Source: Leptonema illini DSM 21528
GTDB taxonomy: Bacteria > Spirochaetota > Leptospiria > Leptospirales > Leptonemataceae
Length of the DNA stretch: 64,000 nt
NCBI RefSeq assembly: GCF_000243335.1
Contig: NZ_JH597773.1
Span: 3,218,156-3,282,155 of the forward strand
Reading direction: 5' to 3'
In this document: positions 1 to 64,000 of the stretch, in pieces
Numbering within the stretch: the stretch's first letter is position 1
Layout of the letters: each line of letters begins with the position of its first letter
The notes under the pieces: model-generated
What the model was told of the DNA's origin: nothing
The model's input: the letters and a program-made list of their open reading frames with translations, nothing else
The model's database searches: none
Translations under genes and position numbers: made by a program

Positions 1-2
1 AC

Positions 3-2486
3 CATGCAGGCATCGCCACGCAGGCTCGCGTCGAGAAAGACCTCAAAGAAAAAGAAGGCGTTTCGAAACACGAACTCGGTCGCGAAGAGTTCTTAAAACG
101 CGTCTGGGAATGGAAGCATCACTTTGGCGGCGTCATCACGAAGCAGATCCGCCGTCTCGGATTCTCGGTCGATTGGAACCGCGAGCGCTTCACGATGGAC
201 GAAGGACTTTCGCGCGCCGTTCGCAAGGTATTCGTCGATCTCTATAAAGAAGGCCTGATCTATCGCGACACTCGCATGGTGAACTGGGATCCCGAGGCCC
301 GCACCGTGCTATCTGATCTTGAGGTCGATTATGAAGAAGGCTTCAAGGGAGAGCTCTGGTCTTTTGCATATCCGTTAACCGATGGCAGCGGGGAGATCGT
401 CGTCGCCACGACCCGTCCTGAAACGATGCTGGGCGATACGGCCATCGCCGTTCATCCCGACGATGCGCGCTACAAGCATCTGATCGGCAAAACGTGCAAG
501 CTGCCTTTCGTTAACCGTGAAGTGCCGATCATCGCCGACGGCATTCTCGTCGATCCGGAATTCGGAACGGGCGCCGTAAAAGTAACGCCGGCGCATGATC
601 CGAACGACTTCGAGGTCGGTAAGCGTCATGATCTGGAATTCATTACCATCTTCGATCTCTCGGCCCGCGTAAACGAAAACGGCGGAGAATTCGCCGGCAT
701 GGATCGTTACGAGGCCCGCAAGGCCATCAAGGCAAAGATCGCCGACCTGGGCCTTGAGCGCGGATCAAAAGAGAACATCATGAGTCTCGGTCGCTCGCAG
801 CGATCGGGCGCCGTCGTCGAGCCGATGATCTCGACGCAGTGGTTCGTCAAAGTCGGACCGTTAGCCGAAGAGGCCATAGCGGCCGTCGAGACGGGCAAGA
901 TCCGCTTTGTGCCCGACCAGTGGAAAAATCTGTTCTATGCCTGGATGCGCGACATTCGCGACTGGTGCATCTCCCGTCAGCTCTGGTGGGGACATCAGAT
1001 TCCGGCATGGCATTGCGCCGACTGCGGGCACACGACCGTGTCGATGGAAGACGTCACGTCCTGCGAACACTGTCAGTCCGACAACGTCACGCAGGATGAA
1101 GACGTGCTCGATACCTGGTTCTCGTCGGGCCTGTGGCCGTTCTCGACGCTCGGATGGCCCGAGCCGACGCACGATCTTCGCACGTGGTACCCTAATACGG
1201 TGCTCGTCACCGCCTATGACATCATCTTCTTCTGGGTCGCCCGCATGATCATGCTCGGGCTGCATTTCATGAAAGACGTGCCGTTCGGCGACGTCTATAT
1301 TCACGGCCTGATGCGCGACGAGAAAGGACGCAAGATCTCGAAGTCGCTCGGCAACAACATTGATCCGATCGACGTCGTAAACGATTTCGGCGCCGACGCC
1401 TATCGCTTCTTCTTAATCGCCACCCTGACCGAGGGCAAGGACTCGACCTACTCCGAGGGACGACTCAAGGGTTATCAGAATTTTGCCAATAAGGTCTGGA
1501 ACTCGTCCCGCTTCGTCTTCATGAACCTGCCCGCAGACTTCAAGCCCGTCGCCGACACGAAGGCGTTAACCTCCCTGGCCCTTGAGACAGAAGACCTGTG
1601 GATATTAAAGCAGCTCAATCATCTGCTTGAGACGCTGAACCGCACCATCGGCAACTATAAGTTTCACATCGCCACCGAAGAGCTCTATGCCTTTATCTGG
1701 AATCAGTTCTGCGACTGGTATGTGGAGCTGATCAAGTCCCGTCTCTATGAAAAGGAGATGACGCCGTCGAAAGAGGCCGCTCTGCAAACGGCCTTCTATG
1801 TTCTGCGAAGCATCCTGAACGTGCTGCATCCGTTTATGCCTCATATCACCGAAGAGATCTTCGCGATTCAGAAGCAGTATCTGGATAACGACGGGCAGAA
1901 CGGCAAGGCAGGCCCGTCAGGCGAAGCCAGCGACGCCGGGCCGCGATTTCTCATGTGGGAGCCCTGGCCCGTCGCCGCTCCGCTTTCGCAGGCGCAACTC
2001 ACCGAGGCCTCTGTGCTCGAGGTCTTACAGGAAGTCATCACGAAGGCCCGACTCATCCGCGCAGAGGCCGGACTCGCCCCCGATCGCAAGATCCGCATCG
2101 TCGTACAGACGACGAACGCAGAGCTTGGACGCGTCATTCAGGTAAAAGAGAAGGCCGTTCTGCGTCTGTCGCAGGCCGAGACGATCGAGATCACGAAGTC
2201 GCATAACGCCGGCAAGTTCGAGTCGATGGAGGCCTTCAGCGAAGGCGAGGTCTTTGTTCCTCTTGAAGGCCTGCTTGATGTTGCGAAAGAGAAGGATCGC
2301 CTGAACAAAGAGATCGCAAAGACATCGCAACTGGCCGAAGGCGCCCGCAAGAAGCTGAGCAATGCGAAGTTCGTCGAAAGCGCGCCAGCCGACGTCATCG
2401 AGAAAGAAAAGCAAAAGCTCGAAGAGGCCGACGAGAAACTGAACTCGCTGAAGAAAGGACTGGAGCGACTGGCGAAGATGGGGTGA
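3..2486 (+). CDS. valS: valine--tRNA ligase, 5' end outside window
   Basis: Class I aminoacyl-tRNA synthetase that charges tRNA-Val in the cytoplasm. The reading frame is open from base 3, so the first in-window ATG at 195 is internal; 827 residues are visible and roughly the first 80, with the HIGH motif, lie before the window. The fragment opens with HAGIATQ, typical of ValS. It then shows the editing domain with TTRPETMLGDTA, a zinc-type CADC...CEHC cluster, the KISKS form of the KMSKS loop (GRKISKSLGNN), the anticodon-binding domain, and a C-terminal coiled-coil arm rich in Lys/Glu (about the last 70 residues). All these parts are expected of full-length ValS and no break is seen. The next gene is on the opposite strand and ends 10 bases away. 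Confidence 0.97.
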   Translation, partial: HAGIATQARVEKDLKEKEGVSKHELGREEFLKRVWEWKHHFGGVITKQIRRLGFSVDWNRERFTMDEGLSRAVRKVFVDLYKEGLIYRDTRMVNWDPEARTVLSDLEVDYEEGFKGELWSFAYPLTDGSGEIVVATTRPETMLGDTAIAVHPDDARYKHLIGKTCKLPFVNREVPIIADGILVDPEFGTGAVKVTPAHDPNDFEVGKRHDLEFITIFDLSARVNENGGEFAGMDRYEARKAIKAKIADLGLERGSKENIMSLGRSQRSGAVVEPMISTQWFVKVGPLAEEAIAAVETGKIRFVPDQWKNLFYAWMRDIRDWCISRQLWWGHQIPAWHCADCGHTTVSMEDVTSCEHCQSDNVTQDEDVLDTWFSSGLWPFSTLGWPEPTHDLRTWYPNTVLVTAYDIIFFWVARMIMLGLHFMKDVPFGDVYIHGLMRDEKGRKISKSLGNNIDPIDVVNDFGADAYRFFLIATLTEGKDSTYSEGRLKGYQNFANKVWNSSRFVFMNLPADFKPVADTKALTSLALETEDLWILKQLNHLLETLNRTIGNYKFHIATEELYAFIWNQFCDWYVELIKSRLYEKEMTPSKEAALQTAFYVLRSILNVLHPFMPHITEEIFAIQKQYLDNDGQNGKAGPSGEASDAGPRFLMWEPWPVAAPLSQAQLTEASVLEVLQEVITKARLIRAEAGLAPDRKIRIVVQTTNAELGRVIQVKEKAVLRLSQAETIEITKSHNAGKFESMEAFSEGEVFVPLEGLLDVAKEKDRLNKEIAKTSQLAEGARKKLSNAKFVESAPADVIEKEKQKLEEADEKLNSLKKGLERLAKMG

Positions 2487-2495
2487 TGGGTTGGG

Positions 2496-2696
2496 TTAGC
2501 GGGTCAGGAAGGCCCGCGACGCTGACTCAAGCGATTTATTAAGAATATTGCTGGCAACCCTACTTTCTTCTTCAAGAGCGCGGTTCATTTCATGGATTTT
2601 TTGAACGACTGGATTTTGAGAATCCATGAGGTCAATCTCGACTGTTTCTCCTCGACCCAGATCACCGAGTAGCTCTTCGAATTCTTCACGATCCAT
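2496..2696 (-). CDS. small acidic hypothetical protein (66 aa)
   Basis: Not recognised. A 66-residue, strongly acidic, mostly helical sequence with a Glu/Asp-rich N-terminus (MDREEFEELLGDLG) and no membrane segment or signal peptide. It starts two bases after the stop codon of the papain-like protein gene upstream, so the two are very probably co-transcribed and perhaps translationally coupled. Size, acidity and position would fit a small regulator, inhibitor or immunity-type partner of that protein, but this is inference from context only. Confidence 0.6.
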   Translation of the reverse strand: MDREEFEELLGDLGRGETVEIDLMDSQNPVVQKIHEMNRALEEESRVASNILNKSLESASRAFLTR

Positions 2697-2698
2697 TG

Positions 2699-4168
2699 TC
2701 AGGCCCTCCAGTTATTCCAGTCACCTTTTAGATTATTCTGGTACAAGCGAAAAATCAACGTTTCTCCAAGTTCTTGTGCCTGCCAGCGCCCCTGCCTGTC
2801 ACGAATACCGACACGACCTGATCGAAGCAGAAAAAGAAGGCTCTGATCAGAGGCATCCCCCGTAGCGTCCAGAAGCATCAGGCCCGAAATATTGCCCTGG
2901 CCATACTCCTTTCTCGACGCTTCTTCGACAACCCAAATAAACTTCGGCATCTCAAGACGAGCAACCAATCGCTTCAGTTCTACTGGCAATGAATTGCGAA
3001 CGAAAGCCGCCTTAAAAGACCGTGCCGTAGTAATAAAAAAACGCAAGAATACAGGTTCCTCTGGCTTCTCTCCGACCAGCCCTGTATTCTCGAATAACTG
3101 AAAGACCAATTTCCGCGCTCTGTATGCATCCAGATAGATTTTGGGATACAACGGAACAATAAAATGATCGATCGAAGCCGAGGCAAGCTCCCGGCCCTGA
3201 TAGCTCAACGGGTGATCGAACGCCATAATAGAAAATGGAGGGCGGTTATCATCCATGACGACATAATCAGAACAAAGATCTGCTGTATCCATCCACAGAC
3301 CATGAGCAACAAGGTCATCGGGATTCTTGCGATCTGTAGCATGCCCGATCGCCACCCACGCATGCCCCTGAGAGCCGCCGGTAGCTGCTACGATCACGGG
3401 AATTCCGGACTCAATATAATAGTGGAAGAGCTTCTTGAAAAGAGACTTCTCCTGCTCTTCCAAATCCTTTCTCGAATAGATTACGCTACCGAATCCAAGT
3501 TGGTTCAGAGCATACGAGAGTTGTGCTACAGACAATCCATCGGAAGGTACCATCCGCCGTGCAGACATGGAGTTGAGCGCTTTACGAATTGAGCTTGATC
3601 GAGCCGGCCGGTATTCCTGATACTTAGCTGAGAAGTATTCCATAATCGTCCAGAGCGACGTTTCTGCACAGGACATCGACTCGCTATCCTGAGCCGAATG
3701 GGGAAACGAATCGACATTCACATCTAAACCGTGGACTAACGCCCTATACCGGGCGAGGCAGACAACAGCGTTCTGGTTCTTCATCGCACGGGGCGCAAGA
3801 ACGGATCGACCGATATTCCGGATCTTGGTCGGGCGAACAACGAAGAAGCCAAGATACGCTTTAATAATTTCCGAACGGTATTCTTCGTCTGTTAGTAACC
3901 GATCAAGATCCGGTTCTTGCTCAAACAGCGAAATCCTTACACAATCCCTGGAATATGCGACATGCTTTGAGGCAAAATACTCGTAATAGCTATCGCGGTA
4001 AACACTATCTACATACGGGAACTCGATAACACAGACCAGATCAGGGCGCAAAGCCTCAATGTAATTCCGGAAATAACGAGCGCTGGCATCATTCATAGCC
4101 CACGGTGTTTCTTTCAGGGTCTCTACAAGCCGATCAACGTCTCGAATAGGAACTACCTCGAACTTCAT
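2699..4168 (-). CDS. predicted papain-like (C39-like) cysteine peptidase, uncharacterised
   Basis: 489 residues with no signal peptide or membrane segment, so probably cytoplasmic. Residues about 155-315 look like a papain-fold peptidase: a candidate nucleophile Cys167 in SESMSCAETSLW at the start of a helix, His269 in GGSQGHAWVAIGHA on a strand after a small-residue stretch, and Asp306/Asp307/Asn308 in YVVMDDNRP. That Cys-His-Asp/Asn order and spacing match C39 and transglutaminase-like folds. The N-terminal 150 residues include a distinctive VVRPTKIRNIGRSVLAP stretch. The C-terminal 120 residues form an unrecognised domain ending in GDWNNW. The start codon overlaps by four bases (ATGA) the stop of a restriction/methylase remnant, and a 66-aa gene follows two bases downstream, so this was the middle gene of an operon. 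Enzyme activity is inferred from motif order; a role in defence is a guess from neighbours. Confidence 0.55.
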   Translation of the reverse strand: MKFEVVPIRDVDRLVETLKETPWAMNDASARYFRNYIEALRPDLVCVIEFPYVDSVYRDSYYEYFASKHVAYSRDCVRISLFEQEPDLDRLLTDEEYRSEIIKAYLGFFVVRPTKIRNIGRSVLAPRAMKNQNAVVCLARYRALVHGLDVNVDSFPHSAQDSESMSCAETSLWTIMEYFSAKYQEYRPARSSSIRKALNSMSARRMVPSDGLSVAQLSYALNQLGFGSVIYSRKDLEEQEKSLFKKLFHYYIESGIPVIVAATGGSQGHAWVAIGHATDRKNPDDLVAHGLWMDTADLCSDYVVMDDNRPPFSIMAFDHPLSYQGRELASASIDHFIVPLYPKIYLDAYRARKLVFQLFENTGLVGEKPEEPVFLRFFITTARSFKAAFVRNSLPVELKRLVARLEMPKFIWVVEEASRKEYGQGNISGLMLLDATGDASDQSLLFLLRSGRVGIRDRQGRWQAQELGETLIFRLYQNNLKGDWNNWRA

Positions 4169-4284
4169 CCCCTGCTTCCCTCCACAATCCGAATCTCCTC
4201 TTCGGTCAGGCCATACAGCTCATACACAAGCACATCGATCTGCCGATCCGTATGCTCGATGCGCCGCTTCTTTGCTATTTTCTT
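4165..4284 (-). pseudogene. C-terminal remnant of an Eco57I-type adenine methylase / restriction enzyme
   Basis: Reading the minus strand up to the TGA at 4167-4165 gives about 39 codons containing DRQIDVLVYELYGLTEEE followed by IRIVEG. This is the characteristic C-terminal end of Eco57I-like and PglX-like N6-adenine methylases and type IIG restriction enzymes. Upstream the frame meets a stop at 4287-4285, and no methylase sequence is seen between there and the oppositely oriented helicase gene, so only the tail survives. The stop overlaps the start of the papain-like gene (ATGA), showing the two once formed a coupled operon. The stretch from 4285 to 4394 holds nothing else I recognise. Confidence 0.7.
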
Positions 4285-4394
4285 TCACTGCCGTCTCCGA
4301 TGTCCAGCCTGAGATCGGGAGTCCGAATTGCAAAGCAGTTTTCGCCGCCCCATTTCCACTTGCACGCACAGCACACGGCAACATCTTGCGATCG

Positions 4395-7109
4395 ATGGCA
4401 TCCTCTGACGCCAACCGCTACTTCGGCTCGGGCCGTGCGCTCGGTATTATACGCGATATACTCGACGATGCTCGGCTGGTGCGCATTGCGACGGCCTTCT
4501 TCGAGCCGTCGGGATGGCAGCTGCTTGAGCAGACGCTTCGCGATAAAGAGGTGCGGTTGCTCATCGGTCGGCCTGAGGGAACGACCGATCGCATCCGCTC
4601 GATCGCCGAAGAGTTTGCCGCGGCGCTTTTCTCGGGCGATCTTGAGCATCGCACGCGATCGATCGCCGCTCTGCGGGACGCCTTGCAGAACGGACGCTTC
4701 TCGATCTCGGCCGGCGGCGGAACGCTTGATCCGCGACACATCCTGCATCATGCGAAGATCTACATATCAGACGACACGCGCGCCGTTGTCGCTTCGTCTA
4801 ACTTCACGTTCAGCGGACTTCTGACGGCGCGAGAGGCGGGCATCGTCGTTCGGAACGAGGACGACGTCGCCTATTTCATCGATCGATTCGACGAGTACTT
4901 CGAGCAGGCAATCCCGCTTGGCGAGGAGCTGCTTGATCTTCTCGATCGCTGGCTGCGCCTGGGCTCTGCCTATCATGTCTATCTCAAGGCGCTTCTGGCC
5001 GTTTATGGACTTCCCGAATCCGAGGAGGTCGGACGTCTGCCCGCCCTTGCCGGCTACCAGCGCCCCGTCGTTTCGCGCATCCTGCGTAACGTCGAAGATT
5101 TCGGAGGATCGTTCGTCGTCGCCTCGACGGGGTTAGGCAAGACGATCATGACGGCGCATGCGGCGGCGATGCTTCGCGCGGCGGGCATGATCGACTCCGC
5201 CCTGGTGTTCTGTCCGGCGGGGCTGCGACAGATGTGGCGACGTACCCTGCGTGCCGGTCGCGTTTCGTCTGAAGAGTTCAGTTACAGCGAGCTGTCGATT
5301 ACGGACTGGCGTCGTAGCCGTCGCATGGACGTGCTTCTTCGCGAGCTCGATCAGGTCGACGAGCGAACCCTACTGATACTCGATGAAAGCCATCATCTGC
5401 GCAACGAAGAAAGCGGCGGCGAGCTGCGCCTGCGTAACTCTCGTATCGAAGAGGCCGTCAGCAAAGGCGCTCGCACGCTGCTTGTGACGGCGACGCCCTA
5501 CAGTCGGGGCGTGGACGATATCAACGCGCAGCTGCGTCTTCTACCGAAGCAGGATCGGCAGGGGCTCTTCGCGAATCACAGCGCCTGGAATGTAGAGACT
5601 CCGGCCGAGCTCTCAGATCTAAACTGCTCTGTCGTGCTGACGGCGCCCATCGTCGTGCGCCATTTCAGCGAACAGGACGAGGCAGGCGAACGTTACGTCA
5701 TCTTTTCAGGGGACCGTCGCATGTACTTTCCGCGACGCATCCACATCCGATCGCATATCTATGAAAACGCCCTCGACGCTCCGTTAAGCGAACTTCTAAA
5801 AAGCGGACTTCTGCGCCGCCGCATCGCCTCAGAAGAGACGGCTCCCGATCTTTTCGGGAACGGGCCCTCCGGAAAACGAGACGCCTTAACCGAGGCGCGC
5901 ATCATCCATCAGTTCTGTTCGTCCTCGGCCGAGGCTTCCCGCGTGCTCGGTCAGTTAGGCGAAGAAGGCGGATTCGATACGCTGCGCTTCCAGCGGCAGG
6001 AGGAGCTGTCGGTCTTTGCCCGCGACGCCCGCCGCATTCCCGAGAGCATGCTCGCCGATCAGGGGCAGGATCCGAAGATCCGCGCCCTCTGTGATATACT
6101 GCGATCCCATCCGGCACAGAAGGCCGTTATCTTCTGCACGTATGTTTCGACGGCGGGCTTCGTAAAGGCTGCTCTGAACTCCCTGCTGCCCGAGCTTCGT
6201 GTCGACTGCACCGTAGACCGTGACGCCGACGATCTCGATCGCCTGCTTCGCGCCTTTGCTCCGATCTCGAACTCCGCCGAGTTTCTCGAAGACGATACGG
6301 CGCAGGACGAGACGCTCGACGTGCTCGTCGCCACCGGATCGTTAGCCGAAGGCTTCAATCTACAGGATGCTCCGCTTCTGATCAACTTCGATCTTCCCTG
6401 GACTGTGCTTGTCCTTGCTCAGCGCATGGGCCGTATTCTGCGTCCGTGGCATGAGCCGAGAGAGATCCACATCTATAACCTGATACCGTCAACGATGGAG
6501 CGTCTCGATACGGACGATCTCTATCTTGCGCGCAAATGGAAGGAACGCCTCGAACGGCGCAGTAAAGAGCACCGCTCTTTTGCCGACATCCCCGTTCTGC
6601 TTGAGGAACGCGAGGGCTCGGTGGAGATGATCGCCCTCGCTCGAGTGCTGAGGCAAACCGGTGATCCCGATCTGAACCTTGATGAGGCGCTGGCCTTCGT
6701 CGAAAGCGTCGAAGAGATCCGCACGTCGTCTTTTCTTGACGATCTCGGTCGAGCATCTGAGGCCGATCTTTCTGCCGTGCGTTCGATGGTTCCGGGCCTT
6801 CGCAGCATCAAGGGCGATGCGTCAACGGAAGGCCTGTTCGTTCTCTTCTCGTATCGCGATCGACCGTGTCCTGTGCTCTTCGATATGCAGGGTGCGATCC
6901 TGCTCGATACGGTGAAGGCCGATGAGATTATGGCGCGCATCCGATGTGAGCCCGACGACGAGACACAGGGCATCCCTCAGCGAAAGCTTGAAGATACGCT
7001 GGATCGCTACGATCGACTTTTACAGAGATCCCGTGATACCTGGGCGCATAGCCGGGGCATAGATCCAGAAGAGCTGCGTATCGTATGTTCGATGCTACTG
7101 CGAAGTTGA
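4395..7109 (+). CDS. PLD-family nuclease / SF2 (SNF2-like) helicase fusion
   Basis: 904 residues from the chosen ATG (MASSDANRYF); the frame is open back to 4272, but those residues do not look like the family. Residues 1-175 are a phospholipase D-type nuclease domain with one complete HKD motif (His119, Lys121, Asp126 in HAKIYISDD) followed by SSNFTFSGL. Then come a helicase Q-like YQRPVV (221), Walker A ASTGLGKT (243-250), a DESH box (330-333), the motif TATPYSRG and a C-terminal RecA lobe with GSLAEGFNL and the arginine-finger motif QRMGRILR near 676-683. The last 150 residues are unassigned. PLD plus SF2 helicase proteins occur in prokaryotic defence islands (DISARM uses both folds in separate genes). 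The facing methylase remnant supports a defence role, but no phage target can be inferred. All key residues look intact. Confidence 0.8.
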   Translation: MASSDANRYFGSGRALGIIRDILDDARLVRIATAFFEPSGWQLLEQTLRDKEVRLLIGRPEGTTDRIRSIAEEFAAALFSGDLEHRTRSIAALRDALQNGRFSISAGGGTLDPRHILHHAKIYISDDTRAVVASSNFTFSGLLTAREAGIVVRNEDDVAYFIDRFDEYFEQAIPLGEELLDLLDRWLRLGSAYHVYLKALLAVYGLPESEEVGRLPALAGYQRPVVSRILRNVEDFGGSFVVASTGLGKTIMTAHAAAMLRAAGMIDSALVFCPAGLRQMWRRTLRAGRVSSEEFSYSELSITDWRRSRRMDVLLRELDQVDERTLLILDESHHLRNEESGGELRLRNSRIEEAVSKGARTLLVTATPYSRGVDDINAQLRLLPKQDRQGLFANHSAWNVETPAELSDLNCSVVLTAPIVVRHFSEQDEAGERYVIFSGDRRMYFPRRIHIRSHIYENALDAPLSELLKSGLLRRRIASEETAPDLFGNGPSGKRDALTEARIIHQFCSSSAEASRVLGQLGEEGGFDTLRFQRQEELSVFARDARRIPESMLADQGQDPKIRALCDILRSHPAQKAVIFCTYVSTAGFVKAALNSLLPELRVDCTVDRDADDLDRLLRAFAPISNSAEFLEDDTAQDETLDVLVATGSLAEGFNLQDAPLLINFDLPWTVLVLAQRMGRILRPWHEPREIHIYNLIPSTMERLDTDDLYLARKWKERLERRSKEHRSFADIPVLLEEREGSVEMIALARVLRQTGDPDLNLDEALAFVESVEEIRTSSFLDDLGRASEADLSAVRSMVPGLRSIKGDASTEGLFVLFSYRDRPCPVLFDMQGAILLDTVKADEIMARIRCEPDDETQGIPQRKLEDTLDRYDRLLQRSRDTWAHSRGIDPEELRIVCSMLLRS

Positions 7110-7174
7110 AAAGCCGCAGAACTGAAATCCCTATTCGCCTGAAAAAGGTTCAGTCCATGGTGGACTCGAGAGAC

Positions 7175-8413
7175 TCATCTTGCAGGCAGAGTCATCTCAA
7201 GGATAACGTAATCGCGGGTACCATCGATGTGCCCGCGAACGTTATTCAGACGACACTCGCCGCTCATCCTTCGTAAAATGCTGCGCATATAAAAAAGCCC
7301 GAGTCCCTGATCCAGCGTTCCATAGCGCTCATCGACGGTTTTATGAACTCGAAAGAAAGGCTCAAACACCTGCCGCTCGGCACTTTCGGGAATGCCCGTG
7401 ATCCCCTCATAGGCCATCGCCGTATTCAAGAACGAGATCTTCATGCACGCCGGTGCCGATGATGTCGATGCCATCGTCTGTACGATGACAGAAACAAAGC
7501 TTTCTGGCGGCGAGAAGCGCAGCGCATTCAAGAGCGCCTCTTCAAAGCACGATGCGATAAGACGTCGGTCGAGCTCGACGCTTCCCGGCCTGTCATTCAG
7601 ATCGGCATCATAGACGATCATGTGACCGCGAATAGCGGCCTTCTCTTGAATATGATCGACCGATTCACCGAGCAGATCGCCGACCTTGCGAACGCTGCAT
7701 GGCTCGTATTTCGGCTGCGACGAAAGCGTTTCACTCACCTGATCGACCATGCCAAGAAAATGCTCGGTTGCACGCGCGTTCTCATCCAGCAGAGTAAGGA
7801 ACTCACGATCAAGCTTTACCGAGCCGTCGTCCTCTCGCGGCAACTGCTCGATAACCTGTACCAATCCGACAAGGACGGCAGGCCCTTTGCCCTGATTGAG
7901 CCCGGTCTTCAGATGATAGAAGAGCGAATCCATGAGGCGCTCTTCGTTGCGTTGCGTCATCTCGTTCCGGGCGCCCGTCCATTGATGATGCTGCTCGAGT
8001 CGCTCTCGCTTCTGTCGATCTTCGCGCCTTCGTAAAAGAAGGTTATGCGCGGGCCTGAAGGCCTGCGTCAGATGCGAGATGATGCGCCGGTTATCTATCG
8101 GGCGAAAGATGAGGTCGTCGGCGCCAAGCTGCATGATACGAACGGCATCCTCTACGTCACAACGATCGAGCAGAACGATGATCTGCGGCAGGATCATGCC
8201 CGTGCTTTTCAGCCCGTGCAGACGTTCGAGCAATGGCTCGTCGTATTCGATAACAGCTACGGGAAAGATCCCCGACTCCATCATGCCGACAAAATGCTCA
8301 CGATTCTCGGGAATGGTCGCGGGCACATACTTTATGAGCGACGCGAACAGAGAACGTAACTGCGTCGATGTGGGATCAAGAAGGATTCCTTCACTGTGAT
8401 ACGCTGAAGACAT
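7175..8413 (-). CDS. receiver-like / histidine-kinase-type sensor protein
   Basis: 412 residues, cytoplasmic. Residues 8-120 fold like a response-regulator receiver (LLDRCDVEDAVRIMQLGADDLIFRPI matches the beta4-alpha5 region), but the position of the phosphoacceptor Asp is occupied by Glu56 in VAVIEYDEP. It may therefore be locked or phosphorylation-independent. Residues 150-230 include a possible DHp helix with His167 (FYHLKTGLN). Residues 235-410 form a HATPase_c domain with an N-box-like EEALLNALRFSPP and the G2 box DQGLGLFYMRSIL. No transmembrane segment and no separate response regulator are nearby. Whether it autophosphorylates is uncertain, because the H-box is weak. It reads convergently with the helicase gene, 65 bases apart. 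Confidence 0.7.
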   Translation of the reverse strand: MSSAYHSEGILLDPTSTQLRSLFASLIKYVPATIPENREHFVGMMESGIFPVAVIEYDEPLLERLHGLKSTGMILPQIIVLLDRCDVEDAVRIMQLGADDLIFRPIDNRRIISHLTQAFRPAHNLLLRRREDRQKRERLEQHHQWTGARNEMTQRNEERLMDSLFYHLKTGLNQGKGPAVLVGLVQVIEQLPREDDGSVKLDREFLTLLDENARATEHFLGMVDQVSETLSSQPKYEPCSVRKVGDLLGESVDHIQEKAAIRGHMIVYDADLNDRPGSVELDRRLIASCFEEALLNALRFSPPESFVSVIVQTMASTSSAPACMKISFLNTAMAYEGITGIPESAERQVFEPFFRVHKTVDERYGTLDQGLGLFYMRSILRRMSGECRLNNVRGHIDGTRDYVILEMTLPAR

Positions 8414-8500
8414 AGGTACTCAAGCACAAGCCTGAGCTTCTGAAAGTCTGCTTGCGCTGTGAAGTGAATTTTGTGATTCGGGCGAAAAAGCGAAGAGAGA

Positions 8501-8526
8501 GCGCATATACCAGATGGTATATGCGC
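8501..8526 (-). terminator. 11-bp stem hairpin downstream of the small lipoprotein gene
   Basis: GCGCATATACC and its exact complement GGTATATGCGC are separated by AGAT, giving a perfect 11-bp stem 12 bases after the stop of the minus-strand lipoprotein gene. On the minus strand a short T-run follows about 15 bases later. It is likely an intrinsic terminator for the M48/repeat-protein/lipoprotein run, though the distance to the T-tract is longer than ideal. Confidence 0.5.
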
Positions 8527-8537
8527 TTCTGCAAGAA

Positions 8538-8699
8538 TCAGAGATCGTCGATCTCTTTGAGGATCTGATCGGCAGTCTGCTCGGCATTCTCGGGAGTGAT
8601 CTGCTCGACGGCCGGCTTCTTCTGTTCTTCTTTCTGAGGACAGTGAACCGAGATCATCGCCGCGAGAACCAGAGCTGGAATAAAAAATAGATTCTTCAT
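8538..8699 (-). CDS. small lipoprotein (53 aa)
   Basis: A complete 53-codon gene: MKNLFFIPALVLAAMISVHC then a charged tail rich in Glu, Gln and Lys ending in ILKEIDDL. The N-terminus is a signal peptide with a plausible lipobox (ISVHC, Cys20), so the mature product would be a lipid-anchored peptide of about 33 residues. It begins 11 bases after the stop of the Lys/Glu/Pro repeat protein, whose own start lies 11 bases after the M48 protease gene, so all three are probably one transcript that ends at the hairpin at 8501-8526. The function is unknown. Gene-calling thresholds based on length would miss it. Confidence 0.65.
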   Translation of the reverse strand: MKNLFFIPALVLAAMISVHCPQKEEQKKPAVEQITPENAEQTADQILKEIDDL

Positions 8700-8710
8700 G
8701 CGTCTGCTCC

Positions 8711-9175
8711 TTATTTCTCGGGCTTGCCCGGTTTTTCAGGCTTACCTGGTTTCTCGGGTTTTCCTGGCTTTTCAGGTTTGCCCGGCTTCTCGGCCTTTTC
8801 GGGCTTCTGGCCCTTCTCGGGTTTATCCTTTTTTTCTTTCGGATCTTTCTTATCCTTCTTCTCGCGGGCCTTTTCGCGCTTCTCTTCAGCCTTCTTTTTC
8901 TTCTCGGCTAACTTTTCTTTGCGTTCGGCGAGCTTCTTTTCGGCCTCGGCGATCTTTTCGCGAATACGAACTGCCTGCTCCGTTTTGCCTTTGCTCTCAA
9001 GATCGGCGGCGACCTTCTTCAGGCTTTCGATCTTCTGCTCAAGGCCGCGGGCCTTCTCTTCTTTTTGCTCGACCTCGGCCACTTCTTGCTCGGCGGCTTC
9101 TTCTTCCTGGGCATACACGGGCATGCCAAGGGCAAAGGCCAGCACAAGCGCCAGGCCTGTGATTCGTTTCTTCAT
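8711..9175 (-). CDS. secreted Lys/Glu-rich coiled-coil protein with KPGKPE repeats
   Basis: 154 residues. An N-terminal signal peptide (MKKRITGLALVLAFALGMPVYA, cleaved after AYA-like PVYA) is followed by an almost unbroken charged coiled coil (about 25-110). The last 45 residues are tandem (P)EK/PGKPEK units. The repeat is visible at DNA level as a roughly 15-base unit between 8711 and 8810, so copy number may vary by slippage. The product should be exported to the periplasm or surface. It is flanked by an M48 protease gene (start side) and a small lipoprotein gene (end side), each 11 bases away. No enzymatic motif is seen; a structural or envelope-binding role is a guess. The antisense frame is open by composition alone. 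Confidence 0.7.
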   Translation of the reverse strand: MKKRITGLALVLAFALGMPVYAQEEEAAEQEVAEVEQKEEKARGLEQKIESLKKVAADLESKGKTEQAVRIREKIAEAEKKLAERKEKLAEKKKKAEEKREKAREKKDKKDPKEKKDKPEKGQKPEKAEKPGKPEKPGKPEKPGKPEKPGKPEK

Positions 9176-9186
9176 TCTTCTCTCCT

Positions 9187-10002
9187 CTACCTTGATGTGT
9201 TTGATATGCCGGATGCGCGCTCTCGAATCTGCGGAATCAACTCCCGTAAACGCCGGATGCGCGTATCGTCAGAGGGATGCGTGGAGGCGAACTCAGGCGG
9301 CTTTGCACCGCCGGCCTCGGCCATGCGCTTCCAGAAGGCGACGGCCTCTTCGGGTTCATAGCCGGCCTTCGTCATGTAATAAAGACCGATCTCATCGGCC
9401 TCAAGTTCATGTTTTCGCGAAAACGGAAGCAAGACGCCGAACTTTGTGCCCGCTCCGATGATGCCGAGAATCGTCTGCCTCTGGCTCGGTTCAAGGTCTT
9501 CTATCGAGCCCTGAACGCCTTTCATGGCAATCTCGACCATGCCCTGATCGAACATACGCTCCGCTCCATGTCGCGACGTTGCATGGGCGATCTCATGCCC
9601 CATCACGGTAGCGAGGCCCGCCTCATTCTGCGCAACAGAGAGGATGCCCGTATAGACGACGATCTTGCCCCCTGGCAAACAGAAGGCGTTGATCTCATCG
9701 CTTCTTACCAGCGAGACCTTCCACTCAAAGCCGGCGCCTTCATCGCCGACGACGTTAACCAGTCTCTTAGCGACCCGACGGACCATCTCGACTTCGGGAC
9801 CGCTTTCAACGACCTGCGACCGTGAAAGGACTTCGTTATAGCCCTGCAAACCGAGAGCGATCTCTTCGTCCTTTGAAAGACCGAGACGCGTTTCGCGACC
9901 TGTGATCGGGTTTTCAAACGATTCTGATCTGAAATAGAAAACGGCAAGGGAGACCAGAGCGATAAGGATCGGTCCCCATTTGAACATACTGCGACGTTGC
10001 AT
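9187..10002 (-). CDS. M48-family metalloprotease, membrane-anchored
   Basis: 271 residues. An N-terminal hydrophobic segment (about 10-24) anchors or exports the protein. The zinc-binding HEIAH at 136-140 sits in VMGHEIAHATSRH, and the third ligand is in HELEADEIG near residue 200, as in BepA/LoiP/YfgC-type M48 peptidases that act on the periplasmic side in outer-membrane quality control. The region FCLPGGKIVVYTGIL just before the active site is also characteristic. An alternative start is the Met at residue 6. It is the first gene of a tight three-gene run with a repeat protein and a small lipoprotein. The substrate cannot be read from sequence. Confidence 0.88.
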   Translation of the reverse strand: MQRRSMFKWGPILIALVSLAVFYFRSESFENPITGRETRLGLSKDEEIALGLQGYNEVLSRSQVVESGPEVEMVRRVAKRLVNVVGDEGAGFEWKVSLVRSDEINAFCLPGGKIVVYTGILSVAQNEAGLATVMGHEIAHATSRHGAERMFDQGMVEIAMKGVQGSIEDLEPSQRQTILGIIGAGTKFGVLLPFSRKHELEADEIGLYYMTKAGYEPEEAVAFWKRMAEAGGAKPPEFASTHPSDDTRIRRLRELIPQIRERASGISNTSR

Positions 10003-10055
10003 GGGGACAGAAGCTACTCTGATACGGCGATGAAAGCAATCCTTTTTTGGAGCTC

Positions 10056-10616
10056 TTACCCTGCGAAGGCAGGATACTCGTCACGTAACGGATACTGTGA
10101 CGTTATCGTCGAGCCCGTGAAGTGGCCTACCCATCCGGCCGGATCGGTGAAGACACGCACACACTGGAAGAATGGCTCGGCGCCCATATCAAACCAGTGT
10201 TTGGTGCCGGCAGGCACGTTCACAAGATCGCCTTTTGTGCAGAGCAGAGCGATAATCTCGGCGCCCGTATTGATATAGAAAAGACCCGATCCGTCGACGA
10301 AGAAACGCGCCTCGTCGTCGGTATGCGTATGTTCGTTCAAGAACTTCTGACGCATCTCAGCATGATTCGGCAATCCGGCATGAATGGCGACGACGTCTTC
10401 GGTGCGAAAGCCTCGTTCCGCTTTGAGCTTCTCAATCGACGGACGATAGGCGGCAAGCACCTCTTCGGGCGTCGCCGTTTTCGCAAGCTGTGCACCGGCC
10501 TGCCATCGCTCGAAAAGCACGCCCTTCTTCCAGAGATAGGCCCGGATCTCGTCAAAGTCGGACATCTCGGTATAGGAATCGGCGGAGTTTACGGGATAGA
10601 TACGCAGCAGGCTCAT
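10056..10616 (-). CDS. mtnD: acireductone dioxygenase
   Basis: 186-residue cupin. The ARD signature EHTHTDDEARFF supplies the metal ligands His96, His98 and Glu102, and His140 (GTKHWFD) supplies the fourth. The enzyme oxidises acireductone in the methionine salvage pathway; with iron it yields the methionine precursor, with nickel an off-pathway product. No other salvage gene (mtnA, B, C, K) is in the window. It is transcribed divergently from an AraC-family regulator across 87 bases. The assignment is firm from the motif and full length. Confidence 0.93.
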   Translation of the reverse strand: MSLLRIYPVNSADSYTEMSDFDEIRAYLWKKGVLFERWQAGAQLAKTATPEEVLAAYRPSIEKLKAERGFRTEDVVAIHAGLPNHAEMRQKFLNEHTHTDDEARFFVDGSGLFYINTGAEIIALLCTKGDLVNVPAGTKHWFDMGAEPFFQCVRVFTDPAGWVGHFTGSTITSQYPLRDEYPAFAG

Positions 10617-10703
10617 AATGCATGAAACCGACGGGACGCTCAGAGCAGCAAGCGCTTTTCATGGGGCAGTTCACTTGACGCTTACGGCAATCGCCGCTTT
10701 TCT

Positions 10704-11519
10704 ATGGCCATGCTGACACGCCTGAAGTACGGCGATCTCTCGTGCTGGATGCATCCCATTCCGGCAGATCTGCAGCCCTTTGTGCGAAGCTGGTGCGGCT
10801 ATGAAGAACGCACGGAGGCGCCGCTGCAGCGACGGGAATATCCGGGCGTGCAGGTTGTGCTGATCTTCGAATTCTCCCCTCCGCTGCGCGTCTATGAGTA
10901 TGGCAGCGACAGCCGTTTCTCCACTTACAGCGGAGGCTTTGTCGCCGGATTGCATGACGTCTATTCGTTAACCGAGCATCACGGATATCTGTGCGGATTC
11001 CAGGTTAACCTGAGTCCGATCGGCGCCTTTCGTTTCTTCGGCATTCCCATGTCAGAGATCAGCGGCAGGGTCGTTTCGTTCGTCGATCTTTTCGATAAAA
11101 ACGATCTGCGGCACCTGAACGAGAGGCTCGGCAATTGCCCGACCTGGTCCGATCGCTTTGCTCTTGTAACGGACGTTCTGCGCCGGCGCATTCTCACACA
11201 GGGGCCGCTTTCCGCCTTTCCTGCATATCTGCATGAGATCGAATCGGGCCGACGCTGGCAGACCCGTGAGATGGCCGAAGATCTGGGCTTCAGCCAGAAG
11301 CACCTGATCTCCCTTTTCAAACGCACGACGGGCGTGACGCCGACACAGCTGCGACGCATTGCCCGCTTTGAGAGGCTTCTGCAGTCTCTGAGATCCGACC
11401 GGCCGGCCAGCCTGGCCGATCTTGCGCAGTCTCTCGGCTACTACGATCAGGCGCATATGAATAACGAGGTGAAGGACATCACCGGCCTGACGCCCGCCTC
11501 TCTTGTGCCGGCTTTTTAG
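10704..11519 (+). CDS. AraC-family transcriptional regulator
   Basis: 271 residues. The N-terminal 155 residues form an effector domain with cupin-like strands (YPGVQVVLIFEFSPPLRVYEY; GFVAGLHDVYSLTEHHG). The C-terminal 100 residues carry the double helix-turn-helix of the family: MAEDLGFSQKHLISLFKRTTGVTPTQLRRIARFERLLQ, then LADLAQSLGYYDQAHMNNEVKDITGLTPASL. The YYDQAHM and GLTP features are diagnostic. The ligand and targets are unknown. The divergent mtnD or the VOC and peptidase genes downstream are candidates. A palindrome copy begins two bases after its stop codon. Two in-frame ATGs (10704, 10710) are possible starts and neither has a strong Shine-Dalgarno. Confidence 0.9.
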   Translation: MAMLTRLKYGDLSCWMHPIPADLQPFVRSWCGYEERTEAPLQRREYPGVQVVLIFEFSPPLRVYEYGSDSRFSTYSGGFVAGLHDVYSLTEHHGYLCGFQVNLSPIGAFRFFGIPMSEISGRVVSFVDLFDKNDLRHLNERLGNCPTWSDRFALVTDVLRRRILTQGPLSAFPAYLHEIESGRRWQTREMAEDLGFSQKHLISLFKRTTGVTPTQLRRIARFERLLQSLRSDRPASLADLAQSLGYYDQAHMNNEVKDITGLTPASLVPAF

Positions 11520-11520
11520 C

Positions 11521-11536
11521 CGTCGGAGTTCCGACG
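11521..11536. repeat. GGAACTCC palindrome, copy 1 (extragenic)
   Basis: CGTCGGAGTTCCGACG, with arms of 7 bp around a central GT. It lies directly behind the stop codon of the AraC gene, where it could also form a small hairpin. It is the only copy in the first 44 kb of the window. Confidence 0.75.
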
Positions 11537-11723
11537 TGACGTAATACGGGGCCGATTTGCCGATTTCCGGCTCTCCGGGGCATGCATCCGACCGCTGCAG
11601 GTAAATCCGTTCCAATACAGAGCCAGAATTCTCTTACATACTGATTCCACCAACTACGACGACCGGAACCAGAATGGACGGCGATCGGCCATTCCAGACC
11701 GATTCTAAAATTAGGGGAAGACT

Positions 11724-12146
11724 ATGAATCCTACGAACAATGAACAGGGATCACGCATCATGCCAACACTCCGTTACCGAGACGTCGGCAAGGCCATCGA
11801 CTGGCTGGAAAAGGCCTTCGGCTTTGAAAGGCATGCCGCTCATGCCGACGAAAGCGGCTCGATCGTACATGCCGAGCTCAAGAAGGGCGCCGATATGATC
11901 ATGCTCGGAGCGGCCCGCGACGATGCCTTCGGCAAGCTGCAAACCATGCCCGATCAAACGGGCGGCCAGGTAACGCAGAGCGCCTACATCATCGTGCCCG
12001 ATGTGCCCGCACTGCACGACCATGTGCAGCGTCTCGGGGCGCGCATCGTGATGCCGCTCAGCAAGGAGCCGTATGGAACGATGTTCTCTTGCCTTGATCT
12101 CGAAGGCCATCTGTGGAATTTCGGAGACTACGATCCCCGTGTTTGA
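11724..12146 (+). CDS. VOC (glyoxalase/bleomycin-resistance-like) family protein
   Basis: 140 residues with the paired beta-alpha-beta-beta-beta modules of the vicinal oxygen chelate fold: TLRYRDVGKAIDWLEKAFGFERH, then the substrate-facing AHADESGSIVHAELKKGADMIMLG, and a second module ending in the typical DLEGHLWNFGDYDP. A good ribosome-binding site (GGGGAAG) lies just ahead of the ATG. Many relatives are annotated only as glyoxalase or PhnB-like proteins, so the reaction is open; fosfomycin or bleomycin binding and isomerase roles are all known in the superfamily. The 205 bases before it hold one palindrome copy and nothing else I recognise. Confidence 0.85.
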   Translation: MNPTNNEQGSRIMPTLRYRDVGKAIDWLEKAFGFERHAAHADESGSIVHAELKKGADMIMLGAARDDAFGKLQTMPDQTGGQVTQSAYIIVPDVPALHDHVQRLGARIVMPLSKEPYGTMFSCLDLEGHLWNFGDYDPRV

Positions 12147-12195
12147 AATCGTCTGAAATCGCTTGCACTGGCACGGTCTCGCGCATGTCTATGAT

Positions 12196-13143
12196 ATGCG
12201 CGAGCTTTATCCTGAAATCGAGCCCTTTCACACAGGCCGTCTGAAAGTATCAGACCTTCACGAACTCTATTACGAACAATGCGGTAATGCCGACGGAGCG
12301 CCCGTGCTCTTTCTGCACGGCGGTCCGGGCGGCGGAATCACAGAAAAGCACCGTCGCTATTTTGATCCGGCGCATTACCGCATCGTGCTTTTCGACCAGC
12401 GCGGATCGGGCAAAAGCACGCCCTTCGCCGAGCTGCGCGAGAACACGACCTGGGATTTAGTCGAAGACATAGAGCGGCTGCGCCTTGAGCTGAAGATCGA
12501 CCGCTGGATCGTATTCGGCGGCTCCTGGGGATCGACGCTTGCGCTTGCCTATGCCATCAAGCATCCGACGCAGGTGCAGGGCCTGATCCTGCGTGGGATC
12601 TTTCTCTGCCGCGAAGAAGAGATTCGATGGTTCTATCAATACGGGGCGCATTTTCTTTTTCCCGACGCCTATGCGAAATATGTCGCTCCCATTCCCGAAG
12701 AAGAACGTGATGATCTGTTACATGCCTTTCATGCGCGACTCATCGATCCTGACGAGAACGTCCGCCTTGAAGCGGCAAAGGCCTGGAGCCTGTGGGAGGG
12801 ATCGGCGCTGAAACTCATTCCCGACGCCGAAACATTGGACGAATTCGATCATATCGCCGTCAGCCTTGCGCGCATCGAAAACCATTACTTTGTTAACCAG
12901 GCCTTCTTTGAGTCGGATGGATGGCTTCTCGATCAGGTCGAAAAGATACGACACATCCCGGGCATCATCATACACGGCCGCTACGACATCGTATGCCCTG
13001 TGAAGAACGCCTTTGACCTGCATACCGTCTGGCCCGAGGCCGAGCTGAAGATCATTGCCGACGCCGGCCATGCGGCGGGAGAGCCCGGCATCCTTTCGGC
13101 GCTTGTCGACGCCACCGACGCCTTTCGCAGCCTTGCGCGATAG
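12196..13143 (+). CDS. pip: proline iminopeptidase (prolyl aminopeptidase)
   Basis: 315 residues from ATG 12196 (MRELYPEIEPF), which matches the family N-terminus; the frame extends upstream to 12163 without family similarity. It is an alpha/beta hydrolase of peptidase family S33 that releases N-terminal proline from peptides in the cytoplasm. It has the oxyanion motif HGGPGGG (41-47), FDQRGSGKS, the nucleophile elbow GGSWGS with Ser110, and a late Asp (HGRYDIVCP) and His (DAGHAAGEPG) that complete the triad. Length and every motif agree with Pip. It stands about 50 bases upstream of the CMD/ArsS pair on the same strand. Confidence 0.93.
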   Translation: MRELYPEIEPFHTGRLKVSDLHELYYEQCGNADGAPVLFLHGGPGGGITEKHRRYFDPAHYRIVLFDQRGSGKSTPFAELRENTTWDLVEDIERLRLELKIDRWIVFGGSWGSTLALAYAIKHPTQVQGLILRGIFLCREEEIRWFYQYGAHFLFPDAYAKYVAPIPEEERDDLLHAFHARLIDPDENVRLEAAKAWSLWEGSALKLIPDAETLDEFDHIAVSLARIENHYFVNQAFFESDGWLLDQVEKIRHIPGIIIHGRYDIVCPVKNAFDLHTVWPEAELKIIADAGHAAGEPGILSALVDATDAFRSLAR

Positions 13144-13195
13144 ACGGGACGGCGATGTGCGGTAACTGTCAGGACTACACTGCGAAAGAGAAACA

Positions 13196-13528
13196 ATGGA
13201 CCATTACTATCACTCCTCTGATCTGAAAAAATTCGGCGAGATCTCTCGCTGGAACGAAAAGCTCGGCAAAAAGTTCTTCGACTACTACGGTCACGTATTC
13301 GAAGAAGGAGCGCTCAGCAAACGCGAGAAATCCCTGATCGCCCTCGCCGTCGCTCATGCCATCCAGTGTCCGTACTGTATCGACGCCTACACGACGGAAT
13401 CTCTGGAACAGGGTGCGACAGAAGAGCAGATGATGGAAGCGCTGCACGTTACGGCAGCCATCCGCGGAGGGGCAAGCCTCGTGCACGGCGTGCAGATGAT
13501 GAACCGTGCCGGCGAACTCGAAGTATGA
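13196..13528 (+). CDS. carboxymuconolactone decarboxylase-family, arsenosugar-associated peroxidase-like protein
   Basis: 110 residues of the CMD/AhpD-like fold with the redox pair Cys58-x-x-Cys61 in HAIQCPYCIDAY, preceded by the family helix LSKREKSLIALAVAHA. Proteins of this exact size and pattern are encoded directly before ArsS in many bacteria and are named arsenosugar biosynthesis-associated peroxidase-like proteins. Here the stop overlaps the arsS start by ATGA, supporting translational coupling. Its chemistry is not established; disulfide or peroxide chemistry via the CxxC pair is inferred. Confidence 0.85.
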   Translation: MDHYYHSSDLKKFGEISRWNEKLGKKFFDYYGHVFEEGALSKREKSLIALAVAHAIQCPYCIDAYTTESLEQGATEEQMMEALHVTAAIRGGASLVHGVQMMNRAGELEV

Positions 13529-14565
13529 CGACCTTACAAGAGCGCCGCAGCCCGCTTGCAGACCCAGCCGTGCAGCTTGCACGATTGCGCGACATCTTTC
13601 GCGGACGGGAGTGGGCTTCGTTTAGAGAAAAGTTATCCGAACAGCATTTTTATCCGCTTCGAGCGACGGGCGTCGATACGTTGCAGGTGAATGTCGGCAA
13701 GCTATGCAACCAGACGTGCCGCCACTGCCACGTCGATGCCGGGCCCGATCGTCGCGAGCAGATGAGCCGCGAAACGTTCGATACGTGCATCGACGTCGTG
13801 AAGCGACATCACATCCGCACCGTCGATATCACCGGAGGGGCGCCCGAACTCAATCCACATTTTGAGTACTTCGTCGCATCGCTCTCCGCCCTCGGAACGC
13901 ATATCATGGTGCGATCCAACCTCACCGTGCTGACCGTGCCGCGCTACGTCGAGATGCCCGCCTTTTTCGCAAGACATGGAGTCGAGGTCGTCTCGTCGCT
14001 TCCGTTCTATAACCGCAGCCGCACAGATTCGCAGCGCGGAGAGGGAGTATTCGACCGATCCATCGAGGCGATTCGTAACCTCAACGACATCGGTTATGCC
14101 AAGCCCGGCACCGGCCTCATGCTCAACCTTGTGTATAACCCAACGGGAATCATGCTGCCTGGCTCACAGAGCGGCCTGGAGCAGGAATTCCGAAAGCGCC
14201 TTCACGACGATTTCGGCATCCGCTTTAACAGCCTTTTCACGATTACAAACATGCCCATCGCCCGGTATCTGGAATCTCTTGAAAAAAGCGGGAAGACCGA
14301 AGAGTACATGGAGCGCCTGATCACCGCATTTAACCCGGCAGCCGTAAACGGAGTCATGTGCCGCAGCCTGGTATCGGTCGGCTATGACGGCCAGCTGTAT
14401 GACTGCGATTTCAACCAGATGCTCGAACTGCCGACTGCAGAGGGGTTCGCGAGACACATACGCGATTTCGACGCCGCTCTTGCAAGCCGGCCGATCGTCG
14501 TCGACGATCATTGCTGGGGATGCACGGCCGGCGCCGGCTCAAGCTGCGGCGGGACTACGGTATAG
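13525..14565 (+). CDS. arsS: arsenosugar biosynthesis radical SAM protein ArsS
   Basis: 346 residues from the ATG overlapping the previous stop; the longer frame from 13366 is only the shadow of the CMD gene. The radical-SAM cluster motif is Cys61-x3-Cys65-x2-Cys68 in GKLCNQTCRHCHVDAGPD, followed by the SAM-binding DITGGAPELNPHF. The C-terminus carries the extra cysteines of ArsS (HCWGCTAGAGSSCGG). In the known pathway ArsS acts with the methyltransferase ArsM to attach a 5'-deoxyadenosyl moiety to dimethylarsenite and form an arsenosugar precursor. No arsM, arsR or efflux gene is within this window, so the partner methylase must be elsewhere or absent. Confidence 0.92.
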   Translation: MTTLQERRSPLADPAVQLARLRDIFRGREWASFREKLSEQHFYPLRATGVDTLQVNVGKLCNQTCRHCHVDAGPDRREQMSRETFDTCIDVVKRHHIRTVDITGGAPELNPHFEYFVASLSALGTHIMVRSNLTVLTVPRYVEMPAFFARHGVEVVSSLPFYNRSRTDSQRGEGVFDRSIEAIRNLNDIGYAKPGTGLMLNLVYNPTGIMLPGSQSGLEQEFRKRLHDDFGIRFNSLFTITNMPIARYLESLEKSGKTEEYMERLITAFNPAAVNGVMCRSLVSVGYDGQLYDCDFNQMLELPTAEGFARHIRDFDAALASRPIVVDDHCWGCTAGAGSSCGGTTV

Positions 14566-14594
14566 CTGAATCAGAACCCATTTCAGGGCTCTGC

Positions 14595-14623
14595 ATCTCT
14601 GAATCTCTGAATCTCTGAATCTC
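14595..14623. repeat. short tandem repeat of the 8-mer TCTCTGAA
   Basis: About three and a half head-to-tail copies of TCTCTGAA in the non-coding gap between arsS and the META-domain lipoprotein gene. Such tracts can change copy number by replication slippage. It is not within a reading frame, and I see no promoter that it clearly spaces. Confidence 0.7.
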
Positions 14624-14662
14624 GCATCATCCTTGCGCTCAGAGGACAGACAAGAGGGCCGA

Positions 14663-15073
14663 TCAGAGCTTCTTCGCTTTAAAGAGAAGCAGCGGCTTTT
14701 CGCCCTCCGCTACGAGCAGCTTGTCGGTGAGGATCTGAATCCTCGTTCCTCTCTGTAGATTCGACAGGAAACGCTGTTCGGTGTCGATCGCTTCACAGTA
14801 CATCTTCGTTGCCGTGATCTGCTTGACCCGAATGCGGTCCTTTTCCTTGCTGTAGCCGCCGTTAAACTGATTGCATCCGCCGAATCCCTGAAAGGTGCCG
14901 TTATCGAATTTGATGAAGGGCTGGGTAGGCGAATTCGCAATCTCCGTATTTCCGATATGCTTGAGCATCCAGATCGTGCCGTCCATGGGAGGCTCAGCCA
15001 TCTCTGTCTGGCCGTCCGGCGAGGCGCAGGCAGAGACGGTAACGAATAGAGCAAGGATCAGAGCTTTCTTCAT
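14663..15073 (-). CDS. META-domain (HslJ-like) lipoprotein
   Basis: 136 residues from the ATG at 15073 (MKKALILALFVTVSAC); two upstream in-frame Mets are possible but lengthen the signal peptide unnaturally. A lipobox ending VSAC marks lipid attachment. The mature part is a META domain: DGTIWMLKHIGN, then KFDNGTFQGFGGCNQFNGGY, whose GCNxFxG core is diagnostic, and a strand-rich remainder ending LLLFKAKK. In E. coli the HslJ relative is a heat-inducible outer-membrane protein linked to novobiocin tolerance; the biochemical role is unknown. It reads convergently with arsS. Confidence 0.85.
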   Translation of the reverse strand: MKKALILALFVTVSACASPDGQTEMAEPPMDGTIWMLKHIGNTEIANSPTQPFIKFDNGTFQGFGGCNQFNGGYSKEKDRIRVKQITATKMYCEAIDTEQRFLSNLQRGTRIQILTDKLLVAEGEKPLLLFKAKKL

Positions 15074-15181
15074 AAAAAGCATGGCTACAGCGCAGAAGCT
15101 GGCTGGCAAGTAGAAAGCTGGATTTTTAAAACGGCGGCAAATCCTCTCAACTCACATCAATTCAGTTGCTTTTCAACACGG

Positions 15182-15197
15182 GTAAGAAATCTCTTAC
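15182..15197. promoter_or_regulatory. 6-bp inverted repeat upstream of the lipoprotein gene
   Basis: GTAAGA-AATC-TCTTAC, 25 bases ahead of the ATG at 15222. The position could suit an operator or an mRNA hairpin. A chance match is not excluded for arms this short. Confidence 0.3.
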
Positions 15198-15221
15198 AGA
15201 AAAACAATAAAACAGGAACCT

Positions 15222-15959
15222 ATGATGTTCAGACGATCGACAGTACCGCTGACAGCGCTTTTTGTCTTGCTAACAAACTGCGTCAGTTTCTATGAAATCA
15301 AACCGCAGAAAGATCCTTCGCTATCGATGGCAATTTTTGAGATCAACGTTCCGCACACCCTTCAGCTTATCAAGCTGAAGCAGAAGAATGGGATGGTTTT
15401 TGAGAGTACGTTTAAAGCAGAGTACGAGGATTCTGTACTCGAAAACTTTGCCGTTGTGGAAAACATTCCCGCCGGATCGTACCATATTAATTACATCTTC
15501 TCGCGGAATTCCGGAACCAGTACGACGATGGGAAATACGGTCTACACATCCTGGAGTGAATTCATCGTTTCCATCGATGATCCAGGAAAGAACTACTTCG
15601 AAGTCCCTGCCGGGCAGATTGTGTACTTTGGCAGGCTGCTATTGATTCCCGAAGAGAAAAAAGAAACGGCCCTTGCCGAGGTTGCGAAGCAACTCAAAAC
15701 GACACCGATGGCAATTCAGCAAGCCATCGTCGGTTCGATGAATCTTAGAGGAAAGAAAGGCACCATGCCCGTCATCGTTCTTCGAACGGATCATCCGGCC
15801 ATTGTCGGCGAAAAAGGAGCGCTTGCCTCTGAACGTCTGGTACTTCAAATGATCGTGCTCAAAGCCCGGTATGAAGAACGCCATCCGAACGAGATCGTAG
15901 AATGGCGGGCCCTTGCAAACAAACGAATTGCAGAGATTACCGAAAAAATCGGTCCCTGA
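15222..15959 (+). CDS. hypothetical lipoprotein
   Basis: 245 residues. The signal peptide (MMFRRSTVPLTALFVLLTNC) ends in a lipobox LLTNC at Cys20, so the product is lipid-anchored. The central part is strand-rich with an aromatic pattern (IPAGSYHINYIFSR; DPGKNYFEVPAGQIVYFGRLLLIPE) like small Ig-like or carboxypeptidase-regulatory-like domains. The last 90 residues are helical. I do not recognise a family. An AGGAA Shine-Dalgarno-like sequence precedes the start. Confidence 0.7.
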   Translation: MMFRRSTVPLTALFVLLTNCVSFYEIKPQKDPSLSMAIFEINVPHTLQLIKLKQKNGMVFESTFKAEYEDSVLENFAVVENIPAGSYHINYIFSRNSGTSTTMGNTVYTSWSEFIVSIDDPGKNYFEVPAGQIVYFGRLLLIPEEKKETALAEVAKQLKTTPMAIQQAIVGSMNLRGKKGTMPVIVLRTDHPAIVGEKGALASERLVLQMIVLKARYEERHPNEIVEWRALANKRIAEITEKIGP

Positions 15960-16096
15960 GATGTCGCTTCTGGAATTCGGCCAGATAAAATCCCTGGCCG
16001 GACTCCAGACAAACGTTCACGTTCCCCTCTATTGCTGTCGCTATCAAAAGCAATAAATATCGTCGACAGGAGCAAGACTCAGCAGCTTTTCAGCCT

Positions 16097-17902
16097 ATGC
16101 CCGGTCGAGTTCGCCCTTTCTCCGTCATCGCCAAGCTGGAGCTGATGACCTACCTGCTTACCGTTCCTCTTGCCGCTCTCTTTCTTATCATTCATCTGAA
16201 TTACGCCGGAGAGCAAATACTGCGTTTTCTTCAGGCCGTCCTTGTTGCCGTTCTGTTCTCGTTTCTTTTTCCAGCGTATCGCATCATACAATTAAAAAGA
16301 TTGCTCGACTACTTCTACGTCGGGAGTACCCCTTTTAATGAAAGGCCGCAGGAAGACCGCGAGCGGTTCCGACGTAGCCTGCTCGATCTGCCGCGCCGTT
16401 ATGCGTTCATCGTAATTCTTCAATGGACGACTGGCGTCGCCGTCGCAGCGGCCGTGAATCAGATTCTGAATCCGGGGCCGCTTACTCAGGCGCTCTATTT
16501 TGCCGTCGCTCTTTTGATGGTTATTCCGATGAACTGGATCAGCCAGTATTATTTTGCCGAACACTTCCTTTCGCCTCTGTTCACAGACCCCGAAGTGACG
16601 CGCATCACGCTCGGTCCGGCCCGAATTCGACGTATTGGGTTGTTCGGGCGCATCTTTCTTTCGCTTTTCAGTATCTCCTGGCTTTCGCTGATCATGACGG
16701 GCAGCATCCTCTTCAGTATTTACCGGAATAAACTGCAAACCGAATCCCTTGAAATCTTCCTTTTATTGATCTTTATCTTCGCCGTCGTAATTATATTCGT
16801 GAACGCCTACTTCATCGCATCTTCTCTCAGTCAGAACATCCGCCGCCTCGGTGACGTGTTGCACGACCTGGGAGAAGGCAATCTGACTCAGTTGCTGCCG
16901 CTCGCCTCCACCGACGAATCGGGAATTCTGAGTTTTCGCGTCAATGCTCTCATTGATCGGTTAAACCAGATGATGCATTCCATCCGGAGCGAAGCGCAAT
17001 CCATGGAAAAAGAGTCGCTCGACCTGAAGCATCGCACGGCTTCGTTACAGGCTGGCATGGTCGAGCAGGCCGCTCTGGCCGAACAGATGAGCGCTTCCAT
17101 TGAAGAGATTTCGGCTTCGATCGCCGGCGCCTCTGAAATCGCCGAAAGACAGAAAGAACATGCCGATCATTCGGCGAAGATGCTGCATGCGCTGAACGAG
17201 AAGATCCGTGAGATCCACTCGGTCTCTGAAAAAGTGAAACGCTCCTCTGACGAGATGCATACAGAGATCAAACAGGGGGCGGCCACTATGAAAGAGGTGC
17301 AGAATAGCATCCTTGCCGCCGAATCGACGACGATCGACATCCAGGATACGGCCGATCTGATTCAGGAAATCACGGAACAGTTGAACCTTCTTTCTCTGAA
17401 TGCATCGATAGAGGCGGCACGCGCCGGCGAAGCGGGAAAAGGTTTTGCCGTCGTCGCACGAGAGATCAATACTCTCGGCACCCGTACACAGGATAATGCA
17501 CGAGCGATCGTTGAGCTGATCAGCAGAGCCGTTGAGGCCTCGGCCAGCAGCCGATCAGCGAACGAAAAAGGACAGTCATCGTTCGAGTCCATCAGCAGGC
17601 TTGTCGTCACATCGACGGCAGAATCGGACCGACTGGCGACGACGGCCGACAGCCAGCAGATCGTCAGCGAGAAGGTCGCCGAACAGTTTGCGGGTATCAT
17701 TACCCTGGCCGATCAGGTGCGTGATCTTACATCCGAACAAGCTCGGACGATCCGGGAGTTTGCAAAAGGCGTGGAGCAGCTGAGCGAAGGCAGCACGGAT
17801 CTCGCGACAACAACCGATGAGATCGATCGCTTTGCCGAACAGCTGCGCGATCAGGGAAGCCGCCTTATGAAAGAGATTGGACTCTTCCGATTGCGTTCCT
17901 GA
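16097..17902 (+). CDS. methyl-accepting chemotaxis protein
   Basis: 601 residues. The N-terminal 225 residues carry about six hydrophobic segments with short loops rather than the usual periplasmic ligand domain between two helices, so sensing may be within the membrane or internal. A HAMP-like stretch follows ([21 protein letters not shown], about 235-290). The cytoplasmic signalling coiled coil contains the conserved hairpin tip [19 protein letters not shown] near residues 435-455, which contacts CheA and CheW. No che genes are present here, so it must feed a remote chemotaxis array that drives the periplasmic flagella. The signal is unknown. Confidence 0.92.
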
Positions 17903-17925
17903 AAGAAGCAAAGGCGGCGCGAGAC

Positions 17926-18657
17926 ATGGACGGTAAGAAAAGAATCGACAGGCAGTATCGAGCCATGCTCGACAGAGAGGGCAGCCGAAACCAGAACGCC
18001 GAAAGAGCCTTTCGAAGACGACATCGCATGGTTCTACGATTCCTGCGTAATGCAGGCCGCTTTAGCGGCGCCACTCGCCTGTGGCAGTTCATGACGGCCG
18101 ATATAGAGATCCTGAACTATGAGGTCGTCCGCTGGATGGCACTGCTCTTTCTTCCGACGCTTTATATTACGGTCCTTGCGATTCCCGATCTGGCGAGCAA
18201 TGCATACATACTGGTATCGCTTCTGGCCGTTCCGGCCCTTTTTCTGATCGAGGCCATCCGCTATGGGATCTGGCGACTGCGTGTCTCCCGCTTTCCTACA
18301 CTGCTCTCGCACTGGAATGCCCTCGGGCCTTCCTCCTATTTCGAGTGGAGCGAGATGAGACTTACCATCGAGACCGATACTCCCGAGCCCACTCGGACAC
18401 AGGTGCTGATGTTGCTCTGCGAGAGGGCGAACCGATATTTCTATGCCAGCAACGATGAGGACCGAAGGCATCGCTGGAAGCCAGAAGCGCCGGGCATTAC
18501 CGGTTCTATCAATCGCCGCATCGTCGTAAAGATCGTTCCGCATCTGAGAAGGTTCCGGCGCATGCTGTCCGGACACCGGTTGTCGTTGCAGCTTGAACTG
18601 AAGGGTCGGCCCATCCGCCAGTCGAGTCGCGCCAATGACGGATCGCCCGATTCTTAA
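17926..18657 (+). CDS. hypothetical membrane protein
   Basis: 243 residues, not recognised. A basic N-terminus (about 1-55, rich in Arg) is followed by two hydrophobic helices (WMALLFLPTLYITVLAIPDL and ILVSLLAVPALFLIEAIRYGIW, about 68-130) and a soluble, basic C-terminal half. It begins 23 bases after the chemoreceptor stop on the same strand, so the two may be co-transcribed. There are no catalytic signatures. Confidence 0.6.
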   Translation: MDGKKRIDRQYRAMLDREGSRNQNAERAFRRRHRMVLRFLRNAGRFSGATRLWQFMTADIEILNYEVVRWMALLFLPTLYITVLAIPDLASNAYILVSLLAVPALFLIEAIRYGIWRLRVSRFPTLLSHWNALGPSSYFEWSEMRLTIETDTPEPTRTQVLMLLCERANRYFYASNDEDRRHRWKPEAPGITGSINRRIVVKIVPHLRRFRRMLSGHRLSLQLELKGRPIRQSSRANDGSPDS

Positions 18658-18785
18658 GCATTCTAAGCCAATCCGGCTCCCCCTGGCGAAAGTGCTCAGA
18701 AAAACAACATCTCTTCCAATTAATAGACACCCGAGCGAACGCTTTTCTGTGCAAGTAATGGCATCAATATTGCATCTCTACTCCC

Positions 18786-20576
18786 ATGATCGGGGTAAAA
18801 TTCGGAAAGCGCAAAGTCGTCAACTACCGCGGCTCACAGATGGTGGTCGGAGGTCTTACCTCTAAGAACAAGATCGACATCCTGATCTACATCGCCCGCG
18901 AGCTCGCCAGCGTAAACAAACAGGAAGACCTCTTCGAACGGGTGCTCAGCCTCTGCGAAGAGATCTTTGAGGCCGATAACATCCATCTGCGTCTCTGGAA
19001 CGAGAACGAGAATAAACTGAAAATCATCCGCTCGCTGCGCCCCATGGACCCGCCTGCGCGTGACCTGAGATCCGGCGAAGGATTCTCGGGAACCGTCTAT
19101 AAAAAAGGCGAGCCGCATCTCGTCGCCGATCTTACCAAACACATGGAGTTGCTCGACGAAGGCGAGCAGACGCGATCCGTCGTATGCGTTCCCATACTTT
19201 ACAAGGCGATGGTGATGGGAACGTTATCCGTCGAGAAGTCGATCTCTTATTTTTATCGAGAGGACGACCTGGAGATCCTCGAAGCGTTATCCTCGCAACT
19301 CGGTCTGGCCCTGAACGAGGTAAGGCTGCTTGAGGGGCTTTACCTGGCTAACCAGCGCATCGAATTCGACCTGCGTATGGGCCGCAACGTGCAGAACCAG
19401 ATTATTCCCAAACGACTTGATCCCTGGAACGGGATTCGGTTCTTTTTCCATTACGCTCCTATGACTGAAGTCAGCGGCGACTATTTCAGAGTCTTTCGTG
19501 ACGAAAACAGCGTTACGCTCTTCCTTGCCGACGTCGCCGGACACGGCGTCGCCGCGGCGATGGTGACGATGATTATCCATCACCACCTTGAAGTATTGAT
19601 GGAAAAGACGAATGCTCTTCCAGAGCTGTTTGAAGAGTTGAATCGCAGCATCCGACCGAACCTGCCCGATGGTGTTTACTTTACCGCGCAGATATTTCGA
19701 ATCTACGAAGACAACAGCTACGGCTTCGTGAACGGCGGCCATGTGCGACCGGTCATCCTCAGAAGCGATAGCGAAAAATGCGAACTGATCGACGCTCCGG
19801 GCCTTCCGCTCGGTATCGCCGACGTTCGCAAAGAAGACTATCGCATGACGTCGGGGCAGCTTGACGAAGGCGATCTTGTCTTTCTTCTGAGCGACGGCTT
19901 TCAGGAGCAGAAGAACGCCGGCGGCGAAGAGGCGACGACGAAGAGAGTGCTTTCATGGATTCTCGAAGAACGCAACCGGTTGATGAACCGAAAAGGCATC
20001 GTCGAGGCCGAAGAGCTTGGGTTATCCTTCCTCTCGCGATACGAACAGTATCGGGACGGCGCTCCGACGGGCGACGACCTGAGCATGATTATGCTTCAAA
20101 TCTCGCCTCTTCTTTCTCGTTCGCGAGCGCAGTACGCAAAGGCTCGCAAGGCGACGACGCTTGAAGAGAAGCTCGAACTCTGCGAGCAGATACATCATGC
20201 CGAGCCGTCGCTGCTTGCGAACCTGCTCTATATGGGGCGGCTCCTGTATAAACTACAGGACTACCAGAGATCTGAGGCCGTGCTGAAGCAGTATCTCGAA
20301 ACGAGCGGAAGCGTGAATCCCGAAGTCATCTATCTCGTCGGATCGGCCATCAAGCATCAGGACCGACTCAAAGAAGCGCGCAAGTACTTTCGCTGGGCAC
20401 TTGCGGTCGATCCCGTACATCTGCCTTCGCTCATGTGCATGGTGAAAAGCTACCTGAAAGAAGAACGATCGGATGACGCTTTGCTTGTTCTCAATCAGGC
20501 GGCCCGAGAAGGCCTGCGCGATGAACGTGTTCTACAATTAATCAAACGCATTGAAAAGAAAAGGAGCCTGTCATGA
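18786..20576 (+). CDS. GAF-SpoIIE phosphatase with C-terminal TPRs (RsbU-like)
   Basis: 596 residues. Residues about 30-170 are a GAF sensor (NKQEDLFERVLSLCEEIFEADNIHLRL to LGLALNEVRLLEG). Residues about 195-430 are a PP2C/SpoIIE serine phosphatase with the metal-binding acidic motifs GDYF, LADVAGHG and LLSDGFQE. The last 130 residues form tetratricopeptide-like helices (LLYMGRLLYKLQDYQRSEAVLKQYL and following). Such proteins usually dephosphorylate an anti-sigma-factor antagonist to release a stress or regulatory programme; no partner anti-sigma protein is adjacent. The stop overlaps the amtB start by ATGA, an unusual coupling that might tie phosphatase output to nitrogen status. Confidence 0.88.
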   Translation: MIGVKFGKRKVVNYRGSQMVVGGLTSKNKIDILIYIARELASVNKQEDLFERVLSLCEEIFEADNIHLRLWNENENKLKIIRSLRPMDPPARDLRSGEGFSGTVYKKGEPHLVADLTKHMELLDEGEQTRSVVCVPILYKAMVMGTLSVEKSISYFYREDDLEILEALSSQLGLALNEVRLLEGLYLANQRIEFDLRMGRNVQNQIIPKRLDPWNGIRFFFHYAPMTEVSGDYFRVFRDENSVTLFLADVAGHGVAAAMVTMIIHHHLEVLMEKTNALPELFEELNRSIRPNLPDGVYFTAQIFRIYEDNSYGFVNGGHVRPVILRSDSEKCELIDAPGLPLGIADVRKEDYRMTSGQLDEGDLVFLLSDGFQEQKNAGGEEATTKRVLSWILEERNRLMNRKGIVEAEELGLSFLSRYEQYRDGAPTGDDLSMIMLQISPLLSRSRAQYAKARKATTLEEKLELCEQIHHAEPSLLANLLYMGRLLYKLQDYQRSEAVLKQYLETSGSVNPEVIYLVGSAIKHQDRLKEARKYFRWALAVDPVHLPSLMCMVKSYLKEERSDDALLVLNQAAREGLRDERVLQLIKRIEKKRSLS

Positions 20577-21949
20577 TTCGCCCGGTAAACGCCAATCCTC
20601 TTATGCGCGTCGCCCGCATCGTCCTCACGGTGGCCGTCGCTTTTATCCCGCTCTCACTTTTCGCTCAGGAAGCTCCCGATCCCGTGGCCGTTCTGAGACA
20701 GGAAACGAACTGGCTCTGGACGATGATCGCCAGTTTTCTCGTATTCTTCATGCAGGCGGGGTTTGCTCTCGTTGAGGCTGGATTCACTCGCTCAAAGAAT
20801 ACGGTGAACATCCTCATGAAAAACCTGATGGATGCCTGCCTCGGTCTTTTCGGATTTTACCTGATCGGCTTCACGCTTATGTTCGGGCTTCCCATGCTTG
20901 AAGGGTTCGGCGTCGGTCAGATCAAATGGATTTCGCAGTATCTCTATGCGGATGGCAAGCCCGATGCGGGCGCCTTCACATTCTTCTTCTTTCAATCGGT
21001 ATTCTGTGCAACGGCGGCGACCATCGTATCGGGAGCTATGGCCGAGCGCACAAAATTCCCGTCCTATCTCGTATATTCCTTTCTCGTTTCGGCGTTGATC
21101 TATCCTGTCTTTGGAAGCCTTGCCTGGGGTAACCTTTTCCTTACAGATAACGTCAGCTTTCTCGCCAATCTCGGCTTCATCGACTTTGCCGGCTCCACCG
21201 TCGTGCACTCCATCGGAGGATGGATCGCCCTTGCCGGCACGATCGTTCTCGGCCCCCGCCTCGGTCGCTATCTTGAAGACGGCACCATTCAGCCCATCTT
21301 CGGACATAACCTGACCGTGTCGACGCTGGGCGTGTTTATTCTATGGATCGGCTGGTTCGGGTTTAACCCCGGCTCTACCCTTGTCGTCGACGGAGGCAAC
21401 TTCGCCATCATCGCCATGACGACGCAGTTCGCCGCCGCAGCAGGTGCTATTGGAGCGATGCTCACAAGCTGGCTCATCTTCAAGCGCCCCGATGCAACGA
21501 TGATCTTGAACGGCGTGCTTGCAGGCCTTGTGGCCATCACGGCCGGTTGCGCGAATCTTAACCTTGAAGGAGCGACGCTGCTCGGATTTGTCGCCGGTGT
21601 TGTCGTCGTAATCGCGGTGGTTTTCTTCGATGCCATCCGCGTCGATGATCCGGTCGGCGCCGTCTCGGTGCACGGGGTGTGCGGCGCCCTTGGAACGTTT
21701 GCCGTCGGACTGCTGGCCGATCCCTCGCATGGTTCGGGAGCGGCCGGGCTTTTCTACGGCGGTGGATTCAAATTGCTCGGCGTGCAGGCTCTCGGTGTCG
21801 GCCTTGCCTTCCTGTGGGCTTTTGGAACCGGCCTCCTGCTGTTCTTTCTTCTGAAGATTACGATCGGGCTTCGGGTAACGATGGAAGAGGAGATCGAAGG
21901 CCTCGATCTGCTCGAACACGGAAACGAGGCGTATCCAGAGCAGATCTGA
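20573..21949 (+). CDS. amtB: ammonium transporter
   Basis: 458 residues. A cleavable signal peptide ending in SLFAQE is followed by about 11 transmembrane helices. The Amt signature DFAGSTVVHSIGGWIALAG includes the first pore histidine, and the second is in VSVHGVCGALGT. The helix 1 motif FFMQAGFALVEAGFTRSKN and the FFQSVFCATAATIVSGAMAER stretch are also typical. It conducts ammonium across the inner membrane. No glnK/PII gene follows, although amtB and glnK are commonly paired. Instead it is coupled to an upstream GAF/SpoIIE phosphatase. A bidirectional terminator follows. Confidence 0.95.
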   Translation: MIRPVNANPLMRVARIVLTVAVAFIPLSLFAQEAPDPVAVLRQETNWLWTMIASFLVFFMQAGFALVEAGFTRSKNTVNILMKNLMDACLGLFGFYLIGFTLMFGLPMLEGFGVGQIKWISQYLYADGKPDAGAFTFFFFQSVFCATAATIVSGAMAERTKFPSYLVYSFLVSALIYPVFGSLAWGNLFLTDNVSFLANLGFIDFAGSTVVHSIGGWIALAGTIVLGPRLGRYLEDGTIQPIFGHNLTVSTLGVFILWIGWFGFNPGSTLVVDGGNFAIIAMTTQFAAAAGAIGAMLTSWLIFKRPDATMILNGVLAGLVAITAGCANLNLEGATLLGFVAGVVVVIAVVFFDAIRVDDPVGAVSVHGVCGALGTFAVGLLADPSHGSGAAGLFYGGGFKLLGVQALGVGLAFLWAFGTGLLLFFLLKITIGLRVTMEEEIEGLDLLEHGNEAYPEQI

Positions 21950-21971
21950 TCTCACACCATTGCGATAACAG

Positions 21972-22002
21972 AAGGGCCCGCTCCTGAACGGAGGACGGGC
22001 CT
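21972..22002. terminator. bidirectional intrinsic terminator between amtB and the EAL gene
   Basis: A GC-rich hairpin with AAG/CTT outer pairs, CCCG/CGGG and CTCC/GGAG stems around TGAAC, with a small bulge. It sits between two convergent genes and can serve both. There are short T/A runs on each side. Confidence 0.6.
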
Positions 22003-23180
22003 TATCGAATCGCACCGACATGAAAGTCGACGAAGATAAAGCGGCGGGAGTCCAGCGGTCTTGTGAAGGTGCGGATCTTCTGACGACTTCCCTGATCTAT
22101 ATACGGACGTGATATAATTCCGCGTCCGTACTCGATCATACGCAGCATGTTCTCGAGAAAGTACGGGCGAAAGCTCCAGTTTCTTCCGCGAAACTCAGGT
22201 CTCAGGCGAATGCCCGCTTCGTTCACCTCGACATTGGAGGATAACTGCACTCCTGCCGCATCGCATACATACAGGCGAAAACAATCGACGGGTAACTCGG
22301 TGAAAAGCGAGCGCAAAAAAAGGTCGAGCCTGTCGGCATCTGACTCTGTCGCAAGCGGGACGCGTGATAGCAGCGACTCAAGAAGAGCATCCATCCGCTT
22401 TTCCATCTCAATAGAAAAAAGAAGCCTTTCGCACAGCGATTCAAAGACGGCCTTGCGCGCGGGCAGCATACGCGCCGCAAATGCAGGGTCATCGGCAAGA
22501 AATTGCTCGGTTGCCTGAGAGAAAAGGAAACCCTGCACCAGCTCGGCGCCGGCCCTGTAAGCCGCCTCAAGCTCGGTTTCGGTTTCAACGCCTTCAAAGA
22601 GCACGGTGATGCCCGAGTCGGCGGCAAAGCTGGATATGTATTCAATGAAGTGCCCGGTATCATGCTTCAACGACAGATCGGCGACCAGGGCACGGTCGAC
22701 CTTGACGATGTCGGGGCGAAGCTCGAGCAGACGATCGACATGATGAAACTGAAAGTCGTCGATGGCGATCTTGAAGCCGGCATCGCGATACAGCCGTATC
22801 TTGCGATAGAGATCGCGGATCTCGCCGGCGAACAGGTCTTCGGTGATCTCGATCACGATCTGAGCGGGATTCAGGCCCGCTTCTTCGACGAACATTATCG
22901 TCGGATACCGCCCCTCGGGGAAATTGAGTATCCATTCAGGTTTGATATTAAGAAAGAGCAGGCCGCCGTAATTCTCATGCACGGCCTTATCCAGAGCCTC
23001 GCGCCGCAGTCGACGATCCACTTCAAGCTTCTGCTCCGTCGGTATCTCGCGACTTGCGAAGAACGCGCCGAGACTGAGCAGGCGATCATTCATCCACTGT
23101 CGTCCGAGCACTTCATGACCGACAGTGCGACCGTCTGCAAGCGAAAGTACGGGCTGATAGTAGGCATGAACCGACTGCAC
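22002..23180 (-). CDS. EAL-domain c-di-GMP phosphodiesterase
   Basis: 392 residues, cytoplasmic. An EAL domain occupies about 1-235 with most catalytic positions: the signature is EVL (HEVLGR), then NIKPEW, EITED, IDDFQFHH, VKVDRAL, EGVET and QGFLFSQ. The Glu, Asn, Asp-Asp, Lys and second Glu needed for magnesium and c-di-GMP hydrolysis are therefore kept, while the usual Ala of EAL is Val. The C-terminal 150 residues resemble a PAS/Cache-like sensory module, unusually placed behind the EAL domain (RLYVCDAAGVQLSSN; FRPYFLENMLR). It is divergent from purD, with 82 bases between. Confidence 0.88.
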   Translation of the reverse strand: MQSVHAYYQPVLSLADGRTVGHEVLGRQWMNDRLLSLGAFFASREIPTEQKLEVDRRLRREALDKAVHENYGGLLFLNIKPEWILNFPEGRYPTIMFVEEAGLNPAQIVIEITEDLFAGEIRDLYRKIRLYRDAGFKIAIDDFQFHHVDRLLELRPDIVKVDRALVADLSLKHDTGHFIEYISSFAADSGITVLFEGVETETELEAAYRAGAELVQGFLFSQATEQFLADDPAFAARMLPARKAVFESLCERLLFSIEMEKRMDALLESLLSRVPLATESDADRLDLFLRSLFTELPVDCFRLYVCDAAGVQLSSNVEVNEAGIRLRPEFRGRNWSFRPYFLENMLRMIEYGRGIISRPYIDQGSRQKIRTFTRPLDSRRFIFVDFHVGAIR

Positions 23181-23262
23181 GCCTCGCCAGAATCGCGAAG
23201 CAGATCAGATGCACACTTCATTTTTCTTTGACAGATCGGTCTCATTACATAATTGAAGCAGG

Positions 23263-24519
23263 ATGAAGATTCTTATACTCGGTTCGGGCGGCAGAGAGCA
23301 TGCACTCTATGCGGCATTGAAAAAATCTAAGTCGGTGGAACAGGTTCTTGTGCTTCCCGGCAATGGAGGCATTCCCGAATCCGATAGAATCAGGCATATG
23401 ACGGCGCCTTACGCAAACGGCTTCAAGGCGCTTCAAGAGTTCGTTCAGAGCGAGCAATTCGACCTGGTCGTAGTCGGGCCAGAACAACCTCTCGTCGACG
23501 GTGTAACCGATGCTCTGGAAAACACCTGCGCTGTCTTCGGTCCGAAGAAAGCGGCCGCTCAAATTGAGGGATCCAAAGGATGGGCGCGAGCCTTCATGGA
23601 GCGCCACGGGCTTCCCTCGGCGCGTTATGCGGAATTCAGCGATTTCGATGCGGCTCTTCCAGGCCTTGATTCTTTTGGCCCGCCCTATGTGATCAAGGCA
23701 GACGGACTTGCCGCGGGCAAAGGAGTGACCGTCACCTCTGATCGAGAGCATGCCGTTCAGGCGTTGAAAGAAGCTCTTGTAGAAGGCGTCTTCGGCTCGT
23801 CGGGCGCGAAAGTTCTCTTAGAAGAGTTCCTGCCCGGACGCGAGGCCTCCGTATTCGCTATCTGTGACGGCGAGAAGGCTCTTGCCTTTCAGCCCGCTCG
23901 CGACTACAAGCGCGTCTTTGATAATAACGAAGGTCCGAATACGGGCGGTATGGGCGCCGTTACTCCCGTTGAATACGTAACCGAAGCGGTTATGCAGCAG
24001 ATTCAATCCGAAGTGCTGGATCGCGCCGTTCAGGGATTCAAGAAGGATGGCACGCCGTATCGCGGCCTGCTCTACGCCGGACTCATGATACATGAAGGCA
24101 AGGCTCGCCTCGTCGAGTTCAACTGTCGTTTCGGAGACCCCGAAACACAGGCACTTCTTCCTTTACTCGAAGACGATATTGCGCAGCTCTTTTTCCAGGC
24201 AGCGACGGGACATCTGAAAGAATCCTCTTTGCGCTTTCGGAATGCGGTCGGAATGACCGTCGTGCTGGCCGCCGGGGGTTATCCAGGAGACTACGATAAA
24301 GGAATAGATCTTTCGGGGCTGGAAGAGCCCTTCGTCGACGGCGTGCAGTGCTTTCATGCGGGAACGGAGCGAAACGGCGCTCTACGCAGCACAGGCGGCC
24401 GGATCGCAAACATTACGGGAACCGGAGTATCGATCGAAGATGCGCGAAATCGTATTTATTCACAACTGAAAAGCCGATCCATTGCCGGAACTTTTTTCCG
24501 TTCCGACATCGGACTGTAG
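23263..24519 (+). CDS. purD: phosphoribosylamine--glycine ligase
   Basis: 418 residues. ATP-grasp enzyme of de novo purine synthesis joining glycine to 5-phosphoribosylamine. The N-terminal domain begins MKILILGSGGREHALY. The ATP-grasp core has PYVIKADGLAAGKGV, the B-loop region, PNTGGMGAVTPV and the metal-binding LVEFNCRFGDPETQ. The C-terminal strand domain has VLAAGGYPG. All are family-diagnostic and the length is standard. A PC4-like gene and an amidohydrolase follow on the same strand within 50 bases, suggesting one transcript. Confidence 0.96.
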   Translation: MKILILGSGGREHALYAALKKSKSVEQVLVLPGNGGIPESDRIRHMTAPYANGFKALQEFVQSEQFDLVVVGPEQPLVDGVTDALENTCAVFGPKKAAAQIEGSKGWARAFMERHGLPSARYAEFSDFDAALPGLDSFGPPYVIKADGLAAGKGVTVTSDREHAVQALKEALVEGVFGSSGAKVLLEEFLPGREASVFAICDGEKALAFQPARDYKRVFDNNEGPNTGGMGAVTPVEYVTEAVMQQIQSEVLDRAVQGFKKDGTPYRGLLYAGLMIHEGKARLVEFNCRFGDPETQALLPLLEDDIAQLFFQAATGHLKESSLRFRNAVGMTVVLAAGGYPGDYDKGIDLSGLEEPFVDGVQCFHAGTERNGALRSTGGRIANITGTGVSIEDARNRIYSQLKSRSIAGTFFRSDIGL

Positions 24520-24568
24520 CGTTTAATTGTTATTATGCCCGAAGGCGTCATCTATCAGAGGAAAGAAC

Positions 24569-24784
24569 ATGTCATTTCAAAGAGACCTGAAGAAAACCGA
24601 CACCGAGATCATCCGACTCGAAATCACGGAGTTCCGCGGAGAGCAGTATCTGAATATCAGAGTATGGTATCTGGACAAAGACGGCGAATGGAAACCGACC
24701 AAGAAGGGCGTGGCCATACGACCGTCGCTTTTTCCCGATTTCAAGAAGTTCGTTCTTGAAGCAGAACAGGAATTGAAGATCTAA
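24569..24784 (+). CDS. PC4/p15-type transcriptional coactivator family, single-strand DNA-binding protein
   Basis: 71 residues from ATG 24569, which has AGAGGAAAG just ahead of it; the longer frame from 24527 lacks such a site. The sequence IIRLEITEFRGEQYLNIR then VWYLDKDGEWKPTKKGVAI and FPDFKKFVLEAE matches the compact PC4 fold found in bacteria, where it binds DNA, often single-stranded. The cellular role in bacteria is not settled. It sits four bases before the amidohydrolase start and 49 bases after purD. Confidence 0.85.
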   Translation: MSFQRDLKKTDTEIIRLEITEFRGEQYLNIRVWYLDKDGEWKPTKKGVAIRPSLFPDFKKFVLEAEQELKI

Positions 24785-24788
24785 TCCT

Positions 24789-26006
24789 ATGCCAGAGCCA
24801 ACCCGACGCGGCTTGAAACGCAGCCTCACCGCAATACTGATAATCAGCTGGATCGCCCTTTTCCTCTGGGCCTTTCCATCCGTTCGGGTCGGAGTTCGTT
24901 TCGCCGTGTTAAACGCCCTGGGCTTTGGCGCCGCCCTCGCCGGAAAGGACGTACCCGAAGAGATCGCCCTCAGTGAATTCAAGCCTGTCAGCGTGATGGT
25001 GCCTGTCAGCGAAACAATACCGCAACAGCCGCGTTATCCGGTCGTTGAGTTTCACGGACATATCTTCCCGACTTATACCGGCGACCTTGACGCCGATCTT
25101 GCTCAATGCCGTACTGCGCTCTTTGTGAACCTTGCCCTGCGCACGACCACGTCCGATGGATATGCAAAACTGCAGCAGGGACGACCGCAAAAAACGATCG
25201 TACACTTTCCAGGATGGAACTACGCTCGCCTTAAAGAAGTGAATGACGCAAGCGGTGTGGCGCAGATGGCATCTGACCTTGAAGCCCTGGCAAAGGCCGG
25301 CATCAAAGGCGTCAAACTCTGGAAAAACCTCGGCCTCGGCCAGAAAAAGCCCGACGGCACGTTCTATGCTATCGATGATCCCATCTTCGAGCCGCTGTGG
25401 GATGTGGCCGCAAGATACGATCTGATCATCGCTATTCACACGGCCGATCCACCGGCTTTTTTTGGAAAGGCAGACGGGACTAACGAGCGGTTTGAAGAGC
25501 TCTCGCATCATCCTGAATGGTCCTTCGTGAAAGGACCGACCTTTGATGAAGTACTCGCACAGCGAGACCGACTATTCGAAAGGAGGCGCGACGTGCGCTT
25601 TGTGGCCCTGCATTTCGGAGAGCTGGCGCACGACCTCAAGCGTGCAGCGGCGCTTCTCGATCGGCATCCGAATGTGTGGGTCGACACGGCGCAGCGCATC
25701 GACGAGCTCGGTCGACAACCGAAAGCGGCGAGAGCGTTCTTCATCAAGTATCAGGATCGCATTCTCTACGGAACCGATGGTTTACCCGACTATGAAAAGG
25801 TTCGCATCTACTGGCGCTTCTTTGAGACGGACGATGAATACTTCGATTACTATCCGCCTCATAAAGCCCGCAAGGGATTATGGAAGATAAGCGGCATAGC
25901 GCTTCCCGACGACGTGCTTCGCAAGCTCTACTATCTCAATGCATTGAGACTCATCGGCGTATCAGAGGCCGAATTTCTCAGGAATGATCCGCTGCAACGG
26001 AAGTAA
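24789..26006 (+). CDS. membrane-anchored amidohydrolase-family (TIM-barrel) protein
   Basis: 405 residues. An N-terminal transmembrane helix (ILIISWIALFLWAF, about 17-33) tethers a periplasmic domain of the amidohydrolase-2 type. Metal-site candidates follow barrel order: EFHGHIFP replaces the usual DxHxH with E-F-H-G-H, then IHTADPPAFF, ALHFGELAHD, the strand VWVDTAQRIDELG and the final ILYGTDGLPDY, whose Asp is the usual catalytic residue. Relatives hydrolyse or decarboxylate small molecules and the substrate is not predictable. An exported form with an anchor is less usual. It follows the PC4-like gene by four bases. Confidence 0.78.
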   Translation: MPEPTRRGLKRSLTAILIISWIALFLWAFPSVRVGVRFAVLNALGFGAALAGKDVPEEIALSEFKPVSVMVPVSETIPQQPRYPVVEFHGHIFPTYTGDLDADLAQCRTALFVNLALRTTTSDGYAKLQQGRPQKTIVHFPGWNYARLKEVNDASGVAQMASDLEALAKAGIKGVKLWKNLGLGQKKPDGTFYAIDDPIFEPLWDVAARYDLIIAIHTADPPAFFGKADGTNERFEELSHHPEWSFVKGPTFDEVLAQRDRLFERRRDVRFVALHFGELAHDLKRAAALLDRHPNVWVDTAQRIDELGRQPKAARAFFIKYQDRILYGTDGLPDYEKVRIYWRFFETDDEYFDYYPPHKARKGLWKISGIALPDDVLRKLYYLNALRLIGVSEAEFLRNDPLQRK

Positions 26007-26089
26007 TTTGAAGACTTTTTACTTGACTTTTTTTAATATTACTTGAGGGTGCACCTGAGCCGTAATTCAAAGAGATCGGCCAGTTACCA

Positions 26090-26944
26090 ATGCAACGCGG
26101 CCCTTTAAAGTTGAAAGCAAGGACAGTAATCTTCCAATTCAGCATAATTCTGTTATTGAGCACTGCGCCGGCTTCGGCCGAAACGCTGTATCTGGAAAAC
26201 GGACAGGTACTGCGCGGTATCGTCGTCGGCCAGGACCGTGAAACGGTTCGCTTTCGCACATCAAACGGTCTTCTTACCATCCCCAAAACGCAAATCCGAC
26301 GTATGACGTTCGATCGCTATGATCCCGGCGATACAGAGGCCGAGAAAGAGGCCCGACGTAAAAGCGAAGAAGAGAGACGCAAGATCGTCGAAGAACTCAA
26401 CCGCGAGCTTGACCGAAGACGGGAGGGCCTCGATAAAAAAATAGAAGAAGAAGATGATCGCAAACAGGAAGAACGGGCCTTCTTTCAGAATGAGTTCTTA
26501 CAGGAGAAGGAGCGCAGAAAGAAAGAAGGATTCCAGCGCAGCCTGATCCTTCCTGGTTGGGGCCAGTATCATAAGAATCAACCCGATCGCGGCAAGATTT
26601 ACATGGGTAGCTTCCTCACCCTGCTTGGCACGGTACTTCTCGCCGACTATGTTTACAAGCAATCCTATGCCGGCTACAGCAAGGAAAACAACAACTACGC
26701 CCTTTTCCTTTATCAGCGCCATAATCCGATCTTTGCATACTCTTATTATAAAAAGGCCGTAGCCGAACGGGACAGAGCGAATCAGAGTGCGGCGATAAGA
26801 ACGGGAGCTCTGTTAGGGCTCGGCCTCGTTTACGTTATCAGCGCCGCAGACGCCCGCTACACGGACCCTGAACTCGATTGGCTAACGCAGAGCCCGTTAC
26901 CTCCGCAGCAGTTTCAGATCGCCTTCCGGTATGCCTTTGAGTGA
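26090..26944 (+). CDS. exported protein with N-terminal Sm-like barrel and DUF5683-like membrane region
   Basis: 284 residues. A signal peptide is cleaved after PASA. It is followed by a small beta-barrel repeat (LYLENGQVLRGIVVGQDRET and on to LTIPKTQIRRMTF) like envelope proteins of spirochaetes and bacteroidetes. Next come a highly charged coiled coil (about 75-150, rich in Glu/Arg/Lys) and a hydrophobic part (SLILPGWGQYHKNQPDRGK then a membrane helix) that resembles DUF5683. The function is unknown; a scaffold at the envelope is a guess. The 83 bases before it contain T-rich runs that might hold a promoter. Confidence 0.65.
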   Translation: MQRGPLKLKARTVIFQFSIILLLSTAPASAETLYLENGQVLRGIVVGQDRETVRFRTSNGLLTIPKTQIRRMTFDRYDPGDTEAEKEARRKSEEERRKIVEELNRELDRRREGLDKKIEEEDDRKQEERAFFQNEFLQEKERRKKEGFQRSLILPGWGQYHKNQPDRGKIYMGSFLTLLGTVLLADYVYKQSYAGYSKENNNYALFLYQRHNPIFAYSYYKKAVAERDRANQSAAIRTGALLGLGLVYVISAADARYTDPELDWLTQSPLPPQQFQIAFRYAFE

Positions 26945-26985
26945 GTGTGTGGATTTTTCAGACTATCAAGGAGCAGGCTTAAACA

Positions 26986-28893
26986 ATGAGACGTCTTAAC
27001 TTCGCATCGTCCGCTTTCGTCCTGCTCTGCACCGCGCTGCTTACAGGTTGCGCAACGCCCGATATCATCGTTGCCTCAGCTACCGGCGACGTGGACGGAA
27101 TAGAGACCGCCCTCAATGAAGGAGTCGATATCAACCTGAAAAGCAGCGAGGATCGCACGCCGCTTCACTGGGCAGCCTCTCTCGCCCAGAACGCTGCCAT
27201 TGAATTCCTCGTCAAGAATGGCGCCGACATTGCCGCCCGTGACGAAAACGGCCGGACAGCTCTTCATCTCGCCGCAATGAAAGGACATCTGAAAACCGTC
27301 GAGCTGCTCATTAAACTCGGCGCCCCCCTCGAGGCCGTCGACAAACGCGGCAGGACGGTTCTTCACCTCTCTGCCTGGCTCGGCAGAACCGAAGTCGTCG
27401 AGCTGCTTCTTAATAGCAAGGCGAACACCAGTATCACGGATAACGAAGGCTGGAGCGCCCTTCACTATGCCGTATGGAAAGGACACACGAAAGTCATGGC
27501 CGCGCTGCTTGCTCGAAAGATCCCCGTCGACTCCATCGATAAGATCGGCTGGACTCCTCTCTTTCTCGCCGTTAAGGCCGACCAGCTGGAGGCGGCCGAA
27601 CAGCTTATAAAAGCCGGAGCGCGGCCAGGACTCAAGGCCTTCGACGGGAATACTCCGTTAACCCTGGCCATCGATATGGATCTTCCTCACATGGCTCTTC
27701 TGTTGAGGCAATCCGGAGCGCCGGCGCCTCCACGCGAAAGCCTCTATCTTGCCTGCTGGACGGGCGATGCCGGGCTCTTTGCGGCCTCCGTTTCGCATGC
27801 GGCCGCTCCCGTCGACAGTACGTCATCACTCGGGGCCACTCCGCTTATGTGGGCCGCCTATCGCGGGCACGGTACGATCGTAGAACGGCTATTGAAATAC
27901 GGAGCACAGCCGGCGATGCGACATTCCGGCCAGGCGTCGGCCCTTTCAGAGGGGGCGGCCAGCGGCGACGCAGAAACGTTAGCCTCTCTGAAATCCGCCG
28001 TTCTTGCTCCCGACCCTGTTGACCGCCTCTATCTTGCGATCGCGGCCGGCGACGTGCGCGGTGTGAACAAAGCGCTTTCGGACGGCGCCCCCGTCGATCA
28101 TCGCGGAGTGTATAATACTACGCCGCTGCACAGAGCTGCCTTTCTCGGCAAGGACGATGTGGTCTCTGCTCTTATCGACGAAGAGGCCGATCTCAAAGCG
28201 AAAGATCGGTGGGGTCGAACCGCGCTGCATGAAGCCGTCAGGAATCGACATGCTCAGACGGCCTCTCTTCTTCTCGGTGAAGCCGATCTGGAAAAGGACG
28301 CCACCGATCGCGACGGTAAGACGGCCCTTTTTGTCGCCGTCGAGCAGGATGATTTATCCACCGTGAACGCCCTTCTTGCGTCGCAGGCTAACCCGAATAT
28401 CGCCGACCGCAAAGGAAGGACGACGATCTGGTTTCCGCTACAGCGCAACCGCCGCGACATGCTGCTCGCGCTTCTTCGCGGCGGGGTTTCGACGGCATGG
28501 CGCAACGAACAGGGCTTCACTCCGCTGAACTGGGCCATCCTCAACGGACGCGGCGAATTCATGCAGCTGCTGCTGGAATCGGGAGCTCCGCTGACGCTGC
28601 GTGACGGCTTTGATCGCTCGCCCCTCATGACGGCCGCCGTAGCCGGTCTGACTCCCGTCATGCAAACGCTTATCGACAGAGGCGCTCCTGTAAACGAAGG
28701 CGGTCGCGAAAACTACACCGCCCTTATGATAGCATCGCAGTTCGGTCGTGAAGCATCCGTGCGCTGGCTGCTCGAACACGGAGCCAATCCGGCGATGCGG
28801 CATCGATCAGGCAGGACGGCGCTGAGATTTGCGAAAGATGCGGGGCATAACGCCATCGTGCAGATCCTTCAAGACGCCGGAGCACCGGAATAA
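26986..28893 (+). CDS. ankyrin-repeat lipoprotein
   Basis: 635 residues. The signal peptide ends with lipobox LLTGC (Cys22). The rest is an almost continuous solenoid of ankyrin repeats of about 33 residues (units such as DRTPLHWAASLAQNAAIEFLV and GRTALHLAAMKGHLKTVELL), with two degenerate stretches near residues 245-270 and 330-370. Ankyrin arrays bind proteins; a lipid-anchored array facing the periplasm or surface suggests a scaffold or stress-related role, but the partner is unknown. A good Shine-Dalgarno (AGGAG) lies upstream. It is 41 bases after the previous gene. Confidence 0.9.
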   Translation: MRRLNFASSAFVLLCTALLTGCATPDIIVASATGDVDGIETALNEGVDINLKSSEDRTPLHWAASLAQNAAIEFLVKNGADIAARDENGRTALHLAAMKGHLKTVELLIKLGAPLEAVDKRGRTVLHLSAWLGRTEVVELLLNSKANTSITDNEGWSALHYAVWKGHTKVMAALLARKIPVDSIDKIGWTPLFLAVKADQLEAAEQLIKAGARPGLKAFDGNTPLTLAIDMDLPHMALLLRQSGAPAPPRESLYLACWTGDAGLFAASVSHAAAPVDSTSSLGATPLMWAAYRGHGTIVERLLKYGAQPAMRHSGQASALSEGAASGDAETLASLKSAVLAPDPVDRLYLAIAAGDVRGVNKALSDGAPVDHRGVYNTTPLHRAAFLGKDDVVSALIDEEADLKAKDRWGRTALHEAVRNRHAQTASLLLGEADLEKDATDRDGKTALFVAVEQDDLSTVNALLASQANPNIADRKGRTTIWFPLQRNRRDMLLALLRGGVSTAWRNEQGFTPLNWAILNGRGEFMQLLLESGAPLTLRDGFDRSPLMTAAVAGLTPVMQTLIDRGAPVNEGGRENYTALMIASQFGREASVRWLLEHGANPAMRHRSGRTALRFAKDAGHNAIVQILQDAGAPE

Positions 28894-28904
28894 AAACCGG
28901 TCCT

Positions 28905-29795
28905 GTGTACCTGCAGATCATCGTTCTTGCTCTGATATGGGGCGTGAACTGGGTGTTTATGAAGGCCGGCATGGCCTACTTTCCTCCCATCCTCTTTTCT
29001 GCGTTGCGCTTTCTCAGCGCCGGTGCCGTTCTGCTAATCATCAGTCGGTGGCGCGGCGTGACCGCTCCGACGGGCGACGAATGGAGACCGATCCTTTTCA
29101 CAGGCCTTGTTCAGATCGCCTTCACGAATGCCGTGCTACAGAACGCCCTTCTTGTCATCGATGCCGGTCTCGCTTCCGTTCTTTTTTATACGATGCCTCT
29201 GTGGCTGAGCATACTGGCACATTTCCTTCTGCCCGACGATCGTCTCTCGCCGCTCAAAATCTCGGCGCTTCTGCTTGGTGTTGTCGGGCTCACGATACTG
29301 CTGAAGCTGAATCCCGATACGCTGCTGCAATTGTGGCAGCGGCCGGGAACGCTGTCAGAGCTGCTCGTTCTCGTCGCCTCCGTTGCATGGGCGCTCTGCA
29401 ACATCGTTATGAAGCGCGTCTCAGGTCGGATCAATGCCCTGCGTTTCACGACCTACCAGATGATTACAGGCGGACTTTTGTTACTGGCGTATTCGGCGCT
29501 GACGGAGCCGTTTCAACTTCCCCCCGCCCTTGCTTATCAAGGCTGGGCAACGGTGGCCTTTTCGGGGATCGTTGCATCGGCGCTGGCCTTTTTGATGTGG
29601 TTCCGACTGTTAAGAGCAATTCCGGCATCGACCGCTGGCATTTCGCTTCTGCTTGTGCCTGTCGTAGGCGTGTTCTCGGGCGTATTGCTGCTTGGCGAAA
29701 CGGTAGATCTTGCGATGATAACGGGCATGGCGCTGATACTGATCAGTATAGGCCTTGTAAACGTGTCGGGAAGGCGGGGCCGCGGAGCAGTGTAA
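28905..29795 (+). CDS. EamA-family (DMT) transporter
   Basis: 296 residues with ten predicted membrane helices in two EamA halves. The first starts LIWGVNWVFMKAGMAYFPPILFSALRF and the second VASVAWALCNIVMKRVSGRINALRF, the usual internal duplication. It begins with GTG, 11 bases after the ankyrin gene stop. Members export amino acids, metabolites or drugs, and specificity cannot be read here. Its stop codon lies inside a terminator hairpin. Confidence 0.88.
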   Translation: MYLQIIVLALIWGVNWVFMKAGMAYFPPILFSALRFLSAGAVLLIISRWRGVTAPTGDEWRPILFTGLVQIAFTNAVLQNALLVIDAGLASVLFYTMPLWLSILAHFLLPDDRLSPLKISALLLGVVGLTILLKLNPDTLLQLWQRPGTLSELLVLVASVAWALCNIVMKRVSGRINALRFTTYQMITGGLLLLAYSALTEPFQLPPALAYQGWATVAFSGIVASALAFLMWFRLLRAIPASTAGISLLLVPVVGVFSGVLLLGETVDLAMITGMALILISIGLVNVSGRRGRGAV

Positions 29796-29813
29796 CTACT
29801 CCGCATTTTTTTG
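29782..29813 (+). terminator. intrinsic terminator overlapping the EamA gene stop
   Basis: GCGGAG and CTCCGC arms, extended by AGT/ACT past one mismatch, with loop GTA, followed directly by ATTTTTTTG. The stop codon TAA is in the loop side of the stem. This is the clearest rho-independent terminator in the window. Confidence 0.85.
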
Positions 29814-29944
29814 TTTGTTTGAATATCGAAACTTTCCCTTTAGAAGCCACGACCCCTTACATACGAGTTTTCGGCTGCCTGGCCGAATTCACAACCATTT
29901 TTTCGGATTGCCGTAGAAAACGAGCCGACAACAGATAGTACAAG

Positions 29945-32491
29945 GTGAGCAAGCGTTTTCGATACACGTGCAAGGGCTGCGGAAAAGGATTCCAGCTTGA
30001 GATTGATACCTCCTCCTATACGGTTCATTCTGCAATCTGCCCGTTCTGTGCACGCAAGGCCATGTTCGACAATCGGAGTGGCGCGCTGGATCGCTCCAGC
30101 TATGGCTCCGGTGCCCGTTCTCAGGCGGGCGGCTTCTCGCGAACGGATCGCAGCTCCATTCCCCTGCGCAAGACATCGGACATTGGACGCAGCCAGAGCC
30201 GTCGCTTCTCTATGCCCTCGTTTTCGCTTCCGTCGTTTCGTTCGTTCTCGCTGCCTTCTTTTTCGCTTTCTTCGCGCCGGGGCGATCGCTCGCGCCTTCT
30301 CGTTCTCGGGGGCTTTATTGCCCTGATCGGCGCGCTTCTCTATGGCTCGGTTGTCGTCGTCCAGCTTGCTCTTTTTGATCCGGATCCTTACATCTCGGGC
30401 ATGGGCTCTCGATCGCCTGATCGCATCTACGATCGCAACGGGCAGCTCATCTCAGAGCTTTTTTCGTTGAAAACCGGCAATCTGAAGTTTGAAGATATTC
30501 CGAAGCCGATGATCGATGTTCTGCTTTTCGTCGAAGACGAAGACTTCTATTCTCACGGCGCCATCGACTTCACAGCTACGCTGCGTGCCGTTTTCATTAA
30601 CGTAACGAATGCCGGATTCGTACAGGGCGCTTCGACGATCACGCAGCAGCTCTCGCGCATTCTGCTGGATGATCGCGAGAAAACGCTCACGCGAAAACTG
30701 AAAGAAGCATCGCTTGCCTATGCTCTTGAAGCCCGTTATGCGAAGAATGACATTCTGACTGGCTACTTTAATAACGTTTATCTCGGGCACGGGGCTTACG
30801 GTTTCCAGACGGCTGCGGATTTCTACTTCAGAAAAACGTTAGTCGAGCTCAATTTCACCGAACGCCTCGCTCTTGCTTCTCTGCCTTCGGCGCCTGAACG
30901 CTTCTCGCCGCTTCGCAATCCTGAGATGCTCATCCGAAAGATGGATCATATCTATGCGCGCATGGTTGAAGACGGGTTCCCCGTGCCTGCACAATCCGAA
31001 TATGAATCGCAGAAGCTATCGTCGCTCATGCATTTAAATCGCAGCCCGACCGAAACCGTCTTCGGAACGCGCACTGATCATGGTCCCTACGTTACCGAAT
31101 ACATCCGGGGCAAGCTGCGTGAGATTCTCGGAGATGAAGCCGAATCGCAATCTGGCCTGCGTATCGAGACGACGATCGATATCGACTTGCAGAAGTCGGC
31201 TGTGAAGCATTCGCGAGAGTTTCTTGCCGAGATACGCAAGCAACATCCATACAGGCGGCCCGAACAGAACGACGAGTCGGTTTTGAAAGAACGCATCCGC
31301 CGTGAGTATCTTCTAATGGCTTTAGGAGGAGCGGTGCTCGGCCTTCCCGTTCCGCGTACCGGCAACAAGCGCCTGGAGACTGCATCGATCGGGCTTGATC
31401 CGGCGACGGGCGAGATTCTCTTCATGCAGGGCGGATCGGAATTTTTTCCCGAAAACCAGCTCAACCGCTCCATTCAGATGCGCCGTCAGACGGGGTCGGC
31501 CATCAAGCCTATCATATATTCGGCCGGCGCCGAATCGGGTAAGGTTAGCCCCGCCACTCCACTTGAAGACAGCCCGCTCTTCTTCTCAGGAGTGAAAACG
31601 GCCGACGGAAAGGATTTCTGGTTACCCGACAACATCGATGAAGACTATGAAGGCATTATTCCAGCCCGCATTGCTATGGCAAAGTCACGCAACATTCCGG
31701 CAATTCGGGCAGCGATGATGATCGGTCTCGATCGAGTGGGCGAGCAGTTTCACAAGTTCTTCTTTCATAGCGACGAAGCGTTCGCAAAACGCTTCCGCGC
31801 AGAACAAGGCGTCGCCATTGGCATTCTTGAGATGAGTCCTCTTGAGATGGCATCGGCCTTCTCGGCTTTTGCGAATAACGGCGTTATCAAGCGTCCGTTT
31901 CTGATCCGGCGCATCGTCAGTCCGACGGGCAAGGTGCTTTTCGACGGCACCGGCAAAGACGAATTCCGCATGCAGATGCCGGCCGAGGTAAAGGCCATCG
32001 ATGGCGATGCCGCCGAGGTCGTGGCGTCGATGATGCAGGACTCGGCAAAGTACGGCGGTACCGGCCGCGGCGGATTTAACTCTCCGCTTTTGCTCGGCAA
32101 AACAGGTACGACGAACAAGCACCGTGACGCATGGTTTGTCGGCGTGCTTCCCCATCTTTCAGCCGCCGTCTGGGTTGGATTCGACAATCATATCGTGTCG
32201 ATGAACAAAGGAACGGGAGCCGGAGTGGCCGGTCCACTTTTCGGTCGCATCGTATCTGGCTCGGGAAAGGGATCGGAACTTGCAAAAGGTGGTTATGCAT
32301 TCGATCCGCGGGCGCGCTCTGTTACCGTCTGCGCCGATACGGGCCTTCTGCCGAACGGTTTCTGCCCGCGCAAAAAGTCTGATCTCTTTGCGGCAGCCGG
32401 CGTGCCCGATAAAACATGCGATAAGCATGGCCGCGATACGGTAGAGAATCCGTCCATTCCCGAGCTGCCGACAAAATCGGATTTCGATTAA
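29945..32491 (+). CDS. class A penicillin-binding protein (PBP1-type) with N-terminal zinc-ribbon-like motif
   Basis: 848 residues from GTG. The product polymerises and crosslinks peptidoglycan. Unusually the cytoplasmic N-terminus begins YTCKGCGKGF...AICPFCARKA, a CxxC/CxxC zinc-ribbon-like pair, then a low-complexity Ser/Arg/Phe region. After the membrane helix (about 119-140) comes the GT51 glycosyltransferase with EDEDFYSHGAIDF and GASTITQQLSR. The transpeptidase has the active Ser518 in GSAIKP, the SRN motif (AKSRNIPA) and KTGT at 719-722. All catalytic motifs are intact. The zinc-ribbon head is not part of standard PBP1 proteins. Confidence 0.93.
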   Translation: MSKRFRYTCKGCGKGFQLEIDTSSYTVHSAICPFCARKAMFDNRSGALDRSSYGSGARSQAGGFSRTDRSSIPLRKTSDIGRSQSRRFSMPSFSLPSFRSFSLPSFSLSSRRGDRSRLLVLGGFIALIGALLYGSVVVVQLALFDPDPYISGMGSRSPDRIYDRNGQLISELFSLKTGNLKFEDIPKPMIDVLLFVEDEDFYSHGAIDFTATLRAVFINVTNAGFVQGASTITQQLSRILLDDREKTLTRKLKEASLAYALEARYAKNDILTGYFNNVYLGHGAYGFQTAADFYFRKTLVELNFTERLALASLPSAPERFSPLRNPEMLIRKMDHIYARMVEDGFPVPAQSEYESQKLSSLMHLNRSPTETVFGTRTDHGPYVTEYIRGKLREILGDEAESQSGLRIETTIDIDLQKSAVKHSREFLAEIRKQHPYRRPEQNDESVLKERIRREYLLMALGGAVLGLPVPRTGNKRLETASIGLDPATGEILFMQGGSEFFPENQLNRSIQMRRQTGSAIKPIIYSAGAESGKVSPATPLEDSPLFFSGVKTADGKDFWLPDNIDEDYEGIIPARIAMAKSRNIPAIRAAMMIGLDRVGEQFHKFFFHSDEAFAKRFRAEQGVAIGILEMSPLEMASAFSAFANNGVIKRPFLIRRIVSPTGKVLFDGTGKDEFRMQMPAEVKAIDGDAAEVVASMMQDSAKYGGTGRGGFNSPLLLGKTGTTNKHRDAWFVGVLPHLSAAVWVGFDNHIVSMNKGTGAGVAGPLFGRIVSGSGKGSELAKGGYAFDPRARSVTVCADTGLLPNGFCPRKKSDLFAAAGVPDKTCDKHGRDTVENPSIPELPTKSDFD

Positions 32492-32562
32492 AGAGCCGGT
32501 ACCAGCGATTGCAGCCTGTGGCACAAAAGTATCGATGATTTGTGGGTCGGGGATGTCGGGGG

Positions 32563-33045
32563 CTATGTTTTCAGGATTCTTGTGAGTTTTCTGGTGGCTG
32601 CATCCACGCAAATATAGCAAATCACCACGGGATTCCAGTGACCCGTCTTGAAAGATGGCTGAGTTCCTCCATCCTCAAGAGATATCACTCCCATAGCGAT
32701 CAGCATCAGGAAAACAAAAATATAGCAACGGGAATACCCGGTAGCATTCGAAATTGCAGCCAACTTCCCCCAATCCCTGTCATCAGGATAAAAGTTCACG
32801 CGCACCATATTTTGCCCCTCTTCCTGATACTGCTTCTTCCACTTTCCTGTTTCCTCAAGAAAGCTGATCTTGTATTCAAGCTGGGGATCTTCCATAAGGC
32901 TGGCGAAATAAGAAGCAAGGGCCCAATGCCCTATTTTTATGTAAGGGCTTCGCCAGAAGTATCGCTTGAAAAGGGCCTCGGGAATAAGCAACGTGGAGCG
33001 AGACCGGTAATAGGGCTCCTGGTCCAGGCGAGTCTGTTTGTTCAT
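32563..33045 (-). CDS. DUF1564-like protein
   Basis: 160 residues. The core resembles the DUF1564 family that I know from Leptospira: STLLIPEALFKRYFW near the N-terminus, then MVRVNFYPDDRDWGKLAAIS and NATGYSRCYIFVFLMLIAMGV, the pattern of a strand, a Trp-containing helix and a SRCxxF helix. That layout recalls ribbon-helix-helix DNA-binding proteins, but no function is known. A second member lies at 57773. Assignment is by memory of the family pattern, not by search. Confidence 0.6.
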   Translation of the reverse strand: MNKQTRLDQEPYYRSRSTLLIPEALFKRYFWRSPYIKIGHWALASYFASLMEDPQLEYKISFLEETGKWKKQYQEEGQNMVRVNFYPDDRDWGKLAAISNATGYSRCYIFVFLMLIAMGVISLEDGGTQPSFKTGHWNPVVICYICVDAATRKLTRILKT

Positions 33046-33121
33046 ACAAACGCAAGGTCGAAAATGAGCTGAATTGATCTGAATTTTTTTCGCTCAACTC
33101 AGAAAAAAGCGGATGCTTCGA

Positions 33122-34816
33122 TCAACCAACCAGCTTGAGATAAAAATCCGTCATCACGTCAATCATGCGTTCCGGATGAGGGATGACGCTGTAGCCTCCC
33201 GCTCCGAACATCTCGGGAAGATAGTGGCGTGCCTGACTGTCGAGACTGAAGGCATGCAGGCGGATGTTCTTTGATCTTGCCTCTCGAATCGATTGCTTCA
33301 CGTCGGCGATACCATGCCGGCCTTCGTATCGATCGTAATCATTCGGACGAGCATCGGAGAGAAGCAGAATCCATCTATGCCTGCTCTTCTCCTGTTCGAG
33401 AAGAGAGGTCGCATGGCGTATTGCCGGACCGATGCGAGTATAACCTTTCGCCTCAATAGAACCGATGCGGTCCGCGCAGCTCTGCCAGTTCTCGCGAAAG
33501 GACTTAATCGTACTGTATTCGATCTGGTTGCGTGTGTGCGAAAAGAAGGCATCAATTTGAAACCGCGTCGCCGCCTCGGCAAAGACGGTCGATGTGAGAG
33601 TGACGGCCTGTCGGGCGACGCTTAAAATATGATGGCCGTTCATGTAAGAATCTGTCGAGAGACTGTGATCGATGAGGATGAGGATGGATAACTCCCGTCG
33701 GCACTTCCGTTTTGAACGATAGAGCCGTCCATCCGGCGATAATCCTGCGCGTCGATCGACATGAGCAAGAATGGCCGCCTCAAGATCGATCTCTTCGCCG
33801 TCCGGCATACGACGCACCGTTTCTCTGTCGTTCTGAATCTGTCTGTACTTGCGTTTCAGCCGGGCAAGGTCGGCGGCATTCTCGTCGCAGACGGTCGCGT
33901 AGTATCCCGGTGAGCTTAGCGTGAAGTGCGACGGATAAACATGGCACCACTCTTCTTTATAGGAGCGACTGCGTGCATCCCACTCCGGGTAGGGAACGGC
34001 GAAGCGTTTCCCGTCGACCGACTCCTTTGATTCTCCAGTCATAAGATCGAGTCGGATGTCGGCAGAGAGCATGGAGCGGGCCTGCTCATCCACGCGAACG
34101 AGATCACGCAGTTTCAGTTCTTTCACGGCGTCAAGATGCTCCTCCAGCTCGTCGGATTCATCGGTCTGACGCCAGTTCCCGTTGAACTCCTCGATCGTAT
34201 CGATCTTCTCGAAGCTATGATTGAGCGTATAATCCTGTATGGCCTTTTTATCAAGCTGATGCACGACGACATCGTCGGCAGCCTCGATTTCAATCTGCGT
34301 ATCGGGGCGTTCGTCGTTCGAGGAGTCACCTCCGTCTCTGCGCTCCGCTTCGCTGTCTTCACGCAGGTTACAGAGCAGCATCCAGTCTTCGAAGGCCTTC
34401 TTTGCCTCTGGAGAACTTGCGGCGTCGAGGCACTCGTCGTACTGGTCTGCGAAGCCGGCGTAACGGCTGCGAATGCCAGCAAGCCGCTCCTGAGAAGAGA
34501 CTGTCGTCGTGCCAGTGGTCGAGGTATCGGATGCCCCACCATCCGAGAATGACAGAAAGAAGGCCTTCAGCATCAGCGCCTTCTCGTTCATTTCTCTGTC
34601 TTCAAAGACATGGACCAGACGCGGCAGGTATACGGTCGTTGAAGATCGTCCGGGCACGTCTTCGGTCGTAAGAACCCGTAGCTTTTGCGAGGCCGAAAGC
34701 GAGCAGAAGCTATGCCAGCGACGCAGTGCCTCGTCGACGCGATAAAGTCCGGGCGCCTCTTTTTCTTTTACGAAGCTCTTCCAGAGCCTTCGAAAGATCC
34801 ACTCATCCCAGCTCAT
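33122..34816 (-). CDS. norD: nitric oxide reductase activation protein NorD
   Basis: 564 residues. The C-terminal third is a von Willebrand factor A domain whose MIDAS begins LILIDHSLSTDSY. The conserved N-terminal and middle regions include acidic stretches and YPEWDARSRSYKEEWCHVYP, typical of NorD/CoxE-type proteins. NorD works with the MoxR ATPase NorQ to assemble or activate the NorBC complex, probably metal insertion. It is the last gene of the norCBQD run, 44 bases after norQ. Confidence 0.93.
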   Translation of the reverse strand: MSWDEWIFRRLWKSFVKEKEAPGLYRVDEALRRWHSFCSLSASQKLRVLTTEDVPGRSSTTVYLPRLVHVFEDREMNEKALMLKAFFLSFSDGGASDTSTTGTTTVSSQERLAGIRSRYAGFADQYDECLDAASSPEAKKAFEDWMLLCNLREDSEAERRDGGDSSNDERPDTQIEIEAADDVVVHQLDKKAIQDYTLNHSFEKIDTIEEFNGNWRQTDESDELEEHLDAVKELKLRDLVRVDEQARSMLSADIRLDLMTGESKESVDGKRFAVPYPEWDARSRSYKEEWCHVYPSHFTLSSPGYYATVCDENAADLARLKRKYRQIQNDRETVRRMPDGEEIDLEAAILAHVDRRAGLSPDGRLYRSKRKCRRELSILILIDHSLSTDSYMNGHHILSVARQAVTLTSTVFAEAATRFQIDAFFSHTRNQIEYSTIKSFRENWQSCADRIGSIEAKGYTRIGPAIRHATSLLEQEKSRHRWILLLSDARPNDYDRYEGRHGIADVKQSIREARSKNIRLHAFSLDSQARHYLPEMFGAGGYSVIPHPERMIDVMTDFYLKLVG

Positions 34817-34860
34817 AGAATAAACCTCAAATGATTACCCTGAAGAGTACTATCAAACTT

Positions 34861-35667
34861 TTAAAAGAGAAGAGCAATCATGTCGTTCAATGCGGCCGCC
34901 GTCTGACGGTCGTCGGTGAGCGGCTCGGTGATAGCCACAGTGCATGCAAGACGCGGGGGGATGCCCGATGCGGCAAGCGCGGCGGCGTCGACAAGAAGGC
35001 GTGTTGATACCGTTTCCTGAAGCCCGGGAAGTATTGCGCTACGGATGTTTGCGGCAAGTTGAACGAGTTTATCGCAAAGCGCCGGCTCTGCTCCCGTTTC
35101 GGTTCGCACGATCTCGGCTTCGACGGACTGATCGGGGTAATCGAAACTCATGCCGATAAAGCGCTGCCTTGTCGAGGGCTTGAGCTCACGGTTACCGCTC
35201 TGATAATCCGGATTGAAAGATGCTACCAGCATAAAACCGTCCGCGGCCTTCAGGCGTTCGTTACGGCGGTCGATGTAAAGCTCGCGGCGATGGTCGGTTA
35301 ACGAATGAATGGCGACGATCACGTCGGGCCTGGCCTCGGCGACTTCATCAAGATAGAGGATCGCCCCTTCACGTACGGCCCTGGTCATCGGTCCGTCCTG
35401 CCAGATCGTTTCATCACCAAGAAGAAGATAACGCCCGATCAGGTCGACGGCCGAAGTCTCTTCGTGACAGGAAACGGTGTAAAGAGTGCGCTCAAGGCGA
35501 GCCGCCATATGCTCGACGAATCTGGACTTGCCCGTTCCCGTCGGTCCTTTTAACAGAACAGGCAGATGCCTTTCTGCTGCATGCAGAAAGACATCGACCT
35601 CCGCTGCGCGAGGACGGTAGTAAGGTACCGTCCCCTTTTCAGCGGCGACTGTGTGAATCTTACTCAC
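34861..35667 (-). CDS. norQ: MoxR-type AAA ATPase NorQ
   Basis: 268 residues from a GTG that overlaps the norB stop by eight bases. Walker A is GPTGTGKSRF, Walker B is AILYLDEVAEA, and the arginine-bearing C-terminal region matches MoxR chaperone-like ATPases. PYYRPRAAEVDVFLHAAERH near the start is typical of NorQ/NirQ. It partners the VWA protein NorD encoded next in maturation of NO reductase. Confidence 0.94.
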   Translation of the reverse strand: MSKIHTVAAEKGTVPYYRPRAAEVDVFLHAAERHLPVLLKGPTGTGKSRFVEHMAARLERTLYTVSCHEETSAVDLIGRYLLLGDETIWQDGPMTRAVREGAILYLDEVAEARPDVIVAIHSLTDHRRELYIDRRNERLKAADGFMLVASFNPDYQSGNRELKPSTRQRFIGMSFDYPDQSVEAEIVRTETGAEPALCDKLVQLAANIRSAILPGLQETVSTRLLVDAAALAASGIPPRLACTVAITEPLTDDRQTAAALNDMIALLF

Positions 35668-37027
35668 GACCCGCTCCGGCGGTCATCTTCTCATCACTTA
35701 CGCCGATCATCTCGTCGCTCGGAAGTCCGAACTTGATGAAGTTGTAGATGTAGAGAATAATACCGACCGAAAAAAGCGACGCTGCCAGGATAAGACCGAC
35801 AAAATGAATCTCGATCTCTTCCTGAACGGCGAGGAAGTCCATACCAAGACGGCGCTCAAGATACACCTGCGCGATACCGGCGACGGCAAAGGCGCCCGTC
35901 ATACTCGTCATTCCGATATTAGACGTCCAGAAGGCGAGCAGGCCCGTCATGTTGTTCCAGAGCTTGCGACCCGTCATAAGCGGCTGAGCATAGGAGATCA
36001 CGGCAAGCACGATCATCGCATAGGCTCCCCAGAAAGCGAGGTGGCCGTGCATGGCCGTCACAAGCGTTCCGTGTGTATACAGGTTAACCTGAGGCAGCGT
36101 ATGAGCGAAACCGAGGAATCCCGCACCGACGAAGGACATGATAGCGCAGCCGATCGTCCAGTAGAGGGCGACCTTGTTCGGATGGCTGCGTCCGGCACGA
36201 CGATACATGGCGATCGCGAAAAGCGCCATTCCGAGAAATGCAAGCGGTTCGAGAGCGGAGAAAATACCGCCGATCCACAGCCAGTAGCTCGGAGTTCCGA
36301 TGTAATAGTAGTGGTGCCCTGTTCCAAGAATTCCCGAGAGAAAAGTTAACCCGACGATCACATAAAGCCACTTTTCAATTACTTCACGGTCCACACCGGT
36401 CAGCTTGATCAGCAGATAGGCGAGCAGCGATCCCATGATGAGCTCCCATACGCCTTCCACCCACAGATGCACAACCCACCATCTGAAATAAGAATCGAGA
36501 GTCTGGTTATGGAAGTAGATCATACCGGGAAGGTAAAGCAGTGCGGCCGAGAAAAGTCCGAAGAACAGAACGAGCGACGTCGTCGTGTAGCGGTTGCCCT
36601 TCCACACCGTCATTCCGATGTTAAAGAGGAAGGCCAGAACGTTAACCACGACGAGAAAGTCGAGCGGACGGGGAATTTCAAGGAATTTGCGGCCTTCCCA
36701 CCAGTTCAGATGAAAACCGGCAATGGCGACGACGCCTACGACGACGAGGCTGATGAGCTGAATCCATCCGAGTTTTTCGGAGTAGATCTCGCGGTCGCTT
36801 TCTTCGGGGATGATGAAATAGGCGGCGCCCATAAATCCCGTTAAGAGCCAGACGACGAGCAGGTTCGTATGTGTGGCGCGAGCCGTATTAAACGGAATGA
36901 ATTCATGCAGTCCGTCCATACCGATCCGGGCGAAGCCCATGACGAAGCCGTAGACGAGCTGCAGCGCAAAGAGCAGCATACAGGTTGCGAAGAACCAGTA
37001 CGCGAGTTTCTGTGATCGAAATTTCAT
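35660..37027 (-). CDS. norB: nitric oxide reductase large subunit
   Basis: 455 residues and about 12 membrane helices of the haem-copper oxidase superfamily. Recognisable parts are FIIPEESDREIYSEKLGW, YLLIKLTGVDREVIEKWLYVIVG, GTGHHYYYIGTPSYWLWIG, whose histidines bind the active-site metals, and MHGHLAFWGAYAMIVLAVISY with haem ligands. It reduces NO to N2O at the inner membrane with electrons from NorC. The gene starts 16 bases after norC. The length equals known NorB. Confidence 0.96.
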   Translation of the reverse strand: MKFRSQKLAYWFFATCMLLFALQLVYGFVMGFARIGMDGLHEFIPFNTARATHTNLLVVWLLTGFMGAAYFIIPEESDREIYSEKLGWIQLISLVVVGVVAIAGFHLNWWEGRKFLEIPRPLDFLVVVNVLAFLFNIGMTVWKGNRYTTTSLVLFFGLFSAALLYLPGMIYFHNQTLDSYFRWWVVHLWVEGVWELIMGSLLAYLLIKLTGVDREVIEKWLYVIVGLTFLSGILGTGHHYYYIGTPSYWLWIGGIFSALEPLAFLGMALFAIAMYRRAGRSHPNKVALYWTIGCAIMSFVGAGFLGFAHTLPQVNLYTHGTLVTAMHGHLAFWGAYAMIVLAVISYAQPLMTGRKLWNNMTGLLAFWTSNIGMTSMTGAFAVAGIAQVYLERRLGMDFLAVQEEIEIHFVGLILAASLFSVGIILYIYNFIKFGLPSDEMIGVSDEKMTAGAGRE

Positions 37028-37043
37028 AGTTTACTCCAGAGGA

Positions 37044-37730
37044 TCATTTCAGAGCAGAAAGGAATTCGGAGAGCTCTGTCAGCTGTTCAGGGCTGAGCGG
37101 AAGCTTCGGCATGGCCGTGCCGGGTTTAACCGATTGAGGGTCCGAAAGCCATTTTGTAAGATAAGCGGTATCGTATTTCTTACCGACGCCGTCAAGGGCC
37201 GGTCCGACCGTGCCGCCTTTTCCGCCCAGAGCATGGCAGGATTTGCAGAGAGACTGAAAAACAGCCGGTTCGGCGGCGGAGTTCTGAGCCGTGGCCTGTT
37301 CGGCCTGGGCGACCTTAATCGTCGGTTTAGGCGGGAATCCGTTCAGATCCATCTTGCCTGTCCATGTGAAGAAGGCGATCAGATCGTCGATCTGCTCGTC
37401 AGTGAAGTCATACTTCACCATCTTACGGCGGCCGGGGTACATGGCCTCCGGATCTTTGATGAAGACCCGAATCCATTCCGGATCGCGGCGTTCCATCACC
37501 CTGGTCAGTTCGGGCGCATAGTACGCTCCTTCGCCGAGAATGGTGTGGCATCCCATACAGTTGTTCTGATCGAAGATCAGCTTTCCCCTTTTTACGGGTT
37601 CGGTCAGGTTCTCAGCACGGGTCTGCGCCGGAACGCGGGCCAGCGTGTCAAACGTCAGACCAATAAAGAGCGCCGCAAAAAGCGCCGTCCCACCAAGGAA
37701 AAACCATCGAGCCTGTGATTTTGTAAGCAT
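37044..37730 (-). CDS. norC: NorC-type cytochrome c subunit with a second haem c domain
   Basis: 228 residues, whereas ordinary NorC has about 150. Residues 1-145 are NorC: a membrane anchor (WFFLGGTALFAALFIGLTF), haem motif CMGCH and PELTRVMERRDPEWI...PGRRKMV. After a linker rich in Ala/Gln, the last 80 residues form another class I cytochrome c with CKSCH and GTAMPKLPLSPEQL, whose Met is the likely axial ligand. It hands electrons to NorB. A Shine-Dalgarno (GGAG) precedes the ATG, and an FNR/Dnr-like box lies about 45 bases upstream. Confidence 0.92.
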   Translation of the reverse strand: MLTKSQARWFFLGGTALFAALFIGLTFDTLARVPAQTRAENLTEPVKRGKLIFDQNNCMGCHTILGEGAYYAPELTRVMERRDPEWIRVFIKDPEAMYPGRRKMVKYDFTDEQIDDLIAFFTWTGKMDLNGFPPKPTIKVAQAEQATAQNSAAEPAVFQSLCKSCHALGGKGGTVGPALDGVGKKYDTAYLTKWLSDPQSVKPGTAMPKLPLSPEQLTELSEFLSALK

Positions 37731-37768
37731 GTGAATTCTCCAATTTATGATTCAATACTATTAAAACC

Positions 37769-37782
37769 TGGATCATCGTCAA
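37769..37782 (-). promoter_or_regulatory. FNR/Dnr-type box upstream of norC
   Basis: On the minus strand TTGAC-GATG-ATCCA matches 8 of 10 fixed positions of the TTGAT-N4-ATCAA consensus of the FNR/CRP-family NO and oxygen regulators that control nor genes in other bacteria. The spacing to the norC start would suit a class II site with a short leader. It is the only such box I noticed here. Confidence 0.45.
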
Positions 37783-37819
37783 CTATTTCACAGCATTCCG
37801 GATGGTTCCGAAAATGGGA

Positions 37820-39892
37820 CTATTTCTCAACTTCGATTAGAATCCACGTAATATCGTCCTCTATGGCCGCCTTGCCGGTCCGGTTCGCTATGACAAGGGC
37901 GCGCATATAGTCGACCAGCTCATCCATCGTGTCCTGACGCCGGCTGATCAGGAACTCATCCAGCTCAGAGGGGATGGCCGGCTCTCGTTTTGAACAGACC
38001 TCTATGACCTCTTCAAGGCCGTCAGTATAAAGAAGCAGACGATCGCCTTTTTCAATCGTTGAAGTGAGCGTCTCGGGGCGTGTCTCGTCGATCAGGCCCA
38101 TCGCCCTCCCCCGACCCTTCACCCTGACAAGCGTCCCATCTGCCTTCAAATGCAGAAGCGCCGGATGGCCGCACGATCCGTAGCGCATCATGTGTCTCTG
38201 CGAATCGATATACAGATAGCCGGCCGTAAGGAAGTGGTCGCCCAGTCGTCCATAGATCGTGCGGTTCATCCATTCGAGAAGCCCTGACGGATCTTTCATA
38301 AAAGGTCGATAGGTCTGAAACGTATAACGCACGAGGGAGGCGAAAAGAGCGGCCGGCGTTCCGTGCCCCGTTACGTCGGCGATTAAGATACCGACCTCGC
38401 CGTTATGGCCGCTTATTCCATCGGCCTTTCCATCGCCCGCTCCGGCGAAAAAATCGAAGTAATCGCCGCCGAGTTTGCCGCTCGGCTCATATTCCGAGAC
38501 GATCTTCAGTCCTTCGATAAGCGGGGGTTTTTCGGGAAGCAGCGCCGACTGGATGCGACGGGCGGTGTCGAGCTCCGTATTGAGTGCGTCGAGACGGCGG
38601 GAGCTTATTTCGTTCGCGAGAGCAAGCCTGTCTTTTTCCTCTCGAATTCGCCTGTAGCGGTACGATACGCCAAGGGCAAGGATAACCATTTCAATCGCCG
38701 CCGCTGCCTGTATAGAATAGATCGTGCTGACTGATTTATCGAAGACGGCCAGGTTACTTAAAACGACGACGACGCCCGAGATGAGGAACCCCGAGAAAGA
38801 AAGCAGATAGAACCAGGCCATCCGGCTTCCTGCTCGAATGTTACGATACGTCGAGACCATGAGCACGGCCAGCGTGAAAAGCAGAAAGACGTTCAGAGAA
38901 AAAGATATCATGCGGTAGGGGATGATAAAGGAAAGCACGACGCCGAGGGCGGCAACGATCGCCAGGCCTGTCTGGATCGACCACATCGTGCGCTGCCGCT
39001 GACGCAGTTGAAGATACTCGCTTGAGAAGAGGATGGCAAAAAAGATGGAGAAACCAAGGAAGGCCGGGTTCAGGCGATTGGTCAGAAATGTCGATTCGGG
39101 AAAGAGATAGAGAAAGGCGAAGCCGTTATACACAAAGAGAAAGAACCCAAGCGAAAAGATATAGAGGGCATAGAGGGCAAAGATGCGATCTCGCAGAATC
39201 AAGAACTGGCCGAGGCTATAGGCGACCATGATAAGAACCATGCCATAGAAGAAACCGAAGACGAGATTCTGTTCGTTCGATTTGATACGGAATTGCTCGG
39301 GCGTGAGAACGGCGGGAAGAATGGCAAGCACGCTGGTCGTTTGAAAGCGCAGGTAGAGCTGCCTTTCGCCGTGAGCGGGTACGCTGAACGGAAAAATATG
39401 ATTGCGATCGCGAATCGGCCTTTCTGACATGACGAGCATATCGCCTGATACGAGGGTTCGTAAGATGAGGTCATTCTCGGTCTCGTAAAAAATCACTTCA
39501 TCAAGCGGCGGAAAATCGATATCAAGATAGAGATCGGCCTGCTTATCGGTCGGATTGCTTACGACTAACCTGACCCACAGCGTACGGTTGTCGAAACCGA
39601 AGTTCAGCTCATGTTCGGACGTCGCCTGAAAGGCGTCCGTTTCTGGCAGAATCCTATCCACTCGAATGGCTTCATCCAGAGTTGCTTCTGCGGATGCTCT
39701 ATTGCTCGGGCCTCCAGGTCCATGCAGAGCGCTGCTATCTTCAAAGGCATAGGATAACGCGATCTGATTCGCAGAAATCCTCTCTTCTGAAAAGCCCGCA
39801 AGCGACGTACCGAGAAGAAGAAGGCTGGCCACAAGGACGCGAATAAGCCAGGCCCTCAGGTTTATACTGTCTAAGCTGCTATGGCCTTCCAT
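37820..39892 (-). CDS. 7TM-DISM receptor with SpoIIE-type phosphatase output
   Basis: 690 residues from the ATG at 39892; the frame extends upstream into the preceding gene. A signal segment (LIRVLVASLLLLGTSLAGFSE) leads to a periplasmic 7TMR-DISMED2-like beta domain (about 60-190, with NRTLWVRLVVSNPT). Seven membrane helices follow (about 200-400), then a short coiled coil and a PP2C/SpoIIE domain with LGGDYFDFF, LIADVTGHG and LLYTDGLEE. It is predicted to sense an extracytoplasmic ligand and dephosphorylate a protein such as an anti-sigma antagonist. The start overlaps the DUF1275 gene by 22 bases, so the two are coupled. Confidence 0.9.
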   Translation of the reverse strand: MEGHSSLDSINLRAWLIRVLVASLLLLGTSLAGFSEERISANQIALSYAFEDSSALHGPGGPSNRASAEATLDEAIRVDRILPETDAFQATSEHELNFGFDNRTLWVRLVVSNPTDKQADLYLDIDFPPLDEVIFYETENDLILRTLVSGDMLVMSERPIRDRNHIFPFSVPAHGERQLYLRFQTTSVLAILPAVLTPEQFRIKSNEQNLVFGFFYGMVLIMVAYSLGQFLILRDRIFALYALYIFSLGFFLFVYNGFAFLYLFPESTFLTNRLNPAFLGFSIFFAILFSSEYLQLRQRQRTMWSIQTGLAIVAALGVVLSFIIPYRMISFSLNVFLLFTLAVLMVSTYRNIRAGSRMAWFYLLSFSGFLISGVVVVLSNLAVFDKSVSTIYSIQAAAAIEMVILALGVSYRYRRIREEKDRLALANEISSRRLDALNTELDTARRIQSALLPEKPPLIEGLKIVSEYEPSGKLGGDYFDFFAGAGDGKADGISGHNGEVGILIADVTGHGTPAALFASLVRYTFQTYRPFMKDPSGLLEWMNRTIYGRLGDHFLTAGYLYIDSQRHMMRYGSCGHPALLHLKADGTLVRVKGRGRAMGLIDETRPETLTSTIEKGDRLLLYTDGLEEVIEVCSKREPAIPSELDEFLISRRQDTMDELVDYMRALVIANRTGKAAIEDDITWILIEVEK

Positions 39893-40575
39893 CTGAAAAT
39901 CCGCAGAAGAAAGTAAATCAATCCGGCGATAAACAGCCACAATGCCGGAGCATAGAGAGCGAAAAATCCCATGCGCTGAAAGAACACCTGACCGATGCTC
40001 CCGCCAGAAAGAAAGCCAAGCAGAAGTATTGAGAAGAGTGAAAACCGTAACAGAGGAACCTTTCGATTGCGGAGCATCTGGCCGATTAAGATTCCAAGAT
40101 CGGTGATGATACCCGTCATATGAGTCGTGCGTACAACCGCACCACTGTAAGAAGTGGCCATTGCGTTTTGAAGTCCACAGGCCATCGAAAGCAGGTATTC
40201 TCCATAAACCGAATTCTGCAGCAGAAGAGAGGCGGCAGCGATGATAAACGCCGATTCAATCATGAGCAGAACACCGTAACGCCGGCCTGGCTTGAATTGC
40301 GAATCATGCGTGATATAGCCCGACACCGAGGCTCCGATCATAAAGCAGAGTACGATAAGAACGAACGTCTGCGCCTCGGCGTATTTTCCCGAGGCGACGC
40401 TTGCAGCAAGCCGTGTAACGTTACCCGTCGTGTGACTGATCGCCTGATGAAAGAGACCGAGGAAGCTGACGACGTTGATAAAGCCCGCCGTAAAACTGAG
40501 AAAGAAGGCGCCTGGAAGCAGGATCTGAGGCAAACGTGCCTCAGGTCTGGCCGATTCGGGAATCGTCTTATTCAT
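39871..40575 (-). CDS. DUF1275 (YoaK-type) membrane protein
   Basis: 234 residues from ATG 40575. Six membrane helices; the family pattern is seen in LSFTAGFINVVSFLGLFHQAISHTTGNVTRLA, then ACGLQNAMATSYSGAVVRTTHMTGIITDLG. Members are inner-membrane proteins of unknown transport or regulatory role. It overlaps the GH31 gene before it by eight bases and the SpoIIE-type gene after it by 22, forming a compact three-gene block between norEF and norCBQD. Confidence 0.88.
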   Translation of the reverse strand: MNKTIPESARPEARLPQILLPGAFFLSFTAGFINVVSFLGLFHQAISHTTGNVTRLAASVASGKYAEAQTFVLIVLCFMIGASVSGYITHDSQFKPGRRYGVLLMIESAFIIAAASLLLQNSVYGEYLLSMACGLQNAMATSYSGAVVRTTHMTGIITDLGILIGQMLRNRKVPLLRFSLFSILLLGFLSGGSIGQVFFQRMGFFALYAPALWLFIAGLIYFLLRIFRWKAIAA

Positions 40576-42817
40576 GGGATTCGCTCTGGACGGCGGCCCT
40601 GCGAAGTGCTGCAATCAGATCGGCACGTTCGGCGCGAATAAAGATGGCGGGCTGGCCGATGGGCGCCTGTACGCTGTGCGTTCGTTTTCCCTCGAAAGCC
40701 TTCTCTGTCCACAGATGAATCCATTGCCCGGCCGGCAGATATACCGAAAGCTCGGCAACTCCCTTATCCAGTACGGGCGCTACGAGAATATCACGACCGA
40801 GAAGAAAGCTCTCATAGCGAATGCCATACACGGCCGGATCATCGGAGTAATGAAACCATAGCGGACGAACGACAGGCCAACCGTGCTGCTCCGCTTCGGC
40901 GAACAGCGTCTTTCTATAAGAGAAAAGAGCGGCGTAGATGCGAGCGAATCGTGAGAAATGCAGAAGCGTCTCGTCGTCGCTGTGAAACTGATGGTTCACG
41001 TCGGGTCGATTGCCTTCATGGGTGCGAAAGACGGCCTGAAAGGCGGCCATCTCTGTCCAGCGCATAAAGAGCTCTTTCGAGCGATGATAATCGCGCAGCG
41101 GATGCGTGATCGTCGTATAACCTCCGATGTCGGAGTGATTGATGCTGAATCCCGAAAGGCCGCTTGAAAGAAGTCCCGTTACGGCCGTCTTAATGCCGTC
41201 GTATTCATCCCAGCTGACAAGCTGGTCACCCAGCCAGAACAGCCGGGCCTGTTCCGGACTCTGCGTGAAGGCAGATCGCACAAAGAAAACGACGTCCTCG
41301 TTCGCATGCGACTTCTTCCATTCTTCGGCTGCCTCGCGATTTAGAGCGGCCCACTGCTCTGGATAACGATTGTGAAACGAAGAAGCCGGCTCGCCCGAAA
41401 AGAGTTTCGCGTCAAAGGGAAGAGCCTCGCCGAAATCGGCCATATAACCAGAAGCTCCGCGGGAGAGAACTTCTTCTTTGATGACGTCTTTCATCCAGCG
41501 GCGCGCGGCGGGGTTCGTCAGATCAAGCAGGCCGGCATGAAAATCGGTATTGAGGATCAGATACGGTTCGCCGTCGGCCTTTCTCACGAGGTAGCCGTTT
41601 TTCTCGGCCTCCGCAAAGAGATTGCGGCGTAGATTACTTTTGAGTGACGCCACATCGGCAAAAAAAGGATTCACGTAGGTCATCACGCGTATGTTCTTTG
41701 AACGCAGCTCGGCATTTAACTCATCCCACTCCGGATAACGATCCCGGTCGAGCTCCCAGTTCCACCAGAGCTGTCGCCCGAAGCTTGTCGTGCGCTGTCC
41801 CACCCAGTCCTGAAGCCAGAAAGCGGCCATCGGAGTATTATACGAGTCGAGTTCTTTCAGCCGTTTTCTGACTTCGTCGGTGCCGCCCTGCATACCGATG
41901 ATAGCTCCACTGTGAATCCAGTCGGGTAGCGCCTTCATGCGGCCCGAATACTCTGTATAACGCTCGACCAGCTCCGCGGGATCAGAGCCCGATAGCAAGC
42001 GTCCGGTCATCCGATTGCTGAAAACCTCGATGCGAACGAGATCCTCTTCGGTCATATCAAAGATGGAATACTCTCGATTTTCAAGAAAGAGGGAGCGCAT
42101 ACGACTGCTTATAAAGTGCGGGACGCCGGCGTAACTCGTATGCCAGTCTCCGCCCGCTCCTGCCGTGAGGTTAGCCCCCGCGGTGATGGGCTGTGTTCCG
42201 CGACCGATGCCCTGCTCCTGTACGAGGATGGGCAGTTGGCGACCTTTCAGATTGAAGTAAGTGAACTGCTCGCCGAATCCGAAGAAGGCCTCGTCTGTAA
42301 CTGAGGATAGGTTCAGCTGCAGACGGTTCAGCTCAGGAGAGAAGAGACGAAAGTCGAAGCGCAGAGCGTGATCTGACACCTCTTTAAAATGAAACTGATA
42401 GGCGATACGGCTCTCGTCCTCGCAGACAAGGCTGCCGCGAACAAGCATCTCGGGGCCAGAGGCGACCACGCTTTCGACCACCTGCCCGCGGCAATCCAGA
42501 AGCGTTTCGTCTTCAATTGAGAAAGATCCGCGTGATTCCTCGACCTTTTCTTTGCCGCGGCCTCCGGTCAGGAAGGCATGACCGGGCAGGGACTCGGCAA
42601 GGATGCGATCGCCGTCTTTCCAGCGGTAGACGGGGCCTTGCTCTGTCACCGATCGCTCAAGAGTAAAACGGCCGGCCGACCATGTATGCGGCGAAGGAAG
42701 CGTGCGCATGACATCGGCCTCAATCAGCCGATCGGGACGGGGAGAGGAACAAAAGGACAGGAAGGCGAGAACGGAAAGGGTCGTAAGGATTCGTAAAGTG
42801 CGCAAGAAAAGCTCCAT
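40568..42817 (-). CDS. GH31 glycosidase lipoprotein, sulfoquinovosidase (YihQ)-like
   Basis: 749 residues with lipobox LSFC (Cys23), so lipid-anchored. The GH31 barrel is closest in my reading to YihQ: FGEQFTYFNLKGR, EQGIGRG, IGMQGGT, LQDWVGQRTTSFG, then nucleophile Asp461 in YMADFGEALP, acid/base Asp531 in LGDQLVSWDE, and HHSDIGGYT-like NHSDIGGYTT. In E. coli YihQ the sulfonate of sulfoquinovose is bound by Gln288, Arg301, Trp304 and Tyr508 (numbers from memory). Here Gln336 and Trp352 correspond to the first and third, but the arginine position is Gln349. It may therefore act on another alpha-glucoside. No sulfoglycolysis genes are nearby. Confidence 0.82.
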   Translation of the reverse strand: MELFLRTLRILTTLSVLAFLSFCSSPRPDRLIEADVMRTLPSPHTWSAGRFTLERSVTEQGPVYRWKDGDRILAESLPGHAFLTGGRGKEKVEESRGSFSIEDETLLDCRGQVVESVVASGPEMLVRGSLVCEDESRIAYQFHFKEVSDHALRFDFRLFSPELNRLQLNLSSVTDEAFFGFGEQFTYFNLKGRQLPILVQEQGIGRGTQPITAGANLTAGAGGDWHTSYAGVPHFISSRMRSLFLENREYSIFDMTEEDLVRIEVFSNRMTGRLLSGSDPAELVERYTEYSGRMKALPDWIHSGAIIGMQGGTDEVRKRLKELDSYNTPMAAFWLQDWVGQRTTSFGRQLWWNWELDRDRYPEWDELNAELRSKNIRVMTYVNPFFADVASLKSNLRRNLFAEAEKNGYLVRKADGEPYLILNTDFHAGLLDLTNPAARRWMKDVIKEEVLSRGASGYMADFGEALPFDAKLFSGEPASSFHNRYPEQWAALNREAAEEWKKSHANEDVVFFVRSAFTQSPEQARLFWLGDQLVSWDEYDGIKTAVTGLLSSGLSGFSINHSDIGGYTTITHPLRDYHRSKELFMRWTEMAAFQAVFRTHEGNRPDVNHQFHSDDETLLHFSRFARIYAALFSYRKTLFAEAEQHGWPVVRPLWFHYSDDPAVYGIRYESFLLGRDILVAPVLDKGVAELSVYLPAGQWIHLWTEKAFEGKRTHSVQAPIGQPAIFIRAERADLIAALRRAAVQSESHE

Positions 42818-42850
42818 CGAAGTGCTCTACAACTCGTCTCATTGACATGA

Positions 42851-43057
42851 AGCCAGTCAAGAGAAATCCAGACCGGCGACGGACGCTTGCATCCCGCTAA
42901 GGATGGTCGCGTCCGTCCGCTTTTTCTGACGGGTGAAGAAAAGGCCGACCTGCTGGCCTTTCTTGAGGCATTGACCGACGACTGCTTCTTGAATGATCCG
43001 GCCTTCGCCGATCCTGATCTGCCTCCGCTTTCTATGCCCGATTATTGCAGCAAATAA
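42851..43057 (+). pseudogene. C-terminal remnant of a MauG/cytochrome c peroxidase-family gene
   Basis: A plus-strand frame of 68 codons without a start, from a TGA at 42848 to the TAA at 43055. It contains RLHPAKDGRVRPLFLTGEEK then ADLLAFLEALTDDCFLNDP, the standard C-terminal end of dihaem cytochrome c peroxidases (NxDPRIRPLGLTxEEKxDLVAFLxALT). The rest of the gene, with the haem motifs, is missing upstream, where the GH31 gene starts in the opposite direction at 42817. The tail overlaps the 3' end of norF. It is a deletion remnant. Confidence 0.75.
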
Positions 43058-43272
43058 CTGAGCATACCGGTCACAAGTCCCATGTAAAGGATCATTCCGA
43101 ATCGCCATAGGGGATGGGCGGTTCGAAGATGCATATAGTTATCCGTGATAAGGACGGACTTCACGAAGGTGAGCGCTCCGGCGGCGATGGCAACGGGCAG
43201 CGCAAGATGCGGCAGCAGGAAGATCGTTGCCGAGAGGAGTAAGAGCACGATGTATATGATAAATTCTTTCAT
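43042..43272 (-). CDS. norF: NorF-like / COX4-type small membrane subunit
   Basis: 76 residues with three hydrophobic helices and the short motif TDNYMHLRTAHPLWR that marks prokaryotic cytochrome oxidase subunit IV and NorF proteins. It follows the NorE-like gene by six bases. NorF is an accessory protein that helps NO reductase reach full activity; the mechanism is unknown. A cytochrome oxidase subunit IV is the alternative, but no oxidase subunit I or II gene is nearby and a NO reductase operon is. Confidence 0.75.
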   Translation of the reverse strand: MKEFIIYIVLLLLSATIFLLPHLALPVAIAAGALTFVKSVLITDNYMHLRTAHPLWRFGMILYMGLVTGMLSYLLQ

Positions 43273-43278
43273 GTCGGG

Positions 43279-43839
43279 TTAACCTGTTACATAGAATAGC
43301 GGAAACAGAATCAGCCAGATCAGATCGACAAGATGCCAGTATGAGGCGGCCGAGTTTGCGATCAGATGCCGCTCCGGATGATCGGAAAGCAGGCGTCTTG
43401 ATGCGATGACGAGGAATACGACTCCAAGGATGACGTGCAGAAAGTGAGCAAACGTCAGGAAGTAATACGAGAAAAAGAAAAGGTTAGTCGTCGTCGTGAA
43501 TCCGGCTGAAATATCGACGCCATATTCAACGATCTTAAGAATCAGAAAGATCCCACCACAGAGGGCGGCCAGCAGAAAGGACTGCGAGGCTTTCGTCCGT
43601 TCAAGCCGCAGGGCTCGCGCTGCAAGAAAGCTTCCCGTAATCAAGAGCAGGGTATGCGCCATCGCAAAATTAGGGATGAGGTGCTGCGACGATTCATGAA
43701 AGAGTGCCGGGTTTTCGTTTCGCACAAGCGCGTAGGCAAGAAAGAAACCGGCGAAGGTGAGCAGTTCGAGCGTGATGAAGATCCAGAGGGCCAGGCCTCC
43801 CGGAGGGCTCGACAGGGTGCGTGTATTTTCCACGTTCAT
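43279..43839 (-). CDS. norE: NorE-like / cytochrome c oxidase subunit III family protein
   Basis: 186 residues from ATG 43839 (MNVENTRTLSSPPGG); the longer frame to 43944 has no supporting signal. Five membrane helices of the COX3 fold with LWIFITLELLTFAGFFLAYALVRNENP, then FAHFLHVILGVVFLV and YWHLVDLIWLILFPLFY. Short COX3 relatives of five helices next to nor genes are NorE. It forms a pair with norF downstream. It is separated from norCBQD by three unrelated genes and a pseudogene, all but the latter on the same strand. Confidence 0.8.
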   Translation of the reverse strand: MNVENTRTLSSPPGGLALWIFITLELLTFAGFFLAYALVRNENPALFHESSQHLIPNFAMAHTLLLITGSFLAARALRLERTKASQSFLLAALCGGIFLILKIVEYGVDISAGFTTTTNLFFFSYYFLTFAHFLHVILGVVFLVIASRRLLSDHPERHLIANSAASYWHLVDLIWLILFPLFYVTG

Positions 43840-43875
43840 AAGAAAGTGAGAACAGTGATCCGGACAAGCAAATTT

Positions 43876-43891
43876 AATACCTTGGAGTATT
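43876..43891. promoter_or_regulatory. AATAC-N6-GTATT dyad upstream of norE
   Basis: A 5-bp inverted repeat around CTTGGA, 36 bases ahead of the norE start and 80 bases ahead of the divergent hypothetical gene. The size would suit a regulator dimer, but arms this short are weak evidence. Confidence 0.25.
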
Positions 43892-43971
43892 GATTTTAGG
43901 GGTTCGCGGGTTGAGCTACGGAAACGGAGAGAAAATGGAAACAAACTCGACAGAAATCTGTTCTTCTGTCT

Positions 43972-44736
43972 ATGGAAGGCATGCTTGAGAAGGTGGAAGT
44001 CCCGGCAGGTTTCGGGTCAGCGGTGGAGGCGGTTGTTCCGGAGTTGCTTCCGGGGGAGTGCACGAATATAGAAGGGGCGACAGAGGCATGGAAGAATCTC
44101 CAGTCGGAGTTCCGACCTGCCTTCAAAATCGTCGAGGTCGGAACTCCGACCGGGCTTTCAAGGAGCAGACAGGCCCTCGTACCCCCGGATTTTGAATGGC
44201 CCATCTGCAGGGAATGTGGCAGCGAGCTGGTCCTGAAGCATCAGATCCACCGACAGGATGCCCCCGGGTTGCCGGCTCCCGCCGGGAAAGACCTTTTTCT
44301 GGCCTTCCTGTGCCCGGAGGACTGTGGCGAGGAAGAGCCCGAGCATTTTTTGACCTTTCTGGACTCCAGGTCGGAACTCCGACCGGCCACTGAGGGCCCC
44401 CACGCCGAACCGATCGGCCTCCAGTTCGAGCCGTTCCGGGATCATCCGGGCATATCAGAACTCCAGCCGATTGCCGGCACAGACTGGATTGCCGTCGGCC
44501 TTGCCGATTGTGAGCTTCTTGAGAACGGCAAGCCTGTGCCGTTCCTGGACGGAATCGACCAGCACCACTTGAATAGCGAAAAGACAGGCGGCTATGTAAG
44601 CTGGGTCCAATGGGCCTGGCGGTGCTGTTCCTCCGCCCTCATGCCTGTCACGCAAATCGAATGGGCTGAAGGCTACTGGTATGTCATGGCCTGCCCGGAC
44701 TGCGGCAAATTGCACACCGAATATCAGGGGACCTGA
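43972..44736 (+). CDS. hypothetical protein with cysteine pairs, DUF1963-like
   Basis: 254 residues. Two likely zinc sites are WPICRECGSEL (about 75-85) and the closing MACPDCGKLH; CCSS lies in the region GGYVSWVQWAWRCC, which recalls the GGxPxWIQ motif of DUF1963/YwqG proteins. No signal peptide. The gene carries three palindrome copies, read as QSEFRPA, EVGTPTG and RSELRPA, which add stretches that look unrelated to the fold. It is followed one base later by the start of the next gene. The function is unknown. The start could be the second Met (43981). Confidence 0.6.
   Translation: MEGMLEKVEVPAGFGSAVEAVVPELLPGECTNIEGATEAWKNLQSEFRPAFKIVEVGTPTGLSRSRQALVPPDFEWPICRECGSELVLKHQIHRQDAPGLPAPAGKDLFLAFLCPEDCGEEEPEHFLTFLDSRSELRPATEGPHAEPIGLQFEPFRDHPGISELQPIAGTDWIAVGLADCELLENGKPVPFLDGIDQHHLNSEKTGGYVSWVQWAWRCCSSALMPVTQIEWAEGYWYVMACPDCGKLHTEYQGT
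44103..44118. repeat. GGAACTCC palindrome, copy 2
   Basis: GTCGGAGTTCCGACCT inside the DUF1963-like gene, read as S-E-F-R-P. It lies only 20 bases from copy 3 and in the opposite orientation of its central two bases. Confidence 0.85.
44136..44151. repeat. GGAACTCC palindrome, copy 3
   Basis: Exact GGTCGGAACTCCGACC, read as V-G-T-P-T. With copy 2 it flanks the codons for AFKIVE. Confidence 0.9.
44369..44384. repeat. GGAACTCC palindrome, copy 4
   Basis: Exact 16-base unit, read as R-S-E-L-R-P in the same gene as copies 2 and 3 but in a different frame from copy 3. Confidence 0.9.
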
Positions 44737-44737
44737 G

Positions 44738-46381
44738 ATGACCGAATCCTTTGAACAACTGGCGCGCAGCGTGGCTGCCGACCTTGCATCTCATTCAGGG
44801 ATTGAGACGATCTCGCTTCATACGGAGCGGCATAGAAATGTGATTCGGCTAACGATGCGTCCTTCATCCGGAACGAATGAGGCGGTGTTTCCTTATTCAC
44901 AGTGGCATGATGATCTGTCGCGAACGCCGGATCGGTCGCTTCGCACATGGTCGAGACGACTTGTCCGCCGTATATTCGCGCATCTTCCACAAGACTGGAA
45001 TCAGCGACTTCCTGTTTCTTTTTACTGGATTACGGGCAACGGATCGCATTCCGTCGGAACGTCGGCGTCGCTTGCCTTCCCCACCGACGAACGGACAGGC
45101 GAATACATCACCGACGGAGCCCTGCGGGGTGGCGGCGTTCTTGTCTGTTGTGAGCGCTGCATCGCCTTCCTTGACGGCGCTCGCTCCTATGTTTATCCAT
45201 TAGACGAGATCGATGATCTTGCTCTTGAAGATGTGCATGAGAGCGGCAGCATCGAGTTTCACTGCCGTAATGAAAACGTAGGCATCGAGCTGCACGGGCG
45301 TTATGACGGCAACCTGCCTGCCGACGTACTTGCTTATTTTTCAGAGGATCGTTTCCCTCCGTATCGCGAGATGTTCAAAAGTAACGATGTGCAGCGTATC
45401 TACGCGCATGCAGATCGCATCCTGTCCTCGAAATCAAAAAGGGCGTATCATTACCTGATCCTTCTCGCCTATTTCAAGAAGCAGGATTTTCCGTTCGTCT
45501 GTGAGGTAGCAAAGAGAGGCGCCACGCAGTTCGATCTGTCTCTCGAACTTCTCGACAGCGCCACGCCGGCCTTTCTGAAAACCGGACGCTTCTCGGAACA
45601 GCTCGATCTCTTCAACCAATCCGTGCATACAATCCTTTCCGTTCCCGGAACCGATAGATGCACATTGTGGATGAATCTTGTCGGTAATACTCTTGTTTCA
45701 GTCTGCATGGCCGATGCAGCCGTTCAGAATGAATTCGCCCGTCAGTATTACTTCGAAGATGCAAGGGAAGAGTGGGGTCCGAGCGGACGTCTCTTCTATC
45801 ATAACTTCGCCTGTCTTTTCGCAAGACTCTCTGACTATGGCCGCTGGTGTCGTGCCCTGGAGCTGGCTCGGGAGTTTGGCGAAAATAAGGATCAGATCGA
45901 AGGCGAAGAAGACTTTGCGCCGATGCTTGCCACGTCCGCCGGTCGTCAGTTTGTCGATCAACTGCTTTCGCGTGAGGGACGCTTCTCTCAAAGCGAAAGA
46001 CGGTTAACGATGACCGATCTGATTCGCCAGCGCGGAGCCGGCGAGAATCACAGGCTTGTAAATATCCTGAAAGAGAAAACACCCGAGGCGATCGCCTATG
46101 CGCGGGATATTCTGCAGCAGCCCTTTGCCTCAAATATGGACAGACAGGAGTGCTTCTTTGCATTGCTCGGAGCGGATGGCGATGAGAATCTTCGCATTGC
46201 GAGAGAGGCCTATGAGCGCTACGGCGTCCATGAGTCCTGGGACTTCTATCCGGGGTTTACAGGGCTGAACGTATTTTATAGCGATGCAGCGCGTTTTGCC
46301 GAAAATGCTCGCTCGATCATGGGCTCAGATGCAGATTTCTTGATCGAGCAGTATTTGAATTCATCGAAGCAAGAAAGCTGA
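44738..46381 (+). CDS. hypothetical protein (547 aa)
   Basis: Not recognised. It is taken from the ATG at 44738, one base after the stop of the previous gene; the frame runs 57 bases further upstream but only inside that gene. The first 130 residues may form a mixed alpha/beta domain (SLHTERHRNVIRLTMRPSSG; HLPQDWNQRLPVSFYWITGNG). Residues about 140-210 look like a small PH-like barrel (GVLVCCERCIAFLDGARSYVYPL). The remaining 330 residues are helical hairpins of TPR/HEAT character. No signal peptide or membrane helix. The tight spacing with both neighbours suggests one transcript of three genes. Confidence 0.65.
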   Translation: MTESFEQLARSVAADLASHSGIETISLHTERHRNVIRLTMRPSSGTNEAVFPYSQWHDDLSRTPDRSLRTWSRRLVRRIFAHLPQDWNQRLPVSFYWITGNGSHSVGTSASLAFPTDERTGEYITDGALRGGGVLVCCERCIAFLDGARSYVYPLDEIDDLALEDVHESGSIEFHCRNENVGIELHGRYDGNLPADVLAYFSEDRFPPYREMFKSNDVQRIYAHADRILSSKSKRAYHYLILLAYFKKQDFPFVCEVAKRGATQFDLSLELLDSATPAFLKTGRFSEQLDLFNQSVHTILSVPGTDRCTLWMNLVGNTLVSVCMADAAVQNEFARQYYFEDAREEWGPSGRLFYHNFACLFARLSDYGRWCRALELAREFGENKDQIEGEEDFAPMLATSAGRQFVDQLLSREGRFSQSERRLTMTDLIRQRGAGENHRLVNILKEKTPEAIAYARDILQQPFASNMDRQECFFALLGADGDENLRIAREAYERYGVHESWDFYPGFTGLNVFYSDAARFAENARSIMGSDADFLIEQYLNSSKQES

Positions 46382-46404
46382 TCCACAGCAAAGAAAGGAG
46401 TGCC

Positions 46405-46812
46405 GTGGCTATGACAGGATCGCAGATACAGGAAAAGCTGAAACAATTCGCCGGACGACGCGTGACTGTTGCGTACGATCATCCATTTCAGCGAGATGCA
46501 CGTCGATATCACTACGTACCTCGCAGAGAGGATTTTGATCAGGATTCTTTTTATGAGCTCATAGAAAGCTTTGATGGATATATGATCGATAATGGCCGCC
46601 CTCTCGACTTTGAAAGCGTTTATATTCTCTCCTGTGAAGACGGCATTGAGATAGACGACGAAGGTGAAATCGAGTATGTGCAGGTCGGAGACGCATACGT
46701 ATTCGACTTTGAAAGCGGGTCTGTGCTTCATTGTGAAGGAGGCCGTTGCTCGACGGCTTTTGCGAACTTAGATAGTTATGTTGCTCGCTTATCGTTGCGC
46801 AGTCAAACCTGA
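46405..46812 (+). CDS. small acidic hypothetical protein (135 aa)
   Basis: 135 residues from GTG 46405, or 133 from ATG 46411; the Shine-Dalgarno AAAGGAG fits either. It is acidic, with a beta-rich middle (VYILSCEDGIEIDDEGEIEYVQVGDAYVFDFESGSV), no signal peptide and no known motif. It follows the 547-aa protein gene by 23 bases. Size and acidity recall immunity or SUKH-type proteins, but I cannot support that assignment. Confidence 0.6.
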   Translation: MAMTGSQIQEKLKQFAGRRVTVAYDHPFQRDARRYHYVPRREDFDQDSFYELIESFDGYMIDNGRPLDFESVYILSCEDGIEIDDEGEIEYVQVGDAYVFDFESGSVLHCEGGRCSTAFANLDSYVARLSLRSQT

Positions 46813-46892
46813 GTATACCTTCGTCTTTTACCCGCAGAGAAGCGCTGGCCCGTCTCAACAATCGGGTCTCGAACCAGCTTGAAAGCCCCTTC

Positions 46893-48407
46893 TTACCTGG
46901 CCCTTTCTTCGGGAGCATAGCTCTGCCAGCCGCCGCCGAGAACGCGATAGAGCCTGATGAAATTCGAGATGCTCTCGCCTTCGCTGATGGCGAGTTCATT
47001 CTGTCGCGAAAGCATCGTCTGTTCGGCGGTGAGCACGTCTGAAAAGGCGACCAGACCGGTTTGATACTTCAATCGCGTAAGCATGGCCGCCTTTTCGGCA
47101 TGGGCAGCCGCTCGTCCAAGGGCCAGACGTCGCTCTTCTTCCTGTGTATAAGCCACAAGAGCGACGTTGATCTCGCTTAACGCAGAAAGTAGCGTCTGTT
47201 CGTAGGCGTGAAAGGCCTCGGACTTCGTCGCCTTCTGTATATCGACGCGGCGACGGATCGCTCCGGCATCGAAGATATTCCAGCTCAGGCGAAGACCGAT
47301 CGAAGCGATCGACGTATCGGTGCTGCCCGTCGTCGTGTAGCTCAGCGTTCCGGGAAGCGTGAGCTTCGGATAAAGATCAGACTTGCGGACGCCAATGCGC
47401 GCCGTTTCTGCGGCCAGCTTACGCTCGGCCCGACGAATATCAGGACGCCTTCGGATCGCATCGGCAGGCGTATCGATCACAAGGCGATCGGGCAACCGGG
47501 GCCGTGTTTTTGCGGCAAGCAGCTCCAGCGTCTTTTTCGAGAAGGCCTCGGGCTGTAATCCAAGCAGAGCGGCAAGCGTGAAGCGCGTCTGAGCGATGCC
47601 TGCCTTCAGCGTCGGAATCTGAGAATTCGTCGTCTCGATATTGAGACGGGCCTGCTCTTCATCGAGTCCATCCGACAGTCCGGCCTGGACGCGATAGAGC
47701 GCAAGATCAAGCGAGGACTGCTGTATTTTGAGGTTGTTCTCGGAGATTTCAAGTCGGCGTTCATAGGTACGAAGAGAGATATAGTTAAGCGCCACCTCGG
47801 CCACAAGGCTGGTTAACGCATCTCTGTAGGCCTCATGCGCCGATTGCAGATCGGCCTCCGCCGCCTCAAGGGCCCGGCGGTTGCCTCCGAACAGATCGAT
47901 CTCCCAGCTTGCATCAAGACTGCCCGTACGCGTCTCTTTTCGCGACGTGATCGGCTTTCCGCTTTCGTTCCTCTCCAAAAGGGCCTTCGCCAAATCGGTG
48001 GATGTCGTGGGAGTATGATCGGTCTGCACCCGACTCTGCTGGTCTGTGATGGCTCCGTTTGCATCAATGGTCGGAAAAAAGGCCGCATAGGCTAACCCTC
48101 GATTGGCCCGAGCGGCCACAAGTCGGTCGGCGGCCTGCATCAGCGTGCGGTTGTTCTTTACGGCCTCATGCACAAGCTCGTTCAGCGCCGGATCCTCCGT
48201 CTTCTGCCAGAACCGGGCAATCCACTGCGGATCAAGCTCCGACACGTGCATGCCCGGAAGATCGGCCTGCCACTTCGACTGAAGCTCCACTGTCGGCGCC
48301 TCGTAGTCGGGCCCGACACTGATGCACCCGTGAAAGACGATCGTTAACAGCGGGGCGAACGTAATTTTGAAAATCCTGAGTCTCATTGGTATGCCGGATG
48401 TGTCCAT
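46893..48407 (-). CDS. outer-membrane efflux lipoprotein (NodT/TolC family)
   Basis: 504 residues. The N-terminal signal ends in a lipobox at VFHGC, followed by the family hallmark ISVGPDYEAP. Two OEP repeats of long helices then follow (NRTLMQAADRLVAARANRGLAYAAFFP and the second half from LAAETARIGVRKSDLYPKLTL), with the closing LYRVLGGGWQ typical of NodT. The trimer forms the outer-membrane channel of a tripartite exporter. The ATG at 48407 directly follows the permease stop; an internal Met at 48386 is an alternative start. It is the last gene of the exporter operon. Confidence 0.93.
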   Translation of the reverse strand: MDTSGIPMRLRIFKITFAPLLTIVFHGCISVGPDYEAPTVELQSKWQADLPGMHVSELDPQWIARFWQKTEDPALNELVHEAVKNNRTLMQAADRLVAARANRGLAYAAFFPTIDANGAITDQQSRVQTDHTPTTSTDLAKALLERNESGKPITSRKETRTGSLDASWEIDLFGGNRRALEAAEADLQSAHEAYRDALTSLVAEVALNYISLRTYERRLEISENNLKIQQSSLDLALYRVQAGLSDGLDEEQARLNIETTNSQIPTLKAGIAQTRFTLAALLGLQPEAFSKKTLELLAAKTRPRLPDRLVIDTPADAIRRRPDIRRAERKLAAETARIGVRKSDLYPKLTLPGTLSYTTTGSTDTSIASIGLRLSWNIFDAGAIRRRVDIQKATKSEAFHAYEQTLLSALSEINVALVAYTQEEERRLALGRAAAHAEKAAMLTRLKYQTGLVAFSDVLTAEQTMLSRQNELAISEGESISNFIRLYRVLGGGWQSYAPEERAR

Positions 48408-49609
<1,202 letters not shown>

Positions 49610-49613
<4 letters not shown>

Positions 49614-50374
49614 AGGCGTTCCTCCCGTTCGATGCAGCCATCCCGGAAGTGCACGATGCGGCTGGAATACTGCGCCATATCGGGCTCATGCGTCACCATC
49701 ACGATGGTGATCCCCTGATCTCGATTGAAGGATTGAAGAAGCTCCATCGTTTCGATGCTGCGGGCCGTATCGAGGTTGCCTGTCGGCTCGTCGGCCAGGA
49801 GCACAATCGGACGGGTGACGATGGCCCGGGCGATGGCAACGCGCTGTTGCTGTCCTCCGCTGAGCTCGCCGGGTGTGTGATGGGCCCGATCGGCCAGTCC
49901 GACGGCTCGCAGGGCGTCAAGAGCAAGCTCATGCCGCTCCGAGGTCGGAACTCCGCGGTAAATCAGAGGCAGCTCGACATTCTCAAGAGCGGTCGTTCTT
50001 GAGAGCAGATTGAACCCCTGAAAAACGAATCCGAGGTAATTCCGCCGCAGAAGGGCTCGCTGTTTGCTTGTAAGCGTTCCCGCATCGACGCCGTTGAACA
50101 GATACCGCCCCGACGTCGGCGAATCGAGGCAGCCGAGGATGTTCATACACGTCGACTTGCCCGATCCGCTCGGGCCCATCAGCGAGATGAACTCCCCCTC
50201 TTGCACGCTGAGATCGATTCCCGCAAGGGCGTGCACGGCCGCATCGCCCTGACCGTAGATGCGGCGCAGTTGCTCAAGGCGGATGACTTCGTTACGCGGG
50301 AAAGAGTCCTCATGCCGGATGGTATCGCTCCGTGAGGCGGATTGACGGCCCGATGTCTTTCGAGATCGCGCCAT
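49610..50374 (-). CDS. MacB/LolD-type ABC transporter ATP-binding protein
   Basis: 254 residues. After a 30-residue N-terminal extension the ABC domain shows Walker [10 protein letters not shown], the Q-loop region [20 protein letters not shown], signature [14 protein letters not shown] and Walker [13 protein letters not shown]. It energises the adjacent FtsX-type permease. The start follows the adaptor stop directly and the stop overlaps the permease start by four bases. A degenerate palindrome lies in [11 protein letters not shown], a loop between Q-loop and signature. Confidence 0.95.
49943..49958. repeat. GGAACTCC palindrome, copy 7 (degenerate right arm)
   Basis: GGTCGGAACTCCGCGG in the ATPase gene, read on the minus strand as R-G-V-P-T-S. 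Confidence 0.65.
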
Positions 50375-51649
50375 CTACTTTGCCTCGATCATCTCGATGA
50401 TGAGATCGGTTCCGGGTTTGAGGTCGCCTTCGGTGATCACCGTGTTCGTTCCGTCGGTGGAGCCCGTTTTCACGGCGATGGCAACGGGCTGCTTCTCTTT
50501 TACCGTCCACACACGCTTCTCGCCGTTCTGCGATGGCGGACGCGATCTGCGCGGAGGGCCGGGCATCAGACTTGCGATGAAGCTCTTTTTCGGTGCCTCA
50601 ACGGGCGGTGCGAAGCGCAGGGCCGCATTCGGAACGACAAGCACGTCGGTTAACTTCTCCACAACGATCTCAGCGGTCGCCGTCATGCCAGGCCGCAGCA
50701 CCAGGTCGTTGTTATTCACGCGAAGCGTCGTTTCGTAGGTAACGACGGCCTCCGATGTCGAGGTGCTTGCCGTAGGCGCAAAGCGAACACGAGTGATCTT
50801 CGCGTCAAAGACGCGTCCCGGAAAGGCGTCGACGGTGAACGTCGCCGCCTGCCCCGTATGCACGCGACCGATATCGGCCTCGTCGACCTCCGCTTTGAGA
50901 ACAAGCTGCGTCAGGTTCTCGGCGATCACAAAAAGCTCGGGCGTTGAGAACGAGGCGGCCACCGTCTGGCCCGGCTCGATCTTGCGTTGCAGCACGATAC
51001 CGTTAATCGGAGCCCGTATCACAGACTTCTTAAGATTGATCTCGGTCACGGCAAGCCTTGCCTTCGCTTCTTTGATAGAAGCTTTAGCCGAGTTCTCTTT
51101 TGCAACGGCCCGGTTCATCGTAGAGCGGGCCGTCAAGAGATCCTGCTTTGAGGGAGTCAGGCCTCCGCTTAAACGATGCAGCTCTTCGAGCTTCTTGAGA
51201 TTCTCGCGCGCCTCATCCAGCGTGGCCCGCGCCTCCACCAATCCGGCCTCGGCCGAGCTGACGGATGAAAAGGCCTGACTGTATTCGGCCTCAAGCTTAT
51301 CGGTATTCAGGCGTGCAAGCGCCTGGCCCTTCTTTACGCGATCGTTCTCGTCGACAAGAACCTCCTGCACGATTCCTGATATCTCAGTACCGACCGTCAC
51401 CTCTTTAACGGGCTCCAGCGTTCCCGTCGCCGTAACGACGACGGTCAGATTGCCTTTCTCGGCCTTGACCGTGCGAAACGTCGTTCCGTTGCCACTGCCG
51501 GTAAAGAAGTAGAACGTAAGCAGAAGAACGAGGACGGCTCCGCCTCCGATCAGCGGCCATCGGTAACGCGAAGCGGACGACTCCACAGCCTGCAGGCTGC
51601 GACGGATGTCATCCGCACCGGCATTCCGATCAGAAGAGAAAAGCGCCAT
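50375..51649 (-). CDS. MacA-type periplasmic adaptor (HlyD family)
   Basis: 424 residues from ATG 51649, preceded by GAGG. A membrane anchor (WPLIGGGAVLVLLLTFYFF) is followed by a biotinyl-lipoyl half (VTVGTEISGIVQEVLVDENDRVKKGQALARL) and a long alpha hairpin (about 120-215). The second lipoyl half begins VIRAPINGIVLQRKIEPGQTV, followed by the beta-barrel and membrane-proximal domains. It bridges the inner-membrane ABC complex and the NodT-type channel encoded downstream. It is the first of four contiguous genes (adaptor, ATPase, permease, channel). Confidence 0.94.
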   Translation of the reverse strand: MALFSSDRNAGADDIRRSLQAVESSASRYRWPLIGGGAVLVLLLTFYFFTGSGNGTTFRTVKAEKGNLTVVVTATGTLEPVKEVTVGTEISGIVQEVLVDENDRVKKGQALARLNTDKLEAEYSQAFSSVSSAEAGLVEARATLDEARENLKKLEELHRLSGGLTPSKQDLLTARSTMNRAVAKENSAKASIKEAKARLAVTEINLKKSVIRAPINGIVLQRKIEPGQTVAASFSTPELFVIAENLTQLVLKAEVDEADIGRVHTGQAATFTVDAFPGRVFDAKITRVRFAPTASTSTSEAVVTYETTLRVNNNDLVLRPGMTATAEIVVEKLTDVLVVPNAALRFAPPVEAPKKSFIASLMPGPPRRSRPPSQNGEKRVWTVKEKQPVAIAVKTGSTDGTNTVITEGDLKPGTDLIIEMIEAK

Positions 51650-51782
51650 AGAACCTCGCATTCAATAAGAGCCGTACAGATGGGATACCCGCAGGAATCA
51701 GAAAAGGTTCACGCAGAGTTCAGGCAAGAGAGATTCGCGGCCAGAAAATGAGAGGATAGCAGGGATTTGTAAAAAGAGGTAA

Positions 51783-51804
51783 GGCCCACCGATATCGATG
51801 GGCC
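51783..51804 (-). terminator. intrinsic terminator after the Calx-beta gene
   Basis: GGCCCA...TGGGCC outer arms with a CGATATCG core and one mismatch make a near-perfect 22-base palindrome. On the minus strand CTTTTTAC follows 7 bases later. It ends transcription of the Calx-beta/DUF1554 gene. The 190 bases between the adaptor start and that gene's stop hold only this and the next hairpin. Confidence 0.65.
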
Positions 51805-51824
51805 CTGCCTGAAGCGTGAGAGTG

Positions 51825-51842
51825 CTCATCCCACGGGATGAG
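51825..51842. terminator. 8-bp stem hairpin directly behind the Calx-beta stop
   Basis: CTCATCCC-AC-GGGATGAG, 9 bases from the stop codon. No T-run follows at once, so it may protect the 3' end of the mRNA together with the stronger hairpin at 51783. Confidence 0.4.
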
Positions 51843-51851
51843 CGGAGGTCG

Positions 51852-54099
51852 TTACTGCTGTACGCAGATGAGTCGACGTGTGGTCGTCAATCCGCAATCG
51901 CTGATACCCTTACTGAGTGCATCCGCTTTGACGGATGTACCTCCCTGACCGTAAGTCGTTTCGTATGGGGGCCCCCCGGTATTGTTCTGAGTCCAGCCAA
52001 GACATGTGTTTGCGGCAGTAGTCATGTTGGAGTTAAGACCAGTCCAGTACGTGACCCCTGCATTTGTCGTGAAAGCGTTGTCGAGTGAGCTGATCAACGC
52101 GTTGCTGTTGGTCTGGAAGACCTTCGTAGAATAGGGGCCGGCTCCTCCCCCTATATCCTTACGATAGTAGCCTGTGCTCGGCTGTAGGATCCAGCCGACC
52201 GCACCAGTAGCATCTGTTCCGCTTGTTGTGGCGACGCGAGTGCTGCTATCGACAAGGAAGGCCTTGTAGGTGCCCCAGGAAGGTTTTCCGTAATCCGTAT
52301 CGTTACAGTACGTGTCGGCCTGCGACATTCCAACCGTGAAGTTGGGGTTGAATTCTGGAATAGCACCATCCGTGATGAAAATAACCTTATCTTTATCTAT
52401 GTTGTTGATCGGACAGATGCCCGGCGGGGTAATCTCGTTGTAGTACGGATCGCCGGATGATATGGCACCGAAGGTAACGCAACTGGGTTGCGGTCCGTCG
52501 GCTCGGTTATCATTCGTTACAGGAGTTACTGTGATCGGCACGCAGGTGTTTGCGGCCGAAATCGTCACGGTTGACGGACTAACGCTGGAGCATTCCGTGC
52601 TACCGCCCGAACAGCTGATCGAAAAAGAAACGGACGAGCTGGGTGCTGCGCCGGCCATTTTCAGGCCAAATTTGCCAGTTGTACCGCTTTCACTTGAGTT
52701 CCTCGTAGCGTCGGCGCCGCCCGCGTCGCAGACCTGGAGGGCCTGTTCGTTATCGGTGTTTCTGAGAGATACGGTTTGAGCTGAGGCATGCAATGTTCCG
52801 CAGGACGTGCTTACATCCAAAGTATATTGGACATTTCCATCGAAAATTGCGTCGTCCTGACCTGTGATTTCAATTCGGTTCGTCCCCGAATTAGACATCG
52901 TATTCCAGTTTGACGAGTTGATATTGACCGTTCCCGTCGCAGGAGATCCACCAACACCACCGCCTGCATAAGTCACGACACCCTCCGTTTCATCGTTACT
53001 GAAAGCCGAAACCGTACACGTGCCAGGGTTATTCTTGCCAATCCACCATAAGGTTGCCTTCCCGCCCCCTTCAGATGTTCCGAAGCCACCGGAGCGTCGG
53101 CAACTGACAACGGAATTTGTGCCGTCATTATCACAGCTAAAGAGACTGAAGACAGGCCTGGCAACCTTGCTGGTTTCGTTATAGCCATAGAGCTTATTCG
53201 CATATTGACCATCGCCTGTGATGCCGCTAACACGAACTGTGTAATCCTTGTTTCCTTCATTCGTGCTATCGGAGGCTCCTGTGACCGTGACGGTTTGCGG
53301 AATATTCCAGTTTGCAGGTGTGAAAATCAAGCTATTAGTGTTCAATGTCCCGTCATTATTTGAGGTCGTTACTTCGAGGGATACGACCACGTTACCCAAC
53401 GGTTCTGAACGCAGCTTCATTGTCCACTGCGAGAAGCACGCCGTATCAAGTCTGGCGCTATCATCCGTTGCGAAGCCTGATATAGTCGTGGCACCACTTC
53501 CAGTCGTGTAAGTGTTTTCAGCACAATCATTCTGGTTTTTCGCTACAATGACAAAACCCGGTGTGTCATTGTCTATATAGTTAATGGTTACTCCGTTGAC
53601 CTCAACATTGGAGAGAGTTGCTTTGCGATTGTTGTAGTTAGGATCGAGGCTCACCGCCGCCTTCACTGCTACAAGGAACTGAATTGTCCCGTCACCAATA
53701 TCATCATTAGCGGGGACAAAATCGATTTTCTGGACTGTATCCCAGTTGGATGGAGTAAAAGTCACCGTCATGGTATTGGCGGGCGTATCGCCCGATCCTT
53801 GTAGTCTCAAGCCACCGAGACGGTCAACAGGTTTGACCGCTCCATCCCAACCTGAAGGATCGAAGACGGCGTCGATTTCAATCACAACATCGCTCGTTGG
53901 CTTTGTGTTCAGAACAAGGTCGAACGTGCTGATTTGACCCGTGGCTTCAATAGCTTGCGGGAAGGGATTCGTTACTATAATCTTCGGCTCATCGTCATCA
54001 ATAAGAGTTACGTCGACATCTGGTGGATTGATGTTTCCATAATTTGTTGCCTGACCGAGGACAACTTTGAAATTAATATCACCATCCGCTACATCATTA
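51852..54099 (-). pseudogene. Calx-beta/DUF1554 lipoprotein gene, C-terminal part (split by IS)
   Basis: About 748 codons of the interrupted gene. It holds several Calx-beta-like repeats, each with a strand pattern around FTPANWNIPQTVTVTGASD or FTPSNWDTVQKIDFVPAND. A C-terminal DUF1554 domain (about the last 180 residues) starts KVIFITDG and contains the paired cysteines and GVTYWTGLNSNM...CLGWTQNN. DUF1554 proteins are known from Leptospira as surface-associated, lectin-like proteins. The part has no start signal or signal peptide of its own; the frame begins inside the IS. It would not be exported as a separate product. Confidence 0.85.
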
Positions 54100-54153
54100 T
54101 GATCTTCCCCCCTTTTCCTGGACAGGAGACAGTAAAATGAAAAGGGGTAATTT

Positions 54154-54435
54154 ATGGGCAAAAGAGGCCAGCATTACGATGATAGCTTTCGCAGAATGGC
54201 GGTGGATCGGTGGATTCGCGGCGGCAAAACCAGCAAGGAAGTAGCCGACGATCTTGGAATCTCTGTCAATTCCTTGAGAGCATGGAAAGCGCTGTATCTA
54301 TCAGAACCGGGTGGACCCCAGCAGCAAAACCTGCAAGAGGAAGTTAATCGTTTAAAAAAGGAAGTCATGGAGCTACAGGAGGAGCGCGATATTCTAAAAA
54401 AGTCCGTTGCCATCTTCTTGAAACCCCGAAAATGA
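54154..54435 (+). CDS. IS3-family transposase OrfA
   Basis: 93 residues: a helix-turn-helix that binds the inverted repeats (RRMAVDRWIRGGKTSKEVADD then LGISVNSLRAWK) and a leucine-zipper-like helix (LQEEVNRLKKEVMELQEERDILKK). The heptamer A-AAA-AAG at 54396-54402 is in the proper phase for -1 ribosomal frameshifting. It would join OrfA to the OrfB frame, which is open across the junction. The stop codon also overlaps the OrfB ATG (ATGA), so OrfB alone can be made by coupling. Confidence 0.93.
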   Translation: MGKRGQHYDDSFRRMAVDRWIRGGKTSKEVADDLGISVNSLRAWKALYLSEPGGPQQQNLQEEVNRLKKEVMELQEERDILKKSVAIFLKPRK

Positions 54436-55298
54436 AATTCGCCTGGATACAGGAGAATCGCTCCGAGTTTTCGGTAAGGAAGATGTGCCGTGTGCTTGAT
54501 GTATCGGAGAGCGGCTTTTATGAATCACAGATTCGACCTCCTTCACAGCGCTCAACAGAAGATGCTCGAATTGTGGAAGCAATCAGAGTGATCGCTGATG
54601 AAACGTTTGGTACCTATGGCAGTCCTCGCGTGACTCCGGAGCTCCATAATACAGGCATGAAAGTTAACCGAAAGCGGGTGGAAAGGCTGATGAGGGAAAA
54701 CGACATTTCTGCAAGAAATCCGAGGGTTTTTCGTGTAAAGACGACGGATTCCAATCATGAATTGCCGGTTTCGCCCGATCTTGTTCAGCGAAACTTTGAG
54801 CCAGGTGCACTTGATCGAATCTGGGTAACTGATATCACCTATATCGAAACAACCGGAGGATTCGCTTACCTGACGACCTTCATGGACCTTGGAAATCGTG
54901 AAATCGTCGGCTGGAAACTTTCTGACAATATGCGATCGGAGTCGATCGTTGCCGCTTTGAGGCAGGCCTTGAATCGAAGGGGGCAGAATACCAAAGGCCT
55001 GATTATACATTCAGATCGTGGGGTACAATATGCATCGAAAGAGTATCGTGATGTATTGAAAGGTAAGAAGATAAGCCAGAGCATGAGTCGCAAAGGGAAC
55101 TGCTGGGACAATGCTGTTCAGGAATCGTTCTTCCATACCTTGAAAACTGAATGTTTATACAGAATCGGGTTTTTTCCGAATTTTGAAGACCTACGAAGAA
55201 TTCTGTTTGACTATATCGAAGTGTTCTACAACCGTAGAAGGAGGCATTCTGCTCTCGGGTACTTAAGCCCGGTAGCTTATGCACAGCAAATTGCATGA
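54432..55298 (+). CDS. IS3-family transposase OrfB (DDE integrase)
   Basis: 288 residues. It begins with the HTH_21-like region (SVRKMCRVLDVSESGFYESQ; FGTYGSPRVTPELH). The rve catalytic core has Asp134 in WVTDITYIET, Asp195 in IIHSDRGVQYAS and Glu231 in DNAVQESFFHTLK, giving the D-D(35)E arrangement expected of IS3. It ends with the usual YNRRRRHSALGYLSP. All catalytic residues are present, so the element is probably active, most likely as the OrfAB fusion. Confidence 0.95.
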   Translation: MKFAWIQENRSEFSVRKMCRVLDVSESGFYESQIRPPSQRSTEDARIVEAIRVIADETFGTYGSPRVTPELHNTGMKVNRKRVERLMRENDISARNPRVFRVKTTDSNHELPVSPDLVQRNFEPGALDRIWVTDITYIETTGGFAYLTTFMDLGNREIVGWKLSDNMRSESIVAALRQALNRRGQNTKGLIIHSDRGVQYASKEYRDVLKGKKISQSMSRKGNCWDNAVQESFFHTLKTECLYRIGFFPNFEDLRRILFDYIEVFYNRRRRHSALGYLSPVAYAQQIA

Positions 55299-55326
55299 TT
55301 CCCTCCGGAATATTGGGGGAAGATCA

Positions 55327-56504
55327 TTATCGTTAGGAGTAATCGTTACCTCTTGAGCCGTACACCAGTTACCGACCGATGGACAATCACCCGGTGTAAA
55401 GGTTAGAAGAGTCGTGCCAATTGTTGCTCGATCTACACCGTCTGTTGTGGGCATGCTGTCGACGGAAACGGGAACGGTTACGATACTGGCTGGGCCTTTC
55501 AGAAGTTGTACCGAGAATCGATTCGCGGCACCAACGCCAGCGCCTTCGTTTACGGTACGCGTCAACGGAAGAACTTGCACAGCCGGCGTATCATTATCCA
55601 GGTTATATGCAGCGACGTCATTCGCAGCTGCGTTGGCCTGATTCGTAAATGGTTGTCTTCCGCTGTAATTGCCATCTGCGCTGCTGCCATTGTTGAAATG
55701 CAAATCATAGTCGATGTCACCATCAATCAGTGGGTCATCGGCACCGGTAAGTAAGACGGGCTGAGGCATCGACCAATTACCGCTGGTGAAAGTTAGTGAC
55801 GGAACTGATACGCTACCCTCAGTTGTATCGGCGCTGCTCACGCCGATCGTTACATCATCCGTCGGGGCTGTTGTGAGGACTACGCTTGCACAGCCCCTTT
55901 TGCCGTCTTCGCTGGTTTCGATCTTTTTATCGGGCCGGGCGTTAATGTTTGAAGTTACAACGATAGATGGGGAATCATTATTGAGGATGACAATGCCCTT
56001 CACTTCACCAACGGTGAAGAGGTTGTAGTCTTGATCTTTGCTCTGTGCAGGTTGAAACTTGATTGAGACGAGAGTGTTAATCCCAACGTCAGTATTTGCA
56101 GTCAGTGAAATAGTCTGTGGCTGGTCCCAGTCCGAAGCAGTGAAGACGACCTGACTCTTATCGATCATGCCCATGCCTTCAGGTGCGACAGAAATTGGAA
56201 TCTTAACATCGTCCGTAGGCTGGCGCGTAAGTTTAATCTTGAAGACCAAGGTCCCGGCACCATTTTCTGGCACCGTATAATTGCATTCGCTATCGTCAGC
56301 ATCATCGTTGCCATCGCCATCAGGCCAGACGACGGCCCCGAGTGGGCCACGATTTACTTCAAAGAATTCCGTGATACCGAAGAGCATCTTATCGGTCAGG
56401 TCCCCGATGGGTCCACAAGAGGAGAGAAAAATAGTGCTGATTAGGGCGATCGGAGTTCCGACCTGCGTCATTTTGCTGAGGAAAAGGCCACGGATCTGTT
56501 TCAT
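55327..56504 (-). pseudogene. Calx-beta/DUF1554 lipoprotein gene, N-terminal part (split by IS)
   Basis: Start at 56504 (MKQIRGLFLSKM): the signal peptide ends in lipobox LSSC, so the original protein was lipid-anchored. About 390 codons with Calx-beta-like repeats (FTASDWDQPQTISLTANTD; FTSGNWSMPQPVLLTGADD) run up to the IS. Joining this part to the C-terminal part, with one copy of the TTA duplication, restores ITPNDNDVADGDINFKVV in frame and gives 1,140 residues. In its present state the frame reads 22 foreign codons into the IS and stops at 55263, so a truncated lipoprotein of 413 residues without DUF1554 may still be made. The signal peptide contains a palindrome copy. Confidence 0.88.
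56449..56464. repeat. GGAACTCC palindrome, copy 8
   Basis: ATCGGAGTTCCGACCT within the lipoprotein signal peptide, read on the minus strand as Q-V-G-T-P-I. It shares 21 of 22 positions, including outside flank, with copy 9. Confidence 0.8.
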
Positions 56505-56678
56505 AGGTACTCTCTGGGAGCAAAAAAAAGAATTCGTGCGCGCTCCCGGATTCTGGGACGGGCAGTTGATGGAAAATCCGCTGAGAAAGGAAAATTTTGA
56601 AGGGAATCCGGACTGTAAGAAAATACAGGGGTGAACGTTACCCGGAAGATCCGGCTTATCGGTCGGCATTCAGCAGAG

Positions 56679-56694
56679 ATCGGAGTTCCGACCT
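56679..56694. repeat. GGAACTCC palindrome, copy 9 (extragenic)
   Basis: Same core and right flank as copy 8, placed in the 220-base gap between the lipoprotein start and the GH18-like gene end. Apart from it I see nothing in that gap. Confidence 0.8.
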
Positions 56695-56724
56695 GCCTCA
56701 GAGCTTTCGATCGCGGAGGGTCGT

Positions 56725-57687
56725 TTAATTGCGGGAATACAGCCTCCAGTGAGCCGTCCCGCGCAAATGGTATCGTTTTGCCAGGAGTTTCATCTCACGC
56801 ACGAGGTGTTCATCCGGAAAGAAGGCGATCTCAGCTTTTCTGTTCTCGACTGCGCCACCCGGACAGCGGGCCACGAGCATCTGGGAGCGGTGCCGGTGAA
56901 CAGTGCCGGAGCGGCATTTCAGGAATTCCTGGAATGATTTCTTATGGAGAGTTCTATAGCGGCCGGTTTGGATTTCCCAGGCATAACCATAGGTCGGAAC
57001 TCCGAGCCAAATTTTGTCTGCCCGGACATGCTTCATCGCCAGCTGAATCGCCGACTCGGCCAGATGGACATCGGTAACGGGGCCGGGTTCCGTAGACGGG
57101 CGGTGATAGTCATACGTCATCAAGACGAATTCATCCGCCAGCGGTCCGATTCGAGAAAGGTCGTGGAACTCTCTCTGAGACGAGGGAAAGTTCCCGGGAA
57201 GCACAGCAAGGGAAAGAGTCTTTTTTCTGGCTGTCATCTCAGGATAGAGCTCCAGCAATAACATCTCAAGATATTCAAGATCCTCACCGCCAAGGTGTTC
57301 AAAATCCAGATGAAGCCCGTCGTAGCTCTCAGCAAGGAACAGCAGCGAGCGAACGGCTGTTTCTCGGTGCCGGGCGGATCTGAGCACACTCTCGCCCGTT
57401 TCCCGGTCCGGAAAGGCTACGAGCGGATAAACACGGGGGCGTTTTCCGGGCCGGCCTATAATGGTCGGAACTCCGACAGACTGGAGAGTACCATCTCGCC
57501 TCATCACAGTGCCAATCATGGCAAGGACGGCAGATTCTTTGATGCCATCCCTGATCGATTGCGAGGACGAAGGCAGATCCTCAAACCCGACATAGTTCCA
57601 GATGTCGGCCTTAAGAGCGACTGGCGTTGCCAGGCTGGAGCTCAACATGATGATCACAAAGCGCATTTGCGCCGACCGAAAGAGCAT
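56725..57687 (-). CDS. GH18-family (chitinase/YaaH-like) exported protein
   Basis: 320 residues from the ATG at 57687; the frame is open for 73 more codons upstream, but that part is antisense to the neighbouring gene, and a signal peptide (MRFVIIMLSSSLATPVALKA) begins seven codons in. The GH18 catalytic motif is YDGLHLDFEHL, with the Asp and Glu of DxxDxE kept, followed by FVLMTYDYH and LGVPTYGYAW, which match spore-germination YaaH-like enzymes that cleave N-acetylglucosamine polymers. The probable target is peptidoglycan or chitin outside the cytoplasm. Two palindrome copies lie in it, one exactly at the LGVPTYGY motif, where VP-YG is naturally conserved. Confidence 0.82.
   Translation of the reverse strand: MLFRSAQMRFVIIMLSSSLATPVALKADIWNYVGFEDLPSSSQSIRDGIKESAVLAMIGTVMRRDGTLQSVGVPTIIGRPGKRPRVYPLVAFPDRETGESVLRSARHRETAVRSLLFLAESYDGLHLDFEHLGGEDLEYLEMLLLELYPEMTARKKTLSLAVLPGNFPSSQREFHDLSRIGPLADEFVLMTYDYHRPSTEPGPVTDVHLAESAIQLAMKHVRADKIWLGVPTYGYAWEIQTGRYRTLHKKSFQEFLKCRSGTVHRHRSQMLVARCPGGAVENRKAEIAFFPDEHLVREMKLLAKRYHLRGTAHWRLYSRN
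56992..57007. repeat. GGAACTCC palindrome, copy 10
   Basis: GGTCGGAACTCCGAGC, one mismatch in the right arm. Minus-strand reading L-G-V-P-T-Y. GH18 proteins often have G-x-P-x-Y-G here, so similarity may partly be coding constraint. Confidence 0.55.
57463..57478. repeat. GGAACTCC palindrome, copy 11
   Basis: GGTCGGAACTCCGACA, read on the minus strand as V-G-V-P-T-I in a loop of the GH18-like protein. Confidence 0.8.
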
Positions 57688-57772
57688 GAGTGATTTCAGG
57701 CATTTTTCTGTCAGGAACAACCTTTTTCGATTTTTTTTGAGTACAATAGGCCGCTCTCCGACCTGAAGCGAT

Positions 57773-58279
57773 ATGCACATATCCCTATTACCCCAGCCAC
57801 CCATCAGCCGGAGTAAGCAGCGCGATGTATTTCGCCTGCAGGCTGCCGGCAAAGTGGACTTCTTCCTTCCTTCTTTTGCAAACGACCAGTTCAACCTTCT
57901 TCGCAATGATCCCGGCAGTTTGAATCTCTTTTTCAGGCTCCTACTCGGTCGCTATCGTAATCGAATCCTCCGACAGTTTTATAGAAACTTGAGCAGCAGT
58001 GACGACAGAATCCGGACACGCTATCAGTTCTCGGGTCTTGCTCTGCGAAGAGTGAGCTTCCCCGTGGAAGAAGAGGTCTGGGTTGAACTGCGATTGCTCT
58101 CGCTTGCCGTCCGGTGTTCAATGAGCCTGATCCTTGTGCAGCTTGTTCAATATGAATACTGTCGTCGATGGAAGTTCGGCCTTCGTAAGTGGGACCCTCA
58201 CATAGCGGGTCAGGTCGGAACTGCGACCTTTCACAGTCTGACAATTTCCTATTCAGAGGGTTGCAGAGGCTTGGACTGA
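57773..58279 (+). CDS. DUF1564-like protein (second copy)
   Basis: 168 residues. The core QFNLLRNDPGSLNLFFRLLL, then ALRRVSFPVEEEVWVELRLLSLAV and RCSMSLILVQLVQYEYC, aligns by pattern with the protein at 32563-33045 (strand, W-containing helix, S-hydrophobic helix). The N-terminal basic part and compact size recall DNA-binding repressors, with no known function. A palindrome copy near the end reads Q-V-G-T-A-T. It is divergent from the GH18-like gene across 85 bases. The 115 bases downstream hold nothing I recognise. Confidence 0.55.
   Translation: MHISLLPQPPISRSKQRDVFRLQAAGKVDFFLPSFANDQFNLLRNDPGSLNLFFRLLLGRYRNRILRQFYRNLSSSDDRIRTRYQFSGLALRRVSFPVEEEVWVELRLLSLAVRCSMSLILVQLVQYEYCRRWKFGLRKWDPHIAGQVGTATFHSLTISYSEGCRGLD
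58213..58228. repeat. GGAACTCC palindrome, copy 12
   Basis: GGTCGGAACTGCGACC; arms paired except one base next to the centre. It lies 17 codons before the end of the DUF1564-like gene. Confidence 0.75.
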
Positions 58280-58394
58280 GAGTATTTTTCTCTGGCAGTC
58301 AGCCCGACGTATTTCCACCATGGTACTCTCGTCCCGGGGGTTCACAGGCACGGGCTCTGTCCTGACGGGATGATATGCTATCGTCGAGGAAGAG

Positions 58395-61300
58395 ATGCCA
58401 GGCATTCGTATTTATTTATCCCATCCGCTTCAGGAGCTGGCAGATCGTTGGATCGCAGATACGAGCGACGATCTGAAAGGGGCCGACTTATTTCATCCGC
58501 TGCGGGTCATCGTCCCGAATCGGAATATGAAGCGCTGGTTGCAGATGTATATGGCCCGAAAGGGAATCGTGGCCGCCCATATCCGATTCCAGTATGTGGA
58601 AGATGGAATTCGGTCCTTGCTGGAAGGGATCGCCGGCGAGTATAACCCACAGGTATTGCGTCCGCTTGATCTTCAGGGAAGAATCCTGCATCTATTGCTG
58701 CAAGATCTGAAGTCTGATTCTCCGCTGTGGCCTCTATTAACACAGAGAGAGTCTCACTCCGCCAGGGAAGGTTCCGGCGAGGAATCGCTGCGGATCTTTC
58801 AGCTTTCTCAGCGAATGACGGATCTATTCACGAACTATGAATACCATCGGGTGGGCACTCTTGAAGATTGGAGGGAAATTGACTCCGATCTTACGCTTGA
58901 TGTGTTTGCAGATAGCAAATTCGATGATTCGCTTGCAGCCGACGGCCTTTTTGAGGAGCAAAGAAAGCTCTATAGAGCGGCTACCGTTGAGTATGGGAAG
59001 GACGAGCAAAAGCTCAATCTTTCTGTACTGCATGCTGATCGTGTACCCGTGTCAGAGTATGCGCGAAGGGTCCTCAAGGGAGATGTTAAGAAAGGAGAGG
59101 CTCCGACGGTCTATCTCTTCGGTCTATCACTTCTTTCGAGGTACCATATTTCTCTGATCCGGCATCTTTCCGATCATTATTCCTTTCGAGCTTATCTTCC
59201 GGATCTGGTTCCAGGGTTATTCAAGAGGTCCGCAAACGAAAATGACGAACAGTGGTCGCCGATAGAATTCACGGCGGAGTTCCGACCTGAAAACGACCTG
59301 TTCGCCGGCTGGAAGAAGTCTTTTGCTGAGCTACTCGGATTGCTTGAAACGGCTTTTCGTGGCCGCATTGAATGGTATGGTCGGAACTCCGACCGTACTT
59401 ATCCTCTGGGCCGCTTTCACGATGCTCTTCTCAAAGGAAGTATACATCCCATCACTGACCGGATCCATATTGGCTGCTGCCCCGGAGAACGACGGGAGGT
59501 TGAGACAGTCTACCAGTGTATTCTACAGGCGATGAGGGATGACCCAACCCTTGAGCTGACAGACATTGCGGTGCTTGTTCCCGACATGGAGCATTATCGT
59601 CCCTATATTCTTGATGTCTTTGAGCGCGATAGAACTGCGACAGATCGTCCGCTTATACCTTACAACCTTTCTGACTACTCGGCTGCCAGAGAAAGTCACT
59701 TTGCAAGCGGTGTACGTGCACTATTCCAGCTGATCAGAGGCGATTTCACCCGAAGTGAGGTATTCGAGCTTCTCTATAATCCGTGCTGCCAGCATGCAAT
59801 AGGAATTGATCGAGAAACAGTGGCCGAATGGCTGCGCCTCTTCGATGATGCTGGTATACGTCGTTTCTTCGATGCCGCTGATCGGAGTGCTCAGGTCGGA
59901 ACTCCGACTGATGGAGAACGATCCGATGCCTTTACATTTCTCAGAGGACTCAGAAGCCTCTATCTCGGAATGTTCCTCGAGCCGGATGATCTCCTGAGTG
60001 ATGGACTCCGCCCTCACTCCCTGTTCCTTGTCGATAGAACTGCCTTACTCAAACTCATCGATTTTGTGCAAAGGCTGTATCAGTGGCAGCAGGAATTGAA
60101 GCGGGAGTTTACAGGCAGAGAGCGTTTTGATAAAACAATGGAGTTCATTGATGGCTTTCTCTCGATTCCGGCATCGAATAATGAAGAACAGGAGGTCCGT
60201 GACCACATGGAGTCGGAACTCCGACTTTATGATCTGAGGCTTTTCAAGGATTTCACACTTCTGGAGCAGGCCATGCTCGCCTCTCTTACAGGCATCGCAG
60301 GTGGTCGTGGTCATTACCTTGCCGGAGGGGTCACCGTCTGCTCCCTTCAACCGATGCGACCGGTTCCATTCAGGCATATATACATCGCCGGCCTGGGTGA
60401 AGGTCAGTTTCCTCCCCGTGAGGATCGTTCTACCCTGAATCTGCTATCACGGGATCCCTCAGTCAGTGCCGGCGGGCTTCCACACAGCAATATAGCGACA
60501 GGAGAAAAGGCCCGGCTGCTTCTCTACGAAACCCTGCTCTCGGCGACCGATCGCATTGTTCTCCTTTATAACGGCCGAGATACGACCCGCGACAGGGAGC
60601 TTTTGCCGTGCTCTCCGCTGAATGAACTGATCTCTTATTTGAAGAAAGCGGATTCCCCCAAAACGGAGGATCTGGTTGAGCGCCTCCCGCTCAAACTTTA
60701 CAGCCGTCAGTACACAGGTCGGAACTCCTACCTGTTCTGCAATCTCTCCCGACCGGATATCCGGCTGCTCAATCTATCCTCCATCAGAACCCCACCTCCC
60801 CCCAGCCCTTCCCTTGCGGCCGGAACGAAGGTCGATCAGCCTCTCGCCACGGATATCCAGATCGCCCATCTGATCTCGTTTCTGCGTCATCCCGTAGAAG
60901 CCGTTATCAAGCGCCAGATGCGTCTCTATGATAGCCGTATCGAAGATGACAGTCTTCATGACGATGAGCCTTTCCATATCACAGATGAAGAGATATGGGG
61001 GATGTCATCGCTTGTGATTGAAAGGGCTCTCATGCTCATGTCGGAGGGGACGTCGAACAGTGCCGGCACCGCGATAAACGATGCGGTTTCCTCCATTCAA
61101 GGGGAGTTTGCCGATCGTCTGCCTGTTCCCCCCTATGATGAAATTGCTCTTAAAAAGTACCGATCGCCTGACTTTATCGAGCTGCTTGAGATGGCGGGCC
61201 CGATCCTCCACAGCCATCCGTTCAGGCGAATCCGACTCGCTGACGAAAGCGCTGTGCAGGTGAACGTGAAGGGACGATCAATCCGTCTGACCGGCGAGAT

Positions 61301-61931
61301 ACCCTTTCTCTCGTATGCGGACGGGCATGCGACGATACTTCATGTGACCGACAGAAATTTCACGAACAGAGTTCTATTTCCTTTGCTGTTTCAACTTCTC
61401 GTACTCGAACGCACTCGGAGCTTCCGCTGGCATTCGTTCACGATCTGCATCATAGCCATAAAGAATGGGAAAACACAGTTATTGCAATACGCGAATAACC
61501 CTGAGCGCACACTCCGGAGCACATATATAGAGGATCTTCTCGATGAGTATCTCGCGGGAGATCTAAATTATCTTCCTCTGCGACTTGACCTCCTGAGCAA
61601 AGACATGTGGAAGTCCGATTTCTTTGACACTGCAGTTGGCGATGCAATCCGACGACGACTCGAAGATGAAGCACTTGAGTCCGAGGTAGATTTCATGGAT
61701 CTTTTACGCGTCATTCCGCCAAAAATCGATGACGACATCCTCTCGCGAATGCGTAAACGCTGGGAGCCGATTGTGACGCTTTCCATTCCTGTCGATGATG
61801 GATCATCACGAAAAGGCAAATCAACTGATAAGACAGCGGAAAAGCAATCCAGAACGCAATCAAAAAAGCAAGCAGAGAAGCGACCAGCGAAATCATCAAA
61901 GAAACAGTCGAAGAAAGGATCTAAGTCATGA
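58395..61931 (+). CDS. recC: exodeoxyribonuclease V subunit gamma
   Basis: 1,178 residues, slightly longer than E. coli RecC (about 1,120). It starts MPGIRIYLSHPLQELADRW and has LFHPLRVIVPNRNMKRWLQMYMA, the RecC-type inactive helicase domains (VTVCSLQPMRPVPFRHIYIAGLGEGQFPPRED; RDRELLPCSPLNELISYL) and the C-terminal nuclease-like fold. It recognises Chi and splits the duplex in RecBCD for break repair and degradation of foreign DNA. The stop overlaps the recB start by four bases. Odd features are five palindrome copies within the gene and a Lys/Ser-rich tail (about the last 45 residues), which may add nonspecific DNA affinity. Confidence 0.93.
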   Translation: MPGIRIYLSHPLQELADRWIADTSDDLKGADLFHPLRVIVPNRNMKRWLQMYMARKGIVAAHIRFQYVEDGIRSLLEGIAGEYNPQVLRPLDLQGRILHLLLQDLKSDSPLWPLLTQRESHSAREGSGEESLRIFQLSQRMTDLFTNYEYHRVGTLEDWREIDSDLTLDVFADSKFDDSLAADGLFEEQRKLYRAATVEYGKDEQKLNLSVLHADRVPVSEYARRVLKGDVKKGEAPTVYLFGLSLLSRYHISLIRHLSDHYSFRAYLPDLVPGLFKRSANENDEQWSPIEFTAEFRPENDLFAGWKKSFAELLGLLETAFRGRIEWYGRNSDRTYPLGRFHDALLKGSIHPITDRIHIGCCPGERREVETVYQCILQAMRDDPTLELTDIAVLVPDMEHYRPYILDVFERDRTATDRPLIPYNLSDYSAARESHFASGVRALFQLIRGDFTRSEVFELLYNPCCQHAIGIDRETVAEWLRLFDDAGIRRFFDAADRSAQVGTPTDGERSDAFTFLRGLRSLYLGMFLEPDDLLSDGLRPHSLFLVDRTALLKLIDFVQRLYQWQQELKREFTGRERFDKTMEFIDGFLSIPASNNEEQEVRDHMESELRLYDLRLFKDFTLLEQAMLASLTGIAGGRGHYLAGGVTVCSLQPMRPVPFRHIYIAGLGEGQFPPREDRSTLNLLSRDPSVSAGGLPHSNIATGEKARLLLYETLLSATDRIVLLYNGRDTTRDRELLPCSPLNELISYLKKADSPKTEDLVERLPLKLYSRQYTGRNSYLFCNLSRPDIRLLNLSSIRTPPPPSPSLAAGTKVDQPLATDIQIAHLISFLRHPVEAVIKRQMRLYDSRIEDDSLHDDEPFHITDEEIWGMSSLVIERALMLMSEGTSNSAGTAINDAVSSIQGEFADRLPVPPYDEIALKKYRSPDFIELLEMAGPILHSHPFRRIRLADESAVQVNVKGRSIRLTGEIPFLSYADGHATILHVTDRNFTNRVLFPLLFQLLVLERTRSFRWHSFTICIIAIKNGKTQLLQYANNPERTLRSTYIEDLLDEYLAGDLNYLPLRLDLLSKDMWKSDFFDTAVGDAIRRRLEDEALESEVDFMDLLRVIPPKIDDDILSRMRKRWEPIVTLSIPVDDGSSRKGKSTDKTAEKQSRTQSKKQAEKRPAKSSKKQSKKGSKS
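59272..59288. repeat. GGAACTCC palindrome, copy 13
   Basis: CGGCGGAGTTCCGACCT, left arm one base off. In recC it is read A-E-F-R-P-E. Confidence 0.7.
59379..59394. repeat. GGAACTCC palindrome, copy 14
   Basis: Exact unit in recC, read G-R-N-S-D-R, the third possible frame. Confidence 0.9.
59894..59909. repeat. GGAACTCC palindrome, copy 15
   Basis: GGTCGGAACTCCGACT in recC, read Q-V-G-T-P-T. Confidence 0.85.
60211..60226. repeat. GGAACTCC palindrome, copy 16
   Basis: AGTCGGAACTCCGACT in recC, read E-S-E-L-R-L. Both outermost bases differ from the common form but still pair (A with T), a compensated change. Confidence 0.85.
60718..60733. repeat. GGAACTCC palindrome, copy 17
   Basis: GGTCGGAACTCCTACC in recC, read G-R-N-S-Y-L; one mismatch in the right arm. 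Confidence 0.75.
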
Positions 61932-64000
61932 GTATGCAAGATCTGAATCATCCCTATGATTTCGATCTGTCGAAGCATGGCTGGATCGAGGCCTCGGCGG
62001 GAACGGGGAAGACCTTTACGATTGAGAGACTGGTTGTGCGCGCCATCGTGGAAGAGAAGATCCCTATATCTTCCATCCTCACCGTTACATTTACCGAGAA
62101 GGCGACCGGAGAGCTGAAAGATCGCATCCGCGGTCTATTACAGAACATCGTCGACGGAAGCCTTGCAGAAGGCGACAGACAGTGGTTCGAGGAGCAGCAA
62201 CGCAAACATGGGGAGCAGGAAGCGAGCAAAACCTTCGCTTTCGTCAAAGAGTCCCTCGATAGATTCGATGAGGCGGCCATATTTACGATTCACGGTTTCT
62301 GTCAGTCACTGTTAACCGAGTATTCGTTCGAGCTCGGACGTCTTCTCAAGTACGAGCTTGTGAACGACAACGACCTGCTTGAGACGCTCATCCCCGACGC
62401 TCTGCGCAGGCTTCCGGTTTCGGAGTCCCATCTACTGGAGCGGCTTGTCCGATCCGAGTTCTGGAAGGTTACCCATTCCGGGGAGCCCCGCCTGGAAAAC
62501 ACGGTGCGCAATCTGCTTCGCATGCTGAAAGGAAACGTCGAGCCGCGCCTCTCTTCTGCATCCGAGGATTCGCCGATGCAGATCGTTCTTCGCATGGTGC
62601 GCTCGATTCAGGACAATCTTACCCGTCTCAAGGCGGAGCGCGGCTGGATCAGCTACGACGATATGATCCTGCATGTGCGCGATGCGCTCTGTCCGACTAC
62701 AGATCGATTTAAAGATCAAGCGACAGACCGAGCTACAGATCAAAAGAAGGACCCCGATACGAGTCGCAAACTGGCCTCTGCCATAGGCGAACGCTTCCGC
62801 TTTGCCATCATCGACGAATTTCAGGATACGGACGCTCTGCAATGGGATATCTTCAGCGCCTGCTTTCTGGACTCCGGCCGTCACGTTAGCCGAACGTCTG
62901 ATCGCAAATCCGACGATCGGTCGCCCCGGTTGATTCTTGTCGGCGATCCGAAGCAATCCATCTACGGCTTTCGCGGAGCGGATCTCAACGCCTACTTTAG
63001 AGCAAAGAAGCGCTTTGTTGCGCTTACCGAAAAGGGAGAAGCCCATCTTTATCGAATCAATCGCAATTTTCGATCATCGCCGGAGTATATACAGGCCCTG
63101 AATGCCATCTTCCAGTCGGAGGGTTATCCGTGGAACGTGGCCTCTGGCGACAATGATCTGGCTTACGTTTTGAAAGATTGTCCGACAGGCAATCGATGGG
63201 AAGGCACAGAGCTACCGCAGGGGCGCCGTCCGATGAACCTCTGGAGGCCCGAAAACGCTGACGGTGCCGCTGCCATTCGATTGGCTCATGCCCGTCATAT
63301 CTGTAACGAAATCCGTTTCCTCACGGCAGGCGGACATGAACTCTGCAAAGATGGGAAGCGTCTGCCCGTGAGCTACGGCGACATCTGCATACTGGCCCGT
63401 TCAAAAAAAGAGGCCACAGGAATTCTCGGACATCTTCGCGCAGCGGGCATACCGGCCTCTTTCTATAAACAGGCCGGCGTATTTGAATCCGTCGAAGCGC
63501 TTGAGATTCTCTACGTGCTTGAGGGGCTTGCCGAACCGGCTCGCTCATCGGCAGTGCAGAAGGCGCTCCTCACCCGATTTTTTGGCATCTCTATAGAGCT
63601 GATCCAGGCGATGGATGAATTACCGGTCGACCATCCCTTTCGCGAGCGCCTGCAGCGCTGGCATGAGCTTGCCGGCGAGAATCGATGGCCGCAGCTTTTT
63701 CGCGAGATGATGACGGTCGACGAGTTATTCGCACTCGTACATGCCGATGCCGGAGGCTGGGAACGCAGCCTCACGAACTATGAGCAGATCTTTCATGCTC
63801 TCGAAGAACGGGCCCTTCGTAACGGCCTTGATCTGATCGGAATCGTGAGACAGCTGAAAGAATTGATACGCGAAGGATCTCTCGAAGAAGAAGAGACGCT
63901 GCACAAACAGGAAACCGAAGAGCAACGTGTGCGTGTCATGACCATCCATGCAAGCAAGGGCCTTGAGTTTCCGATCGTCTTTATCTATGGCGGCCTCACA
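61928..64000 (+). CDS. recB: exodeoxyribonuclease V subunit beta, 3' end outside window
   Basis: 691 codons are visible with no stop, so the gene runs off the window. UvrD-type SF1 helicase: Walker A in IEASAGTGKTFTIERL (about 20-35), TVTFTEKATGELKDRI, IFTIHGFCQSLL, Walker B IIDEFQDTDALQW, GDPKQSIYGFRGAD, RINRNFRSS and, at the window edge, VMTIHASKGLEFPIVFIYG. These are all standard RecB motifs in order; the C-terminal nuclease domain is not seen. A linker near residues 255-280 is rich in Thr/Asp/Lys. It is coupled to recC by ATGA; recD, if present, would follow beyond the window. Confidence 0.96.
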   Translation, partial: MSMQDLNHPYDFDLSKHGWIEASAGTGKTFTIERLVVRAIVEEKIPISSILTVTFTEKATGELKDRIRGLLQNIVDGSLAEGDRQWFEEQQRKHGEQEASKTFAFVKESLDRFDEAAIFTIHGFCQSLLTEYSFELGRLLKYELVNDNDLLETLIPDALRRLPVSESHLLERLVRSEFWKVTHSGEPRLENTVRNLLRMLKGNVEPRLSSASEDSPMQIVLRMVRSIQDNLTRLKAERGWISYDDMILHVRDALCPTTDRFKDQATDRATDQKKDPDTSRKLASAIGERFRFAIIDEFQDTDALQWDIFSACFLDSGRHVSRTSDRKSDDRSPRLILVGDPKQSIYGFRGADLNAYFRAKKRFVALTEKGEAHLYRINRNFRSSPEYIQALNAIFQSEGYPWNVASGDNDLAYVLKDCPTGNRWEGTELPQGRRPMNLWRPENADGAAAIRLAHARHICNEIRFLTAGGHELCKDGKRLPVSYGDICILARSKKEATGILGHLRAAGIPASFYKQAGVFESVEALEILYVLEGLAEPARSSAVQKALLTRFFGISIELIQAMDELPVDHPFRERLQRWHELAGENRWPQLFREMMTVDELFALVHADAGGWERSLTNYEQIFHALEERALRNGLDLIGIVRQLKELIREGSLEEEETLHKQETEEQRVRVMTIHASKGLEFPIVFIYGGLT

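Follow-up and report, generated by a model that had tools for sequence, protein, structure and literature searches.

A near-palindromic word recurring in and around recC of Leptonema illini, a candidate recognition site of DUF1564-type proteins

The chromosome of Leptonema illini carries dozens of copies of a near-palindromic 14-letter word, GTCGGAACTCCGAC. Within genes these copies lie on either strand and in all reading frames, and the word therefore acts at the level of DNA and not as peptide or RNA. From comparison of sequences we put at about one in two the probability that DUF1564-type proteins, which form a multi-copy family in the Leptospirales, recognise the word, and that most of its copies arose in place, through base changes and not by insertion. 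The Leptonema form of this putative binding site would be 5'-CAGGTCGGAACTCCGAC. In relatives, the word appears upstream of and inside DUF1564 genes in a placement suggestive of operators. In Leptonema and in JANSYA01, which belongs to the same family, it has also accumulated in neighbouring coding sequence where the proteins tolerate it, most thickly around the DUF1564 genes themselves.

The word and its hotspot around recC

We analysed a window of 64,000 bp (positions 3218156–3282155 of the large scaffold of a draft genome comprising scaffolds of 4,325,094, 184,087 and 13,579 bp). Copies and genes in the window are listed in Table 1. The first-pass annotation had reported five copies of a palindrome within recC, and these are real: three are exact copies of GTCGGAACTCCGAC and two carry one mismatch. 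The peptides it named and the use of three frames are correct, and its positions do fall in recC, with the first coordinate off by one base. The identity of the gene is borne out by its Exonuc_V_gamma and RecC_C domains and by recB downstream. The excess is likewise far beyond chance, with 26 matches in the window at up to two mismatches against 0.84 in shuffles (a palindrome being counted on both strands). The cluster is not recC's own, however. Ten copies with at most one mismatch lie in 4.3 kb (56449–60731), a stretch that takes in a GH18-like gene and a DUF1564-like gene as well as recC. The DUF1564-like gene itself holds a copy (58214) and marks the midpoint of this hotspot. The density of the word in recC is most likely due to the adjoining DUF1564-family gene, since recC lies 116 bp downstream of it. 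Two further copies are found in recD and three in the cell-wall gene mpl. In Leptospira biflexa, recBCD is located on a plasmid (p74, NC_010844, 16974–25602); the word was not found in 50 kb of p74 or in 50 kb of the plasmid pLIMLP1.

Table 1. Copies of the word and associated genes in the window (window coordinates)
Feature	Position	Strand	Remarks
Exact copy	11522..11535	-	
Exact copy	44103..44116	-	
Exact copy	44137..44150	+	34 bp from inverted copy
Exact copy	44370..44383	+	
Exact copy in MacB/FtsX permease gene	48922..48935	+	
11-bp 5' part of the word (GTCGGAACTCC)	48963..48973	+	3' arm diverged
Copy, 2 mismatches	49944..49957	+	mismatches at 3' end
Copy, 1 mismatch	56449..56462	-	
Copy, 1 mismatch, intergenic	56679..56692	-	
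GH18-like gene	56725..57906	-	two copies
Copy, 1 mismatch	56993..57006	+	codes conserved GH18 segment LGVPTYGY
Exact copy in GH18-like gene	57464..57477	+	~300 bp upstream of DUF1564-like gene
Possible half-site (CAGGTCGGA plus mismatches)	57749..57765	-	just upstream of DUF1564-like ATG; 5 of 17 mismatches, weak
DUF1564-like gene	57773..58279	+	cluster centre; candidate gene for a protein reading the word
Copy, 1 mismatch, within DUF1564-like gene	58214..58227	+	codes VGTAT
recC, host gene of five copies	58395..61931	+	intact 1178-aa ORF; PF04257 99.7 bits, PF17946 31.1 bits
recC copy, 1 mismatch (GTCGGAACTCCGCC)	59273..59286	-	codes AEFRP
recC copy, exact	59380..59393	+	codes GRNSD
recC copy, exact	59895..59908	+	codes VGTPT
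recC copy, exact	60212..60225	+	codes ESELR
recC copy, 1 mismatch (GTCGGAACTCCTAC)	60718..60731	+	codes GRNSY
recB start	61928..64000	+	continues beyond the window; no copies seen as far as the window reaches

Described earlier as a palindrome, the word is in fact a near-palindrome: its centre (AC/GT, with the central AC fixed) breaks the symmetry, and conservation is higher in the 5' half than in the 3' half. The CAGGTCGGAACTCC part hardly varies and the final GAC is looser, giving the word a polarity; among the 26 single-mismatch copies genome-wide, the mismatch falls within the last three bases in 16 and within the first three in 4. The 39 exact copies in the genome share CAG on the 5' side (C in 24, A in 34 and G in 28 of 39); on the 3' side there is no more than a weak SGG, and beyond these triplets their flanks have no likeness. 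Partial copies showed no clear excess, and 3'-truncated copies as the trace of a copying mechanism were rejected on this ground. The literature searched for the sequence of two 14-mers contained no occurrence of either.

DUF1564 genes and dialects of the word in relatives

To our knowledge no function has been described for the DUF1564 family, and the literature searched yielded no mention of DUF1564 together with Leptospira. The window gene matches PF07600 weakly (23.3 bits, just below the curated cut-off of 25), as does a paralogue 50% identical to it (C1:893914-894390; 24.0 bits), whereas relatives match well (67.3 bits for the JANSYA01 homologue); with a profile that includes the window gene itself, that gene scores 113 bits. 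The paralogue has an exact copy inside and lies within the sole cluster of exact copies that stands apart from the others. Together these two genes have within 10 kb 16 of the 64 genomic sites of the 11-mer GTCGGAACTCC, against 0.58 expected; random placement of two genes among the clustered sites gives P=0.0003, the two genes having been found through the motif. Many Leptonema copies lie far from both. The genome has 19 DUF1564 hits in total, and six of the eight located in the 0.94 Mb examined have no copy inside or within 5 kb.

The concentration of the word at DUF1564 genes is seen in three genera, with operator-like placement in JANSYA01 (G011) and in G022, whose genome belongs to a second family. 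In JANSYA01 the word takes the form GTNGGAACTCCNAC, with 31 copies, of which TGTAGGAACTCCTACA accounts for most. Compared with the Leptonema form CAGGTCGGAACTCCGACCG, both arms have changed together (C:G to A:T) around the same core, GGAACTCC, and the polarity is as in Leptonema, with 5' GTA nearly fixed and TAC, GAC, AAC or CAC at the 3' end. Nine of these 31 sites lie within 10 kb of the only two DUF1564 genes of this genome (0.21 expected), one of which contains one copy and has a second, part of an extended palindrome, at its promoter end. At the 5' end of the DUF1564 gene C10:70789-71442 this palindrome extends to 30 bp (ACCGAAGTGTAGGAACTCCTACACTTCGGT). Elsewhere in JANSYA01 (C3:119081-119136; L084), coding copies 42 bp apart read CRNSY-CRNSY-CRNSY with unrelated spacers. 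In another genus of the family (G018), the 20 kb around the only DUF1564 gene have five 11-mers (GTAGGAACTCC), within 6 kb of it. Copies in a further genome, G012, may be on contaminant contigs, as inferred from their gene content, and some matches to the word are what we take to be natural VGTPT codons in genes resembling UDP-glucose dehydrogenase.

In the second-family genome the three copies of GTAGGAACTCCTAC all lie at a single DUF1564 gene: the gene contains one, a second precedes it by 74 bp and the third lies about 1.8 kb past it, none being more than 2.4 kb away. The 22 other DUF1564 loci of this genome, which are paralogues and so not independent, have 25 forward cores (GGAACTCC), all no more than 800 bp upstream, and 21 reverse cores (GGAGTTCC) inside the genes in nearly fixed codons, where 0.78 cores would be expected in 73 kb. 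Arrays of aatGTGGGAACTCCA spaced about 65–67 bp apart occur upstream at these loci (C1/C2; L305, L327, L352-L371). The loci look like a family of autoregulated units. A C-terminal [GA]VPT is conserved among DUF1564 proteins, so that the copy inside the gene is possibly driven by the protein, an explanation that cannot hold for the upstream arrays. Sites upstream of a DUF1564 gene are thus present in JANSYA01 and the second-family genome, and in Leptonema there is only the copy some 300 bp before the gene, besides weak half-sites. In two other genomes (G026 and G027), DUF1564 genes run to dozens and the word is present in few copies.

These associations suggest that DUF1564 proteins may bind DNA and, specifically, this word, with a possible effect in autoregulation or in marking or organising the nearby chromosome. 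A two-sequence AlphaFold model of DUF1564 has strand-helix-helix (beta-alpha-alpha) twice, the same order as in ribbon-helix-helix proteins, at an unreliable pLDDT of 41; a fold search of the PDB with this model gave no match. The arrangement resembles parS-ParB and other autoregulated pairs in that sites lie near the gene of the putative binder, and in relatives in both its promoter and its body. It differs in that the word is unlike canonical parS, which occurs once in the sampled DNA, in a segment bearing a chromosomal parB, and in that the candidate binder family is not ParB. If the recognition-site reading is right, it opens a first way into the study of DUF1564, of which some Leptospirales genomes have dozens of copies, by supplying a candidate ligand, a DNA word of 14–17 bp, and the odd density in recC would be explained by a neighbour and not by recombination biology. 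With considerable reserve, one might go further and see the DUF1564 proteins as sequence-specific DNA binders that form a multi-copy family peculiar to spirochetes, each member reading its own dialect of one near-palindrome centred on GGAACTCC. In some genera the words would have been written in place over hundreds of kilobases around DUF1564 genes, through coding sequence that includes core repair and cell-wall genes, as a new DNA-marking system that reshapes the sequences of proteins.

Confinement of the word to part of the chromosome

The genome as a whole has 39 exact copies (20 and 19 on the two strands; none of the reversed-word control), 65 copies with at most one mismatch (control, 2) and 64 copies of the 11-mer (control, 3). 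In this draft assembly, and on one scaffold, the word is confined to a chromosomal region as sites of the macrodomain type are: 27 exact copies lie at 3.10–3.43 Mb, nine at 3.82–4.26 Mb and three at 0.894–0.907 Mb, leaving 2.19 Mb (0.907–3.098 Mb) empty. When copies within 5 kb are merged, none of 23 clusters falls in 51% of the scaffold, and a gap of 2.2 Mb exceeds any in 20,000 simulations. Within the dense 350 kb the sites bunch further, with nine 11-mer sites in 4.3 kb, where 5000 uniform placements gave 7 at most, and 17 neighbours less than 500 bp apart against 1.9 expected. An intergenic array at C1:3215567-3215684 (L135:17567-17684), between divergent genes, has four copies spaced 33–36 bp apart with similar spacers.

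Such confinement could mean that the word marks a region of the chromosome for a dedicated organiser, as the sites of SlmA, Noc or MatP do, with DUF1564 genes incidental. The empty half of the scaffold agrees with this, as does the position of 36 of the 39 copies between −0.49 and +0.67 Mb of dnaA-dnaN (3.59 Mb). Moreover, SlmA sites (12 bp, 50 in number, none in Ter and mainly in coding regions; PMC3116907) resemble the word in size, number and coding location, and show that words in coding regions can be chromosome marks (PMC3116907). SlmA, Noc and matS sites as a group share with it a length of 12–16 bp, (near-)palindromic form, tens of copies, regional confinement and a mostly intragenic location. 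Yet the Leptonema sites bunch on a scale of kilobases, mainly on one arm, and around one gene family, with density peaking at DUF1564 genes in three genera, and their candidate binder is suggested by genomic association. The asymmetric centre and looser 3' arm would also be odd for a dimer site, and exact copies are absent for about 160 kb to the left and 230 kb to the right of the origin. We therefore consider a dedicated organiser unlikely.

The geometry of origin and terminus is itself unsure, as the genome is a draft and the second flip in GC skew coincides with the scaffold ends: the only other flip is at dnaA-dnaN (3.59 Mb), so that either the replichores are very unequal or the scaffold contains a mis-join. 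Sequence resembling transposase stands at both ends of the scaffold. A second DnaA-like gene (G000:C1:2449352; Bac_DnaA_C, 69.6 bits) does not adjoin dnaN.

Formation of the word in coding sequence

The recC copies had been viewed as short insertions absorbed by the gene without loss of frame. As a general origin of the word, insertion was rejected since it fails on conserved domains. Five of the six domains in which this could be tested encode, through the word, residues that align with homologues without a gap, which argues for formation in place. In a VAT1-like quinone oxidoreductase (QOR), VGTPTSELR aligns to VGEGVSDRK; in the GH18 domain, the LGVPTYGY segment aligns to IGVPLYGY; and the residues coded by the word in TruB also align without a gap, as does the G-x-P-T region that it codes in the Lhr helicase of JANSYA01. 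Deletion of the four to five coded residues lowers the Pfam score by 12.2 (QOR), 10.6 (TruB), 9.8 (YgjP), 13.9 (DUF6597) and 20.5 bits (GH18). DUF423 has the sole copy of the six that looks inserted, removal of its coded residues raising the score by 2.4 bits. MacB was uninformative for deletion scoring because its copy lies at the domain edge.

RecC and Mpl give a more mixed picture. Compared with homologues of 44–52% identity, Mpl has one copy in a turn of normal length and two in loops whose length varies. In RecC, three of the five copies lie in gap-rich stretches, where deletion raises the score (AEFRP, +1.8 bits; VGTPT, +1.0; GRNSY, +1.2), and insertion is possible at these three. The other two behave like average positions (GRNSD, −1.6 bits; SELRL, −3.9; random median, −5.5). 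The RecC relatives aligned are only about 21–37% identical, so that alignment cannot decide on insertion at AEFRP, VGTPT and GRNSY; a congener of Leptonema was sought for recC in GTDB contigs and none was found, which precluded an alignment of RecC from close species. From these comparisons the word would usually arise by substitution where the protein tolerates change, and a minority of copies could be insertions. If so, it is a DNA mark written through conserved coding sequence without insertion.

A tiny self-inserting element that hops locally, in the manner of the small dispersed repeats of cyanobacteria, would account for the local clustering, including tandem pairs, for those RecC and Mpl copies that lie in variable loops, and for the DUF423 domain that scores better once its copy is removed. 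It is rendered rather improbable by the gap-free placement at conserved residues (QOR, TruB, YgjP, DUF6597, GH18 and Lhr), which cannot come from insertion, and by flanks that share nothing but CAG and weak SGG. Like small dispersed repeats, RPEs and REPs, the word is short, dispersed and partly palindromic, and like RPEs and small dispersed repeats it lies in frame in genes. It differs in that, relative to homologues, it is mostly not inserted in the testable cases, and, unlike REPs, it is not extragenic, most of the 39 exact copies sitting in long ORFs.

Formation in place, the absence of a preference for gene strand and the change of dialect between genera would also fit a word of the DNA-uptake type spread by molecular drive, since DNA uptake sequences (DUS and USS) are formed by substitution in coding DNA, occur on both strands and, for DUS, have dialects between genera (PMC3630211). 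Uptake sequences number hundreds to thousands genome-wide, and thousands in the case of DUS, against 39 exact copies and 64 11-mers here; with half the chromosome empty, steep local clustering and the tie to one gene family, an uptake word is very improbable. Finally, a Chi-like site for the Leptonema RecBCD, a connection raised in the first-pass annotation, has in its favour the seven copies in recC and recD but can hardly be sustained, because orientation relative to replication from dnaA-dnaN is unbiased (23:16), over-representation is not genome-wide, half the chromosome being without copies, density is equal in adjoining non-rec genes and mpl has three copies.

A LexA box was rejected too, the Leptospira LexA boxes (TTTGN5CAAA and TTGTAN10TACAA; PMC3789691) differing from the word. 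Matches in the actinobacterium Microcella (L154, L159, L172, L176, L191, L196, L219 and L220) were set aside as a different, longer REP-like palindrome, ACTACTCCGGTGTAGGAACTCCTACACCGGAGTAGT, which has the same core; this likeness is probably convergent.
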